NCBI GenBank assembly: GCA_017413105.1
Contig: JAFPVA010000007.1
Coordinates: forward strand, 1-36,996
Origin: Butyrivibrio sp.
Lineage (GTDB): Bacteria > Bacillota > Clostridia > Lachnospirales > Lachnospiraceae
DNA: 36,996 nucleotides
Direction: 5' to 3'
Part shown: positions 1 to 36,996 of the stretch, in pieces
Numbering within the stretch: the stretch's first letter is position 1
Layout of the letters: each line of letters starts with the position of its first letter
Program-made: the position numbers and the translations under genes
The notes under the pieces: generated by a model
Told to the model about the DNA's origin: nothing
What the model saw: the letters and a program-made list of their open reading frames with translations, nothing else
Database searches by the model: none

Positions 1-45
1 GGACTGAAAATCCTCGTGTCGTTGGTTCGATTCCGACTCTAGGCA
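1..45 (+). tRNA. tRNA-Phe (GAA), 3' part only
   Basis: The window opens inside the anticodon arm. The loop CTGAAAA reads as U33 followed by anticodon GAA, and the 3' half of the anticodon stem is TCCTC. A five-base variable region, a T arm (GTTGG/CCGAC around TTCGATT) and an acceptor strand TCTAGGC with discriminator A follow. CCA is not encoded. The variable-T region resembles bacterial tRNA-Phe. The 5' half lies outside the window. A run of eight T (48-55) directly follows and probably ends the transcript. Confidence 0.9.
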
Positions 46-236
46 TCTTTTTTTTCTGGAGCTTTTTCTTACAAATTCCCTTAACTTAGATATACTAGAG
101 TTAATTACGCTTTGTTTAATAAACAATACATTTTCATCAGTAAATGATAATTGAGTTTTTTCAGTATTTTAATATATTTAGTTAATGATTGTGGTAATAT
201 ATAGTTGCTAATTAGGGGATTATAAAGGGGAATTAT

Positions 237-830
237 ATGTATAGATTGGAAGAGGAAGATAAAAAGGCAATTTTTAAAGTTCTTGATATAAAGCATTATG
301 ATGAAGATACATTTGATCCGCATGTTCTGGATGAGATGGAAGCTGATGAAGAATACAAGCGTATTCTTTGTATGCATGCAGGGGATATTCTTTCATCAGA
401 ACATTTCCAGAGACTTAAGGATTTTATTCAACATGGTAATGTGACTGTATATGAGCATTGTCTTCATGTTGCCCTTTGTGCAATTAAGCTTAACAGGGCA
501 TTGTATGCAAATGGTAGAGAGAGAGAGCTCGTAAGAGGTGCTATATTACATGATTATTTCTTATATGACTGGCATAAAGCAGATGCGCCGGGGAATATTC
601 ATCCTAAGCTTCATGGTTTCTATCATCCGGGTATTGCGCTGAAGAATGCTACCAGAGACTTTGCATTATCAGAGAGAGAAAAAGATATTATTCGTAAGCA
701 TATGTGGCCGCTTACAGTTAATCCTCCAAGATGCAGGGAGGCATGGCTTGTATGTCTGGCAGATAAATATGCATCTACACTTGAGACATTAAAGCTAAAG
801 AAGGGAAAGATAAAAGTAAACTATGCCTGA
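237..830 (+). CDS. HD-domain phosphohydrolase
   Basis: A 197-residue soluble protein with an HD-superfamily metal centre: EH at 73-74, H77, the HD pair at 105-106 (AILHDYFLYDWH), further histidines at 126 and 130, and H155. The pattern is that of small cytoplasmic HD hydrolases found in many Firmicutes, whose substrates are mostly unknown. The ATG has an AAAGGGGAA ribosome site 5 bases upstream. The last 8 bases overlap the start of the next gene, so the two are probably translationally coupled. It appears to be the first gene of the operon. The upstream 180 bases are very AT-rich and no convincing promoter pair could be fixed. The family assignment is firm; the substrate cannot be inferred. 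Confidence 0.85.
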   Translation: MYRLEEEDKKAIFKVLDIKHYDEDTFDPHVLDEMEADEEYKRILCMHAGDILSSEHFQRLKDFIQHGNVTVYEHCLHVALCAIKLNRALYANGRERELVRGAILHDYFLYDWHKADAPGNIHPKLHGFYHPGIALKNATRDFALSEREKDIIRKHMWPLTVNPPRCREAWLVCLADKYASTLETLKLKKGKIKVNYA

Positions 831-2292
831 TCTTTACCAGGAACTTTCAAAACTGGCAGATTCCGATATGTATCCATTCCATATGCCAGGGCATAAGAGA
901 AATGTTGAGAGCACCCCGATGAAGGGTGCTTTTCGTTGTGATATAACGGAAATTGATGATTTCGATAATCTTCATGATGCAAAGGGCATTCTTTTAGATG
1001 CGCAGCAAAGAGCTAATAAAATTTATGGTGCTGATGAGACATTCTTTTTGATCAATGGCAGCACCTGTGGCGTGTTAAGTGCATTATCGGCGGCAGTAAC
1101 AGAAGGCGGTACCGTAGTTGCATCCAGAGGCAGTCACAGATCCTTTTACAATGCTGTATATCTTAGACACTTAAATGTGAGATTTCTTCCTTATAAGCAG
1201 GATACCAAGTATGGTATTCCGGAAACATACACTGCAAATGATATTGAAGAAATGATTTCCGATGAGGTTGAGGCCGTTTTTATTACTTCTCCGACCTATG
1301 AAGGAAAATGTTCAGATATCAGGGAAATAGCTGATCTATGTCATAAAAATGGAATACCGTTAATTGTTGATGCGGCTCATGGTGCTCATTTTGGATTGGA
1401 GAGTCCTTGTGATGAAGATATAAGCCTGGAGTTTAATTCGCTTCCGGAAAGTGCCATAAAGCAGGGGGCAGACCTGGTTATTCACAGCCTTCATAAAACA
1501 TTACCATCTATGACGCAGACAGCTCTTTTGCATGTTCAGGGGAACCTGGTGGATAGAAAGAAGTTAAAGAGATTCTTAAGTATATATCAGACCAGCAGTC
1601 CTTCCTATGTCCTTATGGCATCAATGGATCTTTGCATAAAAGAGATGGAAGATAAAGGAAATGATTATGTAAAGCGGCTTCTGAACTACCGCAATAGGAT
1701 CCAACAGTCGACAAGTGGCTGCAAGTATTTTGAGGTACCTGGGGTAAAAGAGATTCCAGATGCCGCAAAAGTCATGATTTATGTCAAAAATGCGTTCATG
1801 ACAGGACAGGAGTTATATGATATACTGCGTGAGGAATATAAACTGCAGCTTGAAATGGCAGGGGATAAGTATGTTTTAGCAATTATCTCCGGCTGGGATT
1901 CCAAGGAAGGAATCGAAAGACTTATAGCTGCTATAAATTCTATAGACAAGCGTGTTGAGGAGAAGGCATCCGCTTTAAACAGAGAAGGGAAAACTAAGCT
2001 TACAGAAAATAGCTGTGCAGATGAGAGAGTCAGGATAACACCGATTCCCGAGAAAGCCATGGCTATGAATACGGCATGGGATTCTGAGCTTGAAAGCATA
2101 GAGCTTAAGGCTGCATATGGAAGGATTTCCGGAGGTTTTATCAATCTTTATCCACCGGGGATTCCGCTTATTTTACCTGGAGAGAGATTTTCTGAGGGAT
2201 TAATTGAGGATATAGCAAAATATCTGGAAAATGGGTTAAACATTCAAGGAGTAGTTAATAGGAAGGAAGTTTTATGCGTAAGACAAAAATAA
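823..2292 (+). CDS. YaaO-like Orn/Lys/Arg decarboxylase family protein
   Basis: A 489-residue PLP enzyme of the fold-type I Orn/Lys/Arg decarboxylase family. The Schiff-base lysine is K225 in HSLHKTLPS, and D183 in VDAAHGAH would hold the pyridine nitrogen. The N-terminal FHMPGHKR block is typical of the short Gram-positive branch (B. subtilis SpeA, YaaO). The C-terminal decarboxylase domain follows, ending with the GGFINLYPPGIPLILPGE type of segment. The position upstream of a nucleotide kinase and yaaR-holB matches yaaO in Bacillus. The real amine substrate is uncertain (Lys, Arg or Orn). It overlaps the HD gene by 8 bases and pyk by 19 bases. Confidence 0.85.
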   Translation: MPDLYQELSKLADSDMYPFHMPGHKRNVESTPMKGAFRCDITEIDDFDNLHDAKGILLDAQQRANKIYGADETFFLINGSTCGVLSALSAAVTEGGTVVASRGSHRSFYNAVYLRHLNVRFLPYKQDTKYGIPETYTANDIEEMISDEVEAVFITSPTYEGKCSDIREIADLCHKNGIPLIVDAAHGAHFGLESPCDEDISLEFNSLPESAIKQGADLVIHSLHKTLPSMTQTALLHVQGNLVDRKKLKRFLSIYQTSSPSYVLMASMDLCIKEMEDKGNDYVKRLLNYRNRIQQSTSGCKYFEVPGVKEIPDAAKVMIYVKNAFMTGQELYDILREEYKLQLEMAGDKYVLAIISGWDSKEGIERLIAAINSIDKRVEEKASALNREGKTKLTENSCADERVRITPIPEKAMAMNTAWDSELESIELKAAYGRISGGFINLYPPGIPLILPGERFSEGLIEDIAKYLENGLNIQGVVNRKEVLCVRQK

Positions 2293-3683
2293 TATGTACA
2301 ATTGGACCGGCCAGTGAGAGCGAGGAGAAGCTTCGTGAGATAATGTTGGCAGGTATGAATGTTGCCAGATTCAATTTTTCCCATGGTTCTCATGAAGAAC
2401 ACAAGAAAAAGTATGACAGAATTAAAAAGCTCAGAGATGAACTGGAAATACCTGTAGCAGTTATGCTTGACACAAAGGGACCGGAAATCAGGCTTAAGGA
2501 CTTTAAGGATGGAAGGACAGAGCTGGTTGCAGGACAGAAGTTTACTCTTACTTCAAGAGAAATAGAAGGTACTAATGAAGAGGTTTCCATAACCTATAAG
2601 GAGCTTACAAATGACTGCAGGAAGGGGATGACTATTCTTCTTGATGATGGTCTTATTGAGCTTTCTGTAGAGGAAGTAAGCGATACAGATATCGTTTGTA
2701 CTGTAGTAAATGGTGGCCCGATTTCAAATAAGAAGGGTGTAAATGTTCCCGGAGCAGAGCTTACAATGCCATATCTTTCCGAGCAGGACAGAAGTGACAT
2801 TGAGTTTGGCTGCGAGCAGGGATTTGATTTTGTTGCAGCTTCTTTTGTCAGAACAAAAGAGGACGTAATGGCTATCAGAGAGATTCTTGATTCTAAAAAC
2901 AGCCATATGCAGATCATTGCAAAGATTGAAAGTACTCAGGGAATCAATAACCTCGAGGAAATCCTTGATACAGCAGATGGAATCATGGTAGCAAGAGGAG
3001 ATATGGGTGTTGAGGTTCCTTTTGAGGATGTTCCAGTTGTACAGAAGGAAATGATAAAAATGGCTGAGGCCAAGGGTAAATATGTTATCACAGCAACCCA
3101 GATGCTGGATTCGATGATTCATCATCCACGTCCTACAAGAGCTGAGGTTACAGACGTTGCCAATGCTATTTATGACGGAACAACAGCTATCATGCTCTCC
3201 GGGGAGACAGCTTCAGGAGATTATCCTGTAGAGGCAGTTAAGACCATGGCAAGAATCGCTGAGAGAACTGAGGAAGATATCGATTATGTAGGAAGACTTC
3301 GCAAGAGAGATTATGCTCCAAGCGATTCTACAACAGCTATTTCACATGCTACCTGTAACATAGCAGCAGAAGTGAATGCTGATGCGATTCTTACTGTTAC
3401 AATGTCAGGTTTTACGGCAAGCATGGTATCAAGATATAAGCCCAACTGCCAGATCATCGCATGCACAATAAATCCTACTGTTTGCAGACAGGCAAATCTT
3501 TTGTGGGGAGTAGCACCTCTTCATATCAGACAGGAAGATACAGCAGATGAGCTTTTCAAGGAAGCAATCAATGCTGCAAAGAATGCAGGATATTTGAAGG
3601 CCGGTGACAAAGTCGTTCTTACAGCGGGAGTTCCTCTGGGAATTCCAGGAAGAACAAATATGATCAGAGTCGAAGAATTATAA
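2274..3683 (+). CDS. pyk: Pyruvate kinase
   Basis: Converts phosphoenolpyruvate plus ADP to pyruvate plus ATP, the last step of glycolysis. The 469-residue length is that of the short form, without the extra C-terminal PEP-utiliser-like domain seen in the Bacillus enzyme. Hallmarks are the N-terminal TKIICTIGPASE, LDTKGPEIRL, the substrate-lysine block IIAKIESTQG, ADGIMVARGDMGVE and TATQMLDSM. A GGAAGGAAG ribosome site at 2261-2269 sits within the end of the upstream decarboxylase gene. The coding regions overlap by 19 bases in a different frame. Placement of pyk inside a yaaO-type operon is unusual. Family certainty is very high. Confidence 0.97.
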   Translation: MRKTKIICTIGPASESEEKLREIMLAGMNVARFNFSHGSHEEHKKKYDRIKKLRDELEIPVAVMLDTKGPEIRLKDFKDGRTELVAGQKFTLTSREIEGTNEEVSITYKELTNDCRKGMTILLDDGLIELSVEEVSDTDIVCTVVNGGPISNKKGVNVPGAELTMPYLSEQDRSDIEFGCEQGFDFVAASFVRTKEDVMAIREILDSKNSHMQIIAKIESTQGINNLEEILDTADGIMVARGDMGVEVPFEDVPVVQKEMIKMAEAKGKYVITATQMLDSMIHHPRPTRAEVTDVANAIYDGTTAIMLSGETASGDYPVEAVKTMARIAERTEEDIDYVGRLRKRDYAPSDSTTAISHATCNIAAEVNADAILTVTMSGFTASMVSRYKPNCQIIACTINPTVCRQANLLWGVAPLHIRQEDTADELFKEAINAAKNAGYLKAGDKVVLTAGVPLGIPGRTNMIRVEEL

Positions 3684-3717
3684 TAAAAACAATCTGATCA
3701 CGATAGAAGGATTACAA

Positions 3718-4335
3718 ATGGGGAAGATATTTCTTTTAATGGGAAAAAGCACATCAGGAAAGGATACAATATATAAATCCCTTATTCAGAATGATGAATT
3801 TGCGTTAAAAAAGGTGGTTCCATATACAACGCGTCCTATGAGAGATGGGGAAACGGATGGCGTACAGTACTTCTTTAAGACAGAGGAGGAGTATCTGGAA
3901 CTAAAGAACAATAAAAAGATAATTGAAGAGAGGACCTACCATACAAACTATGGGCCCTGGAGATATTTTACTGCCGATGATGGGCAGATAGATCTTATCA
4001 CGGGCAATTATCTTATGATTGGTACAGTGGAGTCTTACTGTTATATCAGGGATTACTTCGGCAAGAGTTTTGTAGAACCTATTCTGATAGATGTGGATGC
4101 AAAGATAAGGCTTGAAAGAGCCATGAAAAGGGAAGAGAAACAGGAGCATCCCAAATACGATGAGATGTGCAGACGGTTCCTGGCTGATGAGGAGGATTTC
4201 TCGGAGGACAAGATCAAAGAAGCCGGTATTAAGAGAAGATTCTTTAACAATTCAGCCATAGAAGATTGTATAGAAGAGATTTCGGGCTTTATTGCCGAGC
4301 GCATTCATTCGACGAAGTCGATATGGAATGAATGA
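3718..4335 (+). CDS. Guanylate-kinase-like NMP kinase with repeat-derived C-terminus
   Basis: A 205-residue P-loop kinase of the guanylate kinase fold. The start shows MGKSTSGKDT, followed by the GMP-binding-type block VPYTTRPMRDGETDGVQYFF. A later arginine-rich lid region (RLERAMKREEK) and RFLADEEDF are also visible. The P-loop has Asp where canonical guanylate kinases have Ser/Thr after GK, and the central region diverges from true Gmk, so the substrate may not be GMP. It starts 34 bases after pyk and stands where tmk stands in the Bacillus yaaO-tmk-yaaR-holB order. The last 12 codons (residues 194-205) lie within a dispersed repeat, so the natural C-terminus has been replaced or extended. 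Confidence 0.7.
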   Translation: MGKIFLLMGKSTSGKDTIYKSLIQNDEFALKKVVPYTTRPMRDGETDGVQYFFKTEEEYLELKNNKKIIEERTYHTNYGPWRYFTADDGQIDLITGNYLMIGTVESYCYIRDYFGKSFVEPILIDVDAKIRLERAMKREEKQEHPKYDEMCRRFLADEEDFSEDKIKEAGIKRRFFNNSAIEDCIEEISGFIAERIHSTKSIWNE

Positions 4336-4380
4336 GCGAATTCGTTACTGGAGCGAGCTGCAAGCGAGTGAACTGTAACG
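4297..4380 (+). repeat. 84-bp dispersed palindromic repeat, copy A
   Basis: About 78 of 84 bases match the reverse complement of 36856-36939. The unit contains two hairpins. One is centred on CGACGAAGTCG and enclosed by TTCATTC/GAATGAA. The other has CGTTAC at 4343-4348 and GTAACG at 4375-4380 as arms. No open reading frame or T-run lies inside, which suggests a REP- or MITE-like non-autonomous element rather than a terminator. This copy starts in frame within the kinase gene and supplies its stop codon. Confidence 0.8.
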
Positions 4381-4487
4381 GGCAGAAGGAACTGTTCGCA
4401 TTTCATAGCCTCTGCCACGTGATACGAATAATAGTGTATAATATCAATGTGGCATGGTAGTGTACTCAGATATGCATTCTAATACTA

Positions 4488-4554
4488 CTGTGCAATGAAA
4501 TTGAGTGTGGATAGGTATTCACATTTTTCTGTGAAATGAAATTGAGCGTGGATA
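4488..4554 (+). repeat. Pair of 26-bp direct repeats upstream of yaaR
   Basis: Two copies, 4488-4513 and 4529-4554, differ at 2 of 26 bases and have starts spaced 41 bases apart. The core is AATGAAATTGAG followed by YGTGGATA. They lie in the 264-base gap between the kinase gene and yaaR. The same gap also contains an inverted repeat with arms TGCCAC and GTGGCA enclosing a TATAAT at about 4437-4442. No coding potential is seen. The repeats could be regulator sites or eroded repeat DNA. Confidence 0.6.
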
Positions 4555-4599
4555 TGGATTCCAATAGCAGGAATTCTAAGATTTTGGCGTGAGGGTTAT

Positions 4600-5040
4600 A
4601 TGGATATTAAGATTAACAATATTCAGCAAATGTCTCAGACCCCGGCTCCGGAGCAGGTTCAGGAAGCTAACGGAGATTTTAAGTTCGTGCTAACCAGTAA
4701 GCTGGAGGATGCATCGTTAGCGGAACGCCTTAGTCTTATGCTTCAGGATATTACCCAACAGGGAGAGCGTATTTCCAAGAAGAACGATATCAAGGATATG
4801 CAGAGATATCGTCTTTTGATCAAGGATTTTTTGAATGAAGTGGTGACAAGGTCCCATGTCTTTTCCAGGGAAAACTTTCTGGACAGAAAAGGCAGACACA
4901 GGGTTTATGGGATAATTCGGCAAGTGGATAAAGAACTTGATGAACTTGCGCAGGAACTGGTGAAGGACGAGAAGGACAATATAACTATTTTGGCAAAGAT
5001 TGGGCAGATTCAAGGTCTTTTACTGGATATATTCACGTAA
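4600..5040 (+). CDS. yaaR: YaaR family protein (DUF327)
   Basis: A 146-residue, largely helical soluble protein with a disordered Gln/Pro-rich N-terminus (about 1-25). The conserved block runs from about residue 50 to the end and includes ITQQGERISKKNDIKDMQRY, a VTRSHVF motif and a C-terminal IGQIQGLLLDIF. These match the YaaR/DUF327 family. Its molecular role is not established. The position directly before holB and ricT is the conserved Firmicutes arrangement and supports the call. The ATG follows a GTGAGGG ribosome site, and the next gene starts 16 bases after the stop. Confidence 0.85.
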   Translation: MDIKINNIQQMSQTPAPEQVQEANGDFKFVLTSKLEDASLAERLSLMLQDITQQGERISKKNDIKDMQRYRLLIKDFLNEVVTRSHVFSRENFLDRKGRHRVYGIIRQVDKELDELAQELVKDEKDNITILAKIGQIQGLLLDIFT

Positions 5041-5056
5041 CAGCTAGGGGGAGTTA

Positions 5057-6103
5057 ATGGCGGATTTCGCTGATATTATAGATCAGGATCAAATGAAAGA
5101 GCATATGCAGAATGCGCTGGAAACCGGAAAGATTTCCCATGCATATATCATTTCAGGAGAAAATGGTTCAGGAAAAGAGTATATTGCTAAAATATTCGCC
5201 AAAGCTCTTTTGTGTGAAAAGAAGGAGAACAGGGACGGCTATATTGAAGCCTGTAATGAATGTCACTCATGCGTTCAGGCTTTGAGCGATAATCATCCTG
5301 ATATAATCACTATTACACATGAGAAGCCTGCATCGATAGGTGTTGATGACATAAGGGAAAAGCTAAGGGATGATGTTGCCATCAGGCCATATTCCAGCGA
5401 CCATAAGATCTATATTATTCCCGAAGGGGAAAAGATGACAATTGCGGCGCAGAACGCACTTTTAAAGACGTTGGAAGAACCGCCGTCCTACATTGTCATT
5501 ATTATTTTGACAAACAATATAAATGCATTTTTGCCTACTATAATCAGCAGATGTATAGTTCTGCCAATGAAACCGGTAAGGGACGATGCAATCAGAAAAT
5601 TTCTGATGGAAGAGTGCCACGTTGTGGATTATAAGGCAATGCTTTGTGCCTCTTTTGCCAGAGGAAATGTGGGCAAAGCTATAGAGCTTGCCTCCAATGA
5701 AAAATTTGAGGAATTAAAAAACGGGACAGTTGAGCTGGTTTCAAAGCTCCCGGGACTTGAGATATATGACATGATGGAGAGAGTTCACACTCTGCTTGCT
5801 CCGTCAGAAGAAAATGAGAAAAACAGTAAAAAAGGGGTAGATACATCTCTTCTGGAAGAGTTTTTGGATATACTGCTGTTTCTTTTCAGGGACATGCTGG
5901 TGTACAAGGCGACAGAAGCGGATGATCACTTGATTTTCACTGATAAGATATCGTATATTAGAGGTGTTACACAGAAATGCACCTATGAAGGAATAGATCG
6001 CATAATCAAGAACATGGAGACGGGCAAAAACCGAATAAACTCCAATGTAAATATAGATTTAGCCCTTGAGCTAATGCTCATTGGGATTAAGGAGAATTTA
6101 TGA
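5057..6103 (+). CDS. holB: DNA polymerase III subunit delta'
   Basis: A 348-residue clamp-loader subunit, part of the tau-delta-delta' complex that loads the sliding clamp. The N-terminal AAA+ module has GENGSGKE at 34-41. The residue after GK is Glu rather than Thr/Ser, as expected for a subunit that does not itself hydrolyse ATP. A zinc module is marked by C53, C66, C69 and C72. ALLKTLEEPP and the following IISRC (the SRC motif) are characteristic. The start follows AGGGGGAG. The stop overlaps the ricT start by four bases (ATGA), indicating coupling. DnaX is not in this window. Confidence 0.95.
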   Translation: MADFADIIDQDQMKEHMQNALETGKISHAYIISGENGSGKEYIAKIFAKALLCEKKENRDGYIEACNECHSCVQALSDNHPDIITITHEKPASIGVDDIREKLRDDVAIRPYSSDHKIYIIPEGEKMTIAAQNALLKTLEEPPSYIVIIILTNNINAFLPTIISRCIVLPMKPVRDDAIRKFLMEECHVVDYKAMLCASFARGNVGKAIELASNEKFEELKNGTVELVSKLPGLEIYDMMERVHTLLAPSEENEKNSKKGVDTSLLEEFLDILLFLFRDMLVYKATEADDHLIFTDKISYIRGVTQKCTYEGIDRIIKNMETGKNRINSNVNIDLALELMLIGIKENL

Positions 6104-7041
6104 CAAAAGTAATCGGCGTAAGGTTCAGGTCTGCCGGCAAGATATATTTCTTTTCACCAGGGAAATATGAGATAAAAAAGGGTGATCACGTTATAGTAGA
6201 GACCGCAAGAGGCGTTGAGTACGGTACTGTTGTAGCAGCGCCGAAAGAGGTTGAGGATGACGAGGTAGTTAAGCCATTAAAGACTGTTCTCAGGACCGCC
6301 AGCACCAAGGATGACGAGCAGGAGAAGACTAACAGGGAAAAAGAGCGAGAGGCTTTCAGGATATGCCTTGAGAAGATCAGGAAGCATAACCTTGAGATGA
6401 AGCTTATTGATGCGGAGTATACCTTTGACAACAATAAGATTCTTTTCTACTTTACAGCGGACGGAAGAATCGATTTCAGAGAGCTGGTAAAGGATCTGGC
6501 AGCTATTTTTAAGACAAGAATTGAGCTCAGGCAGATCGGTGTAAGAGATGAGACCAAGATAATTGGCGGCTATGGTATTTGCGGAAGACCGCTTTGCTGC
6601 CACTCATATCTGGCTGATTTTGTTCCGGTTTCTATCAAAATGGCAAAGGAACAGAGTCTTTCACTTAACCCAACCAAGATTTCAGGCGTGTGCGGAAGAC
6701 TTATGTGCTGTCTTAAGAACGAAGAGGACGTATATGAAGAGCTGAACCGTATGATGCCGGGAATAGGTGATTTCTGCAAGGCTAAGGATGGCCTTGAAGG
6801 TGAGGTTTCAAGCGTCAACATTCTCAGACAGACAGTTAAGATCCTTGTCGACGTGGATGATGAAAAAGAGGTTCACGAGTACAAGCTTGATGAACTTGAG
6901 ACAATAAGAAAGAAACAAAAGAAAAAGAACAATAACAACAATGGAAAGAAGAATTCCCAGGAGGATCAGGAGATAAAAGAACTTGAGGCTCTTGAGAAAA
7001 AAGAGAAGCAGGAAGGAAAGTCAAAGCTTGGAGAGAATTGA
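6100..7041 (+). CDS. ricT: PSP1 domain protein RicT (YaaT)
   Basis: A 313-residue cytoplasmic PSP1-domain protein. In Bacillus, RicT works with RicA and RicF in an Fe-S-containing complex that affects mRNA processing by RNase Y, competence, sporulation and biofilm formation. The conserved core is seen as GVRDETKIIGGYGICGRPLCC and SGVCGRLMCC, with cysteines at 161, 166, 167, 198, 203 and 204 available for cluster binding. Residues after about 270 form a Lys/Asn/Glu-rich low-complexity tail. It overlaps holB by 4 bases. The end of this gene carries the ribosome site of trmN6. Confidence 0.93.
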   Translation: MTKVIGVRFRSAGKIYFFSPGKYEIKKGDHVIVETARGVEYGTVVAAPKEVEDDEVVKPLKTVLRTASTKDDEQEKTNREKEREAFRICLEKIRKHNLEMKLIDAEYTFDNNKILFYFTADGRIDFRELVKDLAAIFKTRIELRQIGVRDETKIIGGYGICGRPLCCHSYLADFVPVSIKMAKEQSLSLNPTKISGVCGRLMCCLKNEEDVYEELNRMMPGIGDFCKAKDGLEGEVSSVNILRQTVKILVDVDDEKEVHEYKLDELETIRKKQKKKNNNNNGKKNSQEDQEIKELEALEKKEKQEGKSKLGEN

Positions 7042-7768
7042 ATTAAAGCCCGGTGAGAGGCTTGATGATCTTCAAAGAAATGGCTATAGGATCATACAGG
7101 ATCCGGATAAATTCTGTTTTGGGATGGATGCAGTTCTTTTGTCAGGATTCGCCAGTGCGCCGGAAGGCGGGCGAGTTCTTGACCTTGGGACAGGTACAGG
7201 GATTATTCCGATACTTATGTCCGCTAAGACCAAGGCAAGTGAACTGATAGGTCTTGAGATCCAACAAGATAGCGCAGATATGGCATACAGAAGTGTTTTG
7301 CTTAATGACCTCCAGACCAAAGTAAAAATCATACAAGGCGATATTAAGGAGGCGGGCAGCATTTTTGATGCCGCCTCTTTTGATGTGGTGACAAGCAATC
7401 CGCCATATATGATAGGTGGACATGGTCTAAAGAATCCCGATGCACCAAAAGCCATTGCAAGACATGAAGTCATGTGTGACCTTGAAGATGTGATCAAGGC
7501 AGCAGCCAGACTCCTAAAGAGTGGGGGCAAGTTTTACATGGTTCACAGGCCTTTCAGACTCACCGAGATAATGGTACTTATGCATGAATACAGGGTGGAG
7601 CCCAAGAGAATGAGACTGGTTTACCCTTATACCGATAAGGAACCCAGCATGGTCCTTATTGAGGGAGCAAGAGGCGGTAAATCCAGGATAACTGTGGAGA
7701 AACCGCTGATCATTTACGAAGAGCCGGGAAAATACACTTCTGAAATATATGATATCTACGGATACTAA
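7028..7768 (+). CDS. trmN6: tRNA1(Val) (adenine(37)-N6)-methyltransferase family protein
   Basis: A class I SAM-dependent methyltransferase of the YfiC/YabB group. The chosen start is TTG 7028, which has GGAAGGAAAG at 7011-7020 and gives an N-terminus close to the usual one (IELKPGERLDDLQ). An ATG at 6983 in the same frame would add 15 basic residues and a longer overlap with ricT. The SAM-binding motif is VLDLGTGTGIIPILM, and the N6-adenine methylase motif is TSNPPYMIGG. The gene sits where yabB sits in Bacillus. The family is certain; the exact tRNA substrate is taken from family knowledge. Confidence 0.85.
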   Translation: MERIELKPGERLDDLQRNGYRIIQDPDKFCFGMDAVLLSGFASAPEGGRVLDLGTGTGIIPILMSAKTKASELIGLEIQQDSADMAYRSVLLNDLQTKVKIIQGDIKEAGSIFDAASFDVVTSNPPYMIGGHGLKNPDAPKAIARHEVMCDLEDVIKAAARLLKSGGKFYMVHRPFRLTEIMVLMHEYRVEPKRMRLVYPYTDKEPSMVLIEGARGGKSRITVEKPLIIYEEPGKYTSEIYDIYGY

Positions 7769-7833
7769 TGAAGGCTGCCAGAATATATTTGGTAAAAGTA
7801 CATGCAGTAGAAGGTACAGGTAGATGCAGGTGA
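7768..7833 (+). CDS. Possible 21-residue leader-like ORF
   Basis: A short ORF whose ATG overlaps the trmN6 stop (TAATG), encoding a basic peptide beginning MKAARIYLVKVH. It lies in the 113-base gap before rsmI. The start overlap is typical of translational coupling, but there is no separate ribosome site and no recognisable homology. In Bacillus a small GIY-YIG gene (yazA) occupies this position, and this peptide shows no clear part of that domain. It may be non-coding or a relic. Confidence 0.2.
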   Translation: MKAARIYLVKVHAVEGTGRCR

Positions 7834-7881
7834 TACCGGATATGTTTTTTGATGGTCCGAAAAATGATTAGGAAATAAGTT

Positions 7882-8736
7882 ATGAGTGGAAAATTATTTT
7901 TGTGCGCGACACCTATAGGAAATCTTGAGGATATGACCTTTAGGGTTTTGGAGACCTTAAAGAGCGTTGATCTGATCGCTGCTGAGGATACACGCAACAG
8001 CATAAAGCTGCTTAATCATTTCGACATTCATACCGAAATGACAAGCTATCATGAGTACAATAAATATGATAAGGCTGAGTATCTTATAGGAAAGATGCAG
8101 GAAGGACTGGATGTAGCGCTTATAACAGATGCCGGGACTCCCGCTATTTCAGATCCGGGAGAGGTTTTGGTGGCAGAGTGCCAGAAAGCAGGAATAACTG
8201 TGACATCACTTCCGGGACCCGCAGCCTGTATCACAGCACTGACACTTTCAGGGTTATCTACCAGAAGATTTTGCTTTGAAGGTTTTTTACCATCCTCAGA
8301 CGATAAAAAGGCGAGAAAAAGAGTACTGGAAGACCTTAAGGATGAGAGCAGAACGATAATTGTTTACGAAGCGCCCCATCATTTAAAAACAGTACTAGAT
8401 GATCTCTATGAAACATTGGGTAACAGACGTATAACAATCTGCAGAGAGCTTACAAAAAAGTTCGAGGAAGCAAGACCTACAACTATCGAAGAAGCAATAT
8501 CTTTTTATAAGGTTAATGAGCCCAGGGGCGAATATGTTCTGGTAATTGAAGGAAAGAGCCTTGATGAGCAGGATGAAGAAAAACGCAGGTCATGGCAGGA
8601 GATGAGTGTTCAGGAGCATATGAAGTTTTATGAAGATGCCGGGGTGCCCCATAAAGAGGCCATGAAGAAGGTGGCTGCTGACAGAGGCGTCGGTAAACGG
8701 GAGATTTATCAGGCACTTCTGGAAGCGGATGAGTGA
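7882..8736 (+). CDS. rsmI: 16S rRNA (cytidine(1402)-2'-O)-methyltransferase
   Basis: A 284-residue tetrapyrrole-methylase-fold enzyme that 2'-O-methylates C1402 in the decoding centre of 16S rRNA. Diagnostic segments are LCATPIGNLEDMTFR at the N-terminus, AAEDTRNSIKLL, ITDAGTPAISDPG, TSLPGPAA and FEGFLP. The C-terminal tail has a helical region ending GVGKREIYQALLE, as in Gram-positive homologues. It is the last gene of the yaaO-rsmI block. About 200 bases without a gene follow. Confidence 0.96.
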   Translation: MSGKLFLCATPIGNLEDMTFRVLETLKSVDLIAAEDTRNSIKLLNHFDIHTEMTSYHEYNKYDKAEYLIGKMQEGLDVALITDAGTPAISDPGEVLVAECQKAGITVTSLPGPAACITALTLSGLSTRRFCFEGFLPSSDDKKARKRVLEDLKDESRTIIVYEAPHHLKTVLDDLYETLGNRRITICRELTKKFEEARPTTIEEAISFYKVNEPRGEYVLVIEGKSLDEQDEEKRRSWQEMSVQEHMKFYEDAGVPHKEAMKKVAADRGVGKREIYQALLEADE

Positions 8737-8932
8737 AATCCGGTTATGTGGAACATGGAAGTGGAGATTTAATGTTCAGATTGATGTAATTACAGAAATC
8801 CACACTTGCTGCGGATTTCGTGAGAACCTGATTCAGGTGGCAAACACGCCCTTCGATGTAAGTCGACTGGAATTGGCTTGTTTGCGGATATCTTGGATTT
8901 AATTTCCAAGAACATATATTTAAGGAGAGGTT
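8737..8932 (+). other. Intergenic gap with short hairpins, no gene
   Basis: This spacer between rsmI and the GH27 gene contains a 7-bp hairpin (GAAATCC 8795-8801 with GGATTTC 8813-8819) and a second CTTGGA/TCCAAG hairpin near 8891-8909. Neither is followed by a T-run, so no intrinsic terminator is called. The GH27 ribosome site AAGGAGAGG is at the end. No promoter pair with good spacing was recognised. Confidence 0.5.
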
Positions 8933-10288
8933 ATGGGAGAAGAAAAGACTTACGTAGCAAAGAGACCGCCCATGGGGTGGAACAGCTGGGACTGTTACGG
9001 TGCCAGCGTGAATGAGGAACAGCTTCTGGGGAATGCCAGATATATGGCTGAGAATCTGAAGGAATTTGGATGGCAGTATATTGTATGTGATATTCAGTGG
9101 TACGAATCCGGGGCAGATTCCCACGCTTATCATAAGTTTACTGAGCTGGAGATGGATGAGTACTCAAGGCTTATTCCGGCGGTTGACAGATTCCCGTCTT
9201 CCGCAGGCGGAAAGGGCTTTGGGCCGATAGCTGAGCAGATCCATGAAATGGGGCTTAAGTTCGGTATTCACATTATGCGTGGAATTCCCCGACAGGCGGT
9301 TCACAGGAACACACCAATTCTTGGTACAAAGGCTACTGCAAGAGATATAGCTCACCCTGCATCAATCTGCCTCTGGAATACTGATATGTATGGCGTTGAC
9401 GCAAACTGTGAAGGCGCACAGGAATACTATAACTCGATATTTAAAATGTATGCTGAGTGGGGCGTTGACTTCGTTAAGGTAGACGACATCGCAAGAGAAG
9501 ATTGCGGTCCCGAGGCTCCGGGAGCAGCTTTTTCTGAGATTGCTATGATAAAAAAGGCTATCGCGGAAAGTGGCAGAAGCATGGTTCTTTCTCTTTCTCC
9601 GGGACCGGCAAGAGTTGACCAGAAGGACTTCCTTCTGGAAAATGCCAATATGTGGCGAATGACAGATGATTTCTGGGATAAGTGGGAGCTTCTTTACGGA
9701 ATGTTCGAGAGGTGCCACGCCTGGGAAGGAATTGGTTGCAAGGATCACTGGCCGGACTGTGATATGCTTCCGATCGGACATTTGAGAGTGTGCGACGAGA
9801 CGGCACAAGCAGCATCTGATGATGACAAGAAAGCTATGGTAAAGCGAGGATACACTCATTTTACCCAGGATGAGCAGAAGATATTGATGACACTTTGGTG
9901 TATCTTCAGATCTCCTCTTATGATAGGTGCGGAGATGAGGGATAATGATGAATTTACCTTAAGTCTTCTCACCAATACAAGACTTCTGGATATGCACAGG
10001 CATGGACGTAAGGCAAAACAGGTATCCAGAGAGGATGATCTTGTTATCTGGAAGAGCCAGACGAAGGACGGCAAGCTTTTTGTGGCATTCTTCAATATTG
10101 GTGAAGAGAAGAAAAAGACCAAGCTGAAATTCAAGGATCTGGGGATAAAAGGAAAGAGTGAGTATCCGGCAGCTGATGTGTGGAGCGGAGAGGGCTTTGA
10201 GCTTAAGGATAAGATGAAGCTTGAGCTTGGACCCCATACGGTAAGGTGCTTTGAGATTGGCCTGAGTGATTCTTTTTGCCAGTGTTAA
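8933..10288 (+). CDS. GH27-family alpha-galactosidase-like glycosidase, cytoplasmic
   Basis: A 451-residue (beta/alpha)8 glycoside hydrolase followed by a C-terminal beta-sandwich (about 370-451). The opening PPMGWNSWDCYG and VCDIQWYE are clan GH-D/GH27 signatures. The nucleophile region is DFVKVDDIA with D184 as the likely nucleophile. WRMTDDFW, around D245, fits the acid/base. The block GIHIMRGIPRQAVHR marks the branch related to bacterial plant-polysaccharide enzymes. There is no signal peptide, so it should act on imported galactosides or related oligosaccharides. Alpha-galactosidase is the most likely activity; beta-L-arabinopyranosidase is an alternative in the same family. Confidence 0.85.
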   Translation: MGEEKTYVAKRPPMGWNSWDCYGASVNEEQLLGNARYMAENLKEFGWQYIVCDIQWYESGADSHAYHKFTELEMDEYSRLIPAVDRFPSSAGGKGFGPIAEQIHEMGLKFGIHIMRGIPRQAVHRNTPILGTKATARDIAHPASICLWNTDMYGVDANCEGAQEYYNSIFKMYAEWGVDFVKVDDIAREDCGPEAPGAAFSEIAMIKKAIAESGRSMVLSLSPGPARVDQKDFLLENANMWRMTDDFWDKWELLYGMFERCHAWEGIGCKDHWPDCDMLPIGHLRVCDETAQAASDDDKKAMVKRGYTHFTQDEQKILMTLWCIFRSPLMIGAEMRDNDEFTLSLLTNTRLLDMHRHGRKAKQVSREDDLVIWKSQTKDGKLFVAFFNIGEEKKKTKLKFKDLGIKGKSEYPAADVWSGEGFELKDKMKLELGPHTVRCFEIGLSDSFCQC

Positions 10289-10336
10289 TGAGAAATTTTA
10301 TTTACAGATATTTAATACAAATTTGCTCTAAAAACA

Positions 10337-10365
10337 TTGAGAAAACCTAGACTTTGTAGTATAAA
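10337..10365 (+). promoter_or_regulatory. Sigma-A-type promoter of pckA
   Basis: The -35 TTGAGA (10337-10342) and the -10 TATAAA (10360-10365) are separated by exactly 17 bases. The predicted transcript starts near 10372, giving a leader of about 147 bases. A small GGGC/GCCC hairpin lies at 10375-10390, and the ribosome site AGAGAGG lies before the ATG. No known riboswitch was recognised in the leader. Confidence 0.7.
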
Positions 10366-10518
10366 TGTAATAGTGGGCTCAATTTTGCCCGAAAACTCTA
10401 TGTGTGTCTGCGAATTATCTGTATATTCACCAAAAGTTATGCGTCATTACGACTATTAACAGTAGCGGGTATATCTGATCATTCGTGAAAAAAATTATAA
10501 AGAAGAGAGGTTAACTAA

Positions 10519-12132
10519 ATGGCAAACATCGATTTAACCAAGTATGGTATCACAGGTACAACTGAGATCGTTCACAACCCTTCATATGAAGCATTGTACG
10601 AAGAGGAAATGAAGAAGGAACTCACAGGATATGAGAAAGGTCAGGAGACAGAGCTCGGTGCTGTTAACGTTATGACCGGTATCTACACAGGACGTTCTCC
10701 TAAAGATAAGTACATCGTTATGGATGAGAACTCAAAGGACACTGTATGGTGGACATCTGACGAGTACAAGAACGACAACCACCCAATGACAGAAGAGACA
10801 TGGGCTAAGGTTAAAGAGATTGCTAAGAACGAGCTTTGCAACAAGAGACTCTTTGTTGTTGACGCATTCTGCGGTGCTAACAAGGACACTCGTATGGCAG
10901 TTCGTTTCATCGTTGAGGTTGCCTGGCAGGCTCACTTCATTAAGAATATGTTCATCGTTCCTACAGAAGAGGAACTTGCAAACTTCGAGCCTGATTTCGT
11001 AGTTTACAACGCATCACTTGCTAAGGTTGATGATTATAAGGCACTTGGCCTTAACTCAGAGACTTGCGTAGCATTCAATATCACAAGCCGTGAGCAGGTT
11101 ATCATTAACACATGGTACGGCGGAGAGATGAAGAAGGGTATGTTCTCAATGATGAACTATTACCTTCCTCTTAAGGGCATCGCTTCTATGCACTGCTCAG
11201 CTAACACAGATATGAAGGGTGAGAATACAGCAGTATTCTTCGGACTTTCAGGAACAGGTAAGACAACTCTTTCAACTGATCCTAAGAGACTTCTTATCGG
11301 TGATGACGAGCACGGCTGGGACGACAACGGAGTATTCAACTTCGAGGGCGGCTGCTATGCTAAGGTTATCGGCCTTGATAAGGATTCTGAGCCTGATATC
11401 TACAACGCTATCAAGAGAGATGCTCTTCTTGAGAACGTAACTGTAGACGATGCCGGTAAGATCGACTTTGATGATAAGAGCGTTACAGAGAATACTCGTG
11501 TATCTTATCCTATCAACCACATTAAGAATATCGTACTTAACGTACATCCTACATCATCAGGTCCTGCTGCAAAGAATGTTATCTTCCTTTCAGCTGATGC
11601 TTTCGGAGTACTTCCTCCAGTATCAATTCTTACACCTGAGCAGACACAGTACTACTTCCTTTCAGGCTTCACAGCAAAGCTTGCAGGAACTGAGAGAGGA
11701 ATCACAGAGCCTACACCTACATTCTCAGCATGCTTTGGTCAGGCATTCCTTGAGCTTCATCCTACAAAATACGGCGAAGAGCTCGTTAAGAAGATGCAGA
11801 AGTCAGGCGCTAAGGCATACCTTGTAAACACAGGTTGGAACGGAACAGGCAAGAGAATTTCCATTAAGGATACTCGTGGTATCATTGATGCAATCCTTAA
11901 CGGCGATGTTCTTAAGGCTGAGACAAAGAAGATCCCGATCTTCGATTTCGAAGTTCCTACATCTCTTCCTGGAGTTGATCCTGCAATTCTTGATCCTAGA
12001 GATACATACGCTGATGCTTCTGAGTGGGAGACAAAGGCTAAGGATCTTGCAGAGAGATTCACAAAGAACTTCAAGAAGTATGAAGGCAATGACGCTGGTA
12101 AGGCTCTTGTAGCAGCTGGCCCAAAGCTTTGA
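10519..12132 (+). CDS. pckA: Phosphoenolpyruvate carboxykinase (ATP)
   Basis: A 537-residue ATP-dependent PEPCK that interconverts oxaloacetate and PEP. In rumen anaerobes it often runs toward CO2 fixation, making ATP on the way to succinate or supplying C4 units; the direction here is inference. Motifs are [15 protein letters not shown], the kinase-1a P-loop [12 protein letters not shown] (G242-T250), LIGDDEHGW and the adenine region [17 protein letters not shown]. Codon choice is strongly biased (CTT Leu, AAG Lys, GAC or GAG where neighbours vary), suggesting high expression. It is a single-gene unit between a clear promoter and a strong terminator. Confidence 0.98.
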
Positions 12133-12145
12133 TCTAAAATAAATG

Positions 12146-12178
12146 AGGCACTACGTCTTTTCCGGCGTAGTGCCTTTT
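12146..12178 (+). terminator. Intrinsic terminator of pckA
   Basis: Perfect 10-bp stem AGGCACTACG (12146-12155) with CGTAGTGCCT (12166-12175), a 10-base loop, then a short TTTT run. It lies 13 bases after the pckA stop. Confidence 0.9.
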
Positions 12179-12180
12179 CG

Positions 12181-12243
12181 TTGTGTAGCATCTTTTAATA
12201 AACCCCCTGCAGAGCAGGGGGGTTATTAAAAGATGCTACACAA
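12181..12243. repeat. 63-bp near-perfect palindrome between pckA and pyrG
   Basis: Arms of 30 bases (12181-12210 and 12214-12243) pair at 29 of 30 positions around a 3-base AGA loop. The tip is CCCCCTGC/GCAGGGGG and the outer arm begins TTGTGTAGCATC. No T-run follows on either strand, so it differs from the terminators on each side. It could be a MITE-like element, a recombination relic or an RNA processing hairpin. Confidence 0.9.
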
Positions 12244-12247
12244 ATAT

Positions 12248-12288
12248 AGCGACATGAAGTAATAATTTCCTCATGCCGCTTTTTCTTT
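12248..12288 (+). terminator. Second hairpin with T-run after pckA, possibly bidirectional
   Basis: AGCGACATGA (12248-12257) pairs with TCATGCCGCT (12271-12280) with one G-U type pair, followed by TTTTCTTT on the plus strand. It is close to the 3' end of the leftward pyrG gene, so the hairpin could also help end that transcript. Confidence 0.7.
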
Positions 12289-12294
12289 GTAATA

Positions 12295-13905
12295 TTATCT
12301 TCTGTTCTCGTGATCAAGAGAAGCCTTGATGAATCCTGAGAACAATGGATGTGGTCTGTTAGGACGGGACTTGAGCTCAGGATGTGCCTGTGTTGCCATG
12401 TGGAAGGCATTTGAAGGAAGTTCGATCATCTCAACAATTCTTCCGTCAGGGGAGAGACCGCAAAGCTTCATTCCATTGGAAACCAGAACATTTCTGTAAT
12501 CGTTGTTTACCTCATATCTGTGACGATGACGCTCTGTGATATTCTCTGAACCAAAGAGCTCAAAGGCCTTGGACTCTTTATCCAGAACGCAAGGATATGA
12601 ACCGAGACGGAGAGTTCCGCCGATGTCCTCAACACCATTCTGATCAGGTAAAAGAGCTATCATAGGATGTGTAGTATTAGGATCAAATTCAATAGAATGA
12701 GCATCGTTATAGCCGATAACATTTCTTGCAAACTCAATGATTGCAAGCTGCATACCAAGGCAAAGACCAAGGTATGGAAGGTTATTCTCGCGGGCATATT
12801 TGATGGAAGTTATCATTCCTTCTATGCCGCGGTCACCAAATCCGCCAGGAACGATAAGACCGTCTACATCCGAAAGGAATTCTGCAACATTATCCTCTGT
12901 TACGTCTTCTGAGTCGATCCACTTGATATCAACGGCTGTCTGATTGGAAATGCCGCCGTGCTTAAGAGCCTCAACAACTGAAATGTATGCGTCGTGGAGC
13001 TGTGTGTACTTACCAACAAGAGCAACCTTTACTTCGTGCTTAAGAGAATAAAGAGTATCTACCATTGCCTTCCAGTCTGTAAGGTCCGGTTCAGGACACT
13101 CGAGGTTAAGGCATTCGCAGGCAACCTGTGCCAGATGCTCTTTTTCCATGGCAAGAGGAGCTTCATATAAATACTCAAGATCAAGGTTGTTAAGAACGTG
13201 AGAACTTGGAACGTTACAGAAAAGAGCTATCTTGTCCTTGGTCTCCTGATCAAGCTCCAGCTCGCTTCGACATACGATAACGTCTGGCTGAAGACCCATT
13301 CCCTGCATTGTCTTAACAGCAGACTGAGTAGGCTTAGTCTTGATCTCCTGTGAGCAGCGAAGGTAAGGAATGAGGGAAACAAGGATAAGCATTGCATTCT
13401 CATGTCCAACCTCGTGCTGGAACTGTCTGATTGCCTCAAGGAAAGGCTGGGACTCAATATCACCGACGGTTCCACCAACCTCAATGATGGCAATACGTGT
13501 CTCGTCGTCTGTAAAGTTTCTATAGAATTTGCTCTTTATCTCGTTGGTAATATGGGGGATAACCTGTACGGTGCGTCCGCCATAGTCGCCGCGACGCTCC
13601 TTCTGAAGAACTGACCAGTAAATCTTACCGGTGGTTACATTTGAATTTTTATCAAGATTCTCGTCAATAAATCTCTCATAATGGCCAAGGTCAAGGTCGG
13701 TTTCAGTACCATCTTCAGTCACGAATACCTCTCCGTGCTGAACAGGGTTCATGGTTCCGGGGTCGATGTTGATGTAGGGGTCGAACTTCTGCATGGTCAC
13801 TTTGTAACCGCGCGCTTTAAGAAGTCGTCCTAAAGATGCGGCAGTGATTCCCTTACCTAGTCCGGAAACAACTCCACCAGTAACAAAGATATACTTTACA
13901 GCCAT
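12295..13905 (-). CDS. pyrG: CTP synthase (glutamine-hydrolysing)
   Basis: A 536-residue enzyme that aminates UTP to CTP using ATP and glutamine. The N-terminal synthase domain begins [16 protein letters not shown] and contains [13 protein letters not shown]. The C-terminal class I glutaminase domain has the nucleophile segment GLCLGMQLA (Cys near residue 380) and the His-Glu pair in [12 protein letters not shown]. Full length, with no damage. It is transcribed toward pckA and divergently from ftsH. A TCAGGAGGAT-type ribosome site precedes the ATG. Confidence 0.98.
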
Positions 13906-14008
13906 TTTGAAAAATCCTCCTGATAATATTGACGAGATAATAATTGTAGAAATGGAAAGCCATTAGCAATCCGAGTAATATTGTAACATAGACTCAAAAC
14001 AAAAACCT

Positions 14009-14014
14009 ATTATA
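14009..14014 (-). promoter_or_regulatory. Probable -10 box of pyrG
   Basis: Reading leftward, TATAAT occurs about 100 bases before the pyrG ATG in a T-rich context. No good -35 box lies at 17 bases, so only the -10 is supported. The leader does not show the GGGC start plus terminator layout of the Bacillus pyrG attenuator. Confidence 0.35.
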
Positions 14015-14062
14015 ACATACTTTTTCCAAAAAAATAGTTTATAAAATTTTAATTTTCGCGCG

Positions 14063-14091
14063 TTGAAAAATTAGATTGTATACTATATAAT
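14063..14091 (+). promoter_or_regulatory. Sigma-A-type promoter of ftsH
   Basis: TTGAAA (14063-14068) and TATAAT (14086-14091) with a 17-base spacer. Predicted start near 14098, leaving a leader of about 104 bases. A second TATAAT-like sequence near 14143 lacks a well-spaced -35. Confidence 0.75.
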
Positions 14092-14201
14092 TATGTGATA
14101 TGTAGCAAGATGCAGATATTGCTTGAAATGCAATAAGTCGTATATAATAAACAAGTACATGATACGAATATTATATGTCATGAAACGGAAAGATAAAAGA
14201 G

Positions 14202-16475
14202 ATGGACAACAATCAGAATCAAAGAAATAATAACCCATTAGGGGATGGATCAAATTCTCCGAGAAGGCAGAATATCATACTTCTTCTGGTGGCAGCACTT
14301 GTAACAATGATATGCATGACCTATTTTCTCAGGGCATTTTCTGAGAATACTAACCGGGAGATAACCTATACCGAGTTTATTTCTATGGTGGACAACGGAG
14401 AGATCGACAGAGTCGTTATCGAGGATGACAGGGTCGATATTTTTCCAAAGGTGGTAAAAGAAGAGGATCAGCTTGGAAAAGGCTATTCATACTGGGCGGG
14501 TACCAATACCGTTACTTATTATACAGGTAAGGCTGAGGAGGATACGGACCTTACAAAGAGAATGCTTGACGCAGGAGTTACTGTCAGCAGTGAAGTGCCG
14601 GATAACTCAGGTGTAATTCTTTCGTTTATCCTGTACTACGTAGCTCCTATCATTCTTATGTGGTTTATCCTTTCTCTGATATTCAGGAGAATGGGAAAGG
14701 GCGGCGGTCCTTTAAGTGTAGGTAAGAGCAATGCCAAGGTTTACGTTCAGAAGGAGACCGGAGTTACTTTCAAGGATGTAGCCGGAGAAGATGAGGCAAA
14801 AGAGTCTCTGGTAGAAGTTGTAGACTTCTTGCATAATCCTGCCAAGTACGCCAAGATTGGTGCGAAGCTTCCAAAGGGAGCTCTTTTGGTAGGACCTCCC
14901 GGAACAGGTAAGACACTTCTTGCGAAGGCAGTTGCAGGCGAAGCCCATGTTCCGTTCTACTCTCTGGCAGGCTCTGATTTTATTGAGTTATACGTTGGTG
15001 TAGGTGCCAGCCGAGTAAGAGATCTGTTTAGCGAGGCCAGCAAGAATGCACCTTGTATCATCTTTATCGATGAGATTGATGCCATCGGAAGAAGCCGTGA
15101 CAATAAATACGGCGGTGGTAATGAGGAAAGAGAGCAGACCTTGAACCAGCTTCTTTCAGAGATGGATGGTTTTGATTCATCTAAGGGAGTTCTCATTCTG
15201 GGAGCTACAAACAGACCTGAGATTTTGGATAAAGCTCTTTTGCGTCCGGGACGTTTTGATAGAAGAATTATCGTAGATAAGCCTGATCTTAAGGGGCGTG
15301 AGGAAATACTTAAAGTACATTCCAAGGATGTTAAGATGGATGAGACCGTTGACCTTAAGGGAATCGCCCTTGCAACCAGCGGAGCTGTTGGCTCTGACCT
15401 TGCGAATATGATCAACGAGGCAGCTATCAATGCGGTTAAGGCTCATCGTGAGTTTGTATGCCAGCAGGATCTTATGGAAGCTGTTGAGCAGGTCCTCGTG
15501 GGAAAAGAGAAAAAGGACCGAATCCTCAGCAAAGAAGAGCGCAAGATCGTATCTTATCACGAGGTTGGACATGCACTTATCAGCGCAGTTCAAAAGAACA
15601 CAGAGCCTGTGCAGAAGATTACAATCGTGCCAAGAACTATGGGAGCTCTTGGATATGTTATGCAGGTTCCTGAGGATGAGAAGTATCTCCAGACCAAGGA
15701 TGAGCTTATCGATGATATCATAGTATCTCTCGGCGGAAGAGCTGCAGAGGAAGTTATTTTCAACACCGTTACTACAGGTGCTGAGAACGACATTGAAAAA
15801 GCAACCAGCATGGCCCGCAGCATGATCACCATGTTCGGTATGAGCGATAAATTCGGACTCATGCAGCTTGAGTCAATACAGAACAGATATCTTGACGGAA
15901 ACAGGATTCTCAACTGCAGTGACCAGACAGCTGCTGAGGTGGATGAAGAGGTTAAAAAGCTTCTGGCAAAGTGCTATGACAGAGCGAAGCAGATCATCAG
16001 AGAGCATCTGGATGCTATGGATAAGATTGCTCAGTTCCTTATCGAGAAGGAAACTATTACAGGTAAGGAATTTATGAAGATCTATCGCGAGGTAGAGAAT
16101 ATTCCTGAACCTACCGAGGAAGAGATGGAAGCAGCCAAGCACGGCAGAATCTATGCTACAAGAGCTGAGTCAGCACTGGTTGGTGAGAATGTTCCAATCA
16201 AGACCAAGGAAGATAAGGCCAAGACAGAGGAAACAGAAAGCGAAGCACCAAAAGAAGGCTTTGACGCAACTGTATCCGATTCAAGCGTAAGCGGTGGATA
16301 TATTCCAAGAGAGTATAAGCCTCAGGAAGCCTATAAACCACAGGAGAGCCTTTGGAATCAGGAAACGCCATCCCAGAAAGATGAGTCTGATAAAGCTGAA
16401 GATGCAGAGGAGACAAAGTCTGTAGGCGGTGGAAGATTTTCTCATGTTCCGGATGATTTTGACAAGAAGAACTAA
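14202..16475 (+). CDS. ftsH: ATP-dependent zinc metalloprotease FtsH
   Basis: A 757-residue membrane AAA+ protease that extracts and degrades membrane and short-lived soluble proteins. A cytoplasmic Asn/Gln-rich N-terminus is followed by TM1 (about 27-48), an extracytoplasmic domain, TM2 (about 143-165) and the AAA module with Walker A GPPGTGKT (231-238), FIDEIDAIGR and the second-region-of-homology arginines LLRPGRFDRR. The zinc site is HEVGH (453-457). Beyond about residue 640 there is a long acidic Glu/Lys/Pro/Ser tail, making it roughly 100 residues longer than typical Firmicute FtsH. The tail includes near-repeats YKPQEAYKPQES. A good promoter precedes it and a terminator follows. Confidence 0.97.
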   Translation: MDNNQNQRNNNPLGDGSNSPRRQNIILLLVAALVTMICMTYFLRAFSENTNREITYTEFISMVDNGEIDRVVIEDDRVDIFPKVVKEEDQLGKGYSYWAGTNTVTYYTGKAEEDTDLTKRMLDAGVTVSSEVPDNSGVILSFILYYVAPIILMWFILSLIFRRMGKGGGPLSVGKSNAKVYVQKETGVTFKDVAGEDEAKESLVEVVDFLHNPAKYAKIGAKLPKGALLVGPPGTGKTLLAKAVAGEAHVPFYSLAGSDFIELYVGVGASRVRDLFSEASKNAPCIIFIDEIDAIGRSRDNKYGGGNEEREQTLNQLLSEMDGFDSSKGVLILGATNRPEILDKALLRPGRFDRRIIVDKPDLKGREEILKVHSKDVKMDETVDLKGIALATSGAVGSDLANMINEAAINAVKAHREFVCQQDLMEAVEQVLVGKEKKDRILSKEERKIVSYHEVGHALISAVQKNTEPVQKITIVPRTMGALGYVMQVPEDEKYLQTKDELIDDIIVSLGGRAAEEVIFNTVTTGAENDIEKATSMARSMITMFGMSDKFGLMQLESIQNRYLDGNRILNCSDQTAAEVDEEVKKLLAKCYDRAKQIIREHLDAMDKIAQFLIEKETITGKEFMKIYREVENIPEPTEEEMEAAKHGRIYATRAESALVGENVPIKTKEDKAKTEETESEAPKEGFDATVSDSSVSGGYIPREYKPQEAYKPQESLWNQETPSQKDESDKAEDAEETKSVGGGRFSHVPDDFDKKN

Positions 16476-16494
16476 TAGACCGGCATAAACAAGT

Positions 16495-16529
16495 AATCCC
16501 AGGCCCAAGGTAAGGGCTTGGGATTTTTC
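16495..16529 (+). terminator. Intrinsic terminator after ftsH
   Basis: CCCAGGCCC (16498-16506) pairs with GGGCTTGGG (16514-16522) with one G-U, a 7-base loop, and flanking AAT/ATT, followed by ATTTTTC. It lies between ftsH and uvrC, so uvrC depends on readthrough or a promoter not identified here. Confidence 0.85.
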
Positions 16530-16555
16530 TTAAAAATCCTTATGAAGGTAGTTTG

Positions 16556-18421
16556 ATGGCAAATTTTGACATTAAGGAAGAACTGAAAAAACTCCCTAAT
16601 AAGCCAGGAGTCTATATCATGCATGATGAGGCGGATACTATCATGTATGTGGGAAAGGCCGTAAACCTTCACAATCGTGTAAGGTCTTATTTTCGTGCAA
16701 ACATAGGTCGCGGACCCCAGATTGATCAGATGGTGAAGCAGATTGCCAGATTTGAATACATCGTGACGGATTCCGAGCTGGAGGCGCTGGTCCTTGAGAA
16801 TAACCTTATAAAGGAGCATTGTCCCCGCTACAACACGCTGTTAAAGGATGATAAGACTTATCCGTATATCAAGGTTACTGTATCTGAGGATTATCCGAGA
16901 GTTCTTTTCTCAAGGCTGATAAAAAAGGATAAGTCCAGATATTTTGGCCCATTTACCAGTGCAGCTGCGGTTAAGGATACTATAGATCTTATCAATAAGA
17001 TTTATGGACTCAGGACCTGTAACAGGGTATTGCCCAGAGATATAGGGCTGGACAGGCCGTGCCTGAATTACCATATGAAGCAGTGCAGCGGACCCTGCAC
17101 AGGAAATGTGTCAAAAGAGCAGTATAGGGAAAGCGTGGATAAGGCGCTGGATTTTCTTAATGGCAATTATGGAACGATCATAAAAGAGCTTGAGAGCAAG
17201 ATGGAGAATGCTGCTGAGGAACTGGATTTTGAGGGCGCTGCCAAGTACAGGGATCTTTTGTCCAGTGTAAAGGTTGTGGCTCAGAAGCAGAAGATGACGG
17301 ATGCTTCTCTGGAGGATAAAGATATTGTGGCGATAGCATCTGATGATAAGGATGCTGTTGTTCAGGTGTTCTTTGTTAGAGATGGAAGGATGATCGGAAG
17401 AGAACACTTCTATATGACCCATGTGTCGGAAAATCCTCAGGCGGAGATCCTTTTAAACTTTGTAAAGCAGTTCTATGCGGGAACTCCGTTTATTCCCCGT
17501 GAGCTTATGCTCCCCGAGGCTATTGAGGATATGGAGATCATTGAGCAGTGGCTGACCCAGAGAAAGGGCAGCAGGGTCTATATTACTGTTCCTGAGAGAG
17601 GACAGAAGGAAAAGCTGATGGAGCTTGCGGCTCAGAATGCTGAACTGGTCCTTAGCAAGGATAAAGAGCGTATAAAGAGGGAAGAGGGCCGAACAATCGG
17701 CGCTGTTAAGGAAATTGAAAATCTTCTTGGGCTCAAGGGCCTTAACAGAATGGAGGCCTATGATATATCCAACATCAGCGGATTTGCCAATGTTGGTTCT
17801 ATGGTTGTATATGAAAAGGGAAAGCCAAAAAAGAGCGATTACAGAAAGTTCAGGATAAAGTCTGTAGCCGGTCCGGATGACTATGCCTGCATGCATGAGG
17901 TCCTCACCAGAAGGCTTTTACATGGCATAGAGGAAAGACATGATCTGGAAGTCAGGGATATTGATGCTCAGTACGGAAGCTTTACCAAATTCCCGGACCT
18001 TATCCTTATGGATGGTGGAAGAGGACAGGTAAATATCTGCCTTCAGGTACTGGAGGAGCTAGGTATTACCATTCCTGTCTGTGGTATGGTAAAGGATGAT
18101 AATCACAGGACCAGAGGGCTTTATTATAACAATGTGGAACTGCCAATAGATACCAGATCCGAGGGGTTTAAGCTTATTACGAGGATTCAGGATGAGGCTC
18201 ACCGCTTTGCCATTGAATATCACAGATCTCTTAGAAGCAAGGCTCAGGTAAAGAGCTCTTTGGATGACATTCCGGGAATTGGACCTTCCAGAAGAAAAGC
18301 TCTTATGAAGCATTTCAAATCTATTGAGGATATCAGAAACGCAGAGATTGAGGAGCTTTCAGTAATTCCGGAGATTCCGGAAAATGTTGCAAAGCAGATC
18401 TATGAGTTTTTTCATATGTAA
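16556..18421 (+). CDS. uvrC: UvrABC excinuclease subunit C
   Basis: A 621-residue nucleotide-excision repair nuclease that cuts both sides of a lesion. The N-terminal GIY-YIG domain has KPGVYIM and MYVGKA. A UVR motif ([14 protein letters not shown]) lies near residue 225. The RNase H-like 5'-nuclease domain begins [11 protein letters not shown] and contains [10 protein letters not shown]. The C-terminal helix-hairpin-helix pair has [18 protein letters not shown]. The ATG at 16556 is chosen over an in-frame TTG at 16553 because it has the better distance from AAGGTAG at 16545-16551. The gene is intact and full length. Confidence 0.96.
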
Positions 18422-18434
18422 ATAAAAAATAGTG

Positions 18435-18463
18435 TTGACAAATACATTTTATTAGTGTATTAT
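18435..18463 (+). promoter_or_regulatory. Promoter of tRNA-Gly copy 1
   Basis: A perfect -35 TTGACA (18435-18440) and -10 TATTAT (18458-18463) with a 17-base spacer. A small TCGCGAAAGCGA hairpin lies between the start site and the tRNA. Confidence 0.8.
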
Positions 18464-18498
18464 CTATTTTGCTGTCGCGAAAGCGACTTTACATATAT

Positions 18499-18571
18499 GC
18501 GATAGTAGCTTAGTTGGTAAAGCGCCACCTTGCCAAGGTGGAGACCGCGGGTTCGAGCCCCGTCTATCGCT
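18499..18571 (+). tRNA. tRNA-Gly (GCC), copy 1
   Basis: A 73-base cloverleaf: acceptor GCGATAG/CTATCGC with U discriminator, anticodon arm CCACC TTGCCAA GGTGG giving anticodon GCC, and a T arm containing GTTCGAGCC. CCA is not encoded. An identical copy lies inverted at 30032-30104. The following CTTTTTTAT serves as terminator and is also shared by both copies. Confidence 0.97.
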
Positions 18572-18576
18572 CTTTT

Positions 18577-18924
18577 TTATTGTCTATTTTTCCATTCGGA
18601 AAAAGCTTTTTCCAATATTTCATCAACGTCAACGCCGATTTCATCAAGTCCCTCTGCCTTTACCAGACAGACCTCATTTATTCCATAAAAGCCCTGAGCA
18701 AGTGCCTTGACATAACCAAATCCGTATTCATCAGAAAAGATTGGGCCTCCGGCAGTTGTAACATAGGTAAGCCTTTTGGCTCTGCAAAGTCCTACCGGAA
18801 TCCCTTTGTCCGAGTACTTAAAGGTAACTCCTATGACATTTATCTGCTCGAAATATGCCTTTAGGATTGCGGGGAAGGACATGTCCCAGTAGGGCGCAGC
18901 AACCACACTGCTGTCACTGATTAT
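18577..18924 (-). pseudogene. C-terminal fragment of FMN-dependent NADH-azoreductase
   Basis: About 110 residues match the C-terminal half of AzoR-type flavodoxin-fold quinone/azo reductases: VAAPYWDMSFPAILKAYFEQ, VGVTFKY-like INVIGVTFKYSDKG, and VTTAGGPI. The family is normally about 200 residues. The N-terminal half, with the phosphate-binding loop, is absent. Upstream in frame, the similarity stops near 18924, where the stop codon of the neighbouring gene lies, and a TAG follows at 18943-18945. The frame can start only at a GTG (18906) without a ribosome site. The 3' end is just 5 bases from tRNA-Gly. I read it as a remnant truncated by the event that brought in its neighbour. Confidence 0.75.
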
Positions 18925-19829
18925 CAGAACAGATCCAGCATGCTATCTAGATAGATTTCTTCCCTCACCCTCAGGTGATATTCAGGCTTTGTCATATAAT
19001 AAAGCAAAAACTCGAGTATTACAGCGCTTCCCAGGCTGCGGCCCTCAATCTTGAATTCCGTAAAACCTGATGGCAGGAAGATATTTCGTATGTCATCTAT
19101 TCCAATAAATCCAGGATTCTCCATGGCATCCGAAAATCTATAGCCTCTTTTTGACATCGGCGAAACACATATGTGGTCCTCGCAGTCCTGACCAAGACTC
19201 TTTCTACTCACATTTTTGTAACAATTTTTTCTGTCATAACAGCCAAAATCGCAACACTCATTACATAAGAACTCTATTTTTTTCTTCTGCTCATCGGTAA
19301 GTGCCCTTAACCTATCAAGTTTCTTGTTAAGCCTGAAATCAGGGACCACATAGCAAAATTCATCGCGGTCAAGTTCGTTTATAAGCTTCTCAAAATCTGT
19401 CAGAACTTTTGTTGTGGAGGAAATAAAATAAAAACCGGGATATTCTCTTTTTATGTAATCAAGCAGAATATCTGAATGTATTATTATCCCGCTCCGGACA
19501 TCTCCCAAGTGCTCAAACATAGCACAAAGTCGATTACACTTTTTATCACTAAGATGCTTTTCCTCTATAAGTGAATTACTGAAGGTGAGCCGTGCAGAAA
19601 TACCATATTGCTGCATTAGCCTTATAACCTTCTTCGGGTCCTCATCGCCAAAGCCAACCCGACCTCCGCCCCAGATACAATCCGAAGGTGCTCCGTAGAT
19701 GGAGCCAATGTCGCACCAGTCATAAAAATATTCTCTGTGTTCCACAAAAAGAGGAAGAAAAACCTTATATAAGTCGTAGAATTCAAACAGCCCCGGCAGG
19801 TGATACCGAGCTTTTCTCTGGTCCTTCAT
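18924..19829 (-). CDS. U32-peptidase-like TIM-barrel protein with cysteine cluster
   Basis: A 301-residue soluble protein without a confident named family. Features resembling peptidase U32/UbiU-type proteins are an early barrel strand with Gly-rich IWGGGRVGFGDED, a cysteine cluster between about residues 200 and 235 (CNECCDFGCYDRKNCY, then CEDHIC), and the segment FTEFKIEGRSLGS near the C-terminus, where U32 proteins carry a KIEGR motif. U32-related proteins bind a 4Fe-4S cluster and act in oxygen-independent hydroxylation or RNA modification. Any such role here is inference. It abuts the azoreductase fragment, and its ATG follows GAGGAATTTAT. It seems to be an accessory gene. Confidence 0.5.
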   Translation of the reverse strand: MKDQRKARYHLPGLFEFYDLYKVFLPLFVEHREYFYDWCDIGSIYGAPSDCIWGGGRVGFGDEDPKKVIRLMQQYGISARLTFSNSLIEEKHLSDKKCNRLCAMFEHLGDVRSGIIIHSDILLDYIKREYPGFYFISSTTKVLTDFEKLINELDRDEFCYVVPDFRLNKKLDRLRALTDEQKKKIEFLCNECCDFGCYDRKNCYKNVSRKSLGQDCEDHICVSPMSKRGYRFSDAMENPGFIGIDDIRNIFLPSGFTEFKIEGRSLGSAVILEFLLYYMTKPEYHLRVREEIYLDSMLDLF

Positions 19830-19838
19830 ATAAATTCC

Positions 19839-19949
19839 TCACATCTTAATACTATTATCACCAACACGCTTACATAATTGGATAAACTGATCATCATCAC
19901 CAAAGAAAGCTTTCATTTCGTCAAGCCGATATGAGAGCATTGAATACAT
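19839..19949 (-). CDS. Possible 36-residue ORF, unknown
   Basis: A leftward ORF encoding MYSMLSYRLDEMKAFFGDDD and 16 further residues. It stops 9 bases before the ATG of the U32-like gene. Composition looks protein-like and helical, but there is no good ribosome site and no recognised family. The reading frame is closed upstream by TGA. It may be a small cotranslated gene or the tail of a deleted one. Confidence 0.25.
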   Translation of the reverse strand: MYSMLSYRLDEMKAFFGDDDQFIQLCKRVGDNSIKM

Positions 19950-19998
19950 ATCGTTATACGAGAAGGATAATTCTCATTATCTGATATGTGAACATGAA

Positions 19999-20859
19999 TT
20001 ATGAACAGGTTTTTTTCCGTGACATCATGAACTCTCGTACATTGTGTGATTCCTCAAGATCTAACGAAAAGCCAAGTTTCTCAGAGACAAAAACAGAAAG
20101 CTCCTCAAAAAAGTCATACATCAAAAAGAGCTTCTCCCACATATCCTCGTAGCTTCCGCTTGGGAAAATACCCTCAAATCGAGTCATCTCATCGTGTGTA
20201 AGATAGTTTTTTAAATACTTGCTGCATGCACCGGTGGTAACCTGAAAATCATTGTCTATTCCAATTTTCCAGTTGATCATTTTGATGAACATATCCATCA
20301 TATACTGTTCCATCATACGTCGCGCATAATAGAATTCATGCCTGCACAGGCCCTTTGTGACGTAATTACTGATCCAGCGGAATTCATTGACTGTACCAAA
20401 GAATTCAAATTCACTGGGCTTTTTAATGTAAAAGCACTCTTTCGAAGTTATCTCAACAAGCTGTGGAAAGTTATCTTTATTGACAAGCACTGTTCTGGGC
20501 TCATTAAAATCTTTTTGTTTCTCTATTTCGCTCACATCAATAAATGTAAGGTCAATCCGATTGCCATCTTTGTATTGTGTAAGGAAAGCATACCGCGACC
20601 TGCCATTATAATCGTATGGCTCATTATAGTAGTCATCCGGAGTCTGCATAATAAGAATCTCACCAAACCGTTTCATATAGTTGTGGTCTTTTGTAAACTC
20701 CCTGATGTCTGAAACAAAGAATGTAATATCAAAATCGGAAAATTCGTCATGCACTGCGCCCTTGGTAACATTTGACACTTCCATTGTTGCAGCACGAATA
20801 CGATCATCCTCAGTCACAGTATTCAGAATAAGATCATACATCTCGTCGTAAGTCTTCAT
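19999..20859 (-). CDS. ANT(6)/AadK-like nucleotidyltransferase, altered GS motif
   Basis: A 286-residue protein of the streptomycin 6-adenylyltransferase (AadK/AadE) family by length and motif order: DRIRAATMEVSN, EFSDFDITFFVSDI with metal-binding D42 and D44, ILIMQTPDD and GNRIDLTFIDV. In AadK-type enzymes the first motif reads EGSR; here it is EVSN, so the nucleotide-binding glycine and the arginine are replaced. The metal aspartates remain. Activity against streptomycin is therefore doubtful, and the protein may have another substrate or be inactive. It sits in the tRNA-bounded accessory segment, leftward, divergent from the LysM-NadD gene. Confidence 0.75.
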   Translation of the reverse strand: MKTYDEMYDLILNTVTEDDRIRAATMEVSNVTKGAVHDEFSDFDITFFVSDIREFTKDHNYMKRFGEILIMQTPDDYYNEPYDYNGRSRYAFLTQYKDGNRIDLTFIDVSEIEKQKDFNEPRTVLVNKDNFPQLVEITSKECFYIKKPSEFEFFGTVNEFRWISNYVTKGLCRHEFYYARRMMEQYMMDMFIKMINWKIGIDNDFQVTTGACSKYLKNYLTHDEMTRFEGIFPSGSYEDMWEKLFLMYDFFEELSVFVSEKLGFSLDLEESHNVREFMMSRKKTCS

Positions 20860-21022
20860 ATCATTTTCCTTTATTTTTATATGGTTTTTCCGGACATTTA
20901 CCTCATTGTATCATTTATATATAAATGGAAAAAGAATATTGAAAAGACATTATCTGGAATTGGAAAACCGTTTATACAAATTTAACTAATCTTTTCTGAA
21001 CATGAATGATACAATCTACACA

Positions 21023-21047
21023 AGGGGAGCGTTGTCTCCCTTTTTTT
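21023..21047 (+). terminator. Hairpin plus T-run in the leader of the LysM-NadD gene
   Basis: GGGAG (21025-21029) pairs with CTCCC (21036-21040) around a 6-base loop, extendable by A-U and G-U pairs, followed by seven T. No plus-strand gene lies upstream, because the neighbour is divergent. The structure therefore looks like a leader attenuator or the end of an unannotated short RNA. A TACAAT box at 21009-21014 lies just before it. Confidence 0.6.
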
Positions 21048-21081
21048 GTTTGCAGCTTCGTTCCTATCAGAGAGGTGTCCT

Positions 21082-22032
21082 ATGAGAAATAAAGTTCAAG
21101 CCTTTTTAGCTACAATCTTAGCTCTTACAATGTTTTTTCTCACGACAATGTCCGTATGCGCATCCGATGTACAGCTTGTTAAGGAGACCACTACATATAC
21201 TGTAAGAAATGGAGATAATCTCAGCAAACTGGCAAAGATAAAGCTGGGTGACAGCAGTCGCTGGAAGGACATTTATGAATGGAACAAAGATGTAATTAAA
21301 GATGTAAATCTCATTTATCCCGGAACAAAGCTTGTATTTCAAGAGGCGATTCCTTTAAAGCGCATCGGTGTTCTGGGTGGAACATTTGACCCTATCCATA
21401 ATCAGCATGTGGCTGTTGCAGCAGCTGTTTACCGGGAACTGGCATGTGACGAGGTATGGCTTATGCCAAACGGTGTGCCTCCCCACAAGCAGGACCGGAA
21501 GATAGCCAGCGGGAAGGACAGAATAGCAATGATCGAATATGCCATAGCTGATTACCCATACATGAAAGTGTGCACTTATCAGGTGGATCAGGGGGGATTA
21601 TCCTATGTTGGTCAGGACTTTGAGCAGTTTAATAAAATGTATCCCAACACTGATTTTTACTTTGTTATCGGTGCGGACAATGCATACACCATTGATAAGT
21701 GGCTATACTTTGACCTTTTGATCCAGAATTGCAATATTGCAGTGGCGGGAAGGGAAGTACAAGGTCAGGAAAAAACTCTTGCTGAGCAGATTGCTTATCT
21801 GAACAGCACTTATGACCTGAATATCGTGAGTCTCCAGTTCCAGAGCGAGCCAGTTTCAAGTACTTTGGTAAGAGATAAGCTAAAAAATGGTGAAGATGTC
21901 TCGGAATACATTAACCAAAATGAGCTGAACTACATTAAGGCTAATGGGCTTTATGACACTGTTCCGGATAATGTCATACCTTTTCCTTCGGAACCTTCCG
22001 GTGCCAACGAAGCACTTCCCAATGCCGGGTGA
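21082..22032 (+). CDS. Secreted LysM-NadD fusion (nicotinate-nucleotide adenylyltransferase-like)
   Basis: A 316-residue chimera. Residues 1-27 are a Sec signal peptide (basic MRNK, a hydrophobic stretch, probable cleavage after VCA). Residues 38-86 form a LysM peptidoglycan-binding domain (YTVRNGDNLSKLAKIKLGD to YPGTKLVF). Residues 93-295 form an apparently complete NadD-type adenylyltransferase: VLGGTFDPIHNQH, PPHK (133-136), GADN (197-200) and the SSTLVR motif (259-264). The canonical HxGH is HNQH here, with Gln for Gly. The ATG at 21082 follows AGAGAGG; a longer TTG form would run through the T-run. NadD normally makes NaAD from NaMN and ATP in the cytoplasm, so an exported, wall-bound version has no standard role. 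Confidence 0.85.
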   Translation: MRNKVQAFLATILALTMFFLTTMSVCASDVQLVKETTTYTVRNGDNLSKLAKIKLGDSSRWKDIYEWNKDVIKDVNLIYPGTKLVFQEAIPLKRIGVLGGTFDPIHNQHVAVAAAVYRELACDEVWLMPNGVPPHKQDRKIASGKDRIAMIEYAIADYPYMKVCTYQVDQGGLSYVGQDFEQFNKMYPNTDFYFVIGADNAYTIDKWLYFDLLIQNCNIAVAGREVQGQEKTLAEQIAYLNSTYDLNIVSLQFQSEPVSSTLVRDKLKNGEDVSEYINQNELNYIKANGLYDTVPDNVIPFPSEPSGANEALPNAG

Positions 22033-22049
22033 TTGCTATTTTGTCCGAC

Positions 22050-23414
22050 TCAGTTTTTAGAAACTCTGGTAAACTTGCCGAGTCTGATGCGCCTTCTGGT
22101 TGATACAAGTCTCATCCAGGCTGTAGAGCCGCTAAGAACCCAGACGATTCCGCTGGATACCCATATGCCCATAGCGCCCATGCCCATGTACTGAGTAAGG
22201 AGAAGGGGAATTGTAAATCTTCCAACGACTTCAACAAGTCCGTTAAAGAGGGCAAAGAACGCATCGCCGACTCCGGTAAGAACACCGCGGACTACATATA
22301 TCATGCCAAGAGCAAGATAAAAGAGACTGGTTATCTTAAGACCGTTTGCACCAAGCAAGATAATCTCCGGGTCAGATACGAACATGGAGGTTATGGCGCC
22401 GCCGAAAAGCTGCATGGAGATAACCATGACAACTGTGATAAAGAGCATGATAATGAGGCCCTTTTTATAACCTTCATTTACACGATCCATCTTATTTGCA
22501 CCATAGTTCTGACCGCAAAATGTCGCAATGGATGCACTTAAGGTTGTATAGGGCTGATGGATAAGCTGCTCAATCCTGTTGGTAGAGGTGAAGGCAGCGA
22601 CCACAACGGTTCCGTAATTATTTACTATACGCTGAACTGCCATTGCAGAAATGGCAATAAGAGCGAATTGAAGAGACATTGGAACGCCAAGTCTGAATAC
22701 CTTGGAGGCTAGACTTGGGATGAATCTGATGTCTCTTTTTGTAAGTCTGAAAAATGGATTTATCTTGTAGGCATAGGCCATACAGGTCGAAGCAGCTATA
22801 AACTGAGAGATGATGGTGGCAATGGCTGCGCCTCTTATACCCCAAGAAAAGAAATATACGAACAAAATATCCAAAAACACATTTATTGCAGCGGACAGTA
22901 TAAGAAAGTACAGGGGAGTTTTGGAATCGCCAAGAGCCCTTAACATTGAAGTGATGTAATTGTACAGGGACACAAACAAAAGACCGATGCACATATACCT
23001 GATATATGATGCTGCATCCGCAAGTATAGATTCAGGAGTGTTTAGTAATCTGAGAAAACTTCCGGCAGAAATAAAGCCTATTATGCCAAAGATAATTGGA
23101 ACAAAAAGCATGATGATACCGGTGTTTACGATACTTTTTTTTACATATTCATCATCGTGAGCGCCGTAGTATTGGGAAACGATGATGCCGCCTCCGCTTC
23201 CTATACCATTGCAGAGCGCAAAGAAAAGAAAGGTTACCGAGGAGGTGGCTCCTACGGCAGCTAAGGCGTCAGGGCCAACAAAACGGCCTACGATCATGGA
23301 ATCAGCAAGGTTATAGATCTGCTGAAAGATATTACCAATAAGTGCAGGCAGGGCAAAAAGAACAATGTGCCTTACGGGATTACCTACTGTCATATCTGTT
23401 GAATTATTTTTCAT
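22050..23414 (-). CDS. MATE family multidrug/cation antiporter
   Basis: A 454-residue integral membrane protein of the MATE family with about 12 transmembrane helices. Signature segments are PVRHIVLFALPALIGNIFQQIYNLADSMIVGRFVG at the N-terminus (helix 1 region), GIGSGGGIIVSQYYGA and IGLLFVSLYNYITSMLRALGDSKTPL. The two halves repeat the same fold (second-half FCGQNYGANKMDRVNEGY). It probably exports organic cations or drugs by Na+ or H+ exchange. It is convergent with the LysM-NadD gene (17 bases between stops) and divergent from the Fe-ADH. Confidence 0.93.
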   Translation of the reverse strand: MKNNSTDMTVGNPVRHIVLFALPALIGNIFQQIYNLADSMIVGRFVGPDALAAVGATSSVTFLFFALCNGIGSGGGIIVSQYYGAHDDEYVKKSIVNTGIIMLFVPIIFGIIGFISAGSFLRLLNTPESILADAASYIRYMCIGLLFVSLYNYITSMLRALGDSKTPLYFLILSAAINVFLDILFVYFFSWGIRGAAIATIISQFIAASTCMAYAYKINPFFRLTKRDIRFIPSLASKVFRLGVPMSLQFALIAISAMAVQRIVNNYGTVVVAAFTSTNRIEQLIHQPYTTLSASIATFCGQNYGANKMDRVNEGYKKGLIIMLFITVVMVISMQLFGGAITSMFVSDPEIILLGANGLKITSLFYLALGMIYVVRGVLTGVGDAFFALFNGLVEVVGRFTIPLLLTQYMGMGAMGIWVSSGIVWVLSGSTAWMRLVSTRRRIRLGKFTRVSKN

Positions 23415-23454
23415 ATATTTTTAACTCCATTTTGATCATTATTATTCCATATTA

Positions 23455-23466
23455 AGTATCGATACT
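23455..23466. promoter_or_regulatory. 12-bp palindrome upstream of the MATE gene
   Basis: AGTATCGATACT is a perfect palindrome about 45 bases before the MATE ATG. On the leftward strand it overlaps a TATAGT -10-like hexamer, a placement typical for a repressor operator. No regulator gene is adjacent. Confidence 0.4.
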
Positions 23467-23512
23467 ATAATCCTGTTTTTGAATTGCATCTTCTTATGTT
23501 TCGACATTTAGT

Positions 23513-23560
23513 TTCTCATTTTTTGTTTAAGACAGAAATAATGCAAACAAAAAATGAGAA
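23513..23560. promoter_or_regulatory. 16-bp inverted repeat in the MATE/Fe-ADH divergent spacer
   Basis: TTCTCATTTTTTGTTT (23513-23528) and its exact reverse complement (23545-23560) flank a 16-base spacer. The 242-base gap separates divergently transcribed genes. An operator, a shared hairpin or an antisense RNA terminator are all possible. Confidence 0.6.
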
Positions 23561-23656
23561 TACTCATATCATAGTATAAGAAGCCGGTAGGATGATAAAC
23601 TGCTAAAATTCGTTTCAGAAATATGCATACCGGATGTGTGAAAGGAGAGTTACAAC

Positions 23657-24835
23657 ATGTTTGATTTTAAATACTTTACCCCTACTAAGGTTATCTTTGG
23701 GAAAAATACAGAGAGCATGGTCGCTGAACTGATCAAAGAATTTGGCGGAACAAAGATCCTTATCCATTACGGCGGAGGAAGTGTAGTTCGCTCAGGCCTT
23801 TTAAAGCGTGTAACAGATACTCTGGAAGAGGCCGGAATCAGTTATGTGACACTGGGAGGCGCTGTGCCTAATCCGCACCTTAGCCTTGTATATGAAGGCA
23901 TTGAACTTTGTAAAAAGGAGAAGGTGGATTTCCTTTTGGCTGTTGGCGGTGGCAGTGCTATAGATTCAGCTAAGGCTATCGGATATGGCCTTGCCAATGA
24001 AGGCGATGTATGGGATTTTTATGACTATAAGAGAACAGCAACGGAAAGTATTCCTCTTGGTGTAATCCTTACAATTGCAGCAACGGGAAGCGAAATGAGT
24101 GATTCTTCTGTTATTACTAAGGAAGAGGGGCTTGTAAAGAGAGGGTACAACAGCGATTTAAGCCGTCCTAAATTTGCAATATTAAATCCCGAGCTTACCA
24201 TGACTCTTCCTGATTATCAGACAGCCTGTGGATGTACCGATATTATGATGCATACCATGGAGAGATACTTCACAAATGGCGGAAATATGGAAATAACAGA
24301 TTCCCTGGCAGAAGGTTTGCTCCGTACCGTAAAGAAGAATGCACTTATACTTAAGGATGATCCTAAGAACTATGATGCCCGCGCAGAGGTGATGTGGGCA
24401 GGAAGTCTTTCACATAATGGTCTCACAGGCTGTGGAAATGATGGCGGGGACTGGATGACCCATAAGCTTGAACATGAACTGGGTGGTCTCTACGATGTGG
24501 CTCATGGTGCAGGTCTGGCAGCCATCTGGGGCAGCTGGGCAAGATATGTGTACAAGAACTGTCTTCCAAGATTTAAGAAGTTCGCGCTGAACGTCATGGA
24601 AGTTGAGGACAGAGGAACCGATGAAGAGATAGCCCTCTGTGGAATCGAGGCTATGGAAGACTTCTTTAGAAGTATCAACATGCCTACCAATCTTAAAGAG
24701 CTTGGAGTAAAGCCTACAGAGGAAGAACTTGCACTTATGGCAAAGAAGTGTGCAATAGGCGTTGGCGGAGCGAAGGGTTCGGCCAGAGTGCTCAATGAAG
24801 AGGCAATGCTTGCAATCTATCGCGCAAGTATGTAA
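23657..24835 (+). CDS. Iron-containing alcohol dehydrogenase (butanol dehydrogenase type)
   Basis: A 392-residue group III dehydrogenase of the BDH/YqhD class that reduces aldehydes to alcohols with NAD(P)H. The nucleotide-binding VGGGSAIDSAKAIGYG has GGGS at 97-100. Iron ligands are D195 and H199 (CTDIMMHTMERYF), H269 and H283 (THKLEHELGG, VAHGAGLAAI). Full length. The GAAAGGAGAG ribosome site precedes the ATG. It could serve fermentative redox balance or aldehyde detoxification. Coenzyme preference cannot be read safely. A long palindrome follows at 24901-24934. Confidence 0.95.
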   Translation: MFDFKYFTPTKVIFGKNTESMVAELIKEFGGTKILIHYGGGSVVRSGLLKRVTDTLEEAGISYVTLGGAVPNPHLSLVYEGIELCKKEKVDFLLAVGGGSAIDSAKAIGYGLANEGDVWDFYDYKRTATESIPLGVILTIAATGSEMSDSSVITKEEGLVKRGYNSDLSRPKFAILNPELTMTLPDYQTACGCTDIMMHTMERYFTNGGNMEITDSLAEGLLRTVKKNALILKDDPKNYDARAEVMWAGSLSHNGLTGCGNDGGDWMTHKLEHELGGLYDVAHGAGLAAIWGSWARYVYKNCLPRFKKFALNVMEVEDRGTDEEIALCGIEAMEDFFRSINMPTNLKELGVKPTEEELALMAKKCAIGVGGAKGSARVLNEEAMLAIYRASM

Positions 24836-24900
24836 CGTGCCCTTCATTTCCGGTTTTGAGAAAGGAGATTTTGGATAAGTAAATAAATCTATGTATGTAA

Positions 24901-24934
24901 CACGCCGAAAGAAATAATTATTTCTTCCGGCGTG
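24901..24934. terminator. 34-bp near-perfect palindrome after the Fe-ADH
   Basis: Arms CACGCCGAAAGAAATAA and TTATTTCTTCCGGCGTG pair at 16 of 17 positions. As RNA it would be a long stem with a G/C-rich base, but only a weak T-rich stretch (ACTTGTATTTT) follows. It may be the ADH terminator or a boundary for the exporter genes. Confidence 0.55.
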
Positions 24935-25030
24935 ACTTGTATTTTACGGAGATATTTAACACAAATTTTATATGTTGTATGAGATAATTGTTTTGTGAGA
25001 AAACGTAAATATTTATACGAGGTAAAGCCT

Positions 25031-25450
25031 ATGCCGGAACAATTATATAGGGATACCAGTCTAAAACATATTTCTTCACCGGAACAGTTAAACGACTATC
25101 TCAAGGTGACAAAGCGCTCTGTCTGGGCGATTCTTGCGGCTGTTATCATTCTGATGGTGGGACTTTTTATCTGGGCCTCTTTTGCTTATATAAGCAGCTC
25201 CATCAGCGGAGTTGCCGAGGTTGAGGATGGGACTCTGATAATGGACTTTGACAGTCAGGAATACGCTTCAAATATCAGGGAAGGGATGACCATCAGAATA
25301 GGTGAGTACGAAAGCCAGATATACAGTGTAGGCAAGGACGATGCAGGCTATATATTTGCTCTTGCTGAAACAGAACTCGAAGATGGGTATTATGATGCGA
25401 CAGTAACCTATAAAGAGACTCAGGTGCTTAGATTATTGTTTGGAAAATAG
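25031..25450 (+). CDS. Short HlyD-like secretion protein of an NHLM-type exporter
   Basis: A 139-residue membrane protein. The N-terminus has LYRDTSLKHISSPEQLNDYL, the SSPEQL signature of NHLM bacteriocin-system HlyD-like proteins. A single transmembrane helix spans about residues 31-55, and a small beta-rich extracytoplasmic domain follows. It is far shorter than full HlyD adaptors, as expected for this subgroup in Gram-positives. The ATG at 25031 with GAGGTAAAG is preferred to a GTG at 24995 that lacks a ribosome site. The next gene begins 8 bases after its stop. It probably couples the two ABC proteins to export across the membrane. Confidence 0.75.
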   Translation: MPEQLYRDTSLKHISSPEQLNDYLKVTKRSVWAILAAVIILMVGLFIWASFAYISSSISGVAEVEDGTLIMDFDSQEYASNIREGMTIRIGEYESQIYSVGKDDAGYIFALAETELEDGYYDATVTYKETQVLRLLFGK

Positions 25451-25458
25451 ACAGACGT

Positions 25459-27639
25459 ATGAAGAAAAGTGCGGTTAAAAAACCTGTGACAAAGGGGACG
25501 GTAAAGGTTCCCGTCATAATGCAGATGGAAGCGCTTGAGTGTGGAGCCGCATGCCTTACTATGATAATGGCCTATTATGGGAAGTGGGTTCCGCTTGAGC
25601 AGGTACGTGTAGACTGTGGAGTCAGCAGGGACGGATCAAAGGCAAAGAATGTACTTGTGGCGGCAAGAAGCTATGGATTTGAGGCAGGCGGTGTCCGCTG
25701 CGGACTTGAAGCACTTAAAAAAGATGTTTCCTATCCCTGCATCATACACTGGAATTTTAATCATTTTGTAGTGCTAGATGGTTTTAAAGGCGGCTATGCA
25801 TATATAAACGATCCGGCCAGGGGCAGGGTCAGGCTCCCTATGGCTGAATTCGATAAATCTTTTACCGGAATATGTCTTAACATAAAGCCGGGAGAGAACT
25901 ATGAGCCCTCCGGGAAGCCGAAGAGCGTATTTGACTATGCCAGAGAACATCTGATAGGGGCCGGTGAAGCCGTGGCCTTTCTTTTTATAACCAGCATACT
26001 TGGGTATTTATTTGGTGTCATCAATCCGACTTTTAACAAGTTCTTTATGGATAGAATTCTTACAGGGGAAAATGGCGATCTTTTGATGCCATTTATCTTC
26101 TTAATGGTGGTCCTTGCCATAGCGCAGATCACTGTTTCTTTTATCCAGGCTATCTATCAGGTAAAGATCAACGGAAAAATAGCCATGGTGGGCAGCAGCA
26201 GTTTTATGTGGAAAGTGCTTAAAATGCCCATGGAGTTCTTCTCTCAGCGTCTTTCCGGAGATATCCTTCAAAGGCAGCAATCCAATGCTACAATTGCATC
26301 AACTTTGGTAAATACCTTCACTCCGCTGTTCCTCAACACGGTAATGATGCTGGTATATCTTTTGGTCATGCTCAAATTCAGCGTTTTGCTTACTTTTGTA
26401 GGAATAACAGCAATAGCCATAAATCTCTTTTGTTCAAGAATAATTTCTGAGAAGCGGTCTGACATTATACGGGTACAGGTCCGGGATCAGGGAAAGCTGG
26501 CAGCAGCAACGGTCTCCGGTATCAGGATGGTTGAGACTATTAAGGCCAGCGGAGCAGAGAATGGGTATTTTCAGAAATGGGCGGGATATCAGGCATCTTC
26601 CAATACTCAGCAGGTAAAGTTTGATCATCTCAACAGTTTTCTTGGGAAAATTCCTTCCCTTATGACTAAGCTTGCCAATATGACCGTAATGATACTGGGA
26701 GTATATCTGGTTATACAGGGACAGTTCACTATCGGTTCCATAACAACGTTTCAGGGCTTTTTGTCAGCATTTATGAGCCCTGCCATGACGATAATAAGTG
26801 CCGGACAGTCTATTCAGGAGATGCGCACGGAGATGGAGCGCATTGACGATGTTATGAAGTACCCCGATGACGAGAATTTCAGCGATGAGCCAGTACAGGA
26901 GGGAAAGGATTACTTAAAACTCGGCGGAAAGGTTGAACTTAAGAATGTCACCTTTGGATATTCAAGGCTTGGAGAACCGCTAATCAAGGATTTTTCCATG
27001 AGTATGGAGCCCGGGAGCAGGGTGGCGTTTGTCGGAGCCTCAGGCTGTGGTAAATCAACTCTATCGAAACTAATATCGGGACTATATAAGCCCTGGAGCG
27101 GCGAGATACTGTTCGACGGCAAACCGTTCTCAGAGATAGACAGGACGGTGTTTACAAGCTCTGTGGCGGTGGTGGATCAGGACATAGTTCTGTTCGAGGA
27201 TACCATAGAGAACAACATACGTATGTGGAACAACTCAATTCAGGGATTTGAGGTTGTAATGGCCGCCAAGGATGCGCAGATCTATGACGACATTATGGCA
27301 AGAGAAGGCGGTTTTGGAGGAATGCTATTAGAGGGCGGAAAAGATCTTTCCGGAGGCCAGAGGCAGAGAATTGAGATCGCAAGAGTCCTTGCACAGGATC
27401 CTTCGATCATCATCATGGACGAAGCTACCAGCGCGCTTGATGCCAAGACAGAGTATGAACTGGTTAAGGCTGTAACTGACAGAGGAATCACCTGTATCGT
27501 GATTGCCCATAGGCTTTCTACCATAAGGGACTGCGACGAGATAATTGTTCTGGACAAAGGAAACGTCGTGGAAAGAGGTACTCACAAAGAACTTATAGCA
27601 AAGGGCGGAGCCTACACAGAGCTTATCGCCAATGATTAA
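25459..27639 (+). CDS. NHLM-type peptidase-containing ABC exporter (ABC1)
   Basis: A 726-residue peptidase-containing ABC transporter. An N-terminal C39 leader peptidase has Q22 (oxyanion), C28 in LECGAACL, H102 in NHFVVL and D118 in NDPARG, all present. About six transmembrane helices (about 160-450) and an ATPase follow, with Walker A GASGCGKST near 525-533, signature LSGGQ near 630 and a MDEATSALD Walker B/D-loop. It would cleave after a double-Gly-type leader and export the core peptide. It is 9 bases upstream of the second ABC gene. No precursor peptide gene was found nearby. Confidence 0.92.
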   Translation: MKKSAVKKPVTKGTVKVPVIMQMEALECGAACLTMIMAYYGKWVPLEQVRVDCGVSRDGSKAKNVLVAARSYGFEAGGVRCGLEALKKDVSYPCIIHWNFNHFVVLDGFKGGYAYINDPARGRVRLPMAEFDKSFTGICLNIKPGENYEPSGKPKSVFDYAREHLIGAGEAVAFLFITSILGYLFGVINPTFNKFFMDRILTGENGDLLMPFIFLMVVLAIAQITVSFIQAIYQVKINGKIAMVGSSSFMWKVLKMPMEFFSQRLSGDILQRQQSNATIASTLVNTFTPLFLNTVMMLVYLLVMLKFSVLLTFVGITAIAINLFCSRIISEKRSDIIRVQVRDQGKLAAATVSGIRMVETIKASGAENGYFQKWAGYQASSNTQQVKFDHLNSFLGKIPSLMTKLANMTVMILGVYLVIQGQFTIGSITTFQGFLSAFMSPAMTIISAGQSIQEMRTEMERIDDVMKYPDDENFSDEPVQEGKDYLKLGGKVELKNVTFGYSRLGEPLIKDFSMSMEPGSRVAFVGASGCGKSTLSKLISGLYKPWSGEILFDGKPFSEIDRTVFTSSVAVVDQDIVLFEDTIENNIRMWNNSIQGFEVVMAAKDAQIYDDIMAREGGFGGMLLEGGKDLSGGQRQRIEIARVLAQDPSIIIMDEATSALDAKTEYELVKAVTDRGITCIVIAHRLSTIRDCDEIIVLDKGNVVERGTHKELIAKGGAYTELIAND

Positions 27640-27648
27640 GGAGTAAGG

Positions 27649-29844
27649 ATGGGCTGGTTTGACAAACAGGTCAGACAGATAAAGCAGGAAGATCAGAGGG
27701 CTTTTGAAGAGTCCGTTTTTCGTATGGCTTCTGTTGTGCTGGGCAAGCACGACTCAAGCCTTGCTGATGATGAGCGCATAATCACGAAAGCAGAGATTGA
27801 TGAAGTCCTAAAGTTCTTCCATTATAAACCGGTAGATATTCCGGACTCCGTAAAAGATCCGGAGGAACAGCTGGAGTGGAGCCTTCGCCCCTATGGGATC
27901 ATGTACAGGAGAGTTGAATTGAAAGAAGGCTGGTACAGCGATGCCTTTGGCCCATTTTTAGGATATTTAAAAGAAAATGGAAGAGCGGTTGCGCTTATTC
28001 CAAAAGAACTGGGTGGATACTGGTTTTATAATCCCTCGACAGGGGAAAAAGAGAGCCTTAACCGGAAAAATGCTCAGCTTTTCTCAGAAGAAGCACTGTG
28101 CTTTTACAGGCCGCTGCCGCTTAAACCGCTGAAAATCCATGATCTTATCATCTACATGATAGGCTGCGTGTACACCAGTGATGTGGTGAAATTTGTTCTT
28201 TTGACCCTGTTTGCAACAATTGTTGGCATGTTCCTGCCAAGAGCTTCTAAAGTTCTTACCGGCATGGTTGTGGACAGCAAGAATATGCTTTTTCTTGTAG
28301 GAACTGCGGTGTTTATGGTGGCATCAGCAGTATCATCCATGATCATTGAGTCGGTGAAGGGACTGTCCCTTGGTGCCATCAGCGGGAAAATAAACTTAAG
28401 TGTACAGGCAGCAGTCATGTCCAGGGTAATGAACCTTCCGGCGGATTTCTTCAGAAAATATTCTTCCGGAGAGCTTTCCAGCAGGACAGGAAGCGCCAAC
28501 AACCTGTGTACAATTCTGGTTGATAATGTTTTTTCAGGAGGAATCACTGCTCTTTTCTCACTTTTGTACGTTGCGCAGATCTTTTCATTTGCTCCTGCAC
28601 TGGGAGTGCCGGCGTTAATGATAATATCGACGACTGTTATCATAAATCTGGTGGCAGCCCTGATGAACATGAGATATTCCAAGGCGGCAATGGAAAGGGG
28701 AGCCAAGAACAATGGCCTTAGCTTTGCCTTGATAAACGGAGTGCAGAAGATAAAGCTTGCCGGTGCGGAGAAAAGAGCTTTTGCCAAATGGGCAAATAAT
28801 TATGCAGAAGAGGCGGCATATACCTATGATGTGCCCATGTTTCTTAAGACTAACAGCGTCTTTACGGTTGCTATACAACTGATTGGGACTATCATTCTGT
28901 TCTTCATTGCAGCCAAAAGTGGTGTACGCCCCTCGGACTACCTGGCTTTCAATGCAGCTTTTGGAGCTGTTATGACAGCTTTTGGAGGTCTGACCTCTGT
29001 GGCACTTAGCATAGCAGGGATTAAACCTGTAATGGATATGGCGGAGCCTATTTTAAAAACAGCTCCAGAATCCGCTGAGGATAAGGAACTTGTGGCGGGG
29101 CTGAAGGGAAATATTGAGCTAAACAAGGTTTATTTCAGATATAAGGATTCCATGCCCTATGTGGTCGATGGTATGAGCCTTAAGATAAGCAGCGGCGAAT
29201 ATATCGCCATAGTGGGAACCACTGGCTGCGGAAAATCTACGCTTGTAAGACTGCTGCTGGGTTTTGAGACTCCGGAAAAAGGTGCGATCTACTACGACGG
29301 CAAGGATATTTCAAGACTTGATATGCATATGGTCAGACGCAGGATTGGTGCAGTGACGCAGGATGGAAGCCTGTTCCAGGGAGATATATACTCAAATATC
29401 GTGATCTCTGCGCCGCACCTGACAGTAGAGGACGCCTGGGAAGCTGCTGAGCTGGCGGGAATCGCAGAGGATATAAGAGAGATGCCCATGGGAATGTTTA
29501 CCCTTATTGCAGAAGGACAGGGTGGCATATCCGGAGGACAGAAGCAAAGACTGATGATTGCAAGAGCCATAGCTCCAAAGCCCAAAATCCTTATATTTGA
29601 TGAAGCAACCAGTGCCCTTGACAACAAGACCCAGAAAAAGGTTTCTGAGGCTCTGGATGGGCTGAAATGCACCAGGATTGTCATTGCTCACAGGCTGTCA
29701 ACGATAAAGCATTGCGACAGGATACTTGTGCTGGACAAGGGCAAAATAGCAGAAGACGGGACCTATGATGAACTTATTGCTGCGAAAGGTCTTTTTGCTG
29801 AGCTTGTGGAAAGACAAAGACTTGATACAGTCGCAGAGGATTAA
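27649..29844 (+). CDS. NHLM-type ABC transporter permease/ATPase (ABC2)
   Basis: A 731-residue fused permease-ATPase without a C39 domain. About 160 N-terminal residues precede the first transmembrane helix, as in the ABC2 partner of NHLM systems. Six helices lie between about 165 and 440. The ATPase has GTTGCGKSTLV (near 522), SGGQKQRLMIA (near 628) and FDEATSALD. Pairing of two half-transporters with a short HlyD-like protein is the NHLM arrangement known from bacteriocin-type gene sets. It most likely forms a heterodimer with ABC1. A run of hairpins and a terminator follow. Confidence 0.92.
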   Translation: MGWFDKQVRQIKQEDQRAFEESVFRMASVVLGKHDSSLADDERIITKAEIDEVLKFFHYKPVDIPDSVKDPEEQLEWSLRPYGIMYRRVELKEGWYSDAFGPFLGYLKENGRAVALIPKELGGYWFYNPSTGEKESLNRKNAQLFSEEALCFYRPLPLKPLKIHDLIIYMIGCVYTSDVVKFVLLTLFATIVGMFLPRASKVLTGMVVDSKNMLFLVGTAVFMVASAVSSMIIESVKGLSLGAISGKINLSVQAAVMSRVMNLPADFFRKYSSGELSSRTGSANNLCTILVDNVFSGGITALFSLLYVAQIFSFAPALGVPALMIISTTVIINLVAALMNMRYSKAAMERGAKNNGLSFALINGVQKIKLAGAEKRAFAKWANNYAEEAAYTYDVPMFLKTNSVFTVAIQLIGTIILFFIAAKSGVRPSDYLAFNAAFGAVMTAFGGLTSVALSIAGIKPVMDMAEPILKTAPESAEDKELVAGLKGNIELNKVYFRYKDSMPYVVDGMSLKISSGEYIAIVGTTGCGKSTLVRLLLGFETPEKGAIYYDGKDISRLDMHMVRRRIGAVTQDGSLFQGDIYSNIVISAPHLTVEDAWEAAELAGIAEDIREMPMGMFTLIAEGQGGISGGQKQRLMIARAIAPKPKILIFDEATSALDNKTQKKVSEALDGLKCTRIVIAHRLSTIKHCDRILVLDKGKIAEDGTYDELIAAKGLFAELVERQRLDTVAED

Positions 29845-29856
29845 CAAAACAAGAAA

Positions 29857-29986
29857 GCATGTTGCTTGCAACATGCTCGCGCCGAGCGCGGTTGCATTTA
29901 TGCAACATTTACCTATCGCGCGAGTGCGCATCCATAGCGGAGCGTTTTTTATGATATAGGAATTTCGGAGAAATTTCCTATATCAT
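29857..29986 (+). repeat. Run of five hairpins downstream of the NHLM exporter
   Basis: Successive inverted repeats: GCATGTTGC/GCAACATGC (29857-29876), CGCGC/GCGCG (29878-29890), GTTGCAT/ATGCAAC (29891-29906), GCGC/GCGC (29918-29929) and a 16- to 17-bp stem with arms ATGATATAGGAATTTC and GAAATTTCCTATATCAT (29951-29986). The terminator at 29990 follows directly. There is no ORF longer than 20 codons with a ribosome site. It may be a structured RNA, a 3'-end stabiliser or stacked palindromic elements. Confidence 0.7.
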
Positions 29987-29989
29987 AAG

Positions 29990-30020
29990 AAAACCCCGGA
30001 ACAGAATCCGGGGTTTTGGG
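29990..30020 (+). terminator. Intrinsic terminator after the NHLM exporter
   Basis: Perfect 10-bp stem AAAACCCCGG (29990-29999) with CCGGGGTTTT (30008-30017). The symmetrical A and T flanks allow function in both directions, so it may also insulate the leftward tRNA-Gly. Confidence 0.88.
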
Positions 30021-30031
30021 GCATAAAAAAG

Positions 30032-30104
30032 AGCGATAGACGGGGCTCGAACCCGCGGTCTCCACCTTGGCAAGGTGGCGCTTTACCAACTAAGCTACTA
30101 TCGC
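30032..30104 (-). tRNA. tRNA-Gly (GCC), copy 2
   Basis: Base-for-base identical to 18499-18571 in reverse orientation. The identity extends past the 3' end through the T-run, so the inverted repeat covers 18499-18580 and 30023-30104 (82 bases). Anticodon GCC, U discriminator, no encoded CCA. Confidence 0.97.
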
Positions 30105-30141
30105 ATTTATATGATGTTGTCTTTACCGCGACAACAAATTG

Positions 30142-30170
30142 ATTTTAGAATATAATTATAGTATTGTCAA
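30142..30170 (-). promoter_or_regulatory. Promoter of tRNA-Gly copy 2
   Basis: On the leftward strand, TTGACA (30170-30165) and TAAAAT (30147-30142) are separated by 17 bases. A hairpin TGTTGTC/GACAACA lies between promoter and tRNA. Copy 1 also has a hairpin there, but with a different sequence, so the upstream regions are not recent duplicates. Confidence 0.75.
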
Positions 30171-30222
30171 CAGGTAATTTTGATTTTTGTTAAAACTAAT
30201 TTGAGAATAAGTGGAGATATAA

Positions 30223-31515
30223 ATGGGAAACAGTATAAGAAATTCTAATGCGGCAGTAATGCTTAGAAAAGGTCAGGGAAGAGAGTTTAAGGCCGGCGGA
30301 GCGTGGATCTATGACAACGAGATAGAGAGAGTTGAAGGCTCTTTTGACAACGGCGATATAGTGGAGCTTCATGATTTTGACGGATTTTTCCTTGGGTATG
30401 GGTTTATCAACACGAAATCCAAAATAAGGGTTCGTATGATGAGCAGAAAAAAGGAGAACCCTGTCAGCGAGGCACTTATTGAAAAGAGGGTCAGAGATGC
30501 CTGGGAGCACAGAATGGCAGTTATGGCTGATTATGTGAGGGAGTATCTTTCCAGTGATTTAGAGAGCGGAAGGGAACTGAGCCGGAGCGAAGCTCTTACA
30601 AAGCTCTCATGCAGGCTTATTTTCGGGGAAGCAGATTTCCTTCCCGGAATAACTATAGATAAGTTTTCAGACGTTCTTGTCATCGAATCACTGGCTCTGG
30701 GCACGGATCTCATGAAGGACATTATCCTTGATAAGTGCAAAAAAGTCCTTTCTGAGGATGGTGTAAATATCAGAGGTATCTATGAGAGAAGCGATGCCAA
30801 GGTCAGAGAGCTGGAGGGCCTTGAGAGAGTTAAGGGCTTTATCGGCAAGGAGTTTGATACCAAGGTCCTTATCGAGGAGAATGGAATAAAGTACTACGTG
30901 GATGTGGAAAATGGCCAGAAGACAGGCTTTTTCCTTGACCAGAAGTTTAACAGACAGTCCATAAGGGGGCTCTGCAGAGGGAAAAGAGTTTTGGACTGCT
31001 TTACTCATACCGGCTCTTTTGCCCTGAATGCGGCAGCAGGCGGCGCCAAAGAGGTAATTGGCGTGGATGCTTCAGATCTTGGCTGCAAACAGGCTGAGGA
31101 GAATGCAGCGCTCAATGGACTGGAGAAAATAGCGACATTTCAATGCGCGGACGTTTTTGAGCTTCTTCCGGACCTTGAGAAAAAGGGAGAGAAATTTGAT
31201 GTGGTAATCCTTGATCCTCCGGCCTTCACAAAGTCCAGAGCTTCTATCAAGAAGGCTGCAACCGGCTACAAAGAGATAAATATGCGCGGCATGAAGCTGG
31301 TAAAGAACGGTGGATATCTGGCAACCTGTTCATGCTCACATTTCATGGATGAAGAGCTTTTCCTCAAGACCATAGCTGATGCGGCAAGGGATGCGCACAA
31401 GCGCTTAAAGCAGGTGGAGTTCAGGCAGCAGGCAGCCGATCATCCAATCCTTTGGGGCGGTGCGGCTTCATATTATCTTAAATTCGTAGTATTCCAGGTC
31501 TGCGATGAGATGTAA
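30223..31515 (+). CDS. RlmI-like class I SAM-dependent rRNA methyltransferase
   Basis: A 430-residue protein with an N-terminal PUA domain (LRKGQGREFKAGGAWIYDNE) and a C-terminal Rossmann methyltransferase. The SAM motif is VLDCFTHTGSFALNAA with acidic GVDASD. The catalytic region has ILDPPAFTKSR and the CSCSHFM cysteines expected of m5C methylases. It matches the RlmI (23S rRNA m5C1962) group and is about 30 residues longer than the E. coli enzyme. It is plus-strand and independent of the tRNA. The GTGGAGAT ribosome site is moderate. Confidence 0.9.
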   Translation: MGNSIRNSNAAVMLRKGQGREFKAGGAWIYDNEIERVEGSFDNGDIVELHDFDGFFLGYGFINTKSKIRVRMMSRKKENPVSEALIEKRVRDAWEHRMAVMADYVREYLSSDLESGRELSRSEALTKLSCRLIFGEADFLPGITIDKFSDVLVIESLALGTDLMKDIILDKCKKVLSEDGVNIRGIYERSDAKVRELEGLERVKGFIGKEFDTKVLIEENGIKYYVDVENGQKTGFFLDQKFNRQSIRGLCRGKRVLDCFTHTGSFALNAAAGGAKEVIGVDASDLGCKQAEENAALNGLEKIATFQCADVFELLPDLEKKGEKFDVVILDPPAFTKSRASIKKAATGYKEINMRGMKLVKNGGYLATCSCSHFMDEELFLKTIADAARDAHKRLKQVEFRQQAADHPILWGGAASYYLKFVVFQVCDEM

Positions 31516-31552
31516 TCCATTATTAAAGGGTAAAATAATCATAAATATTTAA

Positions 31553-31580
31553 TTGTTTCTTAATTTACATGCTTTATAGT
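31553..31580 (+). promoter_or_regulatory. Probable promoter of the diguanylate cyclase gene
   Basis: TTGTTT (31553-31558) and TATAGT (31575-31580) with a 16-base spacer. The predicted start is only about 15 bases before the ATG, which lacks a strong ribosome site. Confidence 0.45.
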
Positions 31581-31599
31581 ACGGAATTACAATCATATT

Positions 31600-32703
31600 A
31601 TGGGAAACGTAAAAGAACAACCTTCCATGAGAGATAGGACATACAGGGAAGTTGTTGATGGTGATTATCTAACACAGAAGCAGTATAAGACGATGGCCAT
31701 CTCTCTTTGCGTTACCCATTTTTTATTTGAATTTATGTATTTATGGCTGGGGTGTATCCCCATGGTAATAATAAATGTAGTAAGTATTTTCTCTTATATA
31801 GTCAGCTATATTTATTTGCAAAGAGGCAAGACATTTACAACTGTATACATAATGCTTTCTGAGGTGTTTTTTCACGCCATATTTGCCAGCATATTCCTGG
31901 GAATGGCCTGTGGCTTTCAGCTTTGGCTCTTTGGAACCCTTGCAAGTGTTTTTCTTCCATTTTATATCCCGGATCTGGCCCGGAAACAAAAAAAGCAGAT
32001 TTTGGTTTTCAGCGCTTTCATAATAGCTACTTTTATAGTGTTGACAGTTATGAATAATATGGGTCTGTTTTTGACATACTATAATGTTGATCCTGCTATA
32101 GCTAAAGTAATGTACTGCTGTAATGCATGTTTGGGCTTTGGGGCAATAATTTTTTATACAAGCATATATAATTTCCGACTGGCTTATAAGAATCTGGAGC
32201 TGCAAAGGGCGGCGGATCACGACTTTTTGACAGGCATCTACAACAGGCAAAGGATACAAAAGATTTTGGATGCCGAAATACAAAGGGAAAATGAGCAGTC
32301 TCATGAAAACAGCCTTTCTGTAGCCATAGCTGACATAGATTTTTTTAAGAAGATAAATGATACCTATGGTCATCTGGTTGGTGATGATGCGTTAAAAGAG
32401 CTTACAAGTATTTTTTCAGGGAAATTGGATTCCGGGCTTTTATACGGAAGATGGGGCGGTGAAGAGTTTCTTCTGATTGCACCGGAAAATATGCCATTTA
32501 GTAAGTTTACAGACATGCTTGAAGAAATCAGGAAACAGGTAGAAGGGAATGAGTTTGAAAGCGGTGGGCATAATGTGAAATTTACGATCTCCATTGGGGC
32601 GGCGAGCTATGAGAAGGGCATGACTGCTGAGCAGCTTGTTAACCTTGCGGATGATAAATTGTACAATGCAAAAGAAACCGGAAGAAACAAAATAGTTTAC
32701 TAA
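31600..32703 (+). CDS. Membrane-bound diguanylate cyclase (GGDEF)
   Basis: A 367-residue protein. An N-terminal membrane module of about six helices (about 32-190) is followed by a GGDEF domain from about residue 206 (DHDFLTGIYNRQR). The active site is GGEEF (286-290) with DIDFFKKINDTYGHLVGDDAL before it, so synthesis of c-di-GMP from two GTP is expected. The RxxD inhibitory site normally five residues before GGEEF is absent (DSGL), suggesting no product inhibition there. The signal sensed by the membrane part is unknown; it does not clearly match a named sensor family. It is separated from msrC by a promoter. Confidence 0.92.
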   Translation: MGNVKEQPSMRDRTYREVVDGDYLTQKQYKTMAISLCVTHFLFEFMYLWLGCIPMVIINVVSIFSYIVSYIYLQRGKTFTTVYIMLSEVFFHAIFASIFLGMACGFQLWLFGTLASVFLPFYIPDLARKQKKQILVFSAFIIATFIVLTVMNNMGLFLTYYNVDPAIAKVMYCCNACLGFGAIIFYTSIYNFRLAYKNLELQRAADHDFLTGIYNRQRIQKILDAEIQRENEQSHENSLSVAIADIDFFKKINDTYGHLVGDDALKELTSIFSGKLDSGLLYGRWGGEEFLLIAPENMPFSKFTDMLEEIRKQVEGNEFESGGHNVKFTISIGAASYEKGMTAEQLVNLADDKLYNAKETGRNKIVY

Positions 32704-32711
32704 CAAATAGA

Positions 32712-32740
32712 TTGTACACAAGTAAAAATGGTGCTAGAAT
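32712..32740 (+). promoter_or_regulatory. Promoter of msrC and the threonine aldolase gene
   Basis: TTGTAC (32712-32717) and TAGAAT (32735-32740) with a 17-base spacer. The predicted start near 32747 leaves a leader of about 55 bases ending with AGGAGG. This shows that the reading frame upstream of 32802 is not translated. Confidence 0.7.
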
Positions 32741-32801
32741 CGTGGGTATGAGGTCAGGGAAGACCGCATATCCACTTTTTTTCCATAGGAGGACTATAAA
32801 A

Positions 32802-33293
32802 ATGACAGATTACGATTTGCTTACAAGCCAATTAAACAGCCTTGCTTCGGATGAACCGCTTTTTGTTCCGGTATTGTCCAATGCATCGGCTCTTTTATAT
32901 GAAAATCTCGAAGATATTAACTGGGCAGGGTTCTATCTGATGGATAAGGGTTCCCTCATGCTCGGTCCCTTCCAGGGAAAGGTTGCCTGCATAAGAATTC
33001 CGCTTGGAAAGGGCGTTTGCGGAACAGCCGCAAAGGAGGACAGGACCCTTCTTGTTGAGGATGTTCACAAATTTGCCGGACACATCGCCTGTGATGCGGC
33101 ATCAAATTCAGAGATTGTTATTCCCATGCACTGCAATGGCAAGGTGATAGGAGTCCTTGATATAGACAGCCCAAGCTATGACAGATTCAAATTCGAGGAC
33201 CAGATCGGACTTCAGAAATTTGTAAAGGCAATCGAGGAAAAGACGGACTTTTGCAGGTTTAACGGACTTAGAGAGGAACAGTTCCATGAGTAA
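32802..33293 (+). CDS. msrC: Free methionine-(R)-sulfoxide reductase (GAF domain)
   Basis: A 163-residue GAF-fold enzyme that reduces free Met-(R)-sulfoxide, an oxidative stress repair role in the cytoplasm. Cysteines C63, C73 and C97 have the spacing (10 and 24) of the E. coli fRMsr catalytic cysteines. The surrounding text IRIPLGKGVCGTAAKEDRTL and VIGVLDIDSP is diagnostic. The ATG at 32802 has an AGGAGG ribosome site. An in-frame ATG 90 bases upstream overlaps the promoter and is rejected. It overlaps the next gene by 8 bases. Confidence 0.93.
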   Translation: MTDYDLLTSQLNSLASDEPLFVPVLSNASALLYENLEDINWAGFYLMDKGSLMLGPFQGKVACIRIPLGKGVCGTAAKEDRTLLVEDVHKFAGHIACDAASNSEIVIPMHCNGKVIGVLDIDSPSYDRFKFEDQIGLQKFVKAIEEKTDFCRFNGLREEQFHE

Positions 33294-34377
33294 GATTTCT
33301 TTTTCAAGTGATTATACAAAGGGTGCACACCCAAGAATCTTGGAGCGTCTTGCAGAGACCAATTTCGAGCAGATAGACGGCTATGGCACAGATGATTACT
33401 GCAAGAGTGCGGCTGAGAAGATCAAAAAACTCTGTGGCACTCCCGAGGCGGATGTTTTCTTCCTGGTGGGAGGAACCCAGACCAATCAGACTATTATTGA
33501 TATGCTCCTTAAGCCCTATGAGGGCGTTGTTGCAGCCCAGACAGGACATGTTGCAGCCCACGAGGCAGGAGCTATCGAGTTTTCGGGCCACAAGGTTCTG
33601 ACACTGCCAAGTTTTCCAGCAGAAGCAGATTCCGCTGATGGAAGCGAAGCCCCGAGCGCTGTCTACTCAGACCAGGTGGGAAAGATTAGGGCAAAGGATT
33701 TAAAGGACTATATTGACACCTTTTACGGAGATGATAATCACGAGCATATGGTATTTCCGGGAGCAGTTTACATTTCGCACCCGACCGAGTACGGAACCCT
33801 TTATTCTAAGGCAGAACTATCGGAGCTTTCAGACATCTGTCGGGAGTATGATATCCCTCTTTTCCTGGACGGAGCCCGTCTTGGCTACGGACTTATGAGC
33901 AAAAGAACTGACGTCACAATTCAGGATATTGCCCATCTGGTAGATGTATTTTATATCGGTGGAACCAAGGTTGGAGCCCTGTTTGGAGAAGCGGTTGTCT
34001 TTACAAAGGGGGCGCCCACAAAGCATCCTGTGCCTATCATCAAGCAGCACGGAGCACTTCTTGCCAAGGGATGGCTACTGGGACTTCAGTTCGACACTCT
34101 TTTTACAGATGATCTCTATATGAATATCAGTAAAAATGCCATTGAGATGGCGGAGCTGTTAAGAAAAGGCCTTTTGGAGAAGGGCTATAAGCTTTATATC
34201 GATTCTCCTACAAACCAGCAGTTCATCGTGATGGAGGATGACAGGCTTAAAGAGTTCTCAGAGCATGTAAGATATGGTTTCTGGGAAAAGACAGATGATA
34301 AGCATACAGTGATAAGGCTTGCCACAGACTGGGCAACTACAAAAGAAGATATCGATGAACTTATGAAGTTTCTGTGA
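33286..34377 (+). CDS. Threonine aldolase family PLP enzyme
   Basis: A 363-residue fold-type I PLP enzyme of the beta-eliminating lyase/threonine aldolase family. PLP contacts are FFLVGGTQTNQ, D195 in FLDGARLGYG and the Schiff-base K228 in YIGGTKVGAL. It probably splits L-threonine or L-allo-threonine to glycine and acetaldehyde, supplying glycine. It overlaps msrC by 8 bases and shares its promoter. The nearby Fe-ADH could reduce acetaldehyde, but it is about 8.5 kb away and not linked. Confidence 0.88.
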   Translation: MSKISFSSDYTKGAHPRILERLAETNFEQIDGYGTDDYCKSAAEKIKKLCGTPEADVFFLVGGTQTNQTIIDMLLKPYEGVVAAQTGHVAAHEAGAIEFSGHKVLTLPSFPAEADSADGSEAPSAVYSDQVGKIRAKDLKDYIDTFYGDDNHEHMVFPGAVYISHPTEYGTLYSKAELSELSDICREYDIPLFLDGARLGYGLMSKRTDVTIQDIAHLVDVFYIGGTKVGALFGEAVVFTKGAPTKHPVPIIKQHGALLAKGWLLGLQFDTLFTDDLYMNISKNAIEMAELLRKGLLEKGYKLYIDSPTNQQFIVMEDDRLKEFSEHVRYGFWEKTDDKHTVIRLATDWATTKEDIDELMKFL

Positions 34378-34507
34378 TTTTACTGACAATTATATAATTA
34401 GGTTTGTTTTTTCAAAAAATACAACACATTTTATAAGAAAAGATTATAATATTATTAAACGTTTCAGTTGTCGTTTTATTGGGGAGATGACTGGAAAATT
34501 ATAATAT

Positions 34508-34533
34508 GCAAGGAAAGGAACTTGCGATTTTTT
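34508..34533 (+). terminator. Short hairpin with T-run just before the aquaporin gene
   Basis: GCAAG (34508-34512) pairs with CTTGC (34521-34525), with loop GAAAGGAA, followed by GA and six T. It lies 12 bases before the aquaporin ATG and could be the threonine aldolase terminator or a leader attenuator. The stem is short. Confidence 0.35.
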
Positions 34534-34544
34534 GGAGGTGTTGT

Positions 34545-35231
34545 ATGAAGAAATATGTTGCGGAATGTATTGGAACAGCGGTATTAGTAGTTTTGGGCTG
34601 CGGAACAGCGATGCTTGTTGGATGTGATGCGGCAAACGGAGCAGGCTATCTTTTGACAGCTCTTGCTTTTGGTCTTGTAATCGTTGGAATGGCTTATTCT
34701 ATCGGAAATATTTCAGGATGCCATATCAACCCTGCAGTATCTCTTGGAGTTCTCATGACCGGTGGAATGCCTGTCAGTGAGTTTATCGGTTATGTTATTT
34801 CACAGTGCATCGGCGCTTTTGCAGGAGCAGGTCTCCTTGCTCTTATTTTCGGAGTTGGCGGAGTAGAGGATAAGACCGGCGGTTTTGGTTCTAACGGTCT
34901 TGCCGGCGTTTCAGGAAATCCTGTTGCAGGACTTCTTGTTGAGGCAGTTCTTACTTTTGTATTTGTATTTGCAATCCTTGGTGTTACATCCAAGAAGGCA
35001 GGTCATGGCTCTTTTGGCGGACTGGTAATCGGTCTTACACTTACTCTTGTACATATTCTTGGAATCGGCCTTACAGGCACATCAGTTAACCCTGCAAGAA
35101 GCTTTGGACCGGCTCTTGTTGCAGCCTTTACAGGAAACACAGAACCTATCACAGCTCTCTGGGTATTCGTTGTAGGACCTCTTGTAGGCGCAGCTCTTGC
35201 AGCAGTTGTTTATAAATATCTCGAGGATTGA
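34545..35231 (+). CDS. Aquaporin (MIP family, AqpZ-like)
   Basis: A 228-residue membrane channel with six helices and the two half-helix NPA motifs: GCHINPAVSLG (NPA 62-64) and GTSVNPARSFGPAL (NPA near 180). Length and the absence of glycerol-facilitator insertions point to a water channel, although selectivity cannot be fixed by reading alone. The ATG at 34545 has GGAGGTG upstream. A longer in-frame ATG at 34506 would translate through the hairpin and is rejected. It is Gly/Ala-rich as usual. Confidence 0.92.
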   Translation: MKKYVAECIGTAVLVVLGCGTAMLVGCDAANGAGYLLTALAFGLVIVGMAYSIGNISGCHINPAVSLGVLMTGGMPVSEFIGYVISQCIGAFAGAGLLALIFGVGGVEDKTGGFGSNGLAGVSGNPVAGLLVEAVLTFVFVFAILGVTSKKAGHGSFGGLVIGLTLTLVHILGIGLTGTSVNPARSFGPALVAAFTGNTEPITALWVFVVGPLVGAALAAVVYKYLED

Positions 35232-35261
35232 TCTGTAGCTTTTTTGCCATAATAAAACTTT

Positions 35262-35317
35262 AATAGTGTACTGATTCTCAGGGGCTTGCCTATCAGGCCG
35301 TGAATAAGTACACTATT
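35262..35317. repeat. 11-bp inverted repeat upstream of the cell-wall hydrolase
   Basis: AATAGTGTACT (35262-35272) and AGTACACTATT (35307-35317) are exact complements around 34 bases, which contain a smaller GCCT/AGGC hairpin. It ends 17 bases before the hydrolase ATG. Known c-di-AMP (ydaO) and c-di-GMP riboswitch signatures were looked for and not seen. A weak TTGCCT/TACACT promoter pair (17-base spacer) overlaps the right arm, so a regulator site is possible. Confidence 0.55.
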
Positions 35318-35334
35318 GTTATGGTGAGGAGTCT

Positions 35335-36840
35335 ATGAGAAAAAGAATCATTCTATTTGCGATAATCTTTTTCTTTTGTTTTGGGCGGAGCAGTTTTTTG
35401 GCTTATGCCAGTGAGCTGGATGAGACAATAGCTTCTATGCAGGAGCAGGAGGCCCAGACGAAGGAAACCATATCGAATCTTGAGAAGCAGACCAAGGAGA
35501 CGAAGGATGCCATTTCTGCGCTTCAGGGGCAGAAAACCCAGACCCAGGGCAACATCTCCAATCTGGAAAGTAAGAGTACTGCGCTTCAGAGTACTATCAA
35601 TGGTTATTCCAATAAATTAAACGATCTGAATGATGAAATATCCGTGGCTGAGCAGGCTTTGGCGGAGGTTTCCGCTGAGATTGTGCAGCTGGATAAAGAG
35701 CTGCAGGATGCTAGGCAGAAAGAGCAGGACCGACACGATCTTTTGATGCACCGTATGAAATCCACATACGAGAGCGGGGGTTCCAAGGGAATGCTGGTAA
35801 TTCTTCTGGAATCCGGATCCATTCAGGAATTTTTGACAAAATATGAGTATTTCAAGGCGATAATGCGCTATGACAGTAAGGTCATCGCAGAATATCAGGC
35901 ACTTCAGGAAGTAATAAAACAAAAGACCGAGGTTGTAGAGGCAAAAGAGGCTGAGCTTGACCAATATCAGGAGATGCTTGATGAAAAACATGACGAGTTG
36001 ACAGACCTTACGGATACAGTAAAGGGACAGCTGAATTCCACCAGGAACAGTCTTTCCTCGGAAAAGAATAAGCTGGCGGATTATGATAAGCAGCTGGCAA
36101 GTCTCGATGAAAAGATGAAGGCCCTTGAGTCCCAGACAGCGGCAGCTCAGGCAAAGCTGGCTCAGCAGATTGCGGAGAGGCTTGCTCTGACTAAGGAAGA
36201 TACATCCGGTTCCTATGCAGCGAACGCAACAGAGCTTGAGTGGCTGGCGGCTACCATACAGGCTGAGGCGGGAGGCGAGTCCTATACAGGAAAGCTTGCG
36301 GTAGGCTCGGTTATCATGAACAGGGTAAAGAGTTCTGCTTTTCCCAATACCATCATAAGTGTAATCACGCAGAATCTTCAGTTTGCATCCTATCGTTCGG
36401 GAAAAGTTGAGCTTATCATAGCAAATGGTCCTAATTCCACCTGTATTCAGGCAGCGCAGGAGGTTTTAGCCGGTGCCCGTGTTGGCGACTACCTCTTTTT
36501 CATGACAAAGTACTATGCAGATTATTACGGCATTAGTGAGTACACAATGATAGGAAATCACGCCTTCTTCTACAGATGGGTGACAAATAAAAAGACTGAG
36601 GAAGCAGCTCCTGCGGAGAATCCACAGACTGAGCCAGCTGCAGAAACACCTTCCGAGAATCAGGAACAGCCCGCTCAGGAAGAGACACCTTCTGAGAATC
36701 AGGATAGCGGAGAGAATCAGGATAATGGTGAGAGCCAGCCTCAGGAGGAATCCCAGGATAACTCCGGGGATGGAGGACAGGAAGAATCCGGCGGTGGCGG
36801 CGAAGGCGATAATTCCGGGGAAAACCAGGAGGGTGGCTGA
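35335..36840 (+). CDS. Secreted coiled-coil cell-wall hydrolase (SleB/CwlJ domain)
   Basis: A 501-residue exported protein. A signal peptide (1-26, cleavage near YAS) is followed by a long coiled coil of the PcsB/RipA-like type (about 27-290, Gln/Glu/Lys-rich heptads). The SleB/CwlJ-type hydrolase domain occupies about 300-415, with E312 in TIQAEAGGESYTGKLAVGSV and VIMNRV, and the ending IGNHAFFYRW. The last 85 residues are a Glu/Gln/Asn/Pro/Gly-rich disordered tail without an LPXTG anchor. The coiled coil suggests control by a divisome partner such as FtsEX. Role: peptidoglycan cleavage during growth or separation. GGTGAGGAG precedes the ATG. Confidence 0.9.
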   Translation: MRKRIILFAIIFFFCFGRSSFLAYASELDETIASMQEQEAQTKETISNLEKQTKETKDAISALQGQKTQTQGNISNLESKSTALQSTINGYSNKLNDLNDEISVAEQALAEVSAEIVQLDKELQDARQKEQDRHDLLMHRMKSTYESGGSKGMLVILLESGSIQEFLTKYEYFKAIMRYDSKVIAEYQALQEVIKQKTEVVEAKEAELDQYQEMLDEKHDELTDLTDTVKGQLNSTRNSLSSEKNKLADYDKQLASLDEKMKALESQTAAAQAKLAQQIAERLALTKEDTSGSYAANATELEWLAATIQAEAGGESYTGKLAVGSVIMNRVKSSAFPNTIISVITQNLQFASYRSGKVELIIANGPNSTCIQAAQEVLAGARVGDYLFFMTKYYADYYGISEYTMIGNHAFFYRWVTNKKTEEAAPAENPQTEPAAETPSENQEQPAQEETPSENQDSGENQDNGESQPQEESQDNSGDGGQEESGGGGEGDNSGENQEGG

Positions 36841-36855
36841 GTGAAAGCCACAGTT

Positions 36856-36939
36856 CGTTACTGTTCACTCGCTTGCAGCTCGCTCCAGTAACGAATTCGC
36901 GCATTCATTCCAATTCGACTTCGTCGAAGAAATGCGCTC
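36856..36939 (-). repeat. 84-bp dispersed palindromic repeat, copy B
   Basis: Reverse-complement match to 4297-4380 (about 78 of 84 bases). This copy has perfect hairpin arms: CGTTACTG/CAGTAACG in one half, and a TTCGAC/GTCGAA stem nested in GCGCATT/AATGCGC in the other. It begins 15 bases after the hydrolase stop and does not touch the coding region. Confidence 0.8.
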
Positions 36940-36960
36940 ACTCCTGAATCACTTTCTCAC

Positions 36961-36986
36961 GAAATGCGCAGCAGAGTGCGCATTTC
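36961..36986. repeat. 9-bp inverted repeat at the window end
   Basis: GAAATGCGC (36961-36969) and GCGCATTTC (36978-36986) are exact complements around an 8-base loop. It follows copy B directly and shares the AAATGCGC motif with it, so it may be part of a longer composite element that extends past the window. Confidence 0.6.
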
Positions 36987-36996
36987 TGTCTGAACA

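Follow-up and report, generated by a model that had tools for sequence, protein, structure and literature searches.

Introduction

Adenylyltransferases that build NAD are regarded as intracellular housekeeping enzymes. Export of an ATP-using nucleotide enzyme has been described for alarmone synthetases: SaEAS is exported and acts outside cells on ATP, and the exported alarmone synthetases of Streptomyces combine extracellular action with a low Km for ATP (both PMC12691689). LysM is not mentioned in the main text of that paper. Our study describes a single gene, here called LysM-NadD, in which a predicted signal peptide and a LysM domain precede a NadD-type nucleotidyltransferase domain. It lies on contig C8 of a Butyrivibrio sp. 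assembly (G000), in a stretch of 36,996 nt that was analysed as a whole and is referred to as the window. We know of no earlier lead in bacteria to a NadD derivative that is exported, tethered to the wall and changed at its acceptor site; our literature searches listed none, and no paper listed by those pairing LysM with NadD concerned such a fusion.

Results

The gene and the elements upstream of it, all on the forward strand, are listed below in order of position.

21022..21043, + strand: hairpin and T run resembling an intrinsic terminator, 38 nt upstream of the ATG
21070..21075, + strand: GAGAGG, ribosome-binding-like site, read by eye
21082..22032, + strand: LysM-NadD open reading frame with its ATG at 21082, encoding 316 aa and closed by a stop
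21082..21162, + strand: residues 1-27, a likely Sec signal peptide ending at VCA↓S, by eye and hydropathy
21196..21336, + strand: LysM domain, residues 39-85, Pfam PF01476
21355..21957, + strand: NadD-type nucleotidyltransferase domain, residues 92-292, from profile, PDB-sequence and AF2/Foldseek matches
21376..21408, + strand: GGTFDPIHNQH signature, residues 99-109, with HNQH at 106-109
21478..21489, + strand: PPHK, residues 133-136, a motif that the assembly's own housekeeping NadD lacks
21580..21621, + strand: residues 167-180, a changed segment adjoining the nicotinate site, with E167Q, T176V and T179D
21856..21873, + strand: SSTLVR motif, residues 259-264
21958..22029, + strand: C-terminal tail of 24 residues after the NadD domain, pLDDT below 50 for residues 298-316

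The frame from 21082 to 22032 holds no internal stop, in agreement with the initial annotation, which had proposed a single uninterrupted frame of 316 aa, and its GC content and codon distance are ordinary when compared with 25 window genes. An alternative in-frame TTG occurs at 21046, immediately 3' of the terminator-like hairpin. The hairpin is a possible leader attenuator or boundary element, but it is not significant, as the region holds 4 such sites against a shuffled mean of 4.2. Rfam at gathering thresholds returned two tRNAs and nothing else.

Both domains scored above curated cut-offs. Pfam placed LysM at residues 39-85 (28.3 bits, cut-off 20.9) and CTP_transf_like at residues 97-265 (79.7 bits, cut-off 21), and it detected these two domains only, with no RelA/SpoT-type synthetase, toxin or delivery domain. 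Two NadD equivalog profiles of NCBIfam were also exceeded, NF000840 (156.3 bits, cut-off 150) and TIGR00482 (154.8 bits, cut-off 112.45), and phmmer against PDB sequences returned NadD chains on top (best 1.4e-30) and LysM chains further down. By eye, the N-terminus has an RNK start, a hydrophobic core and a VCA↓S cleavage-like site; the best 15-residue hydropathy window reaches 2.22 at residue 7, compared to 1.21 beyond residue 40, and a LysM protein of the genus genome G026 gives a 40 % match over residues 1-84 that covers the signal part. Residues 1-27 are thus likely to form a Sec signal peptide, as predicted from these features. The exported-looking architecture of likely signal peptide, LysM and NadD that the initial annotation had read from this frame was recovered, together with all the motifs that it named in the translation (GGTFDPIH, PPHK, SSTLVR and HNQH).

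The AlphaFold2 prediction gives a well-modelled NadD fold. When residues 91-290 are divided into 20 blocks of ten, 14 blocks have a mean pLDDT of at least 90 and the rest fall at 70-89. Foldseek returned 3e27_A as the best match (E 2.1e-20, TMt 0.89), and the best 50 rows were all NadD. The LysM part has no confident AlphaFold2 model, because no aligned row spanned LysM. LysM passes directly into NadD, with '...LVFQEAIPLKRIGVLGGTFDP' where an ordinary NadD starts like 'MKRIGIMGGTFDP', and the junction coincides with the beginning of NadD (LKRIGVLGG compared to MKRIG...).

Kept and altered residues were compared with a set of 58 canonical NadDs, comprising 28 genus loci, the assembly's own NadD and 29 family loci; locus L034 was left out for want of an open signature frame. 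At the columns conserved in at least 95 % of rows, LysM-NadD keeps 20/25, whereas the worst canonical row keeps 23/26 in a leave-one-out comparison. The five departures are A116V, L122C, E167Q, T179D and I195V, and two further changes, T176V and Q108, occur at columns under the 95 % threshold. The domain had been described at the outset as a complete-looking NadD, and this holds for its length and fold but not for several positions that are invariant in the 58 canonical NadDs. HNQH, which had been flagged, is unusual in part: the Gln at position 108 is unique against the 58 rows (G in 31, A in 25, V in 2, and G in phage rows), but both His residues are kept and Asn is the usual letter at its place (44/58).

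Position 167 is Gln in LysM-NadD and Glu in 58/58 canonical rows, position 176 is Val against Thr in 51 and Ser in 7, and position 179 is Asp against Thr in 58/58. Eleven phage NadDs were also aligned, all of which have Thr at 176, while position 179 is changed in two of them and position 167 is Asp in two. The 167-179 segment aligns with Tyr84-Thr85-Thr88 of E. coli NadD, and position 176 aligns with Thr85, the neighbour of Tyr84. PMC8035330 reports that the Y84V/Y118D pair shifts E. coli NadD towards NMN. For M. tuberculosis NadD, a docking paper (PMC8562812) places Thr86 in the NaMN sub-site and His17, His20, Ser167, Thr169 and Arg172 in the ATP sub-site; we infer that this Thr86 corresponds to residue 176 of LysM-NadD. 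Residues H106, H109, S259, S260, T261, R264 and W207 are kept, with H106, H109 and R264 invariant in 58/58 canonical rows. With both stacking residues, W207 and H135, in place, a pyridine nucleotide may still fit. Judged from the alignment, the acceptor side looks re-made and the ATP side mostly kept, Q108 being the exception. Changes beyond the acceptor side are Q108 itself, in the HxGH signature, and L122C, and the altered conservation and a long branch (below) could reflect decay.

Assembly G000, which has 4.45 Mb in 327 contigs with a completeness of 94.91 and a contamination of 7.28 %, gave five CTP_transf_like matches, LysM-NadD included. The second, ordinary nadD for which the initial annotation had proposed a check was found at C84:21587-22093 (193.1 bits), between yhbY/obg and yqeK in an obg-yhbY-nadD-yqeK cluster, and because it lies elsewhere in the same assembly LysM-NadD is an extra copy. 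The two genes share one assembly, which does not prove their origin in one cell. Both yhbY and yqeK were nearby in 58/58 canonical nadD loci tested (L007-L064; 29 genus, 29 family), and the window around LysM-NadD has no match to obg, yhbY or yqeK.

PPHK was present in 0/29 genus NadDs read (the genome's own included) and in 28/29 family NadDs, although the family rows were the best 29 of 352 by similarity to the query, so that this sample is enriched for PPHK types. A 59-row tree placed the LysM-NadD domain as sister to 14 NadDs of other family genera (support 91/84) on the longest branch of the tree (2.26), whereas the genome's own NadD nested within the genus. An origin from the NadD of the genus itself was disfavoured by this placement and by the sharing of PPHK, but constraining the domain to group with the genus gave an AU p of 0.07, which rose to 0.47 once L053 was added. 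Phylogenetic inference suggests that the domain was likely gained by transfer from another lineage.

A second LysM-NadD was sought in samples of the genus, family and phylum, which overlap. Among 79 genus genomes (own included), 70 had any match, and LysM and NadD were both covered in G000 only; a match in G007 over residues 20-292 was rejected as a fusion, as it crosses two stops and a canonical NadD begins inside it. Of 397 family genomes, 352 had a match at 1e-20 with no LysM-NadD among the matches listed, and where a family genome had a pair of NadD-like matches (G123, G232 and G315) neither extends into the LysM part. The phylum search used query residues 28-165, chosen so that a LysM-NadD fusion should rank first, and matched 321 of 398 genomes; among the matches listed there was no fusion, the own protein scored 310 bits and the next 72, and some matches of 50-60 bits extended into the last part of LysM (e.g. 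G816). Protein-derived pattern searches gave 8 matches in GTDB genome contigs and 3 in viral contigs, none of them relatives, and a narrow degenerate DNA pattern of LysM followed by GGTFDP occurred once in the window and in none of the genome or viral contigs, collections from which near genomes may be missing. Matches were present in 22 phage and 67 plasmid records without any LysM-NadD fusion; Monoglobus NZ_OY725739, alone in reaching a query coverage of 80 %, resolved into two genes, the end of a zinc-ribbon protein followed by nadD. Homologues of the same architecture, for which the initial annotation had suggested a search in other members of the family, were thus not found among the matches in any sample or in the contig, phage and plasmid searches, an outcome that it had listed as refuting its view, although similar signal-LysM modules were found on other enzymes. 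The one known copy of the architecture lies on a single contig of a fragmented and contaminated draft, which is the main weakness of the finding, and from one copy selection upon it is not measurable. As a separate observation, the viral contigs L115, L118 and L120 carry NadD fused to an apparent NAD-synthetase domain (by eye).

Residues 1-90 match 14 places in 11/79 genus genomes. Heads of nucleotide or phosphoester chemistry occur at 12/14 of these places, LysM-NadD included and three by eye. The places other than LysM-NadD are as follows.

G000:C160:33001-33915 (L081:2002-2916): alarmone-synthetase-like head, the second half of which matches SaEAS 8vx3 (E 2.9e-17)
G026 and G015: HAD-like hydrolase heads, scoring under the Pfam cut-off in G026 and over it in G015
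G070, G036, G042 and G053, and by eye G046 and G028: 5'-nucleotidase heads
G015, and by eye G058 (a contig-edge fragment): tyrosine-phosphatase/SAM_HAT_C head
G056 and one further G026 locus: no recognised head

The NadD, alarmone-synthetase-like and two HAD-like proteins are the only ones with LysM directly after the signal, and G000 has four LysM matches in all. The signal-LysM-alarmone-synthetase-like protein on C160 had a full-length match in none of the other genomes (135 searched). Two genus genomes encode proteins in which signal and LysM are followed by a long acidic repeat and a HAD-like hydrolase (L083 and L080). Two phage-derived-looking proteins (by eye), L131:301-2052 (583 aa) and L136:1477-3261 (594 aa), match the alarmone-synthetase-like head in their C-terminal part.

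In the window, a streptomycin-adenylyltransferase family gene (19999-20859, - strand; PF04439, 313.5 bits; AadK-like) is divergent from LysM-NadD, and downstream a convergent MATE gene ends 17 nt from the LysM-NadD stop, which leaves no immunity gene directly 3'. Upstream frames were listed only from 80 aa up. Two identical tRNA-Gly(GCC) genes lie within a 95-nt, 96 % inverted repeat (18486-18580 and 30023-30117), and this pair flanks 11.4 kb that contain LysM-NadD, MATE, the AadK-like gene, an Fe-ADH and two ABC transporter genes. Stretches around uvrC from 13 relatives contained no tRNA genes, and the 7.7-17 kb after uvrC in these relatives had no orthologs of window genes, with only 24-26 % matches in L077. 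A contaminant origin found no support for the core of C8: G000 has a single uvrC match, which shares 95 % identity with the uvrC of the same-genus genome G060. In G056, the gene at L110:862-1674 encodes a probable signal peptide, a domain of no recognised family and LysM at the C-terminus, and immediately downstream of it lies an Fe-ADH that is 90 % identical to that of the window. This pair was rejected as a shared locus, since LysM-NadD matched in 0/10 Fe-ADH loci, two of which (L192 and L193) have nearly no upstream sequence. Elsewhere in G000, contigs C25 and C308 (loci L194 and L195) carry by eye a near-duplicate pair of 5'-nucleotidase-like and methionine-aminopeptidase-like genes, which suggests mixed strains in the assembly.

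Discussion

Our tentatively preferred interpretation is that LysM-NadD is a NadD derivative exported and tethered to the wall, which most likely remains active as a nucleotidyltransferase but serves a different acceptor. The protein would be exported via Sec and held in the cell wall by its one LysM domain. Its NadD-derived domain would still use ATP or another NTP, for example from lysing neighbours if ATP is assumed to be present outside, and the nucleotidyl group would pass not to the canonical NaMN but to a different acceptor, such as NMN or another phosphorylated compound. On this reading the protein would act on nucleotides outside the cell, probably without handling NaMN as an ordinary NadD does, and its role may lie in extracellular nucleotide chemistry or signalling, as with exported alarmone synthetases. 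LysM-NadD would then be one head of a LysM-displayed set of enzymes for nucleotide and phosphoester chemistry in the genus.

Salvage, adenylylation and sensing are the candidate roles that the initial annotation put forward. It is rather unlikely that the protein is an exported yet ordinary NadD/NMNAT, making NaAD or NAD from NaMN or NMN and ATP outside the cell as a form of pyridine-nucleotide salvage. Two NadD equivalog cut-offs were passed, the stacking pair is intact and the LysM-bearing 5'-nucleotidases of the genus point to surface nucleotide processing; however, neighbours of the nicotinate site that are invariant in 58/58 canonical rows are altered, which argues against plain NAD salvage, and dinucleotide synthesis outside the cell seems wasteful. 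A non-catalytic pseudo-enzyme or sensor, whose NadD fold would bind ATP or NAD-like ligands on the cell exterior, is unlikely: although LysM-NadD has the fewest conserved columns of all rows, the longest branch and Gln at the G/A place of HxGH, it retains H106, H109, S259, S260, T261 and R264.

Misassembly into a chimera, or a fusion without function that arose recently in a single strain, would explain the lone occurrence, and the 327 contigs, 7.28 % contamination and near-duplicate pair on C25 and C308 make such an accident conceivable. We nevertheless regard it as distinctly unlikely, because the frame is open through a junction placed at the NadD start, it has stayed intact despite the long branch, and a second signal-LysM-enzyme gene of similar layout is present in the genome. 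That sibling, with its alarmone-synthetase-like head, is also what brings to mind an antibacterial effector, in which signal and LysM would display a nucleotide-consuming domain that harms neighbours on entry, as alarmone-synthetase toxins do. The sporadic distribution of the module and the listing of LysM among the adhesion domains of polymorphic toxins (PMC3482391) accord with this role, but Pfam found no delivery or toxin domain, the convergent MATE gene leaves no room for an immunity gene downstream (upstream, frames under 80 aa fell outside the list), and NadD has no mention in the first 300,000 characters of PMC3482391. An effector role is accordingly very unlikely.

Returning to the wall-tethered derivative with a changed acceptor, a broader and more speculative model, to which we assign a small but real chance, is that the genus shuffles the signal-LysM module onto nucleotide enzymes as a wall-surface nucleotide system. 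The NadD-derived head with its re-made acceptor site and the alarmone-synthetase-like head would turn the ATP of lysed neighbours into extracellular dinucleotide or alarmone signals, which the LysM 5'-nucleotidases and phosphatases of relatives would clear. If the preferred interpretation is true, LysM-NadD would be the first lead known to us in bacteria to a NadD derivative of this kind, it would extend the 2025 finding of bacterial alarmone synthetase export, and it offers one directly testable protein.

Compared with characterized NadDs (B. anthracis 3e27/2qtr, B. subtilis 1kam and E. coli 1k4m), LysM-NadD shares the fold, length, GGTFDPIHxxH and SSTxxR motifs and stacking Trp and His, but it differs in its signal peptide, LysM, Q108, Q167, V176 and D179 and in its position outside the obg-yhbY-nadD-yqeK cluster of a genome that also has an ordinary NadD. 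With LysM-carrying polymorphic toxins (PMC3482391) it has in common a LysM wall-binding module on a multidomain protein, the secretion of which is predicted here, whereas it has no known toxin domain or recognised immunity gene. The LysM of the genus 5'-nucleotidases and phosphatases is closely similar (37-51 % identity of the matched part), although these proteins are hydrolases rather than nucleotidyltransferases and, the two HAD-like proteins apart, have a central or C-terminal LysM. Like the exported alarmone synthetases (SaEAS, 8vx3; PMC12691689), LysM-NadD is an isolated gene that combines a Sec signal, in this case a predicted one, with a nucleotide enzyme that uses, or here would use, ATP, and while its catalytic fold is unrelated to that of SaEAS, a signal-LysM relative of SaEAS is encoded in the same genome.
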